Of a stretch of 47,977 bases of DNA, positions 1 through 47,977 are shown piece by piece. Numbering within the stretch: the first letter of the stretch is position 1; every line of letters starts with the position of its first letter. The notes under the pieces are model-generated. The model saw nothing but the letters and a program-made list of their open reading frames with translations. It was not told the origin of the DNA and did not search any database. Source of the stretch: Akkermansia sp. Lineage in GTDB: Bacteria; Verrucomicrobiota; Verrucomicrobiia; Verrucomicrobiales; Akkermansiaceae. A program made the translations under genes and the position numbers. Where the stretch lies: contig JAFYRS010000078.1 in the NCBI GenBank assembly GCA_017546845.1, forward strand, positions 1 to 47,977. The letters run 5' to 3'.

Positions 1-27
1 CTGCTCTAACCGCTGAGCTACAGCCCC
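1..27 (-). tRNA. tRNA, 5' part only (runs off the window)
   Basis: Read on the minus strand from position 27, the sequence has the 5' half of a tRNA: a GGGGCTG acceptor strand, T8-A9, a D-stem GCTC with A14, the D-loop G18-G pair and the closing GAGC. The anticodon lies outside the window, so the amino acid cannot be given. The following 75 bases before the next gene show no clear structure. Confidence 0.85.
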
Positions 28-102
28 ACAGGGAGTGTACAGAATAGGTGGGGGAGTTGCAAGCGAAAAATGATGCAGGGTTTGTCATGCAGGAGGAGAA
101 AA

Positions 103-717
103 TCAGCGGATGAAGTGGGTCCAGGCGCGGGGTTCGGCCAGAGTGGGGTGCGCCGGGCCGGCGGCCACGCACTGCATCATCCATGCCATATTCTGCCCCA
201 GGTGGCGCAGGGTCTGGGCGCCTTCGGCATCTTCATGCACCTCTCCGGGGCGCATGCCGTATATCATGTTCCAGTAGAAGGAGCTGACGAGGGGCTGATT
301 GTTGTAGGTGATGTATTTGTTGAGGCGGTCGAGCGTGGTGCTGGCACCACCACGGCGCGCCACGGCTATGGTGGCTCCGGGTTTGTAGGCCAGCTTAGCG
401 CCGGCGGAATAGTACAGCCTGTCCAGCAGGGCACAGAGCGCGCCGTTCGGTCCGGCAAAGTAGGTGGGGCTGCCGATGACAATACCGCCGATTTCATCGA
501 GCTGGTCGTAGATGTGGTTGTACAGGGCATCGTTCATGCCGCAACGTCCGGTTTTGAGGCAGGCGCGGCAGCCGATGCAGCCCTGCACCGGGGCAGTGCC
601 AATCTGCACTATTTCGGTTTCCACACCAGCGGTGTGCACGCCCTCTGCCACCATTTCCAGCGCCTGGAAGGTGTTTCCATTGGCATGGGGACTTCCGTTT
701 ATCAATAAAGCTTTCAT
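103..717 (-). CDS. flavodoxin-family NAD(P)H-dependent oxidoreductase
   Basis: A 204-residue protein with the flavodoxin-like FMN reductase fold. The N-terminus MKALLINGSPHANGNT is the phosphate-binding loop for FMN, and GSPTYF near residue 80 is the second flavin loop. A cluster of cysteines (CIGCRACLKTGRC, about residues 47-59) resembles the iron-sulfur flavoprotein / multimeric flavodoxin group, where it may bind a cluster; that is inferred. The family transfers electrons from NAD(P)H to small acceptors in the cytoplasm. A GGAGAG sequence lies just before the ATG, one of the few plausible ribosome binding sites here, and a promoter is visible upstream. The gene looks monocistronic; the substrate is unknown. 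Confidence 0.85.
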   Translation of the reverse strand: MKALLINGSPHANGNTFQALEMVAEGVHTAGVETEIVQIGTAPVQGCIGCRACLKTGRCGMNDALYNHIYDQLDEIGGIVIGSPTYFAGPNGALCALLDRLYYSAGAKLAYKPGATIAVARRGGASTTLDRLNKYITYNNQPLVSSFYWNMIYGMRPGEVHEDAEGAQTLRHLGQNMAWMMQCVAAGPAHPTLAEPRAWTHFIR

Positions 718-726
718 ACGCTCTCC

Positions 727-755
727 AGTTTAACAAGCACCACCCGGCGCGACAA
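727..755 (-). promoter_or_regulatory. promoter of the flavodoxin-family gene
   Basis: On the minus strand TTGTCG (755-750), a 17-base spacer and TAAACT (732-727) form a sigma-70-like promoter. The -10 ends nine bases before the ATG at 717, so the leader would be very short even though GGAGAG lies in that gap. The match is partial (4/6 in each box). Confidence 0.4.
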
Positions 756-781
756 GAAAATAATGGCGGCTGAATGTGTAA

Positions 782-821
782 AAAAGAAAAACCAGCAGTC
801 TGAAAATCAGGCTGCCGGTTT
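782..821 (-). terminator. Rho-independent terminator of the small basic protein gene
   Basis: On the minus strand a stem AAACCGGCAG..CTG pairs with CAG..CTGCTGGTTT (one G-T pair, single bulges) around a short AT loop. It is followed directly by a T-rich tract (TTTTTCTTTTTT). It lies 30 bases past the stop codon at 851. Confidence 0.75.
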
Positions 822-850
822 CAGAAGTCAGTTTATAGCTGAGACGAAGA

Positions 851-982
851 TTAGTCCTTGGAAACCTTCTTGGCCATCTGAACAGGAGTGGTATTCTTGC
901 TGTTCTTGGCGATTTCCTTCTGGCGCTTGATGTAGGCGGTGCGGCGGCGACGCTTCGTCTCCTTACGATGTTGTTGACCCAT
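851..982 (-). CDS. small basic protein, Chlamydiae/Verrucomicrobia family
   Basis: A 43-residue protein beginning MGQQHRKETKRRRR and rich in Lys and Arg throughout (predicted pI above 11). I recognise it as the small basic protein family restricted to Verrucomicrobia and Chlamydiae, proposed to be RNA- or ribosome-associated; I know of no proven function. It is monocistronic, with its own likely promoter (TTGCAA-N17-TATTTA) and a strong terminator, which suggests high expression. No Shine-Dalgarno sequence precedes the ATG. The conserved N-terminus MGQQH fixes the start. Confidence 0.85.
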   Translation of the reverse strand: MGQQHRKETKRRRRTAYIKRQKEIAKNSKNTTPVQMAKKVSKD

Positions 983-1046
983 GGTGGTTCTGTGTTAGGT
1001 TTGTAGGGCAGGCAAACAGACCCGCCCGGGTTGAATAAGTGGATTC

Positions 1047-1075
1047 TAAATAGCGTTTTTATGAGCTGATTGCAA
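1047..1075 (-). promoter_or_regulatory. promoter of the small basic protein gene
   Basis: On the minus strand TTGCAA (1075-1070), a 17-base spacer and TATTTA (1052-1047). Transcription would begin near 1040, giving a leader of about 57 bases, longer than for most genes here. Confidence 0.4.
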
Positions 1076-1103
1076 GGCTAAAATGCGTGTACAGGCTTTT
1101 TTA

Positions 1104-1132
1104 TTGCCAGAATGGCGCACAAATGCTAGTCT
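1104..1132 (+). promoter_or_regulatory. promoter of the ketopantoate reductase gene, leaderless type
   Basis: TTGCCA (1104-1109), a 17-base spacer and TAGTCT (1127-1132). The -10 ends six bases before the ATG at 1139, so the predicted transcription start coincides with the start codon. Confidence 0.45.
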
Positions 1133-1138
1133 AGAGGC

Positions 1139-2056
1139 ATGAAGATTGCCATTTTAGGGGCTGGAGCGCTTGGGTGCTATTACGGAGCGCGGCTGGCAGA
1201 AGCGGGGCACGATGTGTGTTTTATCGGGCGCTCGGTCTGTGAACCGCTGAAGGCGGAGGGGCTGCATGTGGAGAGCGTGCACGGGGATATTCACCTGCCG
1301 CAGGTGCAGGTGTGCCAGAGTGCAGAGGAATGCGGCCCGGTTGATTTAGCAATTGTGTGCTGGAAGACCACGAGCAATGCTCAGCTGGGGGATTACCTCC
1401 CCGCCCTGGTGAGCGACAACACGGAAGTGCTGACGCTGCAGAACGGCATGGGCAATGCCGAGGCCATTTCGGCTTTCGTGGATGCCGCGCGGGTGTATAT
1501 CGGCCTTTGTTTTGTGTGCTGCATGATGGATGAACCCGGGCGAATCCGGCATCTGGAGGGCGGAGACATCCAGTTTGCGCCCTTTGTGAGCTCGGAATCG
1601 GGAATTATCCGCGCCAGGGAATTGGCCGCTGTGTTTGAGCAGGCGCGCATTGTTTCCTCTGCCTTTGAGCACGCGGAGCAGATTCAGTGGTGCAAGCTGA
1701 CCTGGAATATTCCGTTCAACGGGCTGTGCGTGGCGCATGGCGGCATCAGCGTGAAGAAGCTTTTCACCATGCCGGGGCAGCCGGAGCGAGCCGAAGAGGT
1801 GATGAGGGAGGTCTGCGCTGCGGCAGAGAAGCGCGGGTTCCCGCTGCCGATGGATATTGTGCAGTACCAGATGGAACGGACGCGCATCATGGGAGAGTTT
1901 GTGCCGAGCAGCGCGGTGGATTTGCAGCGCGGGCGCCCGGTTGAGTATGAGGCCATCTGGGGGAGCACGCTGGAGCGAGCCCGCGAGGCCGGGGTGAGCG
2001 TGCCGCACTGGGAACAGCTGGCCGCCGATATTCGCAAGCAGTTGGGCCGGGCATGA
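1139..2056 (+). CDS. panE: 2-dehydropantoate 2-reductase (ketopantoate reductase)
   Basis: 305 residues. It reduces 2-dehydropantoate to pantoate with NADPH, a step toward pantothenate and coenzyme A. The N-terminal Rossmann fold shows MKIAILGAGALGCYYGARL, the GxGxxG nucleotide loop at residues 7-12. LTLQNGMGN (about residues 99-107) carries the conserved Asn-Gly of the family, and the central CKLTWNIPFNGLC segment contains the catalytic Lys region. Length is normal. A promoter whose -10 ends six bases before the ATG supports the start and suggests a leaderless mRNA. The stop overlaps the start of the next gene (ATGA), so the two are probably cotranslated. Close paralogues in the ApbA/PanE family may act on other 2-oxo acids. 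Confidence 0.88.
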   Translation: MKIAILGAGALGCYYGARLAEAGHDVCFIGRSVCEPLKAEGLHVESVHGDIHLPQVQVCQSAEECGPVDLAIVCWKTTSNAQLGDYLPALVSDNTEVLTLQNGMGNAEAISAFVDAARVYIGLCFVCCMMDEPGRIRHLEGGDIQFAPFVSSESGIIRARELAAVFEQARIVSSAFEHAEQIQWCKLTWNIPFNGLCVAHGGISVKKLFTMPGQPERAEEVMREVCAAAEKRGFPLPMDIVQYQMERTRIMGEFVPSSAVDLQRGRPVEYEAIWGSTLERAREAGVSVPHWEQLAADIRKQLGRA

Positions 2057-2931
2057 GCTTGAATCCGTCCAGTGCTGTGCGCAGGGGGCTCTGCATGTGC
2101 GGGGCTCTGGGTCTGCTTGTGGCAGCCGGTCTGGCGCTGCAGCCGCTGGAACAGCGCGTGCAGCAGCAGGAGGAGGCCGCCCGCCTGCTGCTGCCTGCCC
2201 CGGATTATGGGCAGACGGATGCGCTTTCTCAGAAGCTGGCCTTGTTTGCGCTGGGCGGGTTGCGCACCTTCGCTGCCGAGATGCTGTGTGTCGATGCCAC
2301 AAATGCGTGGATTGAGCAGGACTGGCCGCGTGCCCGCCGCCGCTGGGAGCAGATTACTACGCTGTGCCCGCAGCGGGTGAATTACTGGATCCGCGCCGCA
2401 CGGGATATGGGCACCAATGCCGTGGCCTGGGTGAACAGCCGGGAGACTGGCGGCGAGCACGAGCGGGCCATGCAGAACAAGGAGTATCTGGATGCCGCCG
2501 AGCGATTCCTGCAGGAAGGGATTGCCAACAACCCGCAGAGCGCCCTGCTCTGGCTGCAGATGGGGGCGTTTGATGAGGACCTGGCCCGCCGGACGAATTT
2601 CAGCCGGGCGGTGGAAGATTACCGCCGGGCGGTGGCGCTGGGGGCCTCTCCCATGTACCGCCGCTGGGAGTTTTATAATCTGTGCCGCATCCGCGGCAGA
2701 GAGGAAGAAGCCTGGAAGCTGGGGCGCGAGCTATACCGGGAAGAGCGGCACCGCTCTCCCTCGCTGCGCTGCCTGCTGGTGGTGCTGCAGCATAAGCTGC
2801 AGGTTCCGGAGGAGGAAAAGCTTTCACTGGAAGAGCTGTTCGGTTCCCGGGAACGGGCCATGAAGCAGCTGCGCCGCTTTGCCCGCAATGACCTCCGCTT
2901 CCCGACCACAGGAATCAGAACCAGTGATTAA
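2053..2931 (+). CDS. membrane-anchored helical-repeat (TPR-like) protein
   Basis: 292 residues, function not recognised. One hydrophobic segment near the N-terminus (about residues 10-30, RGLCMCGALGLLVAAGLAL) looks like a signal anchor. The rest is helical with TPR-like pairs (AAERFLQEGIANNPQSALLW; SRAVEDYRRAVALG), so an extracytoplasmic protein-interaction role is plausible. The ATG overlaps the TGA of panE by four bases, pointing to coupled translation, though panE and this gene have no obvious shared job. The stop codon lies inside an inverted repeat with the following heptamer array. The last six residues (GIRTSD) derive from repeat-adjacent sequence and may be poorly conserved. Confidence 0.75.
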   Translation: MSLNPSSAVRRGLCMCGALGLLVAAGLALQPLEQRVQQQEEAARLLLPAPDYGQTDALSQKLALFALGGLRTFAAEMLCVDATNAWIEQDWPRARRRWEQITTLCPQRVNYWIRAARDMGTNAVAWVNSRETGGEHERAMQNKEYLDAAERFLQEGIANNPQSALLWLQMGAFDEDLARRTNFSRAVEDYRRAVALGASPMYRRWEFYNLCRIRGREEEAWKLGRELYREERHRSPSLRCLLVVLQHKLQVPEEEKLSLEELFGSRERAMKQLRRFARNDLRFPTTGIRTSD

Positions 2932-2981
2932 GAATCACTATTCACTAATCACTAATCACTAATCACTAATCACTATTCACT
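2923..2981. repeat. heptamer tandem repeat (AATCACT/ATTCACT, 7 copies) with hairpin
   Basis: Seven uninterrupted heptamers occupy 2933-2981: five AATCACT and two ATTCACT, the variants in positions 2 and 7. Just before them AGTGATT (2923-2929), spanning the stop codon of the upstream gene, is the exact reverse complement of the unit. It forms a 7-bp hairpin with the first copy around a 3-base loop. The array sits between two convergent genes and may vary in copy number. Confidence 0.9.
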
Positions 2982-2986
2982 CTCCC

Positions 2987-3916
2987 TTACTCCTCGTTCC
3001 ACCCGGCGCGGGGATGGGCCTGGCGGTATACCTGCTGCATGCGGGTCCGGGTCACGTGCGTGTATATCTGCGTGGTGGCAAGTGAACTGTGCCCCAGCAG
3101 CTCCTGCACCGCGCGCAGATCAGCCCCGGCATCGAGGAGATGCGTGGCAAAGGTATGCCGCAGTTTGTGCGGTGAAATGTGGAAGGGCAAGTCCGAAACA
3201 CGCAGGTATTTATCCAGCATGAGCTGCACGCTGCGGCAGCTCATGCGCTTGCCCAGGCGGCTGATGAAAAGCGGCTCGCGGCCTTGCACCCCGGCCATCT
3301 CGCGGTAGCGCTCCACGGCTTCGCGTGCATAATCGCCCACGGGCACCAGCCGCACCTTGCGCCCTTTACCCAGTACCCGGATGCAGTTCTCCCCCGGGCG
3401 CAGGGAATCTGCGTCGAGCGCTACCAGTTCGCTCAGACGCATGCCGCATGAGTAAAAAAGCTCCAGAATCGCCACATCGCGGTGCGGCAGCCATGCGGGG
3501 CTCTTCTTATCGGGCGGAATCCGCAGCGGCAGAGCCAGGAGTTCCTCCATCTGGTGCAGGGAAAGGTGCACCGGCAGGCTCTGGGAGGCGCGGGGCAGGC
3601 TCACTTCGGCCAGGGGACTGGCCTGCAGTCCCTCGCGGCGCATCAGGTATTCATAAAACGAACGCAGGGCGGCAAAGCGCAGGCGTATGGTAGAGGGCTT
3701 GAGTTGTTCGTTCAGCGCTTCATACAGCCAGGAGCGGAACACATCTGCCCCGCAGCGCTCCCATGCCTCAAAATCCTCCCCCGCCCAGCGGCGGAACAAC
3801 TGCAGCGAGCGATGATACGCCTCCACCGTGCGGGGCGAGGCATTCCGCTCCGCTTCCAGGTATTCCAGGAAGCGGAACACAAGCGGGCCCAGCTCTGCCG
3901 CGGTTGAATTCACGCG
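2987..3916 (-). CDS. tyrosine recombinase, XerC/XerD type
   Basis: A site-specific recombinase of the phage-integrase family, likely one of the pair that resolves chromosome dimers at dif. The N-terminal SAM-like core-binding domain (FLEYLEAERNASPRTVEAYH) precedes the catalytic domain with all six residues visible: Arg in CGMRLSELVALD, Lys in LGKGRKVRLVPV, His and Arg in SPHKLRHTFATHLL, His in LLGHSS and Tyr in TTQIYTHV. The open frame extends to an ATG at 4054. That would add 46 unconserved residues and overlap the divergent gene at 4007, so I chose the GTG at 3916, giving 309 residues, the family norm. XerC versus XerD cannot be decided from sequence alone. It is convergent with the gene to its left. 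Confidence 0.85.
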   Translation of the reverse strand, partial: RVNSTAAELGPLVFRFLEYLEAERNASPRTVEAYHRSLQLFRRWAGEDFEAWERCGADVFRSWLYEALNEQLKPSTIRLRFAALRSFYEYLMRREGLQASPLAEVSLPRASQSLPVHLSLHQMEELLALPLRIPPDKKSPAWLPHRDVAILELFYSCGMRLSELVALDADSLRPGENCIRVLGKGRKVRLVPVGDYAREAVERYREMAGVQGREPLFISRLGKRMSCRSVQLMLDKYLRVSDLPFHISPHKLRHTFATHLLDAGADLRAVQELLGHSSLATTQIYTHVTRTRMQQVYRQAHPRAGWNEE

Positions 3917-3962
3917 GGTAGTTGTAGCACATTTGGCACTGGGATACAAGCGCAGAATTGCA

Positions 3963-3991
3963 TTGACAGAATCGGGCGGCTCTGGCAGTAT
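3963..3991 (+). promoter_or_regulatory. promoter of the secreted protein gene at 4007
   Basis: A consensus TTGACA (3963-3968), a 17-base spacer and CAGTAT (3986-3991), with the ATG codons at 4007/4010 about 15 bases on. It lies in the divergent gap with the recombinase gene, which argues for the shorter recombinase start. Confidence 0.45.
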
Positions 3992-4006
3992 GAGCTCACC
4001 CTCCAG

Positions 4007-4432
4007 ATGATGACCAAACTGTTCATTCCCCTGCTTTTTCTGGCCGCCGCGCATGCCGATGACGGTCTGCCCGTACTTCAGCGCAGCACCCTGCCCAACG
4101 AGGTCATGTGGGAGTTGGAAACCGAACTGACCGGATTCCGCCAGAACAATGGCGCCGTGCTGGAATGTCTGCAGGCAGCCCTGCAGGATTTACTGCAACA
4201 GGCAGGCCATGAGGCCACGGTTGAGAATCTGGTGCGCGTGCTGACCCGCCCGAGCGAAAGCGGTACGCCGGAATCCGCCATCAAGGAATTGCTGCTGCCC
4301 CAGGCAGATTCCATCCTGGTCAGCCAGGATGGCAGTTTTGCCATGATTTGCAACCAGACGAAGGCAGGCGAGACGCTGCAGGTGTTCCGCGACACCGTGC
4401 GCGGGCTTTCGGTGCAGAACATGCGGCGCTGA
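4007..4432 (+). CDS. small secreted protein of unknown function
   Basis: 141 residues. It begins with a short signal peptide (MMTKLFIPLLFLAAAHA) that would be cut before Asp-Asp, so the mature protein of about 124 residues is probably periplasmic. The body is mostly helical with one strand-like segment (DSILVSQDGSFAMICNQT). I recognise no domain. It is preceded by a TTGACA-type promoter. A GGAGGA/TCCTCC inverted repeat at 4456-4479 follows it and could act as a weak terminator. Translation could also begin at the second ATG (4010). Confidence 0.65.
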   Translation: MMTKLFIPLLFLAAAHADDGLPVLQRSTLPNEVMWELETELTGFRQNNGAVLECLQAALQDLLQQAGHEATVENLVRVLTRPSESGTPESAIKELLLPQADSILVSQDGSFAMICNQTKAGETLQVFRDTVRGLSVQNMRR

Positions 4433-4487
4433 TACACACTAACAATCAGCGAACAGGAGGAGGTGCGGCAGCATCCTCCCCTTTGCT

Positions 4488-4877
4488 ATGATTCCCCTGT
4501 GCAATAATGAGCTCTGGTATGTGCTGCTGTATTGTCTGCTGACCTGGCTGCTGCTGGCGCTGGCATTCTATGCGGCAGATGCCCTGCACCGCTGGAAAAA
4601 CTCCATGGCCTGCGCATTGGTGGAAATGGTGCTGGCCGCCGTGCTTTCCATGCTCGGCGGTTTTGCCGCTGCGCAACTCGGCACCGGCCTGCCCATGGCA
4701 GGGATTTTCCAGCTGGTCGGGATTCTGGCCAGCACGATGGCGGTATCGCGCCTGTTCCAGATGCTGAACTGGCCGCGCACCTGGCTGGCGGGTGCACTGG
4801 CCGTGGTTGCATACGCGCTGGCGGGGCAGCTCATGGCCTGGTGTCTGCTCTGCGCCAGCTTTGGCAACACGATTTGA
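4488..4877 (+). CDS. small integral membrane protein
   Basis: 129 residues with three or four hydrophobic helices (about residues 10-30, 45-65, 70-88 and 100-122) and few charged residues; no family recognised. It may be an inner-membrane protein. The start is uncertain: the ATG at 4488 overlaps a TATGAT hexamer (4487-4492) that looks like a -10 element, so a later non-ATG start is possible. The frame stays open and strongly hydrophobic, which favours a real gene. Confidence 0.6.
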   Translation: MIPLCNNELWYVLLYCLLTWLLLALAFYAADALHRWKNSMACALVEMVLAAVLSMLGGFAAAQLGTGLPMAGIFQLVGILASTMAVSRLFQMLNWPRTWLAGALAVVAYALAGQLMAWCLLCASFGNTI

Positions 4878-4911
4878 TACGCCACGCCAGGTGTACTGCC
4901 TCACTTTCGGC

Positions 4912-4940
4912 TCGCCAAATGCCATGAAAGCGTGTACAAT
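4912..4940 (+). promoter_or_regulatory. promoter of the metallo-hydrolase gene, leaderless type
   Basis: TCGCCA (4912-4917), a 17-base spacer and TACAAT (4935-4940). The -10 ends six bases before a GTG at 4947, matching the arrangement seen before several other genes here. Confidence 0.4.
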
Positions 4941-4946
4941 GCGCGC

Positions 4947-5573
4947 GTGAGCAGAAAAATACAGGTTTACACCGGTGGTTCCGTGGGGTGCAATGGCTAC
5001 CTGATTGAAGGGACCGGGGGCTATGTGGCGGTGGATGCCCCGCTGGGCATGGCTGCCTGGGTGCAGCGCCAGCTGCCCGCTGGCACAAAGTTGACGCACC
5101 TCCTGCTCACGCACCAGCATTTCGACCACGTGGAAGGAGCCGCAGAACTGAAGGAACGCACCGGCTGCCGCATTGTTGCGGTGGCGCCCTACAGCCGCAA
5201 GCTGACACTGGAAGAAGCTGCTGGTGCCTGGGGACTGCCGCCGGTAGCACCCTATGTGGTGGATGATGTGCTGGGCACAGCCCCGAAAAAGGCCGACTGG
5301 GCCGGGATGGAATGGGAGGTATTCCCGATAGCCGGGCACGCCACTGATGGCGCCGCCTATTACCTGCCCGGAGACGATGAGCTTTTTGTGGGCGACATTC
5401 TGTTTGCCGGCAGCGTGGGACGCACGGATTTCCCCGGCGGCAGCATGAGCACCCTGGTGCGAGGCATCCAGGAGCACCTGATGCCCCTGCCGCCGCAGAC
5501 CACGGTGAACAGCGGACACGGCCCCGCCAGTTCCATTGGCGAAGAGCAGCTTAACAATCCCTATATCTGCTGA
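4947..5573 (+). CDS. metallo-beta-lactamase-fold hydrolase (glyoxalase II-like)
   Basis: About 208 residues. The zinc-binding signature HQHFDH (in LLLTHQHFDHVEGA) is intact, the third ligand His is in AGHATDGA, the bridging Asp is in LFVGDILF, and the last His is in NSGHGP. This order matches the hydroxyacylglutathione hydrolase / small-molecule thioesterase group. The substrate is not determined. I start the protein at the GTG at 4947, giving SRKIQVYTGG, because a TACAAT box ends six bases earlier; a GTG at 4932 in the same frame is the alternative and would lie over that box. It is separated from the helicase gene by eight bases and may be cotranscribed with it. Confidence 0.85.
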   Translation: MSRKIQVYTGGSVGCNGYLIEGTGGYVAVDAPLGMAAWVQRQLPAGTKLTHLLLTHQHFDHVEGAAELKERTGCRIVAVAPYSRKLTLEEAAGAWGLPPVAPYVVDDVLGTAPKKADWAGMEWEVFPIAGHATDGAAYYLPGDDELFVGDILFAGSVGRTDFPGGSMSTLVRGIQEHLMPLPPQTTVNSGHGPASSIGEEQLNNPYIC

Positions 5574-5581
5574 TACCGGGT

Positions 5582-6823
5582 ATGGACGATTTTACACAAC
5601 AAACGACAACGGAAACGAAGATGACATTCGAAGAACTGGGGCTTTCCGCCCCCATTCTGGAAGCCGTGAAGGATTGCGGCTATGAGAACCCGACCCCGAT
5701 TCAGGAGCAGGCTATTCCCCAGATTATGCAGGGGAAGGATGTGATTGGCGCATCCCAGACCGGCACGGGCAAATCTGCCGCATTCACCCTGCCCCTGCTC
5801 AACAACATCACCCACACCGGGCAGCCCCAGGTGCTGGTGCTTGAGCCTACACGCGAGCTCGCAGACCAGCTGGCCGAATCGTTCCGCACCTATGCGAAGC
5901 ACACCGATATCAAGGTGGGCCTGCTTTACGGCGGCGTGGGCTACGGCGCCCAGACCGAGGAGCTCAAGAAGGGCGTGGATGTGGTTGTGGCTACCCCCGG
6001 CCGCCTGATTGACCATTTCTACCGCGGCAACATGAAGTTCAAGGCCATCAAGACCCTGGTGCTGGACGAAGTGGACCGCATGACGGACATGGGATTCCTG
6101 CCCATTGTACGCAAGATTGTGAACCTTTGCCCCTGGGAGGGACGCCAGACGCTCTTCTTCTCGGCCACCATGCCGCAGATTCTGCAGGGCTTTGCCAAGT
6201 GGTGCCTGACCGACCCGGTGGAAATTGCCATTGCACGCCGGGAAGTGGCCAGCACGATTTCCCACGCATTCTACCCGGTGGGGCTTGACCAGCGTGACGA
6301 TTTGCTGCTCGCCCTCGTCAAAGCCACGGATTTCCAGAACCTCATGATTTTCACCCGTACCCGCAAGGAGGCCGACTCCGTGGGCACCATGCTGGCTAAC
6401 GCCGGGTGGAAGGATGAAGTGACGGTCATGCACTCCGACATCGGCCAGAAAGAACGAATGGCCGCGCTCAAGGGATTCAAGGAGGACAAGTTCCGCATCC
6501 TGGTAGCCACCGATGTGGCCGCCCGTGGTATCGACATCAACGGCGTGACGCACGTCATCAACTACCGCGTGCCGGAAAACCCGGAGGACTACGTACACCG
6601 CATTGGCCGCACGGGCCGCGCCGAATCCACCGGCGATGCCTTCACCCTCCTCACGGCCGATGAAGTCGACTTTGCCAAGAGCGTGGAAATCTTCATCAAC
6701 CGCAAGATTGCCCGCCGCAAGCTGGACGGTTTCAACTACGCCTATACCGCCCTGCTGGAGGACGGCCCGGTGCGCCCGGTGCGCAAACCGCGCCCCGCGG
6801 CTCCCAAGCGCCGCCGCCGCTGA
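5582..6823 (+). CDS. DEAD-box ATP-dependent RNA helicase (RhlE-like)
   Basis: 413 residues. It unwinds RNA duplexes using ATP, in ribosome assembly or mRNA turnover. Seen in order: the Q motif (GYENPTPIQEQAIP), motif I ASQTGTGKS, motif Ia PTRELADQ, motif II DEVD (residues 162-165, Val replacing the usual Ala), motif III SAT, motif V ATDVAARGIDI and motif VI HRIGRTGR. The C-terminus ends in a short basic tail (PAAPKRRRR) typical of RhlE-type proteins. The family often shows its highest similarity among cold-shock and ribosome-associated helicases. A run of genes in one direction (hydrolase, helicase, ruvC) with small gaps suggests an operon. Confidence 0.92.
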   Translation: MDDFTQQTTTETKMTFEELGLSAPILEAVKDCGYENPTPIQEQAIPQIMQGKDVIGASQTGTGKSAAFTLPLLNNITHTGQPQVLVLEPTRELADQLAESFRTYAKHTDIKVGLLYGGVGYGAQTEELKKGVDVVVATPGRLIDHFYRGNMKFKAIKTLVLDEVDRMTDMGFLPIVRKIVNLCPWEGRQTLFFSATMPQILQGFAKWCLTDPVEIAIARREVASTISHAFYPVGLDQRDDLLLALVKATDFQNLMIFTRTRKEADSVGTMLANAGWKDEVTVMHSDIGQKERMAALKGFKEDKFRILVATDVAARGIDINGVTHVINYRVPENPEDYVHRIGRTGRAESTGDAFTLLTADEVDFAKSVEIFINRKIARRKLDGFNYAYTALLEDGPVRPVRKPRPAAPKRRRR

Positions 6824-6832
6824 ACCACGGTC

Positions 6833-7339
6833 ATGCGCGTTGTCAGCATAGACCCGGCCATCCGCAACACGGGCTACGCGGTAATCGAAGGCGATTACCG
6901 CGCCCCGCGTGCGCTGGAGTACGGCACGCTCTCCCTGCCCGCCAGGCTCAGCCAGAGCCAGTGTCTGCTGGCGATTCACGAGCACGTGTGCGCCCTCATC
7001 GAAAAATGGCAGCCCGATGAACTGGCCATCGAGGGCATCATCTATGTGCAGAGCCACCGCACCGCCATCACCATGGGCTCAGCCCGCGCCGCCACAGTGC
7101 TGGCTGCGGCTAAATACGGACTGCAGATTATGGAATACCCGCCCACCTGCGTCAAACTGGCCACAGTGGGCCGCGGCGGCGCCGGCAAGCAGCAGGTGGC
7201 ATTCATGATGCGCGCCCTGCTCTCGCTCACCGAAACGCCCGCCCCCGATGCCGCCGATGCCCTCGCCATCGGCTACACCCACATGGCCGCCACAGATCCG
7301 CTCCGCGCCCACCTTTTCAAAGAGCGTAAGTATATTTAA
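6833..7339 (+). CDS. ruvC: Holliday junction resolvase RuvC
   Basis: 168 residues. An endonuclease that cuts Holliday junctions symmetrically during recombination, working with the RuvAB branch-migration motor. The RNase H-like active site is complete: Asp7 (MRVVSIDPA), Glu67 (ELAIEG), Asp139 and Asp142 (PDAADALAI). Length and motif spacing are normal. It starts nine bases after the helicase stop, so it is probably cotranscribed. ruvA and ruvB are not next to it. Past the stop lies the hairpin array, which may also end this transcript. Confidence 0.93.
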   Translation: MRVVSIDPAIRNTGYAVIEGDYRAPRALEYGTLSLPARLSQSQCLLAIHEHVCALIEKWQPDELAIEGIIYVQSHRTAITMGSARAATVLAAAKYGLQIMEYPPTCVKLATVGRGGAGKQQVAFMMRALLSLTETPAPDAADALAIGYTHMAATDPLRAHLFKERKYI

Positions 7340-7354
7340 GTCCGACCAACGGGA

Positions 7355-7600
7355 GGATATCGTCTGCGGCATCGCCGCAGATATCGTCCATGCGCAGCGT
7401 GGATTTCGTCCTTGCCCGCCAGGGCAAGGATTTCGTTCTCCTCATCAAGCTCGGGTTCGCTTTTTCCCAATGATTGGGAAAGGATAACGCCTTGCATCAT
7501 TGGAAACGATATCCGGGCGTTGCCCGGACGATATCGCCCTTGCGGCCGACGATATCTGAGCCTGCGGCTCAGACGATATCCGCTCCTGCGGAGCGGACGG
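7355..7600. repeat. array of short hairpins joined by a conserved GATATCGT/ACGATATC linker
   Basis: Between two convergent genes lie eight stem-loops of 6-8 bp with loops of 3-4 bases. Clean stems: CTGCGGC/GCCGCAG (7364-7380), CCATGC/GCGTGG (7388-7402), CCTTGCCC/GGGCAAGG (7410-7429), TTTCCCAA/TTGGGAAA (7463-7481), CCGGGC/GCCCGG (7513-7527), CTGAGCC/GGCTCAG (7556-7572) and CCGCTCC/GGAGCGG (7580-7596). One stem near 7535-7548 is imperfect. Stem sequences all differ, but the linkers are nearly constant: GATATCGT or GATTTCGT in the left half (7356, 7380, 7402, 7429) and ACGATATC in the right half (7506, 7528, 7549, 7573). The spacing is 21-27 bases. The right linkers are the reverse complement of the left ones. 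No protein-coding frame fits the region. Confidence 0.9.
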
Positions 7601-7615
7601 AAGGAGGAAGAAAGA

Positions 7616-9352
7616 CTAACAAAAGAAATTTCTGTTGCCGAAGAGGAGGCGTTTGACGGTATCGAGCGCGGCGTGGGCTGATTGTTCCCCCAGGCTCTTG
7701 CAGTACCCCAGACCTTCCATGAACGTGAGCCCGGGCGGCAGCGGCATGGCATGGCGGTCTACCGCGGCATCCAGCAGGGCCGGGCCATCTGCGGCCAGCC
7801 ATGCCTTAATGGCCGGGATCGCCTCATCCACCCGTGAAACCCGCCAGGAGCGCATCCCCATGGCGCGTGCCACAGCGGCAAAGCTGGTGGTGCGCAGCGC
7901 CGTGCCCACAGGCGAATGAATCCCCGCGCGCAGTTGTTCAATGGCAGCGTAATCCAGCTCGGAATTATTGTACACCAGCACCTTGACGGCTAACCCCTCC
8001 TGCAGCAAGGTGAGCAAATCCCCCGCCAGCATGGAGATGCCGCCATCTCCACACATGGCAATGACCTGCCGGGTGCGGAATGCCGCCTTTGCCCCAATGG
8101 CCATGGCAAGCGCGCAGCCCATGGAACCGTGGTTGAACGAACCCAGAACACGCCGCGTTCCATTCGCCTGCAAATAGCGCGCGCACCAGATATCTGGCGT
8201 TCCCGTATCCACGGTAAAAACAGCATCGGGTTCTGCGTGGTCGCTCACCAGGCGGGTCAGCAGCTCCGGCCGCAAGGGCGCCTCTTCATCCACCACGCGC
8301 AGGCACTGGCTGATGGCGGCAACCTCGCGGGCATGGTAATTGAGCATGGAGCGCAGGAAATCATCGGACTGGTTCGGCGGCACCACGCGCAACAGCTGGC
8401 GGGCCGCCACCCCGGCATCTGCCTGCACGGCCAGCGTCAGCGGAACGCGGCGCCCCAGGGCGGCGGCATCGGTATCCACCTGAATCACCCGGACACGGCG
8501 AGGCAGGAAATCACGATAGGGGAAATCCGTGCCCCACATGACCAGCACATCGCAATCGAGCACGGCATGCACAGCGGCCCCCCAGCCCAGCAACCCGGTC
8601 ATTCCCACGGCGTTGGGGTTATCCTTCTCCAGCAAGTCCTTGGCGCGCAGCGTATAAGCCACCGGTGCCTGCAGATGCCTGGCCAGTGCCACAATGTCCT
8701 TCTCCGCCCCGTCACAGCCTATGCCACACAAAAAGGTAATGCGCTGGGAACTCCCCAGAATATCGGCCATGCGTGGTATCACCCCTGCGCCGGGATGCAG
8801 CAGTGGCGGCACCGGAGGCAATACCGGGCTCTCGGCCGCATCCTCCACGCAGGGCATGCCGGCCACGTCTCCCGGCAGCACCAGCATACCCACACCGCGC
8901 CGCGCGCGAGCGGTCCGCATAGCCTCAGCCAGTACCGGCGGAAGCTGGCGCGGACGGCTCACCAGCTCGGCATACGCCGCGCATTCCCGGAAAAAGAAGG
9001 TGGGGTGCGTTTCGTGGATATAGTGCGTACCAATCTGCAAGGTCGGCAGATGAGCAGCTATGGCAAGCACCGGAGCGGCAGAGCGGCAGGCATCATACAG
9101 ACCATTGATGAGATGCATATTGCCAGGCCCGCAACTGCCGCAGCACACGGCAAGCTCACCTGTGAGCTGAGACTCTGCACTGGCCGCAAAGGCGGCGGTT
9201 TCCTCATGGCGCACATGTACCCAGCGGATGCGGGCATCACGCTGCAACGCCTCCATGAACGGGTGCAACGCGTCACCCGCCATACCAAAAATACGGCGGA
9301 CTCCGGCGGACACCAACATTTCCACCACCTGGTCTGATACACTCTTCTGCAT
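7616..9352 (-). CDS. poxB: pyruvate dehydrogenase (quinone) / pyruvate oxidase, PoxB-like
   Basis: A thiamine-diphosphate flavoenzyme, about 578 residues, that would convert pyruvate to acetate and CO2, passing electrons to the quinone pool at the membrane. The N-terminal half matches PoxB closely: RHEETAAFAA holds the catalytic Glu, and GSCGPGN, HLINGLYD and FFRECAAYAELVS follow. The C-terminal thiamine motif is MCGDGGISML followed by NNSELD. The reading frame begins at 9388. I prefer the ATG at 9352 (MQKSVSDQ), which lines up with the E. coli start; the ATG at 9361 is a close alternative. It lies 45 bases after an HTH protein on the same strand. The membrane-binding C-terminal tail of E. 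coli PoxB is not obvious, so a related oxidase cannot be excluded. Confidence 0.85.
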   Translation of the reverse strand: MQKSVSDQVVEMLVSAGVRRIFGMAGDALHPFMEALQRDARIRWVHVRHEETAAFAASAESQLTGELAVCCGSCGPGNMHLINGLYDACRSAAPVLAIAAHLPTLQIGTHYIHETHPTFFFRECAAYAELVSRPRQLPPVLAEAMRTARARRGVGMLVLPGDVAGMPCVEDAAESPVLPPVPPLLHPGAGVIPRMADILGSSQRITFLCGIGCDGAEKDIVALARHLQAPVAYTLRAKDLLEKDNPNAVGMTGLLGWGAAVHAVLDCDVLVMWGTDFPYRDFLPRRVRVIQVDTDAAALGRRVPLTLAVQADAGVAARQLLRVVPPNQSDDFLRSMLNYHAREVAAISQCLRVVDEEAPLRPELLTRLVSDHAEPDAVFTVDTGTPDIWCARYLQANGTRRVLGSFNHGSMGCALAMAIGAKAAFRTRQVIAMCGDGGISMLAGDLLTLLQEGLAVKVLVYNNSELDYAAIEQLRAGIHSPVGTALRTTSFAAVARAMGMRSWRVSRVDEAIPAIKAWLAADGPALLDAAVDRHAMPLPPGLTFMEGLGYCKSLGEQSAHAALDTVKRLLFGNRNFFC

Positions 9353-9362
9353 GCCGACCATT

Positions 9363-9404
9363 CTCTGCGGCAGAGCAGGAAATAGCAAGCTAACTTTCTA
9401 GCTT
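9363..9404 (-). promoter_or_regulatory. two inverted repeats between the HTH gene and poxB
   Basis: CTCTGC-G-GCAGAG (9363-9375) is a perfect 13-base palindrome directly before the poxB ATG at 9361. AAGCTA-N6-TAGCTT (9387-9404) spans the stop codon of the upstream HTH gene. Either could be a binding site for the HTH protein or an RNA hairpin; this is inference from symmetry and position. Confidence 0.35.
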
Positions 9405-10018
9405 TTAGGGATATACGGTGACGAGATACGCCCATTCCACACCCTTTTCAAACGCTCCTGCTGCATGGATAGGGCGCGCACCCGGGCCGCATTGCGGCGG
9501 GCTGCCAGCCGGCGTACATCTGCCCTCAGATAATGCGACAGAAGGCGCACCCCGCTATCTGTGGCATACCTGATTTTGTATTCCTGCAACGCTCCCTGTT
9601 TCACATAACGAAACAAGGTACTGCGCGCAACCATCAGAATACAGCAGGCCTCAGCAGCAGAACAGAGTTTTGCCGGAATTTTCCTCACCAGAGGCATACG
9701 CGATGCCAGCAGACGTTTCACCACACTTCTTTCCCAATACAGACACGCTGGGCGACCGCGCTGAAGCACCAGGCGGTAACGCGCCTTATGCCTGTTGAGC
9801 AAAGCTCTTGCCGTACGCACGGAGACTCCCAGCGCCTCTGCAGCCTGGCGGGAACTCATTCCCCAGGCTGGCGGCAAAGCATACGCTTTTCCGCTGCTTT
9901 CATCAGAGCCGCGGCGTCCATGCAACATCGATTCCGGGTAACGGACACCCGGCATATCTATTAGTCTCGCACCACCCACCCCCAGCAGGGTTCGAGGCAA
10001 AGAATGAGGGCCTAACAT
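9398..10018 (-). CDS. DNA-binding protein with two helix-turn-helix segments
   Basis: 206 residues, strongly basic. Two helix-turn-helix-like stretches are visible: MSSRQAAEALGVSVRTARAL (about residues 54-73) and an excisionase/MerR-like CSAAEACCILMVARSTLFRY (about residues 119-138) followed by VKQGAL. The gene lies directly upstream of poxB in the same direction, so it may regulate poxB, itself, or both. Unlike its neighbours it has a perfect AGGAGGT ribosome binding site five bases before the ATG, which fixes the start. The flanking regions contain several inverted repeats. The family is not recognised beyond the HTH fold. Confidence 0.7.
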   Translation of the reverse strand: MLGPHSLPRTLLGVGGARLIDMPGVRYPESMLHGRRGSDESSGKAYALPPAWGMSSRQAAEALGVSVRTARALLNRHKARYRLVLQRGRPACLYWERSVVKRLLASRMPLVRKIPAKLCSAAEACCILMVARSTLFRYVKQGALQEYKIRYATDSGVRLLSHYLRADVRRLAARRNAARVRALSMQQERLKRVWNGRISSPYIPKS

Positions 10019-10044
10019 GAGGCACCTCCTTGCCTTACGGTAAG
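10019..10044 (-). promoter_or_regulatory. strong Shine-Dalgarno site and short palindrome before the HTH gene
   Basis: On the minus strand AGGAGGT (10030-10024) lies five bases before the ATG at 10018. This is exceptional in a window where most starts have no such site. Just upstream, CTTAC-G-GTAAG (10034-10044) is an 11-base palindrome in the leader. A TACAAT (10059-10054) could be the -10, but no good -35 is seen. From 10060 to 10262 the sequence is AT-richer, and I find no gene or clear structure there. Confidence 0.6.
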
Positions 10045-10262
10045 TGGTTCTTCATTGTAGTTGGGCATTTTCTTATTCTCTTTTCGGGAGAAAATCATAG
10101 GGGTGCAGCAATGGTAGTGACAGAGCATCCATAATGCAACCGGCAAAACGCCCCGGCATCACAATCCATTGCAGCCTAATCAAACACAACGCAAAGAAAT
10201 AAAAACGCCCAAAACTGCAGCGTCGGCATATTTTCCACCGTAAACCATTAAACACCAGCCAT

Positions 10263-10871
10263 TTAATGCTGATGGAGCGATTTTAGAAAAGTTGCAGATT
10301 GGCGGCCATAGGCCGTATCTGCATAGCGGCTGGCAGCCAGTTCAAAAAAGCGGGCTGCGGCGGCAGGCTCATGCATGACTTTGCAGCACAACGAGCCGGC
10401 GCGATACAGGAGGAGCGCCGCCTCTTCCGGGTCGCGCATGCGGGCAGCCCCCTGCTCCAGAGAGCGAAGTGCAGCCGCATTATCCTGCAACAACTCCTGC
10501 TGGAGATGGGCCAGTTCCAGCCACCCGCGGAGCCGCCCCGGCTGGCGGCGCACCATTTCCTCCAGCGCGGGGATTAAACCGGGCTCCTTTTCGTTCATGA
10601 TACGCTCTGCAAGCTGAGCCAGCGCATCGTTTTCCGGCAGGTAGGAACCGGCATAGAGCCGCTCTGCCACCTTATCTCCCCAGCGGGGGAGAATCCAATA
10701 GCGGAAGAGCAGCCCCTCAACCACTGCCAGCACGGCGAGCGCTGCCAGCAGCAGCAGGATTCCCTGCGTGGCCTGCCCGCCGAACATGCGTTCCTGCACT
10801 GGCTGCAGCGCCAGTGCAAACCCCGCCAGAGGCACCAGCGCCACCAGCAGCTGGAACGCGCGGTAGAGCAT
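10263..10871 (-). CDS. membrane-anchored TPR-like protein
   Basis: 202 residues. Two hydrophobic helices at the N-terminus (about residues 5-22 and 35-56) are followed by a helical domain with TPR-like pairs (LIPALEEMVRRQPGRLRGWL; EEAALLLYRAGSLCCKVM). Function is not recognised. Its ATG shares one base with the stop of the LolA-like gene (TAATG), so the two are translationally coupled. That suggests a joint role in the envelope, perhaps as a partner of the lipoprotein-sorting-like protein; this is inference. Confidence 0.75.
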   Translation of the reverse strand: MLYRAFQLLVALVPLAGFALALQPVQERMFGGQATQGILLLLAALAVLAVVEGLLFRYWILPRWGDKVAERLYAGSYLPENDALAQLAERIMNEKEPGLIPALEEMVRRQPGRLRGWLELAHLQQELLQDNAAALRSLEQGAARMRDPEEAALLLYRAGSLCCKVMHEPAAAARFFELAASRYADTAYGRQSATFLKSLHQH

Positions 10872-11599
10872 TATTTCTTACCGGGAAGGTCATCCATCTC
10901 CAGATAATCCAGCGCTATGGTGCGCTCAGGATTCTGGGGATTGCGGACTTCCAGTTTCATCTGCTTGAAAAACCAGGTACCATCACTGAGGCGCTGCACA
11001 GAGGTAATGGAAAAACGCTTCTTGAGTTTACCATCGGCCCCGTAGCCATCAATCTGCCAGGTCGTGCCGTTCTCCTTATCCACCCACATGCGCACCCAGG
11101 CAAACTGGCCCACCTTGGGCGTAGGGTTGGGCACCTGCACCACGTAGCAATCGCGCCCCTTGATGCGGGAATCAGCCCCGGCGTCCACCATCTCGCCACC
11201 TTGCCAGTAAAGGAAACGCAGGGAGAGGTCCTCGTAGCACACATCCGTGCCGGCAATAGGCTGGGCATACTGGGCGGGAGCCATCACCACGGCCTTGCCA
11301 TTTTCCACCCGGAGAAGGTCTACCTTATCTTCCTTGATACGCACATCAAAGCGCTTCCAGGCACTGCCCTCCTTGTACTGGAAAGCCAGGGTATCGCCAC
11401 GCACGCTCAGGCTGAACGGAATCTTGAGTTTGCCCTTGCGAATACGGCCAGCCACATCCTTATTTCCCTGGCTCACCGTCATTTCTCGCATGCAGGCAAG
11501 CAATTCATCTGCCGTGGGCTCCACGGCTTCCTCCTGAGCCCAGGCAGGAACCAGCGGCAGCAGCATGACAGCAAACAGTATATTCTTCCACATTTTCAT
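10871..11599 (-). CDS. outer-membrane lipoprotein-sorting-like protein (LolA-like fold)
   Basis: 242 residues with a signal peptide (about residues 1-22, ending PAWA). The mature part is rich in beta-strands and carries the pattern of the LolA-like outer-membrane lipoprotein-sorting family: GRDCYVVQVPNP, a strand with VRMWVDKENGTTWQID, then FFKQMKLEVRNP and a final acidic strand. Such proteins are periplasmic and bind acyl chains; whether this one carries lipoproteins is not shown. A TATAAG -10 ends six bases before the ATG, implying a leaderless mRNA. The stop overlaps the next gene by one base. Confidence 0.78.
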   Translation of the reverse strand: MKMWKNILFAVMLLPLVPAWAQEEAVEPTADELLACMREMTVSQGNKDVAGRIRKGKLKIPFSLSVRGDTLAFQYKEGSAWKRFDVRIKEDKVDLLRVENGKAVVMAPAQYAQPIAGTDVCYEDLSLRFLYWQGGEMVDAGADSRIKGRDCYVVQVPNPTPKVGQFAWVRMWVDKENGTTWQIDGYGADGKLKKRFSITSVQRLSDGTWFFKQMKLEVRNPQNPERTIALDYLEMDDLPGKK

Positions 11600-11605
11600 A
11601 GCGTT

Positions 11606-11634
11606 CTTATACCATAAAGGCGCACCATTGCACA
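11606..11634 (-). promoter_or_regulatory. promoter of the LolA-like gene, leaderless type
   Basis: TATAAG (11611-11606) on the minus strand ends six bases before the ATG at 11599. A weak -35 (TGTGCA, 11634-11629) lies 17 bases further upstream. Confidence 0.4.
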
Positions 11635-11665
11635 GCTTTTATTTCAGGCATGGGGCTATTTCCGC

Positions 11666-11694
11666 TTGCAGAGCCCGGTAAGCTGGTGTAGACT
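11666..11694 (+). promoter_or_regulatory. promoter of the DoxX/MauE-type gene, leaderless type
   Basis: TTGCAG (11666-11671), a 17-base spacer and TAGACT (11689-11694). The -10 ends seven bases before the ATG at 11702. An upstream in-frame codon at 11666 coincides with the -35 box and cannot be the start. Confidence 0.5.
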
Positions 11695-11701
11695 CCCCCG
11701 C

Positions 11702-12172
11702 ATGAAATACAACCGGTTCGTTAATCTTCTGCTCAACATTCTGCGGATAGGCCTGGGGGGATTCTTCCTCATCACCGGGCTGCAGAAGCTGGCAGGCATG
11801 AATGAAACGGCCGATTTTCTGACGCGCAGCCGCATTCTGCCCGCATTCTTCTCGTTTCCGCTGGCGTGCATCGGGCTGGCCATGGAACTGGTGGTTGCCT
11901 TCTGCCTGCTGACGCGGCGCAGTTACCGCGGAGCCACGGTCTGGGGCGTGGTGATGTGCGGCACATTCGTGCTGCTGTATTTCCAGGCCTGGATGCGCGG
12001 GCTGGAGCTGAGCTGCAACTGTCTGGGCTCCATGCATGAAATTACGAACTACCCCTTCGACACGGGCATGCGCCTGCTGCTGCTGGGAGCCATGCTTCTG
12101 CTGTTCTGGGATTCGCGCCGCCCGGCGCCCACCTTCATGAAACTGCGCAAATACAAGTTCGAAGATTTTTAA
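11702..12172 (+). CDS. DoxX/MauE-family membrane protein
   Basis: 156 residues with four membrane helices (about residues 8-28, 45-68, 74-98 and 118-136). The first helix carries GLGGFFLITGLQKL, typical of DoxX/MauE proteins, and a CNCLG motif lies between helices 3 and 4. In MauE-like proteins a similar Cys pair supports thiol-disulfide exchange in the periplasm; that role is inferred. The start at 11702 is set by a promoter whose -10 lies seven bases upstream. A terminator hairpin shared with the convergent aminopeptidase gene follows the stop. Confidence 0.78.
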   Translation: MKYNRFVNLLLNILRIGLGGFFLITGLQKLAGMNETADFLTRSRILPAFFSFPLACIGLAMELVVAFCLLTRRSYRGATVWGVVMCGTFVLLYFQAWMRGLELSCNCLGSMHEITNYPFDTGMRLLLLGAMLLLFWDSRRPAPTFMKLRKYKFEDF

Positions 12173-12200
12173 GAAAACGGGCCGCTGATTCCAGCGGCCC
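12173..12200 (-). terminator. terminator between the DoxX-type gene and pepP
   Basis: GGGCCGCT-N6-AGCGGCCC (12179-12200) is a perfect 8-bp GC-rich stem. On the minus strand it is followed by GTTTTCTT, so it best fits the end of the aminopeptidase transcript; on the plus strand it lacks a T tract. It begins eight bases past the pepP stop. Confidence 0.7.
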
Positions 12201-12208
12201 TCTGCATA

Positions 12209-13507
12209 TCACTTTGCCATTGCGGCTTCAATGTCATCCGGCTCAATGGGAGCATTGGGGATGAGGTCTTCCACGCCGTCCTCGGTGATGAGCACATCCG
12301 TCTCCAGACGGATACCGATTTTTTCGGCGGGGATATAGATACCGGGTTCCACCGTCCACACCTGCCCCACGGCAAAGCACTTCGTGTCGGAGCCGACATC
12401 GTGCACATCAATTCCGAGCGAATGAGAAGTACCGTGCATATAGTACTTGCGCACGCAGAGCGGGTTTTCGGGCTGGGCATCAACCTCCTCCTGGCTGAGC
12501 AGGCCGAGCTGCACCAGTTCAGCCGCCATGTTGATGCGCACCAGGCGTTCATATTCCTGTTTCTCCAGGCCGGGGCGCATGATGCTCATGGCATAGCGCT
12601 GCACACGGAGCACCGCCTCATACACAGCACGCTGGCGGGGGGAGAACTTACCATTGGCCGGCACCGTGCGGGTCATATCACCGGCATAGCCGCCGTATTC
12701 TGCGCCGATATCCAGCAGAATCAGCTCACCGTCCTGCACTTCCTTGTGGTTGGAGATGTAATGCAGCACGCAGGTATCTGCACCGCTGGCAATGATGGGC
12801 AGGAAGGAGAATTTGCGCGCACGGCGGCGGATGTAAGCGGCGCTCAGCGCGGCCTCAATTTCCCACTCACCCATGCCGGGCTTGATTTGCGGAAGCAGTT
12901 CCACAAAGCCGGCACCGGTGATTTCACAAGCGCGGCGCTGCTGCACCATTTCCTCTGCGCTCTTCACCAGGCGCATCTCTGCAAGTACGGGGTAGAGGCA
13001 TTCCACCTTAACATCCGGGTAAGAAGCCCGCAGCGCAGCCGACATGCGTTCATTACGGGTCTGCACATAAGTGTAACGGCGGGGGTGGTTATCCATCTCC
13101 AGCCACACAGAGGAAGCTGCGGGCACCCACTCCGCCAGCAGGGCGTTGTACTCATCCGTCCAGCGCACATCCTCCACCCCGCTCAGGGCCGTGGCAGCAT
13201 CTGCCGTCAGGCGGGCGCCCTCCCAGATGACGATTTTCTCATTCGTTTCGCGCAGCAGCAGGGTATCCTCATGCTCACCGGCCTCGCCCACGCGCATGAG
13301 CAGCACCGTTTCCTCCTGGTCAATGCCGGTCAGGTAAAACAGATTGGCATTCTGGTGGTGCGCCAGCGTACCATCGGCGTTGGTGGGGTAAATATCATTG
13401 GCATGCACGATAACGAGCGCGCCAGCAGGCAGTTGAGCAGCCAGCTTATCACGGTTCGTCTGGTAAAAAGAAGCAGGAATCGGTTCGTAACGCAGAGTGT
13501 GGTTCAT
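12209..13507 (-). CDS. pepP: Xaa-Pro aminopeptidase (M24B family)
   Basis: 432 residues. A cytoplasmic dimetal enzyme that removes an N-terminal residue preceding proline. The N-terminal aminopeptidase P domain (YEPIPASFYQTNRDKLAAQL, then FYLTGIDQEE) is followed by the pita-bread domain with all metal ligands: Asp in LLDIGAEYGGYAGDMTRT (two Asp), His in HGTSHSLG, Glu in VEPGIY and Glu in GIRLETD. Length is normal. The promoter TTGAAC-N17-TATACT lies just upstream with a short leader, and a terminator follows. The gene is divergent from ndk. Confidence 0.92.
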   Translation of the reverse strand: MNHTLRYEPIPASFYQTNRDKLAAQLPAGALVIVHANDIYPTNADGTLAHHQNANLFYLTGIDQEETVLLMRVGEAGEHEDTLLLRETNEKIVIWEGARLTADAATALSGVEDVRWTDEYNALLAEWVPAASSVWLEMDNHPRRYTYVQTRNERMSAALRASYPDVKVECLYPVLAEMRLVKSAEEMVQQRRACEITGAGFVELLPQIKPGMGEWEIEAALSAAYIRRRARKFSFLPIIASGADTCVLHYISNHKEVQDGELILLDIGAEYGGYAGDMTRTVPANGKFSPRQRAVYEAVLRVQRYAMSIMRPGLEKQEYERLVRINMAAELVQLGLLSQEEVDAQPENPLCVRKYYMHGTSHSLGIDVHDVGSDTKCFAVGQVWTVEPGIYIPAEKIGIRLETDVLITEDGVEDLIPNAPIEPDDIEAAMAK

Positions 13508-13522
13508 ATCTTACTGGCGGGG

Positions 13523-13551
13523 AGTATACTCTTTCAACTTCCGTTGTTCAA
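13523..13551 (-). promoter_or_regulatory. promoter of pepP
   Basis: On the minus strand TTGAAC (13551-13546), a 17-base spacer and TATACT (13528-13523). The ATG is 15 bases downstream of the -10, so the leader is about eight bases with no Shine-Dalgarno sequence. Confidence 0.5.
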
Positions 13552-13569
13552 TGCGAAATCATGTAAGCA

Positions 13570-13611
13570 CCGGGCTTTTTCCTTGACAGAATGAGCCCGG
13601 GGGAGTAAGAA
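13570..13611 (+). promoter_or_regulatory. ndk promoter inside an inverted repeat
   Basis: TTGACA (13583-13588), a 17-base spacer and TAAGAA (13606-13611) precede ndk by about 27 bases. The arms CCGGGCT (13570-13576) and AGCCCGG (13594-13600) form a perfect 7-bp inverted repeat that encloses the -35 box, so a protein bound there could block or alter the promoter. The regulator is unknown. Confidence 0.4.
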
Positions 13612-13638
13612 TGCATCACACACAACCTAATTCATATC

Positions 13639-14088
13639 ATGAACCGCGACGAAAAAACACTCATTCTCTTCAAGCCGGACTGCGTCCGCAAGAATCTTTC
13701 CGGTATCATTCTGCAGCGTCTGCTGGGCGAAGGTTTCCGCCTGCGCGGCATGAAGATGATGCAGCTGGACGAGGCCGTGCTGCGCGAGCACTACGGCCAC
13801 ATCATTGACCTGGTGATTGATGGCGAGCCCCTGTTCCCCAAGCTTTCCGCATTCATGCAGACCAGCCCGGTGGTGGCTCTGGTCCTTTCCGGCCCGGGTG
13901 TCATCACCCGCGTGCGCACCATCCTGGGGCCCACCAACTCCATGAAGGCAGACAAAGGCACCATCCGTGGCGACTTCGGCACCAACAGCATGCTCAACAT
14001 CTGCCACGCTTCTGATTCCCCCGAAAGCGCAGAGGCTGAAATCAAGCGCTTCTTCAAGCCGGAGGAGATTTTCGACAACATCGACTAA
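13639..14088 (+). CDS. ndk: nucleoside-diphosphate kinase
   Basis: 149 residues. It transfers the gamma-phosphate of ATP to nucleoside diphosphates through a phosphohistidine. The N-terminus KTLILFKPDCVRKN and the active-site stretch NICHASDSPESAEAEI, with catalytic His123, are clear. The usual Gly after the His is Ala, as in some other bacteria. RTILGPTN and GTIRGDFG form the nucleotide pocket. It is transcribed alone from a TTGACA-type promoter and followed by a strong hairpin. Confidence 0.95.
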   Translation: MNRDEKTLILFKPDCVRKNLSGIILQRLLGEGFRLRGMKMMQLDEAVLREHYGHIIDLVIDGEPLFPKLSAFMQTSPVVALVLSGPGVITRVRTILGPTNSMKADKGTIRGDFGTNSMLNICHASDSPESAEAEIKRFFKPEEIFDNID

Positions 14089-14114
14089 TCTTCCACCATT
14101 CAGGCAACACACAA

Positions 14115-14147
14115 GAAAGGGCAGCTCCGGCTGCCCTTTCTGCTTTT
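14115..14147. terminator. bidirectional terminator between ndk and an amidase gene
   Basis: GAAAGGGCAG-N6-CTGCCCTTTC (14115-14140) is a perfect 10-bp stem followed on the plus strand by TGCTTTTC. The A-rich 5' arm gives some T residues in the opposite direction, so it can serve both convergent genes. Confidence 0.75.
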
Positions 14148-14161
14148 CAAAACATCTCCCA

Positions 14162-15376
14162 TCAATGACGGCGGTTATTGCGACGCGCCGGCTTGGCCGG
14201 TTTGGCGGGTTTGCGTGCAGGAGCACGGCGGCGTGAGGCCTTCTTGCGGGGCTGCGTCGTCTTCTTCGGTGCAGGGTTAGCCTTAGCCGGGGGAGCAGGC
14301 GCAACCTTGACCGGCTCCGGCGGAGTCTCCACCACCGGGGCTTTCTGCACCTGCAGCACCGTGGCCGGGTTCATAACCCGGGCGTAGGCATCCACGCCAT
14401 CTGCCAGGGCGTTCACCACTTTAAGCTGGTATTCCTCCGAGCTCAGGCGCGTGCCTTCATCCGGGTTGGTAGCGTAGCCCAGTTCCAGCATAACGGAGGG
14501 GCAACGCAGCGAATTGAGCGGACTGAAATGCGACCGGCGGCAGCCGCCGTCTTCAGCCCCGGCTTTTTCCACCATGGCCGATTGCAGAGCCATGGCCAGG
14601 GCCATGCTCGACTGGCTGAACTCATGGCCGGGAAGCGGCTTTTCATTTTTTTCGCAAGGAGCCAGCGTGTAAGTCTGCGCGCCCTTCATATCGCTGCGAC
14701 CACTGTTGAGATGCAGACTGAGGAAAATGGCAGCTGGGGCTTCGTTGGCCTTGTCCACACGCACCTGGGGAGATTGGTATTGATTCTGCTCCTGCGTGAG
14801 CAGCACCTCGTAGCCACGCTTGCGCAACTCTGCCCCCAGGCGGGTCGCCACAGCCAGCGCCACATCAGCCTCTCGGGCATAAGCGGTTACCGAGCCGGTA
14901 TCATGCCCGCCGTGGGCGGGGTCAATCACCACCGTGCGCACGGCGCGGCGATTGACAATGTACGTAGGACGCAGCACCGGCTCAATCACCTGGAGCACAT
15001 CCATGCGCGACACCAGCAAATCACCGGATGCATCCTCCTGCACAGGATGAGAGAGAGCACACAGGCGCCCCTGAATGAAAAGCTCCCGCGGCGCAGGCCC
15101 GAAAACCAGCTCCACCTCGCCATTGCCCAGCATGCGCTGCCCCGCCACCTTGCGGCCCTTGGGCTGCAGCGGCATCAGCTTGTAGAAGCTGCGCAAATCC
15201 TCCAGCGGCACGTATTCCACACCGTCAATCTCGCGCACATGCCAGTTATTCACCGCAGCCGGGGCGGCTTTATCAGCCCCGGCCTGCGCATCTGCATTAG
15301 CCCAGGCCACCGGGGCAAGAGCCAGAAAAACCGGTAATGCCAACACTCCACATCTCCTTGCAACACGCGACAACAT
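14162..15376 (-). CDS. N-acetylmuramoyl-L-alanine amidase with basic tail (second of a tandem pair)
   Basis: 404 residues from the ATG at 15376. A signal peptide (to AWA, about residue 26) is followed by a domain shared with the upstream gene (REIDGVEYVPLEDLRSFYKL, about residues 48-67). The zinc amidase_3 domain follows: VVIDPAHGGHDTG (first His), EADVAL (Glu), FLSLHLNS (His) and the catalytic Glu in MLELGYATNPDEG. It cleaves the bond between muramic acid and L-alanine in peptidoglycan. The last 90 residues are Pro/Ala/Lys/Arg-rich and very basic, possibly for wall or nucleic-acid-like polyanion binding. The frame extends to 15466, but the ATG at 15376 overlaps the stop of the upstream amidase by one base (TGATG), fixing a coupled start. 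Confidence 0.88.
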   Translation of the reverse strand: MLSRVARRCGVLALPVFLALAPVAWANADAQAGADKAAPAAVNNWHVREIDGVEYVPLEDLRSFYKLMPLQPKGRKVAGQRMLGNGEVELVFGPAPRELFIQGRLCALSHPVQEDASGDLLVSRMDVLQVIEPVLRPTYIVNRRAVRTVVIDPAHGGHDTGSVTAYAREADVALAVATRLGAELRKRGYEVLLTQEQNQYQSPQVRVDKANEAPAAIFLSLHLNSGRSDMKGAQTYTLAPCEKNEKPLPGHEFSQSSMALAMALQSAMVEKAGAEDGGCRRSHFSPLNSLRCPSVMLELGYATNPDEGTRLSSEEYQLKVVNALADGVDAYARVMNPATVLQVQKAPVVETPPEPVKVAPAPPAKANPAPKKTTQPRKKASRRRAPARKPAKPAKPARRNNRRH

Positions 15377-16440
15377 CACTTTTCTCTGGAATAGGAGCTC
15401 ACTCGGGCCCCGGACATACTGGTGCGCACACGTCCGGAACCAGAAGTTGCGGACGCTACCTTGCATGCCGGTTTACACACGGTGTTATTATAGGCGACGA
15501 TACCCTGGCAGATGCTGTGCGCCAGCAGGTTCTGGTAGGCTCTTGTTGCCATCTTGCGGCACTCCTCGGGGTTGGAGACAAAACCACCTTCAAACAGAAT
15601 CGCTGGGCGCTGAATGGTGCAGAGCACCGAAAAACGCGCCCGCTGGATGCCGCGGTCAATAGCGCCGGAACTGCGGATGGCCCGACTGTGCACGGCTGTT
15701 GCGAGGGCAATATTCTCACTGTCCTGGTTATTACCAGCCAGATCATCAAACCGCCGGGAACGTGCAAAGGGAGAAGTGGTTCCCTGAGGAGCCAGCGTAA
15801 AGGTCTCTATTCCACTGGCAGCGCGGCGTCCGGAATTGTGATGTATACTCACAAACACGGAATCCGGGACACTGTTGGCAATGGCAACGCGCTGCTGCAG
15901 CGTCAGGAAATAATCACCATCGCGGGTCATCACCACGCGATACCCCTGGTTTTCCAGCATGGAGCGCAACTTGCGGGCCACAGCCAGGTTCAAATCCTTT
16001 TCCTTGGCATAAGCGCTCACCGCGCCGGCATCGTGTCCGCCGTGGCCAGGGTCAATCACCACCGTGCGCAAGCGGTTCTGCGCAGAGAAACGCGGGCGCA
16101 GCACCGGGTCAACCAGCTTGCGCATATCAACAGAGGAAATCATGAGTTCCCCCCCTTCCTCACGCACCGGGTGAGAAAGCACATAGCGGTAGTTATTCAC
16201 GTAGAAATCCTGCTGGTTCGCCTTGAGCGAGACCACGTGCTTACCGCTGCCGTAGGAAACGCAACCCGGGCGGCCTTTCTTCGGCGTGAAGCGGTAGAAA
16301 CGCCACACATCACTGAGTTTCACATACTCAACCCCATCTAATTCCGACACCGTCCACGTTCCCTGGGCACAAAGGACACCAGGCTGGCACAGCAGCAGCG
16401 CCAGCAGCAGAGTCAGGAGGTATCGCAGGTATTGTCTCAT
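15376..16440 (-). CDS. N-acetylmuramoyl-L-alanine amidase (first of a tandem pair)
   Basis: 354 residues. A signal peptide (ending about residue 25, VLCAQ) is followed by an N-terminal domain with SELDGVEYVKLSDVWRFYRF, the same layout as in the downstream paralogue. The amidase_3 domain has VVIDPGHGGHDAG (His133), KEKDLNLAV (Glu147), FVSIHHNS (His200) and FEGGFVSNPEE with the catalytic Glu. The C-terminus has a short Ser/Arg tail in place of the long basic tail of its neighbour. The pair is coupled by a one-base overlap and probably arose by duplication. The shared N-terminal domain may be a wall-binding or inhibitory module; I do not recognise it. Confidence 0.88.
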   Translation of the reverse strand: MRQYLRYLLTLLLALLLCQPGVLCAQGTWTVSELDGVEYVKLSDVWRFYRFTPKKGRPGCVSYGSGKHVVSLKANQQDFYVNNYRYVLSHPVREEGGELMISSVDMRKLVDPVLRPRFSAQNRLRTVVIDPGHGGHDAGAVSAYAKEKDLNLAVARKLRSMLENQGYRVVMTRDGDYFLTLQQRVAIANSVPDSVFVSIHHNSGRRAASGIETFTLAPQGTTSPFARSRRFDDLAGNNQDSENIALATAVHSRAIRSSGAIDRGIQRARFSVLCTIQRPAILFEGGFVSNPEECRKMATRAYQNLLAHSICQGIVAYNNTVCKPACKVASATSGSGRVRTSMSGARVSSYSREK

Positions 16441-16578
16441 TCCCTATAGCACCCATAATTTACCATTTCCGCGCGGCTGTCCACAAGTCCAAAATGTTTC
16501 AGTTTCCCATTTTGTTCGTCACCCGCCCCGACAACTTCACCCGGCCGCGCCAAGTAGGGTTTCTGACTGCGTTTTTGC

Positions 16579-16607
16579 TCGACACGGTCGAAAAAAAACA
16601 CTATAAT
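16579..16607 (+). promoter_or_regulatory. promoter of cmk, short-leader type
   Basis: TCGACA (16579-16584), a 17-base spacer and a consensus TATAAT (16602-16607). The -10 ends ten bases before the ATG at 16618, so the leader is only three or four bases. This is the best -10 in the window. Confidence 0.6.
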
Positions 16608-16617
16608 ACGCGCAAGT

Positions 16618-17262
16618 ATGAATCCTCCAGCCATCGCCATTGACGGTCCCGCTGCTTCCGGCAAATCCACCGTGGCAAAACTCATTGCCAAGGAGCTTGG
16701 GTTTACATTCATCAATACGGGCGCCATGTATCGCGCCGTTACCTGGTACACCCTGCAACAAGGCGTAAACCCGGCAGACACGGCGGCCGTGGAAGCCCTG
16801 CTGCCCGGTATTCCGCTGAGTTTCGGTAAGGATGGTTCGAACTCCACCGGTGTGTTTGAAGGCCGCGTGCTGACCACCGAGCTCACCGAAAAGAGCACGA
16901 ATGACAACGTTTCCGCCATTGCCTCCATTCCGGCCGTGCGCGCACTGCTGGTAGAAAAGCAGCGCGAGTACAACACCCGCGAAGCTGTGGTGATGGAAGG
17001 CCGCGATATCGGCACCGTTGTATTCCCGGATTCCCGGTACAAATACTTTGTGACGGCATCTGAGGAAGTGCGCGCCGCCCGCCGCGCGGCAGAAGGCATC
17101 ACCGATTCCATTGCCGAGCGCGACCGCAAAGACTCCCAGCGCGCCTGCGCCCCGCTCAAGAAGGCAGATGACGCCATGCTGGTAGACACCTCCGAAATGA
17201 GCATCGAACAGGTGGTTGAGCTCATTGCCTCCGACATCCGCACCAAACTTGCCGCCTGCTGA
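16618..17262 (+). CDS. cmk: (d)CMP kinase
   Basis: 214 residues. It phosphorylates CMP and dCMP to the diphosphates. The P-loop is GPAASGKST at residues 10-18, followed by FINTGAMYRAVTW, the CMP-binding MEGRDIGTVVFPD, and RAARRAAEGITDSIAERDRKDSQR of the lid. Length is normal. It heads a plus-strand operon with plsC (18-base gap) and recF. The order cmk-plsC is common in Verrucomicrobia and other phyla. Confidence 0.94.
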   Translation: MNPPAIAIDGPAASGKSTVAKLIAKELGFTFINTGAMYRAVTWYTLQQGVNPADTAAVEALLPGIPLSFGKDGSNSTGVFEGRVLTTELTEKSTNDNVSAIASIPAVRALLVEKQREYNTREAVVMEGRDIGTVVFPDSRYKYFVTASEEVRAARRAAEGITDSIAERDRKDSQRACAPLKKADDAMLVDTSEMSIEQVVELIASDIRTKLAAC

Positions 17263-17280
17263 TTCAAGCTTTTTCTCACC

Positions 17281-17907
17281 ATGAACCGTTCCCTACTCTA
17301 CCTCACCATCCGTGGTACTGCGAGTTGCTTCTTCAACTCCTTCTTCAACCTGAAGGTCATTAACCGCGAAAAGCTTATCGAGGAAGGCCCCTGTCTGATT
17401 GTGGCCAACCACCAGAGCTTCCTGGATCCGCCCCTCATCGGCGCACTCTACCGCAACGAGGTTTTCTTCCTGGCTCGTAAGACCCTCTTTGACGCCCCCG
17501 GTCTCAAGCAGGCCCTGCCGTACTGCAACACGATTCCCGTGGACCAGACCCGCCCGGATCCGGCCAGCATTATCCAGGTGCTGCGCACGGTGAAGAACGG
17601 TGGCCGCATCGTCATCTTCCCCGAAGGCTCCCGCTGCCCGGATGGCCAGATTCACGATGCCATGCCCGGCATTGGCCTCATCCTGAGCAAGCTGGCCACC
17701 GTGCCGGTGCAGCCGGTGCGCATCGAAGGCGCGTATGACTGCCTGCCCATTCACAGCAGCAAGCTGAAGTTCCGTCCCATCACCCTCTCAGTGGGCGACC
17801 CCATCCAGTTCACGCCGGAGGAACTCAAGGCCAAGGGCCGCGATGCCCAGCGCGCCATCGGCAAGAAGATTATGGATGCCATCCGCGCCCTGCCCACCGA
17901 GGTTTGA
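17281..17907 (+). CDS. plsC: 1-acyl-sn-glycerol-3-phosphate acyltransferase
   Basis: 208 residues. It adds the second acyl chain to lysophosphatidic acid, giving phosphatidic acid at the inner membrane. The acyltransferase motifs are visible: NHQSFLD (HX4D, His44 and Asp49), FLARKTLF (motif II) and VIFPEGSR (Glu115, motif III), followed by VPVQPVRIEG (motif IV). It belongs to the short PlsC group. It lies between cmk and recF, 13 bases before the recF start. Confidence 0.9.
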   Translation: MNRSLLYLTIRGTASCFFNSFFNLKVINREKLIEEGPCLIVANHQSFLDPPLIGALYRNEVFFLARKTLFDAPGLKQALPYCNTIPVDQTRPDPASIIQVLRTVKNGGRIVIFPEGSRCPDGQIHDAMPGIGLILSKLATVPVQPVRIEGAYDCLPIHSSKLKFRPITLSVGDPIQFTPEELKAKGRDAQRAIGKKIMDAIRALPTEV

Positions 17908-17920
17908 TTCACCAGCCCCC

Positions 17921-18973
17921 ATGCTCACCAACCTGCGCCTGAGCAACTTCCGCTGTTACAGCACCCTCCGCTGGAATATTCCGGCAGAGGGTGCCATTCT
18001 ACTGGGAGCAAACGCGCAGGGAAAGACCAGCCTGATGGAAGCCATCTGCTTTGCGCTCACGCTGCACAGCCCCCGCACCAGCAGAATGGACAAGCTGGCG
18101 CGCATGGGCAGCGGCCAGTTCGGCATTTCACTGGAGACAGAGGCCCACACCCGGAGGCTGGTCTGGGCAGAGCGCAAGCTCAACCTGCAGGTCAATGGCG
18201 CAGAACGCCGCGATTATGCCGACTTCCTGGCCGATACCCTGCCAGTCACCTGGCTGGCCAACAGCGATATGGGGCTGGTAAACGGCCCGGCAGAGGAGCG
18301 CCGCCGCTACCTTGACTTCCTGGGCAGCCAGTGGCACCCGGTTTACCGCCAGGCGCTGCAGGCATATCGCAAAGCGCTCAAGAGCCGCAATGCCCTGCTC
18401 CGCCACCCGCGCCGCAGCCAGGCAGCCCTGCGCAGTTATGCGGCACTCCTGGCGCAGCATGGCGAAATCATCATGCAGCTGCGCCACCAGTTACTGGAGC
18501 GGCTGCACCCGCACATTGCCCACCTGCACCGCAGTATTTCCGGCGGCGCAGAACAAGTCATGCTGCGCTACACCCCCTCCACCAGCCAGTCCCTGGCCGC
18601 TGCGCTGGAGGCCAGCCTGCAGTCAGACGAACGGGCCGGATTCACCACTGTCGGCCCGCACCGGGACGATTTCTCCCTGCTGATAGGGGGCATGAATGCC
18701 GCGGAGTTCGCCTCTGAAGGGCAGCAGCGAACGCTGGCCATAGCCCTGCAGATGGCGCAGGGAGCCATGCTTCAGGAAGAAACCGGGCGCGCCCCGATTC
18801 TGTTGATAGATGATATTTTCGGGGAGCTGGACACCGGGAGACGCCGCGCCCTGCTCCAGCAGCTGCCGGAAGAATCGCAGGTATTCATCACCACCACCCA
18901 ACTGGACTGGGTGGGTGACATGCCGCTCTCGCTCCCCGTGCAGCAGGTTCAAGGAGCTGCACTGCTCACTTAA
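17921..18973 (+). CDS. recF: DNA replication and repair protein RecF
   Basis: 350 residues. An SMC-like ATPase that helps load RecA onto gapped DNA. LRLSNFRCYSTL begins the protein, the Walker A is GANAQGKTS (about residues 29-37), the ABC signature is ASEGQQRTLAIAL, and the Walker B is ILLIDDIFGELD, with VGPHRDDF before it. The frame reaches back to 17843, but those 26 residues overlap plsC and are not conserved, so I start at 17921. The stop codon overlaps that of the convergent sufS gene. It sits apart from dnaA/dnaN, unlike in many bacteria. Confidence 0.92.
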   Translation: MLTNLRLSNFRCYSTLRWNIPAEGAILLGANAQGKTSLMEAICFALTLHSPRTSRMDKLARMGSGQFGISLETEAHTRRLVWAERKLNLQVNGAERRDYADFLADTLPVTWLANSDMGLVNGPAEERRRYLDFLGSQWHPVYRQALQAYRKALKSRNALLRHPRRSQAALRSYAALLAQHGEIIMQLRHQLLERLHPHIAHLHRSISGGAEQVMLRYTPSTSQSLAAALEASLQSDERAGFTTVGPHRDDFSLLIGGMNAAEFASEGQQRTLAIALQMAQGAMLQEETGRAPILLIDDIFGELDTGRRRALLQQLPEESQVFITTTQLDWVGDMPLSLPVQQVQGAALLT

Positions 18974-20184
18974 CGCAGCATATCCAGCGCCCGGGCAGTG
19001 GCAGAAAGCGCGGTTTCCACTTCCTCCATCGTGTTATACAAGGCGAAGGAGTAGCGGGTTGTTCCCGTGATACCCAGCGACTGCATGAAAGGCTGGCAGC
19101 AATGGTGCCCGGTGCGCACGGCAATCCCCATCTGGTCGAGCAGCGTGCCCAGGTCGTAATGGTGCACGCCCGGTACGGTGATGGAAATGAGCGCCCCGCG
19201 ATTCTCCCGCGTACCAAGGATGTTGACACCGAGTTCCAGCAGGCCGTCATACAGGCGCTGCGTGAGCGCCATTTCGTGCGCATCTATCTTTTCAAGGCCT
19301 ATTTCCTGCACGTAGCGCAGCGCCGCCGCCAGCACGATATTGCCACCGATGTTCGGCGTACCGGCTTCGTATTTGAACGGAAGCGTGTTGTATGTCGTGC
19401 GCTCGAAGCTCACCTCGCTGATCATTTCACCGCCACCCTGCCAGGGGGGCAGTTGCTCCAGCAACGCTTCGCGCCCCCAGAGTGCGCCCGTTCCCGTGGG
19501 CGCATACACCTTATGCCCGGAGAACACGTAGAAATCGCAATCCAGCTCCTGCACATTCACCGGCAGGTGCGCTGTGCTCTGCGCGCCGTCCACCAGCACC
19601 AGACAATCCGGGTTGTTGCGCCGGGCATCGGCAATAATCTCACGCACCGGGTTAACCGCCCCCAGCGCATTGGATATATACGGGACAGCCACCAGACGGG
19701 TGCGGGGACTGAGCAAACGGTGGTAGGTCTGCATGTCAAACCGGAGCTCAGGAGTAAGCGGCACGGGGCGCAGCACTGCGCCTGTGCGTTCGCACAGCAT
19801 CTGCCAGGGCACGATGTTGGAGTGGTGGGCATCCGTGCTCACCAGGATTTCATCCCCGGCACTCAGCATGCCGGAAAGAGCCAGCGTCTGAGACACCAGA
19901 TTGATGCCCGCCGTGCAGCCACTGGTGAAAATCACCTCACGCGCACTGGCAGCATGCAGAAAATCAGCCACGGTGGAGCGGGCCTTCTCGTGTTCCTCAG
20001 TAGCAACGCGGCTCAGGTAATGCGCACCGCGATGAATGTTGGAATTCTGCGCTTCATAATAACGGCGGGCAGCCTCCAGCACGCAGGCCGGCTTCTGGGT
20101 CGTGGCGGCATTGTCCAGATAAACCAGGGGACGCTTGCCGATTTTCGTATCCAGAATGGGAAAATCGTTCCGGTAATTCGTCAT
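18970..20184 (-). CDS. sufS: cysteine desulfurase, SufS type
   Basis: 404 residues. A pyridoxal-phosphate enzyme that takes sulfur from cysteine for iron-sulfur cluster assembly. Seen: YLDNAATTQKP, THIS-like NIHRGAHYLS, TDAHHSNIVPW, VDGAQSTAH, the cofactor Lys225 in FSGHKVYAPTGTG, and the catalytic Cys362 in RTGHHCCQP, all typical of group II (SufS/CsdA). No other suf genes are near. Its start codon overlaps the stop of the upstream gene by four bases (ATGA), so it is translated together with a conserved protein of unknown function. Confidence 0.92.
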   Translation of the reverse strand: MTNYRNDFPILDTKIGKRPLVYLDNAATTQKPACVLEAARRYYEAQNSNIHRGAHYLSRVATEEHEKARSTVADFLHAASAREVIFTSGCTAGINLVSQTLALSGMLSAGDEILVSTDAHHSNIVPWQMLCERTGAVLRPVPLTPELRFDMQTYHRLLSPRTRLVAVPYISNALGAVNPVREIIADARRNNPDCLVLVDGAQSTAHLPVNVQELDCDFYVFSGHKVYAPTGTGALWGREALLEQLPPWQGGGEMISEVSFERTTYNTLPFKYEAGTPNIGGNIVLAAALRYVQEIGLEKIDAHEMALTQRLYDGLLELGVNILGTRENRGALISITVPGVHHYDLGTLLDQMGIAVRTGHHCCQPFMQSLGITGTTRYSFALYNTMEEVETALSATARALDMLR

Positions 20185-21590
20185 TTCTCCTCCTCCATGA
20201 TATGCTCCACCATGCGCTCAGCAGATGCAGGCACATATTCACGCCACTTTTCATCGCCGGTTTTAATCATGCGGATAATATCCCGCGGGGTCTGGAACAG
20301 CAGTTTCTGATTGAAATACGGCACCTCCACGATGCAGCCGGTCTCGCGCAGGTGGCGGTACAGGTAGTGGTATTTCTCAGGCGCTTTGTAGGTACCGGCC
20401 GTCACAAACTCACCAGTGGTGCGGTTAATCCAGGGAGTCACGTAGAACTTGGTCTTATTCACGAAAATCTGCCCCATGGTGGCCAGAATACCACCGGGTG
20501 TATCTGCCCACTTGTCCTTGAAGATTTCGTTGAGCAGACCGATGGACAAGGCAATGGCCACGGGTTCGCTGGTATATTGGCTCAGCAAGCGGGAAAGACG
20601 GTGGAAACGGCCAATATTCGTCACCATCACCGTTTTGCCCTCGGCAGCCAGCGCTTCCACGCGGTCCAGGAACTCCAGCAAATCCACCTGCTCACCCCGC
20701 AGAAGGTTAGAGAGCGAGATTTCACAGATATCCACCACGCGTCCCTGCTGCTCTGCCGGAAGGCTTTCCAGGAACTTGTTGCGCACGCTATCCATCATTT
20801 CCAGATGAATGTCACAAAGCGGGCGGAAGCTGCCGCGCATCAGCACAATCGGGCGCTTATACAGGAAATCTGCAGGCTGCGCCACCGTGCCATCCGGGCA
20901 GAGGAGCGTTGCTTCCGTCAAGCCTGAGCGCACCAGTTCCAGCGCAAGGATGCGGTTATCAAACATGCCGAACCCGTGCCCGGAGAAACGCATGAAATCA
21001 ATTTCATAAAATTGCCGGTCCACATTATCCCCCACGCTCCGCACAAATTCCTCCATGCGGTCGCGCTTGTAGAACAAAGCATACAGCAGGTTCACCCCCA
21101 GCACACCCAGAATGCGCATCTGGACATCGTGATCCGGCACCAGCAGACGCACGTGCATCACAAAATCACTGGGAGGCTGGCCGGGTTTGAGCTGAAAACG
21201 CACGCCAATCCACGCAGACCACGGGCCGTTATCGCGATATCCCTTGGCCTTTACCGTGTTGCAGAAGGAAAAGAAGCAGGTATTCCCACCTCGCTTCTCA
21301 CCTAATCGGTTGATAAGCTGGGAATACTCGTAATCCATCATCTGCTTGAGACGCTCCTCCGACACATAGCGGCGCGCCTGGCCATAGAGCGTATCACTTA
21401 CGGTCATATCGTAAGCAGAAATTGTCTTGGCCACGGTGCCGGCTGCGCCGGATGAACGGAAAAACCAGTTTGCGGTCTCCTGCCCCGCACCAATTTCCGC
21501 AAAGGTGCCGTACACACCTTTGTCCATATTGATTTCAAAGGCCTTTTCCTGGGTGGCTGCGAGTGTTTGTGTCAGGGAATCCATTTGCAT
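20181..21590 (-). CDS. conserved protein of unknown function, coupled to sufS
   Basis: 469 residues, no signal peptide, probably cytoplasmic. The N-terminal KGVYGTFAEIGAGQETANWF and TVAKTISAYDMTVSD resemble a protein family I recall from several phyla, sometimes mislabelled as a TonB receptor or nicotinate-nucleotide adenylyltransferase; I do not assign either. It contains several well-formed blocks (CFFSFCNTVKAKGY; MRFSGHGFGMFDNRILALEL; MVTNIGRFHRLSRLLSQYT) suggesting an enzyme or nucleotide-binding protein. The ATGA overlap with sufS points to a linked role, perhaps in sulfur or cluster metabolism. ATG codons at 21590 and 21584 are both possible starts. Confidence 0.8.
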   Translation of the reverse strand: MQMDSLTQTLAATQEKAFEINMDKGVYGTFAEIGAGQETANWFFRSSGAAGTVAKTISAYDMTVSDTLYGQARRYVSEERLKQMMDYEYSQLINRLGEKRGGNTCFFSFCNTVKAKGYRDNGPWSAWIGVRFQLKPGQPPSDFVMHVRLLVPDHDVQMRILGVLGVNLLYALFYKRDRMEEFVRSVGDNVDRQFYEIDFMRFSGHGFGMFDNRILALELVRSGLTEATLLCPDGTVAQPADFLYKRPIVLMRGSFRPLCDIHLEMMDSVRNKFLESLPAEQQGRVVDICEISLSNLLRGEQVDLLEFLDRVEALAAEGKTVMVTNIGRFHRLSRLLSQYTSEPVAIALSIGLLNEIFKDKWADTPGGILATMGQIFVNKTKFYVTPWINRTTGEFVTAGTYKAPEKYHYLYRHLRETGCIVEVPYFNQKLLFQTPRDIIRMIKTGDEKWREYVPASAERMVEHIMEEEK

Positions 21591-21607
21591 GCAGAAAAGC
21601 TAAAAAG

Positions 21608-24214
21608 TCAGATTTGAAGCGGAACCAGCGGCAGATGGCGCATAGGAGCGGGAGCCTTCAGCTGCATATCCGTATCTACACCGGGGCTTTCCACCTCCTC
21701 CGGGCTGTCATCGGCAGGGGCTGCAACCTCCTCCGCAGAGCTGGATGTATCCGCTATATCTTCCGCATCACGATAGCGGGGCGAAAGCGTCAGGTCACAA
21801 TCGTAGGGATCCTCACCAATGAGCGCCGCGCTGCGCGGCAACACCGGCACAATCTGCAGCACGCGGGATGAATTCATGTGCCCGGAATGAGCCTCCATGA
21901 AATCATGCAGCGACGGGCTGCCATCTCCATGAATGGAGCACTGCCCCATCGACACATCGCCCTTGGGAATATATTCGCGATATGTCGGGCGCACATAGCC
22001 GGGCTTGCCGTCCTTTGTCACCGTCTCAAAGCAGAAATTCGTGGCAATCTGGCCGGAGGTCAGGCAGATTTCCACCTCTTCCGTATCCGGGGGAACCGGA
22101 ATGGGTGTATCTTCATAACGCCCCTTGGCAGATTCCAGAATCGCCGCATATACAGGGCCGCAGGTGTCAGAGCCAAAAGCCTGGGGATAGATGGGCTGGT
22201 GATCGTTGAGGTATCCCATCCAGATGCCGCAGGTGAAGCTGCTCGTGTAACCGAACAGGGCGTTGTCAGAAAAATCATAGTTGGTTCCCGTCTTGACAGC
22301 ACCTCCGAACGACTCCGGAAGAAGCGGACGCACGCGCTGCGCCGAGCCTTTCTCCATGGATTCGCGCATGATGCTGTGCAGGCGATAGGCCGTGCACGGC
22401 GTGGTGCTGCGCACCATGCGGTGCGTAACAGCAAGGGGATTCTCCCAGAGAATCTTACCATTGCTGTCCGTAATCTTACTCACGACATAAGGAGCAATCG
22501 GGCGCTTGCCTCCATTCGGGAACACGGTGTACGCCATGGTCACCTCCTTGAGCGATACCGGCTCTGTTCCCAGATACACGCGAGGATAATACTGGGGTTT
22601 CAATTCCGTACTGCTCGGATTTCTGGGCGGCGGGGTGATACCGACCTGCGTGAGGGTGTTCTGGAAGCAACGCGCGCCTTTGGTCGGGTGAGACCCCAGG
22701 GCAATACCCAGGCGGGCAGAAGCGGCAATCTTGGACCATTCGAGACTCTGGCGCAGGGTTATGGAATCCAGATAACGGCCCTTCTCCACCTCCATGCCCC
22801 ATTCGCCCAGAATACCTTCTGTGCCGCCAATACCGGCCAGGCGGTTATCCAGCGCATCATCCAGCAAGCGGGAGCACGGTGAATAGCCGTTCTCAAAGGC
22901 ACACATATACAGGAACGGAAGCATGGCCGTGCCAACAGAGCGCCGCCCACTCTCGATGATATCGAAGTTATCGCGGTCAAAGCTGCGGCCACCCACATAG
23001 GCCAGAACCCCGCCCGTGGTGTTATCCACTGCCATGACCGCACCATCCACATAACGATGCTGAGCACAGCGGGGGTCACTGGTTTCATTGAACCGAACGT
23101 GCGTATAATCTTCCCGGGACTCCACTTTTTCCAACTGCGCGCGCAGGGCCTGCTCTGCAGCCTCCTGCATCTTCTTGTCAATCGTGGTGTATATCTTGAT
23201 ACCACGGCTCTTGACAATCTCCTCACCGCGTTCCGGATTCTGGAAAATGTCAATCGCATGTTGCTGCACCATGGCATGCAGGAAAGAGGTGTTGCGCTTG
23301 AGCGGTTTGGGATTCAGCCCCAGCGGGGTTTCTTTCTGGCGGGCAGCCTCGCCTGCCGTCAGCATACCGGCGCGCTCCATGCGGTCGATAACGTCATTGC
23401 GCCAGCGCCAGTTCAAATCCGGGTTGCGCACGGGGTTGTAATTTTCCGGGTTTTTAATCAGAGCCGCGATACTGGCAGCCTCCCGCACCGTCAAGTCTGC
23501 GGGTTCCTTACCAAAATAACCGAGCGAAGCTGCGCGGATGCCATAATACCCGCGGCCGAAATAAATGCGGTTGATGTAAAATTCGAGAATCTGCTGTTTC
23601 TCGTACTTCTTCTCGATGCGCATGGCCAGGAAAATTTCCACCACCTTACGTTCATAGCGGCTGCCGCCGCGAGCCATTGTGCGCAGCTCCAGGTCATAGG
23701 CATTTCGAGCCAGCTGCTGTGTAATGGTGGACGCGCCCTGATTCGCCTGACCACCGGCAGCTACGGCTTCTTTTGCCGCGCGGATAATGCCGACCGGGTC
23801 AAAACCATTGTGCACCCAGAAGTTCTTATCTTCCTGCGCCACCAGGGCATCAATCATCGCGCGGGAAATCTTATCATACGTGACGTAGCTCCGGTTCTCG
23901 TCGTATATACGCCCGATTTCCTGCCCCTCGCGGTCAAAGATGATACAAGGATGATCCAGATTGTTGATATCCTCGAGATTGAACTCCTCTGCCCACTTCT
24001 GGTACTTGGCCGTTACGGAGGTGAACAACGCATACCCTAGCACAGACATGGTGAGCACACAGACACCCAGAACGATGGCAGCCCGCACAAGCATGCGCTT
24101 CCACCAGCTGCCTATATTGCGGTATAGCACCAGCCGTTCTTTGGCAGCCCGCCTCCGGCGACGACGCTCTGCCGCTGCCTTTCGCTCGTTCTGGAAATCA
24201 TCAAGGTCCGCCAT
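21608..24214 (-). CDS. class A penicillin-binding protein with degraded transpeptidase motifs
   Basis: 868 residues from the ATG at 24214. A basic cytoplasmic tail and one membrane helix (about residues 41-65) precede a complete glycosyltransferase-51 domain: AQEDKNFWVHNG with catalytic Glu128, QGASTITQQLARN, RKVVEIFLAMRIEKKY and FYINRIYFGRGYYGI. It should polymerise glycan strands from lipid II. In the transpeptidase domain the first motif, normally Ser-x-x-Lys in GSTFKPF, reads GTAMLPF (Thr429, Leu432). The second, S-x-N, reads SKI (494-496). KTGT (641-644) is kept. Loss of the Ser nucleophile and Lys suggests an inactive cross-linking domain. The C-terminal 90 residues are acidic and low-complexity. 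The start is supported by a promoter just upstream. Confidence 0.88.
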   Translation of the reverse strand: MADLDDFQNERKAAAERRRRRRAAKERLVLYRNIGSWWKRMLVRAAIVLGVCVLTMSVLGYALFTSVTAKYQKWAEEFNLEDINNLDHPCIIFDREGQEIGRIYDENRSYVTYDKISRAMIDALVAQEDKNFWVHNGFDPVGIIRAAKEAVAAGGQANQGASTITQQLARNAYDLELRTMARGGSRYERKVVEIFLAMRIEKKYEKQQILEFYINRIYFGRGYYGIRAASLGYFGKEPADLTVREAASIAALIKNPENYNPVRNPDLNWRWRNDVIDRMERAGMLTAGEAARQKETPLGLNPKPLKRNTSFLHAMVQQHAIDIFQNPERGEEIVKSRGIKIYTTIDKKMQEAAEQALRAQLEKVESREDYTHVRFNETSDPRCAQHRYVDGAVMAVDNTTGGVLAYVGGRSFDRDNFDIIESGRRSVGTAMLPFLYMCAFENGYSPCSRLLDDALDNRLAGIGGTEGILGEWGMEVEKGRYLDSITLRQSLEWSKIAASARLGIALGSHPTKGARCFQNTLTQVGITPPPRNPSSTELKPQYYPRVYLGTEPVSLKEVTMAYTVFPNGGKRPIAPYVVSKITDSNGKILWENPLAVTHRMVRSTTPCTAYRLHSIMRESMEKGSAQRVRPLLPESFGGAVKTGTNYDFSDNALFGYTSSFTCGIWMGYLNDHQPIYPQAFGSDTCGPVYAAILESAKGRYEDTPIPVPPDTEEVEICLTSGQIATNFCFETVTKDGKPGYVRPTYREYIPKGDVSMGQCSIHGDGSPSLHDFMEAHSGHMNSSRVLQIVPVLPRSAALIGEDPYDCDLTLSPRYRDAEDIADTSSSAEEVAAPADDSPEEVESPGVDTDMQLKAPAPMRHLPLVPLQI

Positions 24215-24230
24215 GTTTTTTACAACAGAA

Positions 24231-24259
24231 ACTATAGCAGAAGTGATGCGAATTAGCAA
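24231..24259 (-). promoter_or_regulatory. promoter of the penicillin-binding protein gene
   Basis: On the minus strand TTGCTA (24259-24254), a 17-base spacer and TATAGT (24236-24231). The ATG at 24214 is 16 bases past the -10. An in-frame upstream codon at 24259 falls in the -35 and is unlikely to be the start. Confidence 0.5.
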
Positions 24260-24270
24260 GCGGCAAATAC

Positions 24271-25707
24271 TTATTCCTGCCCATTCTCAGGCTTCCGGCG
24301 CACACGATAAAGGAAAGCCAGCAGGCAGATACCGGAAACCACGGCGCCGATACCGGTGGCCACCCCCAGCGGGAGATTGATTCCGCACTCCGGTGCATAG
24401 AACAGGAAGCAGGTGCACATGCAGGTCATGAACACAGCCGGGAGAGCGGAAACAAGCCAGAGTCTGGCGCGTTTGCGCAGGCACACACTGATGCTCCACA
24501 GCGTAAAACAAGCCAGCAACTGGTTTCCCCAACCGAAGTAGCGCCAGATAACACTGAAATCAATCTGCGAAATAAAGATAACGATGCCAAACAGAGGAAT
24601 CGCCAGAGCCAGACGTTTCAACAGCGACTTCTGGGAAACATGCACCACATCTGCCAGCATGAGGCGGCAACTGCGCATGGCGGTATCTCCACTAGTAATA
24701 GCCAGCACCACAACACCCAGCACTGCCAGACGACCGCCATGCTCGCCTAAAAGCTCACGGCATGCGGCATACACCGCGGCAGAGGGATTGTCCAGGGTGA
24801 GCTGGGCCATGGTCTGCCCTCCATCCAGCAGGACATCCCGCAGGGAGAGCCCCACCACAGCCCATACCAGGGCAACCATGCCCTCCACCACCATAGCGCC
24901 ATAAAACACACGGCGCATGTTGCTGCGCTGCGGCAGGCAACGCACCATCATGGGGCTCTGCGTAGCGTGGAATCCGGATATAGCCCCGCACGCAATGGTG
25001 ACGAACAGCATGGGCCATACGCTGATGCCCTTCGGATGTCCGTTCGTCTGCAAATCCAGATGGGGCAGCACTTCGTACCCGCTCAACGGCAGCATGACTG
25101 CCAGCCCGGCTGCCATGAACAGAAACAGGGCGCCGAAAAAGGGATAAATGCGGCCAATGAGCGCCTGAATCGGCAGGATGGTAGCCAGGAAATAATACCC
25201 GAGAATCACACAGCCCCAGAACATCACCCCCGCTCCGCCAAAGATACTCTGCAACATCCCCGCAGGAAGCAGGGTAAACACCACACCCACCATCAGCAGC
25301 AGGAAGATGCAGACAAAACGCATCACGTACCGGGCCACACCGCCCAGATTTTCACCTACCTGTTCCGGCAGATTCTGACCGTTACACTCAGCGCTCATCA
25401 GGGCAGCCAGAAAATCATGCATGGCGCCGGCCAGAATACACCCCAGCACAATCCACAGCAATGCTACCGGGCCGAACAGACAACCGGACACAGCCCCCAC
25501 CACCGGGCCCAGACCGGCAATGTTGAGCAACTGAATCAAAAAAACCCTCCAGGTAGGCAAAGGCACATAATCCACTCCATCCGGATTCTTCACGCAGGGC
25601 ATCTCCAGCTGCTGGTTGCCGCCATACACCCGTTCCACAAACCGCCCGTACACCACATATCCCACGATGAGCAGGAATACACAGAGAATAAAAACAAGAA
25701 ATCCCAT
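24271..25707 (-). CDS. carbon starvation protein CstA-family transporter
   Basis: 478 residues with about 13 membrane helices. The N-terminal CstA domain is clear: GYVVYGRFVERVYG, a conserved VDYVPLPTWRVFLIQLLNIAGLGP block, and GAMHDFLAALMSAECNG. In other bacteria members import pyruvate or peptides (BtsT, CstA). Here the length is at the short end of the family, so the C-terminal extension of E. coli CstA is missing, as in BtsT-like forms of other phyla. It lies between a secreted protein and the PBP gene on the same strand. Substrate unknown. Confidence 0.87.
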   Translation of the reverse strand: MGFLVFILCVFLLIVGYVVYGRFVERVYGGNQQLEMPCVKNPDGVDYVPLPTWRVFLIQLLNIAGLGPVVGAVSGCLFGPVALLWIVLGCILAGAMHDFLAALMSAECNGQNLPEQVGENLGGVARYVMRFVCIFLLLMVGVVFTLLPAGMLQSIFGGAGVMFWGCVILGYYFLATILPIQALIGRIYPFFGALFLFMAAGLAVMLPLSGYEVLPHLDLQTNGHPKGISVWPMLFVTIACGAISGFHATQSPMMVRCLPQRSNMRRVFYGAMVVEGMVALVWAVVGLSLRDVLLDGGQTMAQLTLDNPSAAVYAACRELLGEHGGRLAVLGVVVLAITSGDTAMRSCRLMLADVVHVSQKSLLKRLALAIPLFGIVIFISQIDFSVIWRYFGWGNQLLACFTLWSISVCLRKRARLWLVSALPAVFMTCMCTCFLFYAPECGINLPLGVATGIGAVVSGICLLAFLYRVRRKPENGQE

Positions 25708-25722
25708 AATCTTAATAAGCAG

Positions 25723-25753
25723 ACTACCGGGAGAGATTACTCTTCCCGGTAGT
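25723..25753 (-). promoter_or_regulatory. 10-bp hairpin upstream of the CstA-type gene
   Basis: ACTACCGGGA (25723-25732) and TCCCGGTAGT (25744-25753) form a perfect 10-bp stem with an 11-base loop, 15 bases before the CstA start. It has no T tract on either strand, so it may be an mRNA-processing hairpin, an attenuator or an operator. Confidence 0.45.
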
Positions 25754-25795
25754 GAAATTCAAGTATTATATGCTGAAATGTCACGCTCTCAGGCA

Positions 25796-26905
25796 TCAGA
25801 AATCATCGCCTTCATCCTCTTCCTCAGAATCAGCGAAATCAGCATCTACAGCGCCCGCATCATCTCCGGAAATCTGGGTATCGCCCATAGCGGTCCGGCC
25901 GCCGCTGCCACCGGAGCCACTGCCGGAACCGTTGCCCGAGTCATTGGAAGAGCCGCTGCCAGAGCTGTTGCCATCATCCGGCATGTTACCTACGCGATTG
26001 ATTTCGGCAGGTACAGCTTCATCTGTAAGCGTGCCGCCTTCCACCCAGATGACCAATGCGCCTTCGGCATAGGCACCGTATGTGGATTTGGGGTCAATGT
26101 TGCGCATTTCCGTATAGAGCGCGCGCAAGCGTTCCTTGGAGGCGGTCTGCTTTTTCTCACCGCCGCGGCGCAGATGCCCGGCGTATGCAGCCATCATCAT
26201 CTGGCGCTGCAGTTTGGAGTACCCGCCCTGGGCCATCATTTTGCGCACATGCGCATTGGCCTCATCGAAACTCATAATCTGCAATGCCTCCACAAGGGAA
26301 GTGGGGTCGTAGCTCACACGGTTTCCGAGTCCGGCATCACCATCCGCATTCTTTCCAAGGATATTGCCGGGCATCGCGATGTCGATGTCCGCCGCTTCAA
26401 GCAGATGGTCTGCCTTTCTGTCCCCCTTGGCCTTGCGTGCCCGTTCCAGTATCTTTTCCTGCTTGTAAAAGTTATCCAGGTGAACCTTCAACGCAGCCAG
26501 CGCCACCTCGGGGTCTTTCATTTCCTCCGGCTTCTGCACTACGGCCCGCAGATTTCCGCCGGAATCCACCACAGCCAGGCAGGGATAACTCCAGATACCC
26601 CCCGGCAGTCGCTTGTTGCCGAGGCGCTTTTCCATATCCTTCTTCTCCCTTTCATTAGGCTGCTGGTAAAGCGGCATTTCCAGGAAGGTAGCCTGCTTGA
26701 TGAATGGCGAAATCTTGTTCTTTTTGACAAACTCCTCATGCGCCTTCTGGCCAACCTTATCATAGTTGGCTCCATAAATGAAGATAACAATGGGGTGTTT
26801 GCCCGCCTTGGCCAGTGCATCCGGATAAGTGCGCGCAATCGCGGCCTTAGCGGGCAACAATCCCACCAGCAAGGCAATAAATGTATTTATAAGAAACTTT
26901 TTCAT
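25796..26905 (-). CDS. secreted protein, thioredoxin-like N-terminal region, acidic Ser/Gly C-terminus
   Basis: 369 residues. A signal peptide (cut near PAKAA, residue 21) is followed by a segment that looks like a thioredoxin fold (HPIVIFIYGANYDKVGQKAH ... SYPCLAVVDSGGNLRAVV) but has no CxxC, so redox activity is unlikely. A helical middle with basic residues follows. The end is low-complexity (SGSGSSNDSGNGSGSGSG) and finishes with an acidic tail. It starts 14 bases after the transglutaminase-like gene and is likely cotranscribed with it. No function is recognised. Confidence 0.72.
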   Translation of the reverse strand: MKKFLINTFIALLVGLLPAKAAIARTYPDALAKAGKHPIVIFIYGANYDKVGQKAHEEFVKKNKISPFIKQATFLEMPLYQQPNEREKKDMEKRLGNKRLPGGIWSYPCLAVVDSGGNLRAVVQKPEEMKDPEVALAALKVHLDNFYKQEKILERARKAKGDRKADHLLEAADIDIAMPGNILGKNADGDAGLGNRVSYDPTSLVEALQIMSFDEANAHVRKMMAQGGYSKLQRQMMMAAYAGHLRRGGEKKQTASKERLRALYTEMRNIDPKSTYGAYAEGALVIWVEGGTLTDEAVPAEINRVGNMPDDGNSSGSGSSNDSGNGSGSGSGGSGGRTAMGDTQISGDDAGAVDADFADSEEEDEGDDF

Positions 26906-26919
26906 ATCGCTATCTTAAA

Positions 26920-29460
26920 TCAATTTCTCTGAGGAGCCCCGTACACATAGAAGCCCGCGATGCCTGGTTCGTATTTATCGCCCTCGCGCAGCATACGCAC
27001 ATACTTACCAGAGACATTGCTCTTCTTGAGGTCAAAACGAATCTGATTACCGCTGATGACACCGTTGGGAGAAGCGCGATACCAGTTCTGGCCGTCATCA
27101 GATGTCTCGATATAGAACGGGCGGTCATTCTTGAGCTTATCCTCAGTGCTGACGCATACCACACCTGTGATATCACACTTTTTCTCCATGCCGACGGTAA
27201 GGCCGGATTTACCCTCAAACTTACCAGGCATCACGCCGCCAAAGCGCTGCAGTACCCCCCAGTGCAAACAACACTGGGACATATCGCCGATGGTGGTTGC
27301 AGTATCAATCCAGGCCGTTGCAGAAACCACACGGCCAGAGAACCCCTTGATACGCGGCCCCTTCTTGTTGAATTTCTTCTTGCACTTGCTATAGGCCAAT
27401 TTACCAATGGCCTGGAATGTACGGCGCTCCTTATTCTTGGCCGCAGCATGGATAGCTTCGCCCAGGGTTGCCCATGTATCATCAATATCTTTTTTCGATG
27501 CGCCTGCACGGCCCATTGCCTGCACCAGCATATTGGTAAAATCCTCCTGAATCTTACCATCGCCCTCAGGAAGCTGAGAGATGTAGCCAAGACCCCAGGT
27601 CAGTACAGCGCCAGAGTAATCGGGCCGGCGCATCAGGACACGCAGGGACTCCTTGAGGTAGGCGCGCTTATCATCATCTGTGGCGCAAGTGCTGATTTGC
27701 GCATTCAGAATCGGCGCGATGTCCCAACGGTTTGCCCCCCAGTCCTTGAAATGGCTGAACAGGCCCGAGTACATCTTATTCAGCTTGGCGCGGTCCTTAA
27801 TCAGCGGTGCCAGGTTCGGGTACACATAGCGGGCAAGCATCGTGGCTGCTGCATGGTAATGATTCTTGCCCATGCCATCCATCACCGCATCGTGGAGAGT
27901 CATCCACTTTTCCTTATCTTCCGGAGCCTTGAACTTGAGATAGGCGGCATAGCGCTTCAACGCAGGCCAGTTATTCGGCTGGGTCTTGACGGCAATCTCA
28001 TAGCAGGTGAAGGCAGCCTTCATCTTGCGGCGTGCCGTCAGGAAATCCGCCATGGCTACCATGATATCGGCAGACAGGGTCTTGAAGCGTTCTTCATACA
28101 ATTTCTGGGTCAATATAAGATACCCCCACTCGTGCTCACCCCAGAAAGTCTTATGCAGCGAATGCTGCCAGTAAATGGAATTACCCCGGTGCCATTCGTT
28201 ACCAATGCGCATGGCATAGGCGCAGTGCCCCGGTTCGCCCATGGTTGCCGCAGGCAGACCAGCAGCCAGGGCACTATAGGTGGCATAATGAGAAAGAGCA
28301 CCGCAAACGCCGCCAATTTCACGATACGCCCAACCTGTGGTAAAGTTCACATATTTCCAGATAGGAGCAAGGTACTCCGAAGAGAATACCGAGTCACCGG
28401 CTACATTGCGCAAGCGGTATTCCAGCTGGCATTCCGCTCCCAGATACTGCTCCATAGGCAGACGCACATTGTCACGATGCCACGCCAGATTCCGGGGGCC
28501 GCCCCAGCTGCCTGCGCCATCACCAGGCTGCTTACACCCCGTCACAAAACGGGTTTCCCAATACTGCAGGTTGTCAAAGGCGACATTGAGCTTGCCCTCT
28601 TTCCAACTATCATTGTAGTATTTGAAACGGGCGGCCATTTCATTTTCATTCCACCCCTCTCTCGCAAACTCCAATGCTGTAGTCGTTGCAATCCGTCGCG
28701 TTACCGGATTGCTCATTTCCTTCTCACCGACAATTCCGTACAATGTTTCCAGATAACAGAGAGCCTGATCCATTTTCTTGGTAGGACCAGAATGCAGCAG
28801 ATTAGTCATCCAGTTCAAATCGCTGGTCAAAGAGGCCAGCATTTCCTTTCCTTTGGGGCGGGTGCAGACCCCGCGCAGCGCCTGAGAACCAGCCTTGCGG
28901 ATAAGCGTAATGCGCGCAAGATCCAGGCGGAAAGCCGGTTCCTGCAGTTTTCTCATGATGGTGGTTTCATCCAGCTTGCCCAGTTTGTTCAATATGCGGT
29001 CTGCCAGAGAAAAATAGATTTTTTCCGGGTCTGCCCAATCCACGGCCTTAAACTCATCATTCTTGTAATTTTCTGCTTCCTGCTTCTCCAGAGCAGTAGC
29101 AAAGCGGCGCATTTCGCCCAGGGCTGATGTAAACTGAGCATGCACGCGGGCTTCAGGCACCACGTTCTGCTTGGGGTCAATGGGCACGTCCTCCTCATCA
29201 AAGGTCTCATCATCCTGGCTGGCGATGCGTCGGTCCGGGGTGGTATCCTCTGGTTCTTCCTCCCATGCCGCATCATCCTCATCCGCATCTTCTGTTTCCC
29301 AGTCATCCACCTGGTGGTCTCGTTTAATGACCGTTTCTGTACGCGCAACAGCCGTTACTTTCTTTTCGACTTTTGAGGGGAACAAAACAGGAAACACCGT
29401 AACCCCTATACAAAAAAACAGGAAAGAACCAGCCAGCAACTGAATAAGTCTTGCGGACAT
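26920..29460 (-). CDS. membrane-anchored transglutaminase-like protein with discoidin-like C-terminus
   Basis: 846 residues. One N-terminal membrane helix (residues 5-27) is followed by an acidic linker (about 50-95), a helical region, then a transglutaminase-like core: GGVCGALSHYATYSALAAGL (Cys386), GEPGHCAYAMRI (His412) and NEWHRGNSIYW, where Asn427 could be the third catalytic residue. A TPR-like helical stretch (about 450-680) follows. The last 140 residues (FYIETSDDGQNWYRAS, YVRMLREG, GIAGFYVYG) resemble an F5/8 type C (discoidin) carbohydrate- or surface-binding domain. It could cut or cross-link proteins at the cell surface, but the activity is inferred from fold motifs only. It sits in an operon with the zinc-ribbon gene at 29494 and the secreted protein at 25796. 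Confidence 0.75.
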   Translation of the reverse strand: MSARLIQLLAGSFLFFCIGVTVFPVLFPSKVEKKVTAVARTETVIKRDHQVDDWETEDADEDDAAWEEEPEDTTPDRRIASQDDETFDEEDVPIDPKQNVVPEARVHAQFTSALGEMRRFATALEKQEAENYKNDEFKAVDWADPEKIYFSLADRILNKLGKLDETTIMRKLQEPAFRLDLARITLIRKAGSQALRGVCTRPKGKEMLASLTSDLNWMTNLLHSGPTKKMDQALCYLETLYGIVGEKEMSNPVTRRIATTTALEFAREGWNENEMAARFKYYNDSWKEGKLNVAFDNLQYWETRFVTGCKQPGDGAGSWGGPRNLAWHRDNVRLPMEQYLGAECQLEYRLRNVAGDSVFSSEYLAPIWKYVNFTTGWAYREIGGVCGALSHYATYSALAAGLPAATMGEPGHCAYAMRIGNEWHRGNSIYWQHSLHKTFWGEHEWGYLILTQKLYEERFKTLSADIMVAMADFLTARRKMKAAFTCYEIAVKTQPNNWPALKRYAAYLKFKAPEDKEKWMTLHDAVMDGMGKNHYHAAATMLARYVYPNLAPLIKDRAKLNKMYSGLFSHFKDWGANRWDIAPILNAQISTCATDDDKRAYLKESLRVLMRRPDYSGAVLTWGLGYISQLPEGDGKIQEDFTNMLVQAMGRAGASKKDIDDTWATLGEAIHAAAKNKERRTFQAIGKLAYSKCKKKFNKKGPRIKGFSGRVVSATAWIDTATTIGDMSQCCLHWGVLQRFGGVMPGKFEGKSGLTVGMEKKCDITGVVCVSTEDKLKNDRPFYIETSDDGQNWYRASPNGVISGNQIRFDLKKSNVSGKYVRMLREGDKYEPGIAGFYVYGAPQRN

Positions 29461-29493
29461 ATTTTTATTTTTTTCTGAGTTACAATTGGGGGA

Positions 29494-31014
29494 TTATCGA
29501 GACTGCAATGCATTGACAGCAGAACGCGCTGAATGCCGGATAATGGAGTCAGAGAAATCCAGGAACGGCTCTATGGCAGGCAAAGCCTCCTTCGTTCCGT
29601 TCTTTTCAATATATTTGAGAATAGCGCCGATAAGTCTGATATTATCAGTGGTCTTCAACTTGGAAATAAGAAGGGGTTGAGCTCTGAAGCCCAGCAGGTT
29701 CAGCATTTCGCCCCATTCCACGCTATTCTCCGACCAAAGCTCCACAATGGGAGAAACCATCGTATCCGGAGTCTGCATTATCAGGAAGCGGATGACATTC
29801 TTGTTTACATCCCGCTTCAACGCCCGGCGAGCCTGAAAATACTTCAGACAATGCTGCGTTGCCTCCTTATCAACCTCCTCACTATACACTACCACTGCAT
29901 CAATCAATGCAGCATAAGTATCGGGTTCTGATGCCCAGGGATCATTCAGCACTTCCAGCAGAGTCTGACGGATTTCCCCACGCAGCACCTGAACGTTGGA
30001 ACTGGCCAGAGAACGAGCAGACATGCGCACGCGAATCGGGTCAAAGCAACGCAGTTCACTCAAATTAGCAGTTACGTATGAAGCATGCATCGGGGATGTA
30101 AGCACATCTGATGAATACTGGCTCACGAGATTCGCTTTGTCGATGTCAAAATTGACCTCATACACCCCCTTTTCGGGTGCAGCATACGTGAGGCTGCCAA
30201 AGCGGCTGAGCAATGCTGAAATATTACGGCGTTCTCCCGGCACATTGCTGCATACGTACAATGCACCATTAGCGCGGGAATAAGCTCTGGTATATTCAGC
30301 CTGCAACAGACGCCCGAGTGCATCACGCATGATTTCACGCGAGCGGCTGTCCTGCTTATCCATGTAGATAGCGTAGTGAGAAATACGATGAGAAATGGTT
30401 TTCTGCGAGTAAAAAACCTGCAGGTCCGCATCCGTGAGCACCGGGCCTTCACTCGATACCTGTACCTGTTCGCCAGATACCAGGTGAGCAGAACCGGCGG
30501 CCAGTTTCTCCTCCTTATCGGCTTCCATCGCCGCCGCAAGCATATTCGGCATAAACCACCCCATCAGCAGCACACAGGCAGAAAGAGCGTATGCAAGCTT
30601 TTTAAAGTAAACGGGTGCGGTAGCAATAATGACAGCTGCCACAGAACAGAACACCATGGAGAAAATACGTTGCGTCGCGATGTCATCATCCGTCAGGAAG
30701 GTCACTCCGGAATCTTTGTCACTTATCAAAAAGATAAAGGCGCACACCAGGAAGATACCAAGCCCGAGCGAAAGCCGCAGCGTTCCTGCCACGCTGAACG
30801 CATGGCCAGAAGCATATACCTGCCCCATTGCCGCAGCGCGCGCAGTCTGCCGCTTTATTGACGGCGCATACTCTGCAGCCAACGCCGCGCGCTCGGAATC
30901 ATTCAGGCGCGGTGCCGCGGCAGCAAACTCCTGCCTCAGACACTCCGGGCAAACAGTAACACCTTCCCGAGTTGCACTAAACTTACGACCACACTTGCAG
31001 CACTCTATTTCCAT
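29494..31014 (-). CDS. zinc-ribbon membrane protein with a large helical C-terminal domain
   Basis: 506 residues. The N-terminus has a zinc-ribbon-like CCKCG (5-9) and CPEC (22-25). Three membrane helices follow (about 79-99, 117-137 and 141-161). The rest is extracytoplasmic or cytoplasmic with HEAT-like helical repeats near the end (ALLISKLKTTDNIRLIGAIL; ALPAIEPFLDFSDSIIRHSA). No family recognised. A promoter with its -10 ending nine bases before the ATG marks it as first gene of the operon that continues with the transglutaminase-like gene 33 bases further on. Confidence 0.75.
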   Translation of the reverse strand: MEIECCKCGRKFSATREGVTVCPECLRQEFAAAAPRLNDSERAALAAEYAPSIKRQTARAAAMGQVYASGHAFSVAGTLRLSLGLGIFLVCAFIFLISDKDSGVTFLTDDDIATQRIFSMVFCSVAAVIIATAPVYFKKLAYALSACVLLMGWFMPNMLAAAMEADKEEKLAAGSAHLVSGEQVQVSSEGPVLTDADLQVFYSQKTISHRISHYAIYMDKQDSRSREIMRDALGRLLQAEYTRAYSRANGALYVCSNVPGERRNISALLSRFGSLTYAAPEKGVYEVNFDIDKANLVSQYSSDVLTSPMHASYVTANLSELRCFDPIRVRMSARSLASSNVQVLRGEIRQTLLEVLNDPWASEPDTYAALIDAVVVYSEEVDKEATQHCLKYFQARRALKRDVNKNVIRFLIMQTPDTMVSPIVELWSENSVEWGEMLNLLGFRAQPLLISKLKTTDNIRLIGAILKYIEKNGTKEALPAIEPFLDFSDSIIRHSARSAVNALQSR

Positions 31015-31023
31015 TGCGCGTCA

Positions 31024-31052
31024 ACTATATCAAAAGTTCGCCAGCAATGCAA
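31024..31052 (-). promoter_or_regulatory. promoter of the zinc-ribbon gene operon, short-leader type
   Basis: On the minus strand TTGCAT (31052-31047), a 17-base spacer and TATAGT (31029-31024). Only nine bases separate the -10 from the ATG at 31014. Confidence 0.55.
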
Positions 31053-31112
31053 GTCAGAATCACGAACCCTGCATACAGAAAACGAGAAATGGCGCAGAAC
31101 GGATGCCTTGTT

Positions 31113-31679
31113 TCAGAATGCATAACGCACGGCGCTGGAGGGCAGCAAAACACGGGTTCCAGGTTTGTGCGGTTCTGACTCACGGGCAGCAGGAACATAC
31201 ACATGAGGAATCTCCACCACCGTTGTGTGTTCCCCCCTGGTCACGGTGACGCCACCTATCTCCAACACTGATGGAGCAGACATCACTTGCACGGATGTAC
31301 AATCCACCAAATCACGAGAAAGCGCAGGAATCAACAGCGGAGCTGAGCGTTTTTCCGGAGTTACGGCAGCCTGAGTTTCCGCTCCTGTCCAGGATGAGGG
31401 AAACAGCGAAAAGCAAACAGCAAATACCCCCAGACCCAGCGCAGAGGCGCCAAAAGCAAACCGCCCCTTACCCACATTTTCAAAAAACTGCACCAAATGG
31501 GCAAAGAGATGCCGCCGGGCCGGACAGCACACCGCCTCCCTGGCTACCCGTTCGTGAAATTCAGCCAGGAAGCGTCCCTCGAAATCAGCCTCAGGAGTCT
31601 GTTCGACGCGCAAGGTTGCAAGCAATGCGACTAATTGTTCTTCAGAAACAGAAGTCCGGGGTTGAGGCTGCATATCCAT
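31113..31679 (-). CDS. single-pass membrane protein, anti-sigma-factor-like
   Basis: 188 residues. An N-terminal cytoplasmic helical part (SEEQLVALLATLRVEQTPEA, then DFEGRFLAEFHERV, about residues 12-46) and a CCPARRH stretch are followed by one membrane helix (about 78-97) and a small extracytoplasmic domain of about 90 residues. This layout resembles membrane-bound anti-sigma factors, which hold an ECF sigma factor until a signal arrives. No sigma gene is adjacent; the nearest, at 40861, is 9 kb away. The assignment is tentative. It lies 82 bases after hemA. Confidence 0.6.
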   Translation of the reverse strand: MDMQPQPRTSVSEEQLVALLATLRVEQTPEADFEGRFLAEFHERVAREAVCCPARRHLFAHLVQFFENVGKGRFAFGASALGLGVFAVCFSLFPSSWTGAETQAAVTPEKRSAPLLIPALSRDLVDCTSVQVMSAPSVLEIGGVTVTRGEHTTVVEIPHVYVPAARESEPHKPGTRVLLPSSAVRYAF

Positions 31680-31761
31680 ATCACAAAATAACGGTTCAGG
31701 AGGAGGAGATAAGGTTTAGATACAAATGTTATCTTTTCGTTCAAACATATACGAAAAAAAA

Positions 31762-32814
31762 TCAGGATTTTCTCACCAGGGGACTGCGTCCCTCAAACAA
31801 CGCAGGTGATTCTTCCTTCACCCATGCAGAAATAAGCTGCTCACACCGGACAATTTCAGAACTCCTGCAGCGGCGGGTTTCAGCAGTCATTTCCTCCAGC
31901 GCGTCCATGTCGTACACATAAACATCATCTACCAGAGAACAGGCCGGGTTGACATTTCTCGGAACCGACAAATCAATCAGGAAAAGCGGGCGGCGGCGGG
32001 TCTTCTGCACTTGCTCCAACACGGGAGGCGATACCACATATACAGGAGAGGCAGTGGATACAATAGCTATATCTATGTTCTCCAGATACGGAATCCACTC
32101 CGTAAAACGAATGACACGCCCCCCTACCTGTGAGGCAAGCTCAACCGCACGCTCATAGGAACGATTTGCCACAAAAATACTCTGAGCACCGCGGGAACGC
32201 AAACTTTGGGCCGTTGTGCGGGCTACCTCACCAGCGCCGATGACAAGGACATTGGCGCCTGTAAGCTCCTTGAAAATTCCCTGGGCCATCTGCACCGCAG
32301 CAGCACCGACAGAAGTGGGTCCGGAGGTAATGAGGGAGGAACTGCGAACTTTTTTACCAATCGCAAAAACGCGCTGGAATGTACGGTTGGCGTATGTAGA
32401 AGTAGTCCCTGCGGCAAGCGCGGTCTGGTATGCATCCTTGAGCTGCCCGAAAATCTCCGTTTCGCCCACAACCATGGAATCAAGCCCGGAAGCCACGGCA
32501 GCCAGATGGAACAAGGCATCTTCCTTCTGGAGCAGATAGAAAAGATTACGCCGGTCTTCCACCAGCGGGGCAGAATCCAGGAAATACCCCAGAAGAGCCT
32601 CCTGCGCCGCGGACCCCTGCGACTGGCTCCAATAGTAGATTTCCGTGCGGTTACATGTGGAAAGCAACACGCATTCCCGAACTCCAGGTAGAGCCGCCAG
32701 TTCCGCATTCACCTGCGGCAGCTTGTGTTTGGGTACAGCAAACTGCTCACGCACCGCCACTGGGCAGCTGCGGTAATTCACCCCCAGACAATACATGTGC
32801 ACGGCACCACTCAT
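31762..32814 (-). CDS. hemA: glutamyl-tRNA reductase, short form
   Basis: 350 residues. It reduces glutamyl-tRNA to glutamate-1-semialdehyde, the first committed step of tetrapyrrole synthesis. The catalytic Cys54 in LLSTCNRTEIY, the GLDSMVVGETEIFGQ block and the Rossmann loop VLVIGAGEVARTTAQSL are present. The protein ends shortly after SVPRNVNPAC and YDMDALEEM, in the spinal helix, so the C-terminal dimerisation domain (usually 60-80 residues) is missing. No frameshift is visible beyond the stop. It follows the cobA-hemD fusion gene by six bases, which fits a heme or siroheme operon. An ATG six codons in (MYCLGVNYRS) is another possible start. Confidence 0.88.
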   Translation of the reverse strand: MSGAVHMYCLGVNYRSCPVAVREQFAVPKHKLPQVNAELAALPGVRECVLLSTCNRTEIYYWSQSQGSAAQEALLGYFLDSAPLVEDRRNLFYLLQKEDALFHLAAVASGLDSMVVGETEIFGQLKDAYQTALAAGTTSTYANRTFQRVFAIGKKVRSSSLITSGPTSVGAAAVQMAQGIFKELTGANVLVIGAGEVARTTAQSLRSRGAQSIFVANRSYERAVELASQVGGRVIRFTEWIPYLENIDIAIVSTASPVYVVSPPVLEQVQKTRRRPLFLIDLSVPRNVNPACSLVDDVYVYDMDALEEMTAETRRCRSSEIVRCEQLISAWVKEESPALFEGRSPLVRKS

Positions 32815-32820
32815 GCTTAT

Positions 32821-34347
32821 TTACTTCAATGTTGCAAGTGCAGCCACCAGGCTGGGAATGGTGTGTTCCGGGGCCTCCACATCCGGCTTAAGCCCGTACT
32901 CTGCCAGCGTAGCTGTCGTCACCGGGCCAATGCTGGCAATCCTGCATCCCTTTGGCAGGGGGATGTTCAAAGCCATGAAGTGGCGCACGGTGCTGCTGCT
33001 GGTAAAGGTGATGATATCCGCGCCTTCCTCACGCAGGCGCTTCTGCACCCCGCCGACGTCTTCTGTCTCCGGAACAGTGTTATACGCCAGGCATTCATCC
33101 ACAATCGCCTGTCGTTTCATCAATTCATCATAGATGACACGGCGGGCCTGTTCCCCGTGTACCCAGAGCATCGTCACATTGGCCACACCACCAAATTCAT
33201 CCCCCTTGCGGTCAAATTCAGCAATCAATTCCTCGGCTACAGCCTTCTGGGGCATAATGTCCACCATCAGGCCATATTTCTTGAGCTCTGCTGCCGTGCC
33301 CGGCCCCACAGCCGCAATTCGCGCGCCGCCGATTTCGCGGATATCTTCGTACACGGCAAAAAATGCCTGGAAGAAGCGGCGCACCCCATTCGGGCTCGAA
33401 AAGACCAGCCAGTCATAATGCGGGGCATCCACCACAGCTTCAGCAAAATCGCGTTTATCTGTCGGGGCAGCAATGCGGATAGTCGGCAGTTCCATCACAT
33501 CTGCCCCCAGGGCCGCCAGCTGGCTGCTCAATTCGCTGGCCTGCTCACGGGTGCGGGTCACCACCACACGGCGGCCGCAAAGCGGCATCGCAGCGCGCCA
33601 ATCCAGCTGCGGAGCAAGCTGCACCACCTCACCCAGCACCACCACCGCAGGAGACGTAACTCCGGCAGCTTCCACCGCATCGGCCAATGTTGCCACCGTT
33701 GCCACAACACTCCGCTGACGGCCAGTAGCGGCCCACTGAATTGCAGCGGCGGGCACATCTGCCCCCTGCCCGGCCTCCATAAGCGCCTGCAGGGTCTCGC
33801 GCAGGCGGCTCATGCCCATCAGCATCACCTTGGTACCTTTTGCGGCTGCTATGCCGGCAATATCCAGAGTCGGTTCCGTCTTATGAGCGCCCTCATGCCC
33901 GGTGAACACGGTAAACTGGTTGCAGAAATCGCGGTGCGTGACCGGGATTCCAGCGTACGCAGGGCCAGCGATGGCCGAACTCACCCCCGGCACAACCTCA
34001 AAGGGAATCCCCGCGGCATGCAAGGCAAGGGCCTCCTCACCGCCACGCCCGAAAACGTAAGGGTCTCCGCCCTTCAACCGCACGGTGCATGCATATTTAG
34101 CAGCAGATTTCACCAACAACTGGTTGATTTCCTCCTGCGGCATGGCATGATTGCCGGCTCGCTTGCCCACATACACCTGCTCACACCCGGGTTTGAGCCA
34201 TGCCAGCATACCGGGAGCCGCCAATGCATCATACACCAGGCAATCTGCCTGCTCCATCAACTCACGGCCCTTCAGGGTCATCAGACCGGGGTCACCAGGT
34301 CCTGCACCAATCAAATAAACCTTTCCCTTCATAGCGGTTCTGCTCAT
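32821..34347 (-). CDS. uroporphyrinogen-III C-methyltransferase / uroporphyrinogen-III synthase fusion
   Basis: 508 residues, two enzymes in one chain. The N-terminal half (to about 245) is the SAM-dependent SUMT, with VYLIGAGPGDPGLMTLKG, VRLKGGDPYVFGRGGEE, VVPGVSSAIAGPAYAGIP and GTKVMLMGMSRL. It makes precorrin-2 or sirohydrochlorin precursor. The C-terminal half is HemD, which closes and inverts ring D (LCGRRVVVTRTREQASEL ... TFTSSSTVRHFM ... ASIGPVTTATL). CobA-HemD fusions are known in Firmicutes and other phyla. The start is ATG 34347, or ATG 34332 (MKGKVYL), which matches the usual SUMT N-terminus. It lies four bases after the deacetylase stop. Confidence 0.9.
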   Translation of the reverse strand: MSRTAMKGKVYLIGAGPGDPGLMTLKGRELMEQADCLVYDALAAPGMLAWLKPGCEQVYVGKRAGNHAMPQEEINQLLVKSAAKYACTVRLKGGDPYVFGRGGEEALALHAAGIPFEVVPGVSSAIAGPAYAGIPVTHRDFCNQFTVFTGHEGAHKTEPTLDIAGIAAAKGTKVMLMGMSRLRETLQALMEAGQGADVPAAAIQWAATGRQRSVVATVATLADAVEAAGVTSPAVVVLGEVVQLAPQLDWRAAMPLCGRRVVVTRTREQASELSSQLAALGADVMELPTIRIAAPTDKRDFAEAVVDAPHYDWLVFSSPNGVRRFFQAFFAVYEDIREIGGARIAAVGPGTAAELKKYGLMVDIMPQKAVAEELIAEFDRKGDEFGGVANVTMLWVHGEQARRVIYDELMKRQAIVDECLAYNTVPETEDVGGVQKRLREEGADIITFTSSSTVRHFMALNIPLPKGCRIASIGPVTTATLAEYGLKPDVEAPEHTIPSLVAALATLK

Positions 34348-34351
34348 GATA

Positions 34352-35440
34352 TTACGGAATCATAAAATCCTCCAGCTTGAGCGCCGGAGCCTCATCACTG
34401 GCGGCGGGCATATCTGCCTCCGGCGCTGCTGCCGGCTGCACCACTTGCTGCGGCTGCGCCGGGGCAGCAACGGGCGCAGTCTCCTGCTCCGGGACGGCAG
34501 GCTGTACAGGCTCTGCCGGCACCGCTGGAGCTTCCGCTTCCTTCTTGGCAAGCATCAGCAGTTCAGATACCGTCACCAGCTTGAATCCCCGGGCCTGCAG
34601 GCCCGTCACAATCTCCTCCAGAGCATTCAAAGTGGAAGCATGAATATCATGCACCAGAATAATGGAACCGGGACGCGCTTTCTCCACCGCGGTCGCCACC
34701 ACCTTGCTTACACCGGGTTTGCGCCAATCCAGGGTATCCACATCCCACAGTACAGAGGCCATCCCATAGCGCTTGTACATATGCTCCACCAGCGTCTTAT
34801 TCGTAGCGCCATAGGGGGGGCGCATCACGCGAGGATAGGTCCCCGAGAGCTTACCAAGCAGATTCTGCGTGCGGGAGACTTCGCTATCCACCTTGGCACG
34901 GGAGGTTGAGTTCATCTTGATGTGGGTCCAGGTATGCACCCCGAGCTCATGTCCCTCTGCGGCAGCGCGGGCCACCACAGACTGATTGCGCACGGCATTG
35001 CTGCCCAGCATGAAGAAAGTACCCTTGGCGCCATGGCGGTTCAGAATATCAAGAGCCATGGGCGTGAGCGAGGCATGCGGGCCGTCATCAAAGGTAAGGG
35101 CCACGTATTTCCCCTTCATCGGCACATGGCTCACGCGCTTACCGAGCGGTTTCAAACGCTTAGGCTGAGCCTCCTGAACTACAGGAACCGTTGTTTTCTC
35201 TGTCGGCGTCTGCACCACAGGCTGCACCTCCGTTTTTGCAGGAGCAGGTCTGACCGCCGGGCGCGGCTTTACAACCGGGCGGGGTTTGACCACAGGGCGC
35301 GGCTTCACTACAGGGCGTGGCTTCACAGGCGTGACATGTTCCACAACCTGATTCTGTTGCTGCTGTTGCTGCTGCTGGCAGGCCACCATTCCCAGGGCCG
35401 CAACCAGGCAAATTGTGAGTAATCCAGATTTCATCCGCAT
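34352..35440 (-). CDS. lipoprotein polysaccharide deacetylase (NodB domain)
   Basis: 362 residues from the ATG at 35440. A lipoprotein signal (MRMKSGLLTICLVAALGMVAC) places Cys21 at the membrane. It is followed by eight Gln, then a Pro/Lys/Arg/Val repeat (four PRPVVK-type units) that may span the wall. The NodB domain has LTFDDGPH (catalytic Asp and metal Asp), HTWTH (metal His pair), RPPYGATN, DVDTLDW and ILVHDIH, so it is probably an active metal-dependent deacetylase of peptidoglycan or another GlcNAc polymer. A Pro/Ala-rich tail ends the protein. The frame begins at 35482, but a TACAAT -10 lies in that stretch, so the ATG at 35440 is preferred. Confidence 0.88.
   Translation of the reverse strand: MRMKSGLLTICLVAALGMVACQQQQQQQQNQVVEHVTPVKPRPVVKPRPVVKPRPVVKPRPAVRPAPAKTEVQPVVQTPTEKTTVPVVQEAQPKRLKPLGKRVSHVPMKGKYVALTFDDGPHASLTPMALDILNRHGAKGTFFMLGSNAVRNQSVVARAAAEGHELGVHTWTHIKMNSTSRAKVDSEVSRTQNLLGKLSGTYPRVMRPPYGATNKTLVEHMYKRYGMASVLWDVDTLDWRKPGVSKVVATAVEKARPGSIILVHDIHASTLNALEEIVTGLQARGFKLVTVSELLMLAKKEAEAPAVPAEPVQPAVPEQETAPVAAPAQPQQVVQPAAAPEADMPAASDEAPALKLEDFMIP
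35259..35377. repeat. coding tandem repeats: 18-bp x4 and CAG/CAA x8
   Basis: Four 18-bp units (35259-35330), such as GGGCGCGGCTTTACAACC, encode the Pro/Arg/Val/Lys repeat of the deacetylase. A separate run of eight Gln codons (35354-35377) sits just after the lipobox Cys. Both could change length by slippage. Confidence 0.85.
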
Positions 35441-35453
35441 GACAAGTGGCCGA

Positions 35454-35480
35454 ATTGTAGCGCGCGCCCGCACAAAAGGC
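35454..35480 (-). promoter_or_regulatory. possible promoter of the deacetylase gene
   Basis: TTGCCT (35480-35475), a 15-base spacer and TACAAT (35459-35454) on the minus strand. The -10 ends 13 bases before the ATG at 35440. Confidence 0.35.
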
Positions 35481-35539
35481 AATCCCTTTCGGCGTCATTT
35501 TGCATCGACACCACCTCTTCTCTATGCTAAAGTGAACTC

Positions 35540-36736
35540 ATGCTGAACTTTAACTACTGCAACACCACCCGCTATGTATACGGCCCGGGTGAGCATCTGA
35601 ACACCGGTGCCCTGCTCCGCCCCATGGTCAAGGGCAAGATATTGCTTCACTATGGTGGTGGCAGCATCATCCGCACCGGCCTGCTCGACCGCATCCGCAA
35701 GAGCCTGGATGAAGCCGGCATCAGCTATGCGGAACTGGGCGGGGTCAAACCTAACCCCAGCGTTGCCCTGGTGCGCGAAGGCATCGACCTCTGCCGCCGG
35801 GAGAATATCAACCTCGTACTGGCCGTAGGCGGCGGCAGTGTGATTGATTCAGCAAAAGGCATAGCCGCCGGCGTGCCGAACCGCACCGATATCTGGGAAC
35901 TTTATTCCCACAAAGGCTCGGTGCCGGAACATAATCCCCTGCCGGTTGCCACCGTGCTCACCCTGCCCGCAGCCGGCAGCGAGAACAGCCCGAACACCGT
36001 CCTCACCGATGAGGCAACCAAGCGCAAACTGGGATTCAAACACATGATGCTGCGCCCGGTGCTCAGCATCGTGGATCCCACCCTGTTCCTCACCCTGCCG
36101 CAAGCCCAGATGGCCTACGGCGCCTGCGATATGCTCTGCCATATCTTCGAGCGCTATTTCACCAACACAAGCCAGACTGATTTGACCGATGCGCTGGCAG
36201 AAGCCACCATGCGCACCATCATGCACGAGGCCCGCAAGCTCAACACCAACCTGCAGGATGTCGATGCCTGGGGGCAGCTGGCACTCAGCGGAACCATTGC
36301 GCACAATGACCTGCTGGGGCTGGGGCGCGAGCAGAGCTGGGCCTGCCACGGGCTCGAACACGAACTGAGCGCCGTATACGATGTGCCGCACGGTGCGGGG
36401 CTTGCGGTCATTGTCCCGGCATACATGGAAGCCGTCTGGAAATACAACCCCGGCATCTTTGCCCAGTGGGCGGTCAACGTCATGGGCGTGACACCGCACC
36501 GGGACACAGCAGCCGTCGTGCAGGAAGGCATTTCCCGGCTCAGAAGCTGGTATCGGGAGCTGAAGCTGCCCCAGACCATGCAGGAACTGGGCATCCCCGC
36601 CGATGCGGATTACGCCGCCATGGCACAGGCTGCCTGCCGCGTATACGACCGTGAGGCAGAACACCCCGCACTGCCGGGTGTCCACCCGGTCACCGCAGAA
36701 GAAGCCACTGCCATTTACCAAGCCGCTGCAATCTAA
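35540..36736 (+). CDS. iron-containing alcohol dehydrogenase (YqhD/BdhA-like)
   Basis: 398 residues. An NAD(P)H-dependent group III dehydrogenase that reduces aldehydes or butyraldehyde-like substrates. The nucleotide motif is GGGSVIDSAK (about residues 97-106). The metal ligands are Asp197 and His201 (GACDMLCHIFERYF), His270 (ACHGLEHELS) and His284 (YDVPHGAGL), all present. A TATGCT box at 35523-35528 lies just upstream. It is divergent from the deacetylase gene and ends about 40 bases before the small protein gene. Confidence 0.92.
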   Translation: MLNFNYCNTTRYVYGPGEHLNTGALLRPMVKGKILLHYGGGSIIRTGLLDRIRKSLDEAGISYAELGGVKPNPSVALVREGIDLCRRENINLVLAVGGGSVIDSAKGIAAGVPNRTDIWELYSHKGSVPEHNPLPVATVLTLPAAGSENSPNTVLTDEATKRKLGFKHMMLRPVLSIVDPTLFLTLPQAQMAYGACDMLCHIFERYFTNTSQTDLTDALAEATMRTIMHEARKLNTNLQDVDAWGQLALSGTIAHNDLLGLGREQSWACHGLEHELSAVYDVPHGAGLAVIVPAYMEAVWKYNPGIFAQWAVNVMGVTPHRDTAAVVQEGISRLRSWYRELKLPQTMQELGIPADADYAAMAQAACRVYDREAEHPALPGVHPVTAEEATAIYQAAAI

Positions 36737-36742
36737 TAGTCA

Positions 36743-36771
36743 TTGACTTCCTCGCCTCGTGCTGGCAGCAT
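36743..36771 (+). promoter_or_regulatory. promoter of the small protein gene at 36779, leaderless type
   Basis: TTGACT (36743-36748), a 17-base spacer and CAGCAT (36766-36771). The -10 ends seven bases before the ATG at 36779. It supports that start over the ATG at 36770, which overlaps the box, and over the TTG at 36743. Confidence 0.45.
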
Positions 36772-36778
36772 GGTCAGC

Positions 36779-37090
36779 ATGGAAGAATCAGACACCCCGG
36801 CGCTCTGGCAAGCCCTGCAAACGGCATACGAACAACACAACCCGGAAGAAGCCCGGCGGCTTCTCAACAATGGCACAGTCCCCCGGGACTGCAGCCATAT
36901 CCGCAACTGCTGTGACACAGAATACCTCCGCTGGCTGCTGGACAACAGGCTCATTGAGAGCCTGCCACCACCCGCTGCAGTCTCCTGGCCTGAATTGCAG
37001 GAAAAGCAGTTGCAATGCAGCATTTTACCAGAAGCAGAGCGTCCCGCCTGCATTCTGGAGGGCGAATGGGAAAAACCACCATCCATTTAA
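36779..37090 (+). CDS. small protein of unknown function
   Basis: 103 residues, acidic, no signal peptide or membrane helix. It is mainly helical (ALWQALQTAYEQHNPEEARR, about residues 8-27) with an ankyrin-like feel (LLNNGTVPRDC ... RWLLDNRLIE), and a Cys-rich middle (CSHIRNCC). I recognise no family. A promoter seven bases upstream makes the start at 36779 credible and argues for a true gene. It is followed by the operator-like repeat before the M23 peptidase gene. Confidence 0.55.
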   Translation: MEESDTPALWQALQTAYEQHNPEEARRLLNNGTVPRDCSHIRNCCDTEYLRWLLDNRLIESLPPPAAVSWPELQEKQLQCSILPEAERPACILEGEWEKPPSI

Positions 37091-37114
37091 TCCGCGACAT
37101 ACTATTTTTGAAGC

Positions 37115-37150
37115 TTGCCAGAACCAGCCTGCATGTGGTAGCATGCAGGC
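37115..37150 (+). promoter_or_regulatory. promoter of the M23 peptidase gene with overlapping palindrome
   Basis: TTGCCA (37115-37120), an 18-base spacer and TAGCAT (37139-37144), ending six bases before the ATG at 37151. The inverted repeat GCCTGCATG-N6-CATGCAGGC (37127-37150), a perfect 9-bp pair, covers the spacer, the -10 and all bases up to the start codon. If the mRNA is leaderless, the repeat is not transcribed and would act as DNA, such as a repressor site. Confidence 0.55.
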
Positions 37151-37834
37151 ATGTTGCGTGTACTCCGACTTCTGTTCCTTGTGTCAGCCCTTGCGCTGGC
37201 AGTAGCCGGTATGCAGGCTGATGCCGCAGTCATGGCCAGAAAAACGCCCGATGGACAGTGGGCTTATGTACCTCTGGCAGACGGATTTGATTTTCCGGTA
37301 GGCAAACCTGACGGCAAGGGGTATTACAAATCCCGCGGGCTGCGCCTTGCCACGCCCCGCCACCTCGGAGAAGACTGGAACGGCAACGGCGGCGGCAATT
37401 CAGATTTGGGAGATCCGGTCTATTCCATCGGCATGGGGCTTGTCACCTACGCCGCTGATGCCAAGGGCCGCTGGGGCAAGGTCGTTATCGTGCGCCACGC
37501 GTTCCGCGAACCCAAAACGGGCAAAGTTCTCTGCTGCCAGACGCTCTATTCCCACCTCGACAGCATCAATGTCCGTCTGGGGCAGCTGGTCGGGCGCGGC
37601 GCAAAGGTCGGCACCATCGGCACGAATGATGGCATGTTTACCGCCCACCTGCACGCAGAGCTCCATTTCAACATTGATGTAAACTGCGGCCACCAGGGCG
37701 TTACCAAAAACTCCATTAACTATGGTAACCTGTCGGAGTTCATCAAACACTACCGCCGCCTGCCCGTGGAACGCAAGTTCGTGAAGGTTCCCATCGGCGG
37801 TTTCCTTCCGTACAAAAACACCACCGGCTTGTAA
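37151..37834 (+). CDS. M23-family metallopeptidase (peptidoglycan endopeptidase-like)
   Basis: 227 residues. A signal peptide (about residues 1-25, ending ADA) is followed by an M23 zinc peptidase domain: HLGEDWNGNGGGN (His71, Asp75), YSHLDSINVRLGQLV and AHLHAELHF (His166, His168), with VSIG-like strands between. M23 enzymes cut peptide cross-bridges in peptidoglycan. There is no LysM or SH3 wall-binding module. It is directly followed by nadD with no gap, and its promoter overlaps a palindrome. The fold is compact, so substrate and partner are open. Confidence 0.87.
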   Translation: MLRVLRLLFLVSALALAVAGMQADAAVMARKTPDGQWAYVPLADGFDFPVGKPDGKGYYKSRGLRLATPRHLGEDWNGNGGGNSDLGDPVYSIGMGLVTYAADAKGRWGKVVIVRHAFREPKTGKVLCCQTLYSHLDSINVRLGQLVGRGAKVGTIGTNDGMFTAHLHAELHFNIDVNCGHQGVTKNSINYGNLSEFIKHYRRLPVERKFVKVPIGGFLPYKNTTGL

Positions 37835-38395
37835 ATGAAAACCTGCCTGTTCGGCGGCTCATTTGATCCGGTGCATGCCGGGCATCTGGCCATTGCAGAA
37901 GCAGCCCAGCAGCAATGCGGGCTGGATGAGGTCATCTTCCTCCCGGCAGCATGCTCCCCGTTCAAGCAGGGGCACACCACGTATTTTACGGATGCAGAGC
38001 GCCTGCACATGTTGAAGCTTGCCACAGCCGTCCATCCCTGGGCCTCAGTAAGTGAGTTGGACTTGCAACTCCCCCCGCCCAGCTGGAGCTGGCGCATAGC
38101 CGAATACTGGCACAACCAGCACCCCTCCCACGAGCTCTACTGGCTCATGGGCACGGACCAGTGGGAACAGCTGCACAAATGGGCCAGGTTTGATTATCTG
38201 TGCGAACTGCTGCACTTCATTGTCTACCACCGGGAGCAAGCCCCCTGCCCCCGCACCCGGATTCGCAGCACCTTCATCAACGCGGGCATGCACCCGGCCT
38301 CGTCATCTGCCATCCGCCAGGCATTGCAGAACCACACGCCCATCCCCTCAGGCTGGTTACCGCCGGAGGTTGAATCATTTGTTCTTCCTCACTGA
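37835..38395 (+). CDS. nadD: nicotinate-nucleotide adenylyltransferase
   Basis: 186 residues. It makes deamido-NAD from nicotinate mononucleotide and ATP in NAD synthesis. FGGSFDPVHAGHLAIAE is the nucleotidyltransferase HxGH region (GHL), with Lys in FLPAACSPFKQG, WLMGTDQW in the middle and SSAIRQAL at the end (ISSTxIR-like). Length is normal. It begins at the base after the M23 stop (TAAATG), so the two genes are coupled even though their functions differ. Confidence 0.9.
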   Translation: MKTCLFGGSFDPVHAGHLAIAEAAQQQCGLDEVIFLPAACSPFKQGHTTYFTDAERLHMLKLATAVHPWASVSELDLQLPPPSWSWRIAEYWHNQHPSHELYWLMGTDQWEQLHKWARFDYLCELLHFIVYHREQAPCPRTRIRSTFINAGMHPASSSAIRQALQNHTPIPSGWLPPEVESFVLPH

Positions 38396-38402
38396 AAAAC
38401 AA

Positions 38403-38438
38403 GAGTAAAAAAAAGGCGCAGGTGAAACCACCTGCGCC
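38403..38438 (-). terminator. terminator between nadD and the aminotransferase gene
   Basis: GGCGCAGGTG-AAAC-CACCTGCGCC (38415-38438) is a perfect 10-bp stem. On the minus strand it is followed by eight T residues (38414-38407), a strong Rho-independent terminator for the aminotransferase; it can also stop the nadD transcript. Confidence 0.9.
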
Positions 38439-38460
38439 GAAATATTCAGTTCCCTGCACC

Positions 38461-39627
38461 TTAGTGCTTCTTGCAGAAGTCTTCAAGGCGGTCAAGACCT
38501 TCCTTGAGAACATCCAGCGAAGTGCAGTAGGAAATACGGATGGCATTGTCGTTACCGAAAGCAATACCGGGCACAGCGGCCACCTTGTAGCGGTCGAGCA
38601 GCTTCTCGCAGAGCTCCAGAGAGTTCATGCCCAGTTCCGTTGTATCAATGAAGAAGTAGAAAGCACCCTTCGGCTCCACAACCTTAATCTTGGGCATGGT
38701 TGCCAGGCGGCTGTACACGTACTGGCGGCGGAAATCATATTCCTCTCGCAGGTCGGAAATAAAGCTCTGGTCACCGGTAAGAGCCTCGATGGCGCCATAC
38801 TGGCAGAACGTAGTGGCGTTGGAAGCCGTGTGGTCCTGAATCAGCTTGATGTACTTGGCAATATGCTCCGGAGCAGCGGAGTAACCCAGACGCCAGCCAG
38901 TCATGGCATAGCCCTTGGAGAAGCCGTTGATGGTGATGGTCAGGTTGTAGATTTCCTCGCTCAGAGAAGCCATGGATACGTGCTTCGTGTCACCGTATAC
39001 CAGGTGTTCGTAAATCTCATCAGCAATGATGAGGATATCCTCATCCACAGCAATCTGACCGAGAGCACGCAGCTCATCCTCCGTGTAAACAGTACCGGTC
39101 GGGTTGTGCGGAGTGGTCAGGATAATCATCTTCGTGCGGGGAGTCATGGCATTCTCAAACTCCTCGGGAGTAATTTTCCAGCCGTTCTCAGCCTTGGTCT
39201 CCACAAACACGGGAGTACCGCCGCACAGCTCCACCATGGAAGGATAGCTCACCCAGTAGGGAGAAGGAATAATCACCTCATCACCAGCAGAGATGGTAGC
39301 ACGCAGAGCGGTGTACACAGCGGGCTTTGCGCCACTGCACACGCAAATCTGGTCGGGGGTGTAATTCAAGCCATTGTCGCGCTTGAGCTTTTCGGAAATA
39401 GCCTGGCGGAGCTGCGGCAGACCCACAGAGGGGGTATACTTGGTAGCACCGTTGTTAAGAGCCTCAATAGCGGCCTTCTTGATGTTCTCCGGGGTATCCT
39501 TATCGGGTTCTCCACCGGCCAGACCATATACCTGTTCACCGCGGGCCTTCATCTCCTTGGCCTTGTTAGTCACGGCCAGGGTCAGGGACGGAGTCAGGGA
39601 ATCAGCGCAATCTGAAATGAATTCCAT
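38461..39627 (-). CDS. aspC: pyridoxal-phosphate aminotransferase, aspartate aminotransferase type
   Basis: 388 residues. A class I aminotransferase of subgroup Ib, likely using aspartate and 2-oxoglutarate. Conserved features: GLAGGEPDKDTP, Asn175 in TPHNPTG, Asp203 and Tyr206 in IADEIYEHL, the cofactor Lys238 in NGFSKGYAMTGWR, Arg246, and a Arg-containing carboxylate site in RISYCTS. Substrate preference is not certain; related enzymes also act on tyrosine or prephenate. It has a TTGCAA-N17-TACAAT promoter, a leader with a hairpin and a strong terminator. Confidence 0.88.
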   Translation of the reverse strand: MEFISDCADSLTPSLTLAVTNKAKEMKARGEQVYGLAGGEPDKDTPENIKKAAIEALNNGATKYTPSVGLPQLRQAISEKLKRDNGLNYTPDQICVCSGAKPAVYTALRATISAGDEVIIPSPYWVSYPSMVELCGGTPVFVETKAENGWKITPEEFENAMTPRTKMIILTTPHNPTGTVYTEDELRALGQIAVDEDILIIADEIYEHLVYGDTKHVSMASLSEEIYNLTITINGFSKGYAMTGWRLGYSAAPEHIAKYIKLIQDHTASNATTFCQYGAIEALTGDQSFISDLREEYDFRRQYVYSRLATMPKIKVVEPKGAFYFFIDTTELGMNSLELCEKLLDRYKVAAVPGIAFGNDNAIRISYCTSLDVLKEGLDRLEDFCKKH

Positions 39628-39664
39628 TGTTGTGAAAATCGGTTAAAATTTTGGACACGGAGCA

Positions 39665-39724
39665 TGCGTATGCTTCGCTACGCACACCGCGGGTTATTGT
39701 ACGCATGGCCGCCGGGCATTGCAA
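39665..39724 (-). promoter_or_regulatory. aspC promoter and leader hairpin
   Basis: On the minus strand TTGCAA (39724-39719), a 17-base spacer and TACAAT (39701-39696). Transcription would start near 39689, giving a leader of about 62 bases. That leader contains TGCGTA-N8-TACGCA (39684-39665), a 6-bp hairpin. It is one of the few longer leaders here. Confidence 0.5.
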
Positions 39725-39765
39725 GGAAAATCTACGATGGTGACACGCTTTGGCGCGGTTCAGCC

Positions 39766-39793
39766 TTGCAATCCGGGTAAAGCAGCGTACAAT
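39766..39793 (+). promoter_or_regulatory. promoter of the symporter-family gene
   Basis: TTGCAA (39766-39771), a 16-base spacer and TACAAT (39788-39793). The in-frame ATG at 39792 overlaps the -10, so a start at 39807 or 39810, 13-16 bases on, is more likely. Confidence 0.45.
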
Positions 39794-39806
39794 GCTGCAC
39801 AGGTTT

Positions 39807-40766
39807 ATGATGTCCGTTTTACAGAATATCAGCGTCTGGCTTTCGCGCTACACATCCCCCTTTGTCATAGCTGCGGCTGTAGTGGCATTCTTCCTCCCAG
39901 ATTATTTCAAATGGGTTCAGGGAGACACGCAGGCTATGGTACTTGGCTTTATCATGCTGACCATGGGGCTGACTCTCCGGCCGGCAGACTTCCGGGTTCT
40001 CGCAGCTCGTCCGCTGGATATCTTCATAGGAGCCATAGCGCAATTCACCATCATGCCTCTGGTGGCTTGGGCGCTGGTTCAATTCTGGGACTTACCGCGC
40101 GGCATTGCAGCCGGGCTCATCCTGGTAGGCTGCTGTCCTGGTGGCGTTTCCAGCAATATCATGAGTTTCCTGTGCAAGGGGGATGTGGCCTACTCCGTGG
40201 GCATGACCACCGTTTCCACCATGCTGGCCCCGCTCCTCACGCCGCTGCTCACCCTCTGGCTTGCAGGCGAAAATATTGAAGTGGATGCAGCAGGCATGTT
40301 CCGCAGCATCCTCTTTGTCACCATCCTGCCTGTCGCCATTGGCGCCATCTGCAATGGAAAATGGGGAGAGCGCACCGCCTATGCCGAGTTATGCAAGATT
40401 ATGCCCGGCTGCTCCGTGCTCGGGCTTGCCTGCATTGTGGGCGGTGTCACGGCAGCCAAAGGGAGCAGTTTCTTTACCAGTGGGGCACTCATCTTCCTGA
40501 CCATTTTCCTGCACAACACGGCAGGCTACATCCTGGGCTATCTGGTCGGCAGAGCCACACGCATGAACCGGGCCAAACGCCGCACGCTCAGCATTGAGGT
40601 GGGCATGCAGAACGCAGGGCTCGCCACCGTGCTGGCAGGCCGGCACTTCCCTGCACTGCCGGAAGCAGCCGTTGCCGCTGCCATCTGCTGCGTATGGCAC
40701 AGCATCACCGGCACCCTGCTCGCCAGCATCTACAACACCATAGACCGTTTCAGGAGCAGGCGTTAA
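39807..40766 (+). CDS. bile acid:sodium symporter-family transporter
   Basis: About 320 residues and ten membrane helices of the BASS/NTCP fold. Typical blocks: LGFIMLTMGLTLRPADF, LVGCCPGGVSSNIMSFLCKGD, and the conserved IEVGMQNAGLATVLA with the second unwound helix. Bacterial members carry pantoate, pyruvate or other organic anions with sodium; the substrate here is unknown. The frame reaches back to 39750, but those residues overlap the promoter. I start at the ATG at 39807; ATGs at 39792 and 39810 are alternatives. Confidence 0.85.
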   Translation: MMSVLQNISVWLSRYTSPFVIAAAVVAFFLPDYFKWVQGDTQAMVLGFIMLTMGLTLRPADFRVLAARPLDIFIGAIAQFTIMPLVAWALVQFWDLPRGIAAGLILVGCCPGGVSSNIMSFLCKGDVAYSVGMTTVSTMLAPLLTPLLTLWLAGENIEVDAAGMFRSILFVTILPVAIGAICNGKWGERTAYAELCKIMPGCSVLGLACIVGGVTAAKGSSFFTSGALIFLTIFLHNTAGYILGYLVGRATRMNRAKRRTLSIEVGMQNAGLATVLAGRHFPALPEAAVAAAICCVWHSITGTLLASIYNTIDRFRSRR

Positions 40767-40823
40767 AAACCGCCCGCATTATCGGATGACCCAGACTGGC
40801 AGGCTGGCAGGTTTACTTCTTGC

Positions 40824-40851
40824 TTGCCTTCCTGGTAAAATCTGCTACTAT
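40824..40851 (+). promoter_or_regulatory. promoter of the sigma factor gene, leaderless type
   Basis: TTGCCT (40824-40829), a 16-base spacer and TACTAT (40846-40851). The -10 ends nine bases before a GTG at 40861. Confidence 0.45.
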
Positions 40852-40860
40852 GACACGCGA

Positions 40861-41523
40861 GTGACAGAAGATTCATCCATCCCGAACCCGAGCGACAACG
40901 AGCTTGAACAGCTCGCTGCGCGCACGCGGCGTAGTCTCATCATGCGCCTGGGAGATTGGAAAGACCAACGCAGCTGGGATGAATTCTACCGCACGTACTG
41001 GCGGCTCATCTATTCCGTAGCCCTCAAAGCAGGCCTGCGGGAGGATGAAGCCTGGGATGTGGTGCAGGAAACGGTGCTCACCATTGCCAAGCAGAGCCTC
41101 AAGAACACATATGACCCGGAAAGAGGCTCATTCAAAATGTGGCTGTGGAACGTGACGCGCTGGCGCATCAATGACCAGTTCCGGATGCGCGGTAAAGCCC
41201 CCCTTCCCCCCACCAGCACGGGAGAAAACACCACCGCCCGGGAACCCGTGGAAAACGTGCCGGATACTTCCGGTAACAATTTCTCCGAAATCTGGGAGCG
41301 GGAATGGCAGCAGAATGTCATGAAAGCCGCCATCGAGCGAGTAAAGATGCGCGTATCGCCCCGCCAATTCCAGATTTTTGACTACAACGTACTCCAAGGG
41401 CTCAACGCCACAGAAGTGCGGCGGCGCCTGGGGGTAAGCATGGCGCAGGTCTACCTGGCCAAGCACCGCGTAGGCGCTATTCTCAAAAAGGAAATCGCCT
41501 ATATCCGCGAGCAGGAGAAATAA
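40861..41523 (+). CDS. RNA polymerase sigma factor, ECF-like
   Basis: About 220 residues. Region 2 is seen as WDEFYRTYWRLIYSVALKAG followed by DEAWDVVQETVLTIAKQ and FKMWLWNVTRWRINDQFR. Region 4 is RVSPRQFQIFDYNVLQG and NATEVRRRLGVSMAQVYLAK, a typical HTH. A linker of about 60 residues with Pro/Thr runs lies between. The frame begins at 40786, but the upstream residues fall on the promoter, so I start at the GTG at 40861. No anti-sigma gene is adjacent. The gene is convergent with GluQ-RS, with six bases between stops. Confidence 0.85.
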   Translation: MTEDSSIPNPSDNELEQLAARTRRSLIMRLGDWKDQRSWDEFYRTYWRLIYSVALKAGLREDEAWDVVQETVLTIAKQSLKNTYDPERGSFKMWLWNVTRWRINDQFRMRGKAPLPPTSTGENTTAREPVENVPDTSGNNFSEIWEREWQQNVMKAAIERVKMRVSPRQFQIFDYNVLQGLNATEVRRRLGVSMAQVYLAKHRVGAILKKEIAYIREQEK

Positions 41524-41529
41524 GGGCCA

Positions 41530-42408
41530 TCACACCCACCACACACCGCCCCGCTGCAGCGCCTCATGCAGCGAAGCCAGCACCTGCTCCGGGCTGAATC
41601 CGGCTTCCCGTAATGATGCGATGGAACGCGCACCATCCCGCTTGGCCAGGCGCTTGCCGGCATTATCACGTAACAAGGCATGGTGGCAATACAAAGGCAC
41701 AGGCAAGCCCAGTACGCCTTGCAAAGCGCGGTGTATATGCGTTGCATCAAACAAATCTGCCCCGCGGGTCACATGGGTCACCCCCTGGGCGGCATCATCC
41801 ACCACAACCGACAGGTGATAACTGGCCGGAAAGTCCTTACGCGCCAGCACCACATCCCCATACGCGGCAGGAACGCAACGCTGCGTGCCGCGGCGCATAT
41901 CATGCCAGGTGGGGCAGCCAATCAAATCCTGCACACGCTGCATATCCAGACGCCAGCTGTGGGGAAGCCCGGCGGCCAGTTTTTCCTCAACAGCATCAGC
42001 AGGCAGGCGGCGGCATGTACCCGGGTACAAATACCCCAGCGTTGCGTGGGGCGCGCGCCCCATCTCCGCAACCTGCGCCTTGATTTCAGAACGCGTGCAG
42101 AAACAGGGATAGAGCACCCCCATGCGGCGCAGCGTCTCCAGCGTTTGTTCATAGACGCCAAAACGCTGCGTCTGCACCATCACCTCTCCATCAAAATGCA
42201 GGTTCAACCAGCGCAGGTCCTCATACATGAGCTCCAGATACTCCGGATGCTGCGCGCGCTGGTCAATATCTTCAACGCGCAGCAGACACCGCCCGCCGTG
42301 AGCATCTGCCAGGCGGCGGGCCTGCAAGGCCGCCAGCAGATGCCCCACATGCAGAGGCCCGCTCGGACTCGGTGCAAAGCGCGTTGTCACCTGCGCTTTC
42401 TGCAGCAT
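41530..42408 (-). CDS. gluQ: glutamyl-Q tRNA(Asp) synthetase
   Basis: 292 residues from the ATG at 42408. A truncated glutamyl-tRNA synthetase without the anticodon-binding domain, which attaches Glu to queuosine in tRNA-Asp. The class I signature is FAPSPSGPLHVGHLLA, the zinc site CFCTRSE and GTCRRL, and the second signature KRLAKRDGA. A discriminating point is the lack of a C-terminal domain after the KxxKR loop. The frame extends to 42498 but the extra 30 residues overlap the upstream gene. It starts 11 bases after that stop, so it may be the last gene of the envelope operon. Confidence 0.88.
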   Translation of the reverse strand: MLQKAQVTTRFAPSPSGPLHVGHLLAALQARRLADAHGGRCLLRVEDIDQRAQHPEYLELMYEDLRWLNLHFDGEVMVQTQRFGVYEQTLETLRRMGVLYPCFCTRSEIKAQVAEMGRAPHATLGYLYPGTCRRLPADAVEEKLAAGLPHSWRLDMQRVQDLIGCPTWHDMRRGTQRCVPAAYGDVVLARKDFPASYHLSVVVDDAAQGVTHVTRGADLFDATHIHRALQGVLGLPVPLYCHHALLRDNAGKRLAKRDGARSIASLREAGFSPEQVLASLHEALQRGGVWWV

Positions 42409-42419
42409 GGCGGTGTGTA

Positions 42420-44321
42420 TCAGAATTGAGCCTTGAGGATAATCTCCGTCACGCGGCGCGCACCAGCGCCAGCGGCAGTCGAACGCGGGTAGAGACACTG
42501 TGCCCGGTAATAATTAGCCAGGGCAGAACCATATTCCCGGCGCTGCTCGCACTCCCGGGCTTTCTCCAGAGCCTGCGTGAAGTCATGTGCAGCGAGGGCA
42601 TACCGGTTCAACGCATCGCGGTACTTCTCATCCTCCTTGAAACGGGCATCCTGCTCACCGCGTTCCAGCAGCGTTTCGTAAGCCATGCAAGGTCCCATCA
42701 CAGAATCCTGCTTGGCAATAATCTCCAGCTGCGTCAGCATGCCATCAATCGTGCCTATCAGGGTAATGGCTTCCTTATACTGCTGCTTCAGCTCCTGGTC
42801 TATGGCCACCACCTCGAATTTATCCTGCTCGTCATATACCGTCCGGTATGCCTTGCGGGCCATGAGCGTGCGGAACTCATCGCGCACAGCATCCTGGTTG
42901 TCCACTTTTTCCAGCTGCTCACGCCCCTTCTGCAAGTTCGGATTCTTCGGCCAGATGGTGCCGGCCTTGGTAATTTCCTCATTAAAGCGTTCATCATCGC
43001 CAGCCTTGAGCGCCTTGGCTGCATTGCGCAGGTGCAGGTCGCTCTGCGCCTTGCGCCCGGCACAGTAGCTCGACAACATCGAATCATCAAAATCGACATC
43101 CAGCTGCTTCAGCTTGGCTGCAATTTCCTCGACAGTGCCGTAATCACGCGCATTTAATGCTGGCAGCGCGCGCTTCCGCAAACTCCAGTATTCAGCAACA
43201 CGGCGGCGGCCCTCAATCGGGAACGTAGCCACGCTTTCCATATATTCGCCGGTGGCCACCGCCTGAATAAGGCTTTGTGTGGCCTCTCCCAGCTTATTCT
43301 GCGCCAGCATATTAACCACAGCTTCCATATTCTGGTCCACATCGCGGCGCATGTTGGCGGCAATGGTAGCCATGGTATTCACCGTGGGCGGCAAACCGAC
43401 GCCACCCTCAAACAACTTGCCAGCCTGGGATTCACTGTCAATTTTCAGTGTCGTGTCGCCATCGCGGAAAATGTGCCGGTATGTCTGAGCCCCAATCAGC
43501 GCATGATTATAGAGCCGCTGCATCAGCATGGAAATAATCGTGCTCTGGAAATTAATCTTGGACAATTCCAAGGCGGCCACGCTCTGGGCATCATTCTTGA
43601 CGCCCTGGGTCTCCTTTTTCTTTACCTTGATTTTGTTGTGCTCAATCAGGTAGTCATTCGTGGTTGTCTTCTCAGCGGCAGTTTTCTTATCCTTCGAGGG
43701 AGTACGCTTTCCTGTATTACGGCTTTCATAACGATTGGTTCGTTCCACCAATTTATCAATTTCCTTTTCCAGTGCAGCATTCTCGCGGTCGCGGGAGCGG
43801 TTTGCATACTGAACAGCCAATGCACTGGCAATGGCACTCGCCAGCGATGCCGCCTGGCCGGAATCCCCCTCATAGTCATTGAGCTCATACAGCCCGTTGC
43901 CGATTTTGACCAGCACCTCGCTACCGATTTCTCTCTTGGAACGCGCGGATTTCTGGGTCAGCTTCAGCAATTCGTTCATCTTCTTGCGGTAGCGTTTTGC
44001 CTCAGTGCTGACATCCGGATTCTGCTGCAGGTACTTTTCGAAGCGCGCGCGCACCAGCTCGTTATTCCCCACATCAATCTTGGCCCCGTTATAAGTCATG
44101 GTGTTAGAGGCGGGGTCAAGCAACGGGATTTCCATACCCAGCACCTGCGGATTCGGCGTTTCTCCGCTGGAGGTATCCACATAGGACTGACCAACCTTAG
44201 GCGCTTCCGTACCCCCATTATCCTGAGTCACATTACCGAGTCCCTGCGCATAAACCGGACTTACCAGCATGCCACCGCAAAGCACCGTACACGCACGCCA
44301 ATACGAAATCATCGTTTTCAT
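42420..44321 (-). CDS. large secreted helical protein of unknown function
   Basis: 633 residues with a signal peptide (about residues 1-25, ending VYAQ). A charged region of about residues 180-250 with Lys/Glu/Thr (KRTPSKDKKTAAEK) is probably coiled or disordered. The C-terminal part is rich in helices with TPR-like spacing (ALNRYALAAHDFTQALEKAR; EYGSALANYYRAQCLYP). No family recognised. It is the fourth gene of a set with an ABC transporter and two envelope proteins, and it may be the periplasmic partner or cargo. The ATG shares one base with the stop of the upstream gene (TAATG). Confidence 0.72.
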   Translation of the reverse strand: MKTMISYWRACTVLCGGMLVSPVYAQGLGNVTQDNGGTEAPKVGQSYVDTSSGETPNPQVLGMEIPLLDPASNTMTYNGAKIDVGNNELVRARFEKYLQQNPDVSTEAKRYRKKMNELLKLTQKSARSKREIGSEVLVKIGNGLYELNDYEGDSGQAASLASAIASALAVQYANRSRDRENAALEKEIDKLVERTNRYESRNTGKRTPSKDKKTAAEKTTTNDYLIEHNKIKVKKKETQGVKNDAQSVAALELSKINFQSTIISMLMQRLYNHALIGAQTYRHIFRDGDTTLKIDSESQAGKLFEGGVGLPPTVNTMATIAANMRRDVDQNMEAVVNMLAQNKLGEATQSLIQAVATGEYMESVATFPIEGRRRVAEYWSLRKRALPALNARDYGTVEEIAAKLKQLDVDFDDSMLSSYCAGRKAQSDLHLRNAAKALKAGDDERFNEEITKAGTIWPKNPNLQKGREQLEKVDNQDAVRDEFRTLMARKAYRTVYDEQDKFEVVAIDQELKQQYKEAITLIGTIDGMLTQLEIIAKQDSVMGPCMAYETLLERGEQDARFKEDEKYRDALNRYALAAHDFTQALEKARECEQRREYGSALANYYRAQCLYPRSTAAGAGARRVTEIILKAQF

Positions 44322-44761
44322 TACTCAGCCTCCACTTTTTCAACTACCATAATACCCTTGACCTCAGCGCCGTTGGCATCGCGACCATTCCGGCACACCA
44401 CATGAAAAGTAAACGTATCCCCGCGGGTCAGGTTCACCCTGCCGCTCACCCCGCTGCGCACCAGCAGAGGCAGGCGTTCCTGCGGATTATTCGGCAATGA
44501 AACAGCCACCACGCGGTCATTTCCCAGTGTTTCAATATTTTCCACACGCGCAGATAACGTATATGAATTGCCAGTCAGGCGGGAGGCATCCGTCCGGTAA
44601 TCCGCCACGCGGAACCGGGAATTCTGTGTATCTTCCTGCCGCGTAGAAGGCTTCATCACCACCGCCGCAGCAACAGCCAGCAGCAACACAGCAGCACCGC
44701 CGCCCAAAGCAAGCGGCAACTGCGATTTCTTGTTTTTTGAAGAACGTCTCTTTCTTGCCAT
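44321..44761 (-). CDS. small single-pass membrane protein with extracytoplasmic beta-rich domain
   Basis: 146 residues from the ATG at 44761 (the frame allows two more). A basic N-terminus (MARKRRSSKNKKSQ) precedes one membrane helix (about 16-36) and a beta-rich C-terminal domain of about 100 residues with strands such as SYTLSARVENIETL and FTFHVVCRNG. It may be an OB-like or adaptor domain, but I do not recognise it. It is coupled by overlap to the large secreted protein and follows the ABC transporter by 21 bases. Confidence 0.7.
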   Translation of the reverse strand: MARKRRSSKNKKSQLPLALGGGAAVLLLAVAAAVVMKPSTRQEDTQNSRFRVADYRTDASRLTGNSYTLSARVENIETLGNDRVVAVSLPNNPQERLPLLVRSGVSGRVNLTRGDTFTFHVVCRNGRDANGAEVKGIMVVEKVEAE

Positions 44762-44782
44762 AAACAATCTGAATTCAATAAA

Positions 44783-46519
44783 TTATTCCCAACGGGTGCG
44801 GCGCACACCAATGTATGTAAGAACCACGCCAAAAACCACATGCCCGAGCAATACCAGCAAACACGGCACGCTACCGGCAAATGAGGTCTGCACAATGCTG
44901 TTCACCGCCTTGAGCACCTCTGATTCCAGGCCGCCATTCACACTGCCGCTCCATGCCCAGTACGCCGAAATGAACGGCTGGGTAAACCGCTCCACAAAAT
45001 CCGGCAGCGCCAGCACCGCCCCGGAAAGCGGCAGCTGGAAACCTACCAGATAAATGCTGAGCAGCGAGGCCTGGTCCGGGCTCTTGCAGTTGGCTGAGAT
45101 GCCCAGACACACCGTGGTCATCGCGGCATTGGCCAGCAACAGGAACACCAGGTGGTTCAGCACATCCCCACGCAGCGGCCAGCAGTACTGCACAAAGGCA
45201 AACATCCACAGGCTCTGAATCAGCACCAGAACACTCAGGAACACCAGCTTGGATGCCAGATACGCCCCGGGACTGGTTCCGGCAAACTTCTCTTTCTCCA
45301 GAATCAGGCGTTCGCCGGCAATTTCACGGGCTGAATTATTTGACCCCATGAGCCCCAGGAGAATAACCTGGAACATAATGATACCGGAAACAGCAGAGCC
45401 GACCCGGGCGCGCACCTCTGCCTGCTCCTGCTGCGCCTGCACCTCTGCGGCCAGGTCATTGCCCATGGTATCAGTCAGCTGCAGCAACTGATCCTGCCCT
45501 TTACTGGAGAACAAGGCCACAAGAATCGGGAAAATCACAATCATCGCCACCTGCAGCCAGAGCTGCGTGCGGTCGCGGAACAAGATTGTAAAGCGGCGGC
45601 TCAGCAAGGTGCAGAACTGGGCCATGAAGGAAGGCTGCGCCTCAGCCGTCTCCCCGGCGGGGGCTCCGTCATCGCCGGGCACAGGCAGAGGCATCCCCGC
45701 TGCTGCGAATTTATCGATATGTTTCTTTTCCAGCCGCTGGTAATAATCTGCCCGGTGTTTCAGCCAGCTCTGCCGCCACTCATCGGGCTCACGCATAGCC
45801 AGCTTCGGGTATACTTCCTCAAAGTTCCGCTCTCCGAAATAATGAACCATCAGCTCCGGCGAGCCATGATAGGCCAGGTTGCCCCGCACCATCACCAGGA
45901 TGCTGTCATACAACTCCATCTGGGCCAGGCTGTGTGTCACAGAAATCACAATACGCCCCTCCTTCATGCTCAACTGGTGCAGAAGCTCCACAATCTCCCG
46001 TTCGGAACGGGGATCCAGACCACTGGTGACCTCATCGCACAGCAGAATCCGGGGACTGCTTACCAGCTCCATAGCCAGCGCCAGGCGGCGTTTCTGCCCA
46101 CCGGAAAGCAATTTCACGGGCCTGTCGGCAATCTCGCTCAACCCGGTCTCCTCCAGCACGTTATCAATGATGGCATCAAGTTCATCCTCATCTGCATCCA
46201 CACGCAAACGGGCAGAACTTTCCACATTCTCATCCACCGTCAGCTCCTCATACGCAATGCTGAACTGGGGCACGTAGCCAATCTCATGCGGTTCAAAATC
46301 ACCCTCTTCCGCTAAATCGCGTCCCTCCCAGTAGAAAGAGCCTGAAGTTGTTTCCTTGATGCCGGCAATTGCTTTGAGCAATGTTGTCTTACCGCAACCG
46401 GATGGCCCCACGATGGCAGCGAAATGCCCGCGCGGAATACAGAAATTCACATCGCTGAGCAAAAACAGGCTCTCGCCATCATTTTCTACTTCGAGACATA
46501 TATTGCGTGCTTCCAGCAT
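44783..46519 (-). CDS. ABC transporter with fused ATPase and ABC-2 membrane domain (ABCG-like)
   Basis: 578 residues. The N-terminal ATPase has Walker A GPSGCGKTT (residues 38-46), a Q-loop in VPQFSIAYEE, the signature LLSGGQKRRLALAM, Walker B ILLCDEVTSGLD and the switch His in SVTH. A linker of about 60 residues leads to an ABC-2-type membrane domain with about six helices (ALFSSKG, IIMFQVILLGLMGSNNSARE, ...). ATPase first and membrane domain second is the ABCG/White layout, typical of half-transporters that dimerise for export. The cargo is unknown. The neighbours suggest a lipid, glycan or lipoprotein factor for the envelope. Confidence 0.87.
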   Translation of the reverse strand: MLEARNICLEVENDGESLFLLSDVNFCIPRGHFAAIVGPSGCGKTTLLKAIAGIKETTSGSFYWEGRDLAEEGDFEPHEIGYVPQFSIAYEELTVDENVESSARLRVDADEDELDAIIDNVLEETGLSEIADRPVKLLSGGQKRRLALAMELVSSPRILLCDEVTSGLDPRSEREIVELLHQLSMKEGRIVISVTHSLAQMELYDSILVMVRGNLAYHGSPELMVHYFGERNFEEVYPKLAMREPDEWRQSWLKHRADYYQRLEKKHIDKFAAAGMPLPVPGDDGAPAGETAEAQPSFMAQFCTLLSRRFTILFRDRTQLWLQVAMIVIFPILVALFSSKGQDQLLQLTDTMGNDLAAEVQAQQEQAEVRARVGSAVSGIIMFQVILLGLMGSNNSAREIAGERLILEKEKFAGTSPGAYLASKLVFLSVLVLIQSLWMFAFVQYCWPLRGDVLNHLVFLLLANAAMTTVCLGISANCKSPDQASLLSIYLVGFQLPLSGAVLALPDFVERFTQPFISAYWAWSGSVNGGLESEVLKAVNSIVQTSFAGSVPCLLVLLGHVVFGVVLTYIGVRRTRWE

Positions 46520-46580
46520 AAAATATCAGTAACTGTTTCAGATTAACATAATAAACCGGCCATTGCAAGCCGCATTCAAA

Positions 46581-47459
46581 CTATTTGCTCACTTGCGCAA
46601 ACAACAAACGCTCCAGAATATTCTGCAAGCGGGTATCTCCATAACATCCCTCCTGCAGCAAGGCGTCGCCCTGCGCCCGCAATGACGGCGTAAGCGCAGC
46701 ATACATCGCACGCAGCTGCTCCACCGCACCGGCTGCGCCGTCCGGGTCATCGTTTCTGTAAAGCCGTATAAGTTCTGACAGCTCCTGGTAGCGTTTGTTT
46801 CCGGAAAGCAGTTCCTCCTGCACAGCTGCCGCCGTTTCTGCAGTCTTCACCCTGGACAACGCCCGGCCAACCCGCAGCATAATCTCACGCTGCTCCTCCG
46901 TTGCACGGCGAATACGGAGCTCTGTATCGGCGTGTTTCTGCGCTTCATCGCTATACCCCAGCTTCAGATATGCATGCAGCTCGGGAGTATCAGGCACGTG
47001 CGGCAAAAGCCGCACCCGCTCATACACCAGCAAATGCCGTTCCTGCTGCTCCAGCGTTTTTAAGCGGAACTCGCTTATCAATTCCACAAAACCATCTATC
47101 GCCGAAAAACCGCACCCCAGGTCAGACAGCCGGGCCTGCAGCGCAGCCCGCAAGGCATCAATCTCCTGGCGCGCCTTCTGGTTTGCCAGAACAAGCTGCT
47201 GCACGGCCGCTGCTCTCATCTCAGGCTCGCCTGTATTCTCCAACGCGCACACCCGTTCATACAAGGCATCATTATATACCGCTGAACGCTCCAGGATTTC
47301 GCGCAATGCGGCATGCTCCGGCGTTTCATCCGGTTTACCGGCCTGCTCTGGTTTTGCAGGCAAAGATACGCGCCGCCGGCGCCGCTGCCCCAGCACCACA
47401 CCTGCCGCGCCGGCCAATAACAACCCAGCCACTAATCCTGCTACACTCTTTCCTTTCAT
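46581..47459 (-). CDS. membrane-anchored helical protein, first gene of the envelope operon
   Basis: 292 residues. One membrane helix near the N-terminus (residues 5-24, AGLVAGLLLAGAAGVVLG) is followed by a basic stretch (QRRRRRVS) and a long mostly helical, coiled-coil-like body (QLVLANQKARQEIDALRAAL; FRLKTLEQQERHLLVYERVR). It has no recognised domain. It is followed by the ABC transporter after 61 bases. A promoter and a palindrome lie upstream. It may be a scaffold or adaptor for the transporter; this is inference from the gene order. Confidence 0.72.
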   Translation of the reverse strand: MKGKSVAGLVAGLLLAGAAGVVLGQRRRRRVSLPAKPEQAGKPDETPEHAALREILERSAVYNDALYERVCALENTGEPEMRAAAVQQLVLANQKARQEIDALRAALQARLSDLGCGFSAIDGFVELISEFRLKTLEQQERHLLVYERVRLLPHVPDTPELHAYLKLGYSDEAQKHADTELRIRRATEEQREIMLRVGRALSRVKTAETAAAVQEELLSGNKRYQELSELIRLYRNDDPDGAAGAVEQLRAMYAALTPSLRAQGDALLQEGCYGDTRLQNILERLLFAQVSK

Positions 47460-47472
47460 ATCGCGCCATTCA

Positions 47473-47527
47473 TGCAGTTCAACTGCAAAACCGCATCAGT
47501 CTAGCCTATACGATACTGTAGCGTCAA
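47473..47527 (-). promoter_or_regulatory. promoter and palindrome before the envelope operon
   Basis: On the minus strand TTGACG (47527-47522), an 18-base spacer and TAGACT (47503-47498). A palindrome TGCAGTT-C-AACTGCA (47473-47487, 15 bases) lies just downstream of the expected start, in a leader of about 30 bases. It could be an operator or a leader hairpin. Confidence 0.4.
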
Positions 47528-47549
47528 GCGTATTTTTAACATTTCAAAC

Positions 47550-47586
47550 AGAAAAGCCTGCATACGCAAGGCATGCAGGCTTTTCT
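47550..47586 (-). terminator. terminator of rpsD
   Basis: AGAAAAGCCTGCAT (47550-47563) and ATGCAGGCTTTTCT (47573-47586) form a perfect 14-bp stem with a 9-base loop, 31 bases past the rpsD stop. On the minus strand the stem is followed by GTTTGAAATG, with a T-rich descending arm, so it fits a Rho-independent terminator. Confidence 0.8.
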
Positions 47587-47617
47587 GTAATGTTTCGTTC
47601 GCGAAACGCGGCGCAGA

Positions 47618-47977
47618 TTAGCGGGAGTAGAGCTCCACGATGAGCTGCACGTTCACGATGGGGGCAATCTCCTCAACGGAGGGGATGCGGGTCACCTTGC
47701 CGCTGAGCTTGGCGGTGTCAACCTCCAGCCAGTCGGGGGTGGTGGCGCTGGCGGCAAGCTCAACGAAGCGGTTGGCCAGAGCCTGGGAGCGAGCCTTGGC
47801 AGCAACGCTGATCACGTCGCCGGGCTTGCAGCAGTAGGAAGCGATGTTCACCTTCTTGCCATTCACGGTCACGTGGCCGTGGGACACCATCTGACGAGCA
47901 GCGGCGCGGGTATTGGCAAAGTTGAGGCGATAGATGATGTTGTCGAGGCGGAGCTCCAGCAGCTGAACGAGGATCTC
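47618..47977 (-). CDS. rpsD: 30S ribosomal protein S4, C-terminal part (5' end outside window)
   Basis: The last 119 residues of S4, a primary 16S rRNA-binding protein that starts small-subunit assembly. The S4 RNA-binding domain is clear: [35 protein letters not shown] and the end with [10 protein letters not shown]. The frame stays open to the window edge, so the true start lies beyond. A strong hairpin terminator follows. Confidence 0.95.

Follow-up and report, generated by a model that had tools for sequence, protein, structure and literature searches.

An eight-hairpin array of Akkermansia as a member of a dispersed and apparently mobile family of DNA elements with a putative IVP-encoding parent

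The 23S rRNA intervening sequences (IVSs) of Leptospira, Coxiella, and Brucella carry an S23p/IVP open reading frame; they have been proposed to be selfish elements, and in Coxiella heptamer repeats lie near the ORF (PMC4990558). REP and REPIN sequences, the companions of RAYT genes, are short GTAG-tagged palindromes that stand mirrored between genes. A further REP superfamily, tagged with CGTC, has been reported without a dedicated transposase (PMC3733652).

The window analyzed here is a stretch of 47,977 nucleotides from Akkermansia sp. (contig JAFYRS010000078.1), in which a hairpin array separates ruvC from a convergent gene of the PoxB type. Like the 23S IVSs, the element represented by this array has a form with a PF05635 gene between complementary ends. 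Unlike them, it is intergenic, abuts stop codons, occurs in many copies, has ordered hairpins with constant linkers, and has abundant ORF-less derivatives; instead of occupying a 23S rRNA helix, the window copy lies between ruvC and a thiamine-pyrophosphate (TPP) enzyme gene, and others lie at the ends of protein genes. With REPs and REPINs, the Akkermansia element shares short mirrored palindromes, intergenic positions 3' of genes, and non-autonomous copies. It differs from them in that its stems change from unit to unit, its 4+4 plan is fixed, the GTAG tag is absent, and the full-length form has an IVP gene, not a tyrosine transposase. Where a REP family would show one conserved stem with GTAG, the 158 distinct hairpins found here have 79 different stems and a linker, GATATCGT.

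CGTC does precede each Akkermansia stem when the arms are read inward, as in the CGTC-tagged REPs. Those REPs, however, have an unpaired CGTC, a family-specific stem of 8-9 bp, and loops of 4-5 nt, whereas the Akkermansia stems are variable, the loops are 3-4 nt, the TC of CGTC is paired, and the hairpins stand in arrays of four and are linked to IVP. As in MITEs, ORF-less copies share their ends with a longer ORF-bearing form, and the site is empty in relatives; unlike in MITEs, the long form has no recognizable transposase and the ends are hairpin arrays. No target duplication was seen in comparison with relatives that are too diverged for certainty. Cyanobacterial inverted tandem heptamer arrays are similar in that IVP genes (on Nostoc-type plasmids) sit between inverted 6-8-mers but have no hairpins between repeat units. 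A CRISPR array was rejected, as in the original prediction, a first reading of the sequence alone: the spacers are hairpins, the arms are mirrored, and the units are few. That prediction was also right to set aside a protein repeat. Its exclusion of a REP pair holds for REP membership but not for the general design, which is REP-like. We do not file the element as a REP, CGTC REP, CRISPR, or 23S IVS because defining features were looked for and not found. In its workings it resembles a MITE family whose parent form carries IVP.

Architecture of the array

Family alignment of ends defines a 259-bp element that runs from a GTCC start to a GGAC end (Table 1). It begins immediately 3' of the ruvC stop codon, finishes before the convergent PoxB-like gene, and has no ORF; Pfam assigned the flanking genes to RuvC and to a TPP enzyme of the PoxB type, in agreement with the neighbors named originally. 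Mirrored arms of four hairpins each flank a 69-nt core that holds a conserved TTTCCCAATnATTGGGAAA palindrome. The eight hairpins, the near-constant 8-base linker, and the unit pitch of 21-27 bases described in the original prediction are all present. The array is slightly larger than the extent of 7355-7600 given there: the full element spans 7340-7598 and has the core palindrome in addition. The two linker forms that it listed are one sequence, GAT(A/T)TCGT, and its reverse complement (the left arm has GATATCGT or GATTTCGT, the right arm ACGATATC), hence the mirrored arms. Its description of the stems as nearly all perfect was too generous: 5/8 are perfect, and the other three contain a tandem G.A (7340-7357), one T.G (7387-7403), and one G.G (7535-7550). 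The single-strand fold of 7340-7597 has a z of -7.7 as DNA; as RNA, the z is -7.4 for the + strand and -7.7 for the - strand.

Table 1. Features of the element and its flanking genes (positions in the window)
Feature	Position	Strand	Basis
Whole element, ORF-less, GTCC to GGAC	7340..7598	.	End alignment; array-less site in G018, G026, G059, G065
Left terminal hairpin, GTCCGACC-AAC-GGGAGGA, tandem G.A mismatches	7340..7357	+	
Linker 1, left arm, GATATCGT	7356..7363	+	
Left hairpin 2, TCTGCGGC-ATC-GCCGCAGA, 8 bp perfect	7363..7381	+	
Linker 2, left arm, GATATCGT	7380..7387	+	
Left hairpin 3, TCCATGC-GCA-GCGTGGA, one T.G pair	7387..7403	+	
Linker 3, left arm, GATTTCGT	7402..7409	+	
Left hairpin 4, TCCTTGCCC-GCCA-GGGCAAGGA, 9 bp perfect	7409..7430	+	
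Linker 4, left arm, GATTTCGT	7429..7436	+	
Short core of 69 nt; 20+ copies have 66-72 nt	7437..7505	.	
Conserved core palindrome, TTTCCCAATGATTGGGAAA	7463..7481	.	
Linker 4, right arm, ACGATATC	7506..7513	-	
Right hairpin 4, inward TCCGGGC-AAC-GCCCGGA, 7 bp perfect	7512..7528	-	
Linker 3, right arm	7528..7535	-	
Right hairpin 3, inward TCGGCC-GCAA-GGGCGA, one G.G mismatch	7535..7550	-	
Linker 2, right arm	7549..7556	-	
Right hairpin 2, inward TCTGAGCC-GCA-GGCTCAGA, 8 bp perfect	7555..7573	-	
Linker 1, right arm	7573..7580	-	
Right terminal hairpin, CGCTCC-TGC-GGAGCG, and GAC end	7579..7598	-	
ruvC, stop codon TAA abuts element	6833..7339	+	Pfam
PoxB-like TPP enzyme, convergent	7616..9388	-	Pfam

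Dispersed copies, array-less sites, and the full-length form

The array belongs to a DNA element that is dispersed in Akkermansia and appears to be mobile. At least eight further places in the window genome (G000) have the element; a linker-hairpin-linker pattern gave 21 matches on nine contigs there, and the reversed control pattern gave 0. The GATWTCGT pattern matched 46 times in this genome and 33-89 times in each of seven other genomes of the genus; the remaining 51 genomes mostly had zero matches and otherwise 1-7. Among the matches listed in an exact-linker scan of all species genomes, most were chance singles, together with a few Akkermansia loci. Rfam 15 covariance models did not match the window element up to E 1. 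The original prediction would have taken the array for a local decay product had no other copies existed. The search that it proposed, for linker-flanked palindromes in this genome and its relatives, found many; that condition does not apply to a dispersed family whose site here is array-less in four relatives, and we rejected local decay. Two sites in G005 each have tandem near-identical copies that are unequal in hairpin number. Tandem copies of one element, with varying hairpin number and some joined as GGAC-GTCC, were also seen at L312, L164, L167, and L168.

By joined-flank alignment, the ruvC/poxB-like site has no array in four related species (G018, G026, G059, and G065). The G018 flanks align at 92.6% and 86.6% identity on either side, and the stop codons of the two convergent genes overlap at the array-less site. 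Dispersed copies, together with the array-less site in four relatives, identify the window array as an inserted element. Approximately 20 extra bases lie between GGAC and the conserved flank. No precise target-site duplication was seen at the window site, where the relatives are too diverged for certainty, and two joined-flank searches returned sites that were element-less or reduced to a remnant, with no clean duplication. At the sites of tsf, a DJ-1-like gene, and an ABC-transporter-cluster gene, some species have the element and others a remnant or nothing; one remnant matches the outcome expected of deletion between two GATATC linkers. At the DJ-1-like site of G000 (C108) and G018 (C126; L284, L285), a lone hairpin, GTCCGGGC-ACCA-GCCCGGAC, lies between two stops and is either an element remnant or a bare target. 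In G005, the 23-mer directly after one element has exact copies on two other element-bearing contigs (C127, C15, C79); it may be a repeat that adjoins the element or a target that the element prefers.

Element ends fall exactly after an ORF stop codon in 23/82 cases and one base on in a further 9/82, at a dozen genes. Together with the stable RNA folds on both strands, this placement would suit a bidirectional terminator, or an element of mRNA 3' ends, that has become domesticated, with copies kept for shielding convergent genes; the original prediction had likewise allowed a transcription-end role. We regard this as possible but somewhat unlikely: terminator-like sites (a GC hairpin with a T tract) numbered 1 versus 0.7 expected from shuffles, relatives manage without the array at the window site, termination needs neither eight hairpins nor an IVP gene, and the abutment of stop codons is perhaps a mere effect of very short intergenic space.

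Full-length copies occur in G005, G010, G011, G012, G018, G035, and G059 and enclose a ~475-nt core between the same arms; this core contains promoter-like sequence (a TTGC...TA box upstream of the ORF) and a 113-aa ORF. This ORF belongs to Pfam PF05635, the 23S rRNA intervening-sequence protein or IVP (E 7e-23 and 4.5e-22, above the curated cut-off). The IVP gene is under strong purifying selection; among pairs with unsaturated dS, dN/dS was 0.02-0.04 for close pairs and 0.07 for one more distant pair. IVP is a small four-helix protein whose nearest solved chain is 2rld, and it is a putative relative of toroidal pentamers, as described for Xanthomonas S23p (PMC4990558). Inside full-length and short elements there is no recognizable transposase or reverse transcriptase. 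Type-A IVP (defined at >= 70% identity) was not found in G000, an assembly that is 82% complete and has ORF-less copies only.

Pairing, polarity, and turnover of the hairpins

Several of the following family statistics count orthologous sites more than once, and the assemblies are MAGs. Among 174 distinct internal units, 158 are hairpins and 129 are perfect end to end, compared with 4.6% perfect after shuffling of the interiors; stems range from 4 to 12 bp, and loops are mostly 3 nt. When orthologous hairpins had changed stems, both versions were perfectly paired in 64/77 comparisons, which are non-independent. The comparison of stems across relatives suggested in the original prediction thus bears out its claim that sequence varies while pairing is kept, with the qualification that the commonest change between orthologous elements is a swap of the whole hairpin. 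Near-perfect Watson-Crick stems with two-sided or wholesale changes are also what replication template switching (quasi-palindrome correction) might make and keep, free of selection or mobility. As a full account, we consider this very improbable, since it leaves unexplained the fixed unit number, the constant linker, the loop polarity, the array-less site, the dispersed copies, and the IVP gene; it could act as a homogenizing step inside the element.

The plan of the arms is fixed: in 89/105 arms with a recognizable end, the terminal hairpin is accompanied by exactly three internal ones. The base 3' of GATATCGTC depends on rank, being T or G at rank 1 and C in 71/78 cases at rank 3. Fixed unit number, core length, and rank-dependent base together indicate that the array is not free-growing. 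When stems of equal rank were compared between the two arms, they were identical in 14/20 comparisons for ORF copies and in 0/63 for short copies; several of the ORF copies come from a single orthologous site, and a few rows for short elements match up tandem neighbors. Pairing between the linkers of the two arms is disfavored, because same-rank linker variants do not co-vary in the few elements inspected by eye; we therefore prefer a protein-recognition reading of the linkers.

Read inward from the ends, the triloops are G-N-A in 155 cases and T-N-C in 5, and the tandem G.A/A.G mismatch of the terminal unit, present in 43/95, lies on the same inward strand. The favored strand thus runs inward in both arms and therefore resembles terminal inverted repeats, not one transcript strand. 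This polarity counts against an RNA-level element similar to the 23S IVSs, in which RNase III would cut the transcript, IVP would bind the RNA, and reverse transcription in trans would spread it: a through transcript shows only one arm in the preferred strand. Mismatches showed no significant excess of G.U over A.C (14 versus 8, p = 0.29) that would speak for selection at the RNA level. No reverse transcriptase was found in array-rich G000, G010, G018, G012, G035, and G059, several of which are incomplete. In favor of the RNA-level scheme, 23S IVSs encode the same protein family (PF05635), and Avd of diversity-generating retroelements (DGRs), which has a related fold, is the partner of a reverse transcriptase. 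In Coxiella, moreover, the ends of the IVS are complementary, heptamer repeats precede its ORF, and RNase III processes it (PMC4990558). On balance, we judge an RNA-level element to be quite unlikely.

IVP clades, their repeats, and a candidate mechanism

Array-rich genomes coincide almost exactly with those that have a matching IVP (7/1/1/50, Fisher 2e-7; overlap 7/8). The two exceptions are the window genome and G065, whose IVP has 70% identity and carries a linker variant, AATATCGT. Other IVP clades of the genus have the same design with linkers of their own (such as TTATCTC, TTTCAT, TTCTTCAC, or AGGTAA), and repeat similarity tracks IVP identity (Mantel, 9/2000). In the phylum, 100/145 sampled genomes (about two thirds) have IVP genes; outside the genus, its classical SNIAEG-type IVP genes showed no hairpin arrays, although several of them have inverted short repeats. 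In other phyla, inverted tandem 6-8-mers flank several plasmid IVP genes (Nostoc-type, Planktothrix, Euhalothece, and Treponema plasmids); random positions passed the same test in 1/112 cases. No account of an association between IVP genes and hairpin arrays turned up in a literature search that covered few subscription papers.

Elsewhere, an IVP gene lies between cas2 and cas1 on plasmid B of Nostoc sp. TCL26-01 (L381), and another between hsdS and hsdR on a Monoglobus plasmid (L386), both apparent inserts in defense operons. In gut phage records and a viral contig (L387-L389), which derive from other gut bacteria or phages, upstream hairpins with GAA, GTGATAT, or GTGAAAT linkers flank IVP genes.

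The way in which the linker tracks IVP clade and presence argues against a REPIN-like arrangement, in which a Y1/HUH (RAYT-type) transposase would recognize single-stranded hairpins in trans and move both ORF-less and IVP copies, with IVP as a passenger. Most of these genomes do have RAYT-like Y1 genes, which themselves stand between mirrored hairpin arrays; the general design is like that of REP dimers, and the loop polarity is consistent with single-strand recognition. Among the Y1 genes listed, however, none is flanked by GATATCGT hairpins, the flanking hairpins all being of other types, so that no cognate RAYT emerged. Element-rich G005 (80% complete) has no short Y1 gene. We consider the REPIN-like arrangement unlikely. 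Neither a Y1 transposase nor a reverse transcriptase is supported as the partner, in draft genomes that limit both searches. The Y1 loci themselves (L339, L342, L332-L347) have mirrored arrays of differing hairpins, some with near-constant linkers (TTCGA/TCGAAAT), a parallel to the IVP elements.

From sequence comparisons, the array at 7340-7598 is probably an ORF-less, MITE-like copy of a palindromic mobile element whose full-length form carries promoter-like sequence and the IVP gene. The dispersed family, the fixed 4+4 plan, the array-less site, the correspondence of linker to IVP clade, and the selection on IVP support this explanation. We propose that an IVP oligomer would bind the constant linkers together with the hairpins in both arms, on the strand running inward from each end, and so bring the ends together. 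ORF-less copies might be served in trans and would be parasites or relics. Hairpins may be exchanged as modules between copies via the repeated linkers. Because the stems of one arm differ from each other and, in short elements, from those of the opposite arm, each hairpin could fold on itself and one long unstable palindrome would be avoided; identical arms would create such a palindrome, which may be why short elements do not have them. Counting against this explanation are the failure to see a precise target-site duplication, the extra bases beside the window element, and the negative search for a type-A IVP in G000; in Coxiella, moreover, the protein is possibly not even made (PMC4990558).

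More broadly, and much more tentatively, IVPs might serve the mobility or maintenance of a wide, unrecognized class of transposase-less elements, in which every protein clade would read an inverted repeat particular to it: hairpin arrays for Akkermansia, and tandem heptamers for cyanobacteria and others. The 23S rRNA IVSs would be one branch of this class and dispersed ORF-less repeats its derivatives. The element ties the role of S23p/IVP proteins together with the origin of short dispersed palindromes that have no transposase, and it bears on how many differing hairpins stay perfectly paired during sequence turnover. It also offers pairs of protein and repeat that can be tested, with one linker to each IVP clade.
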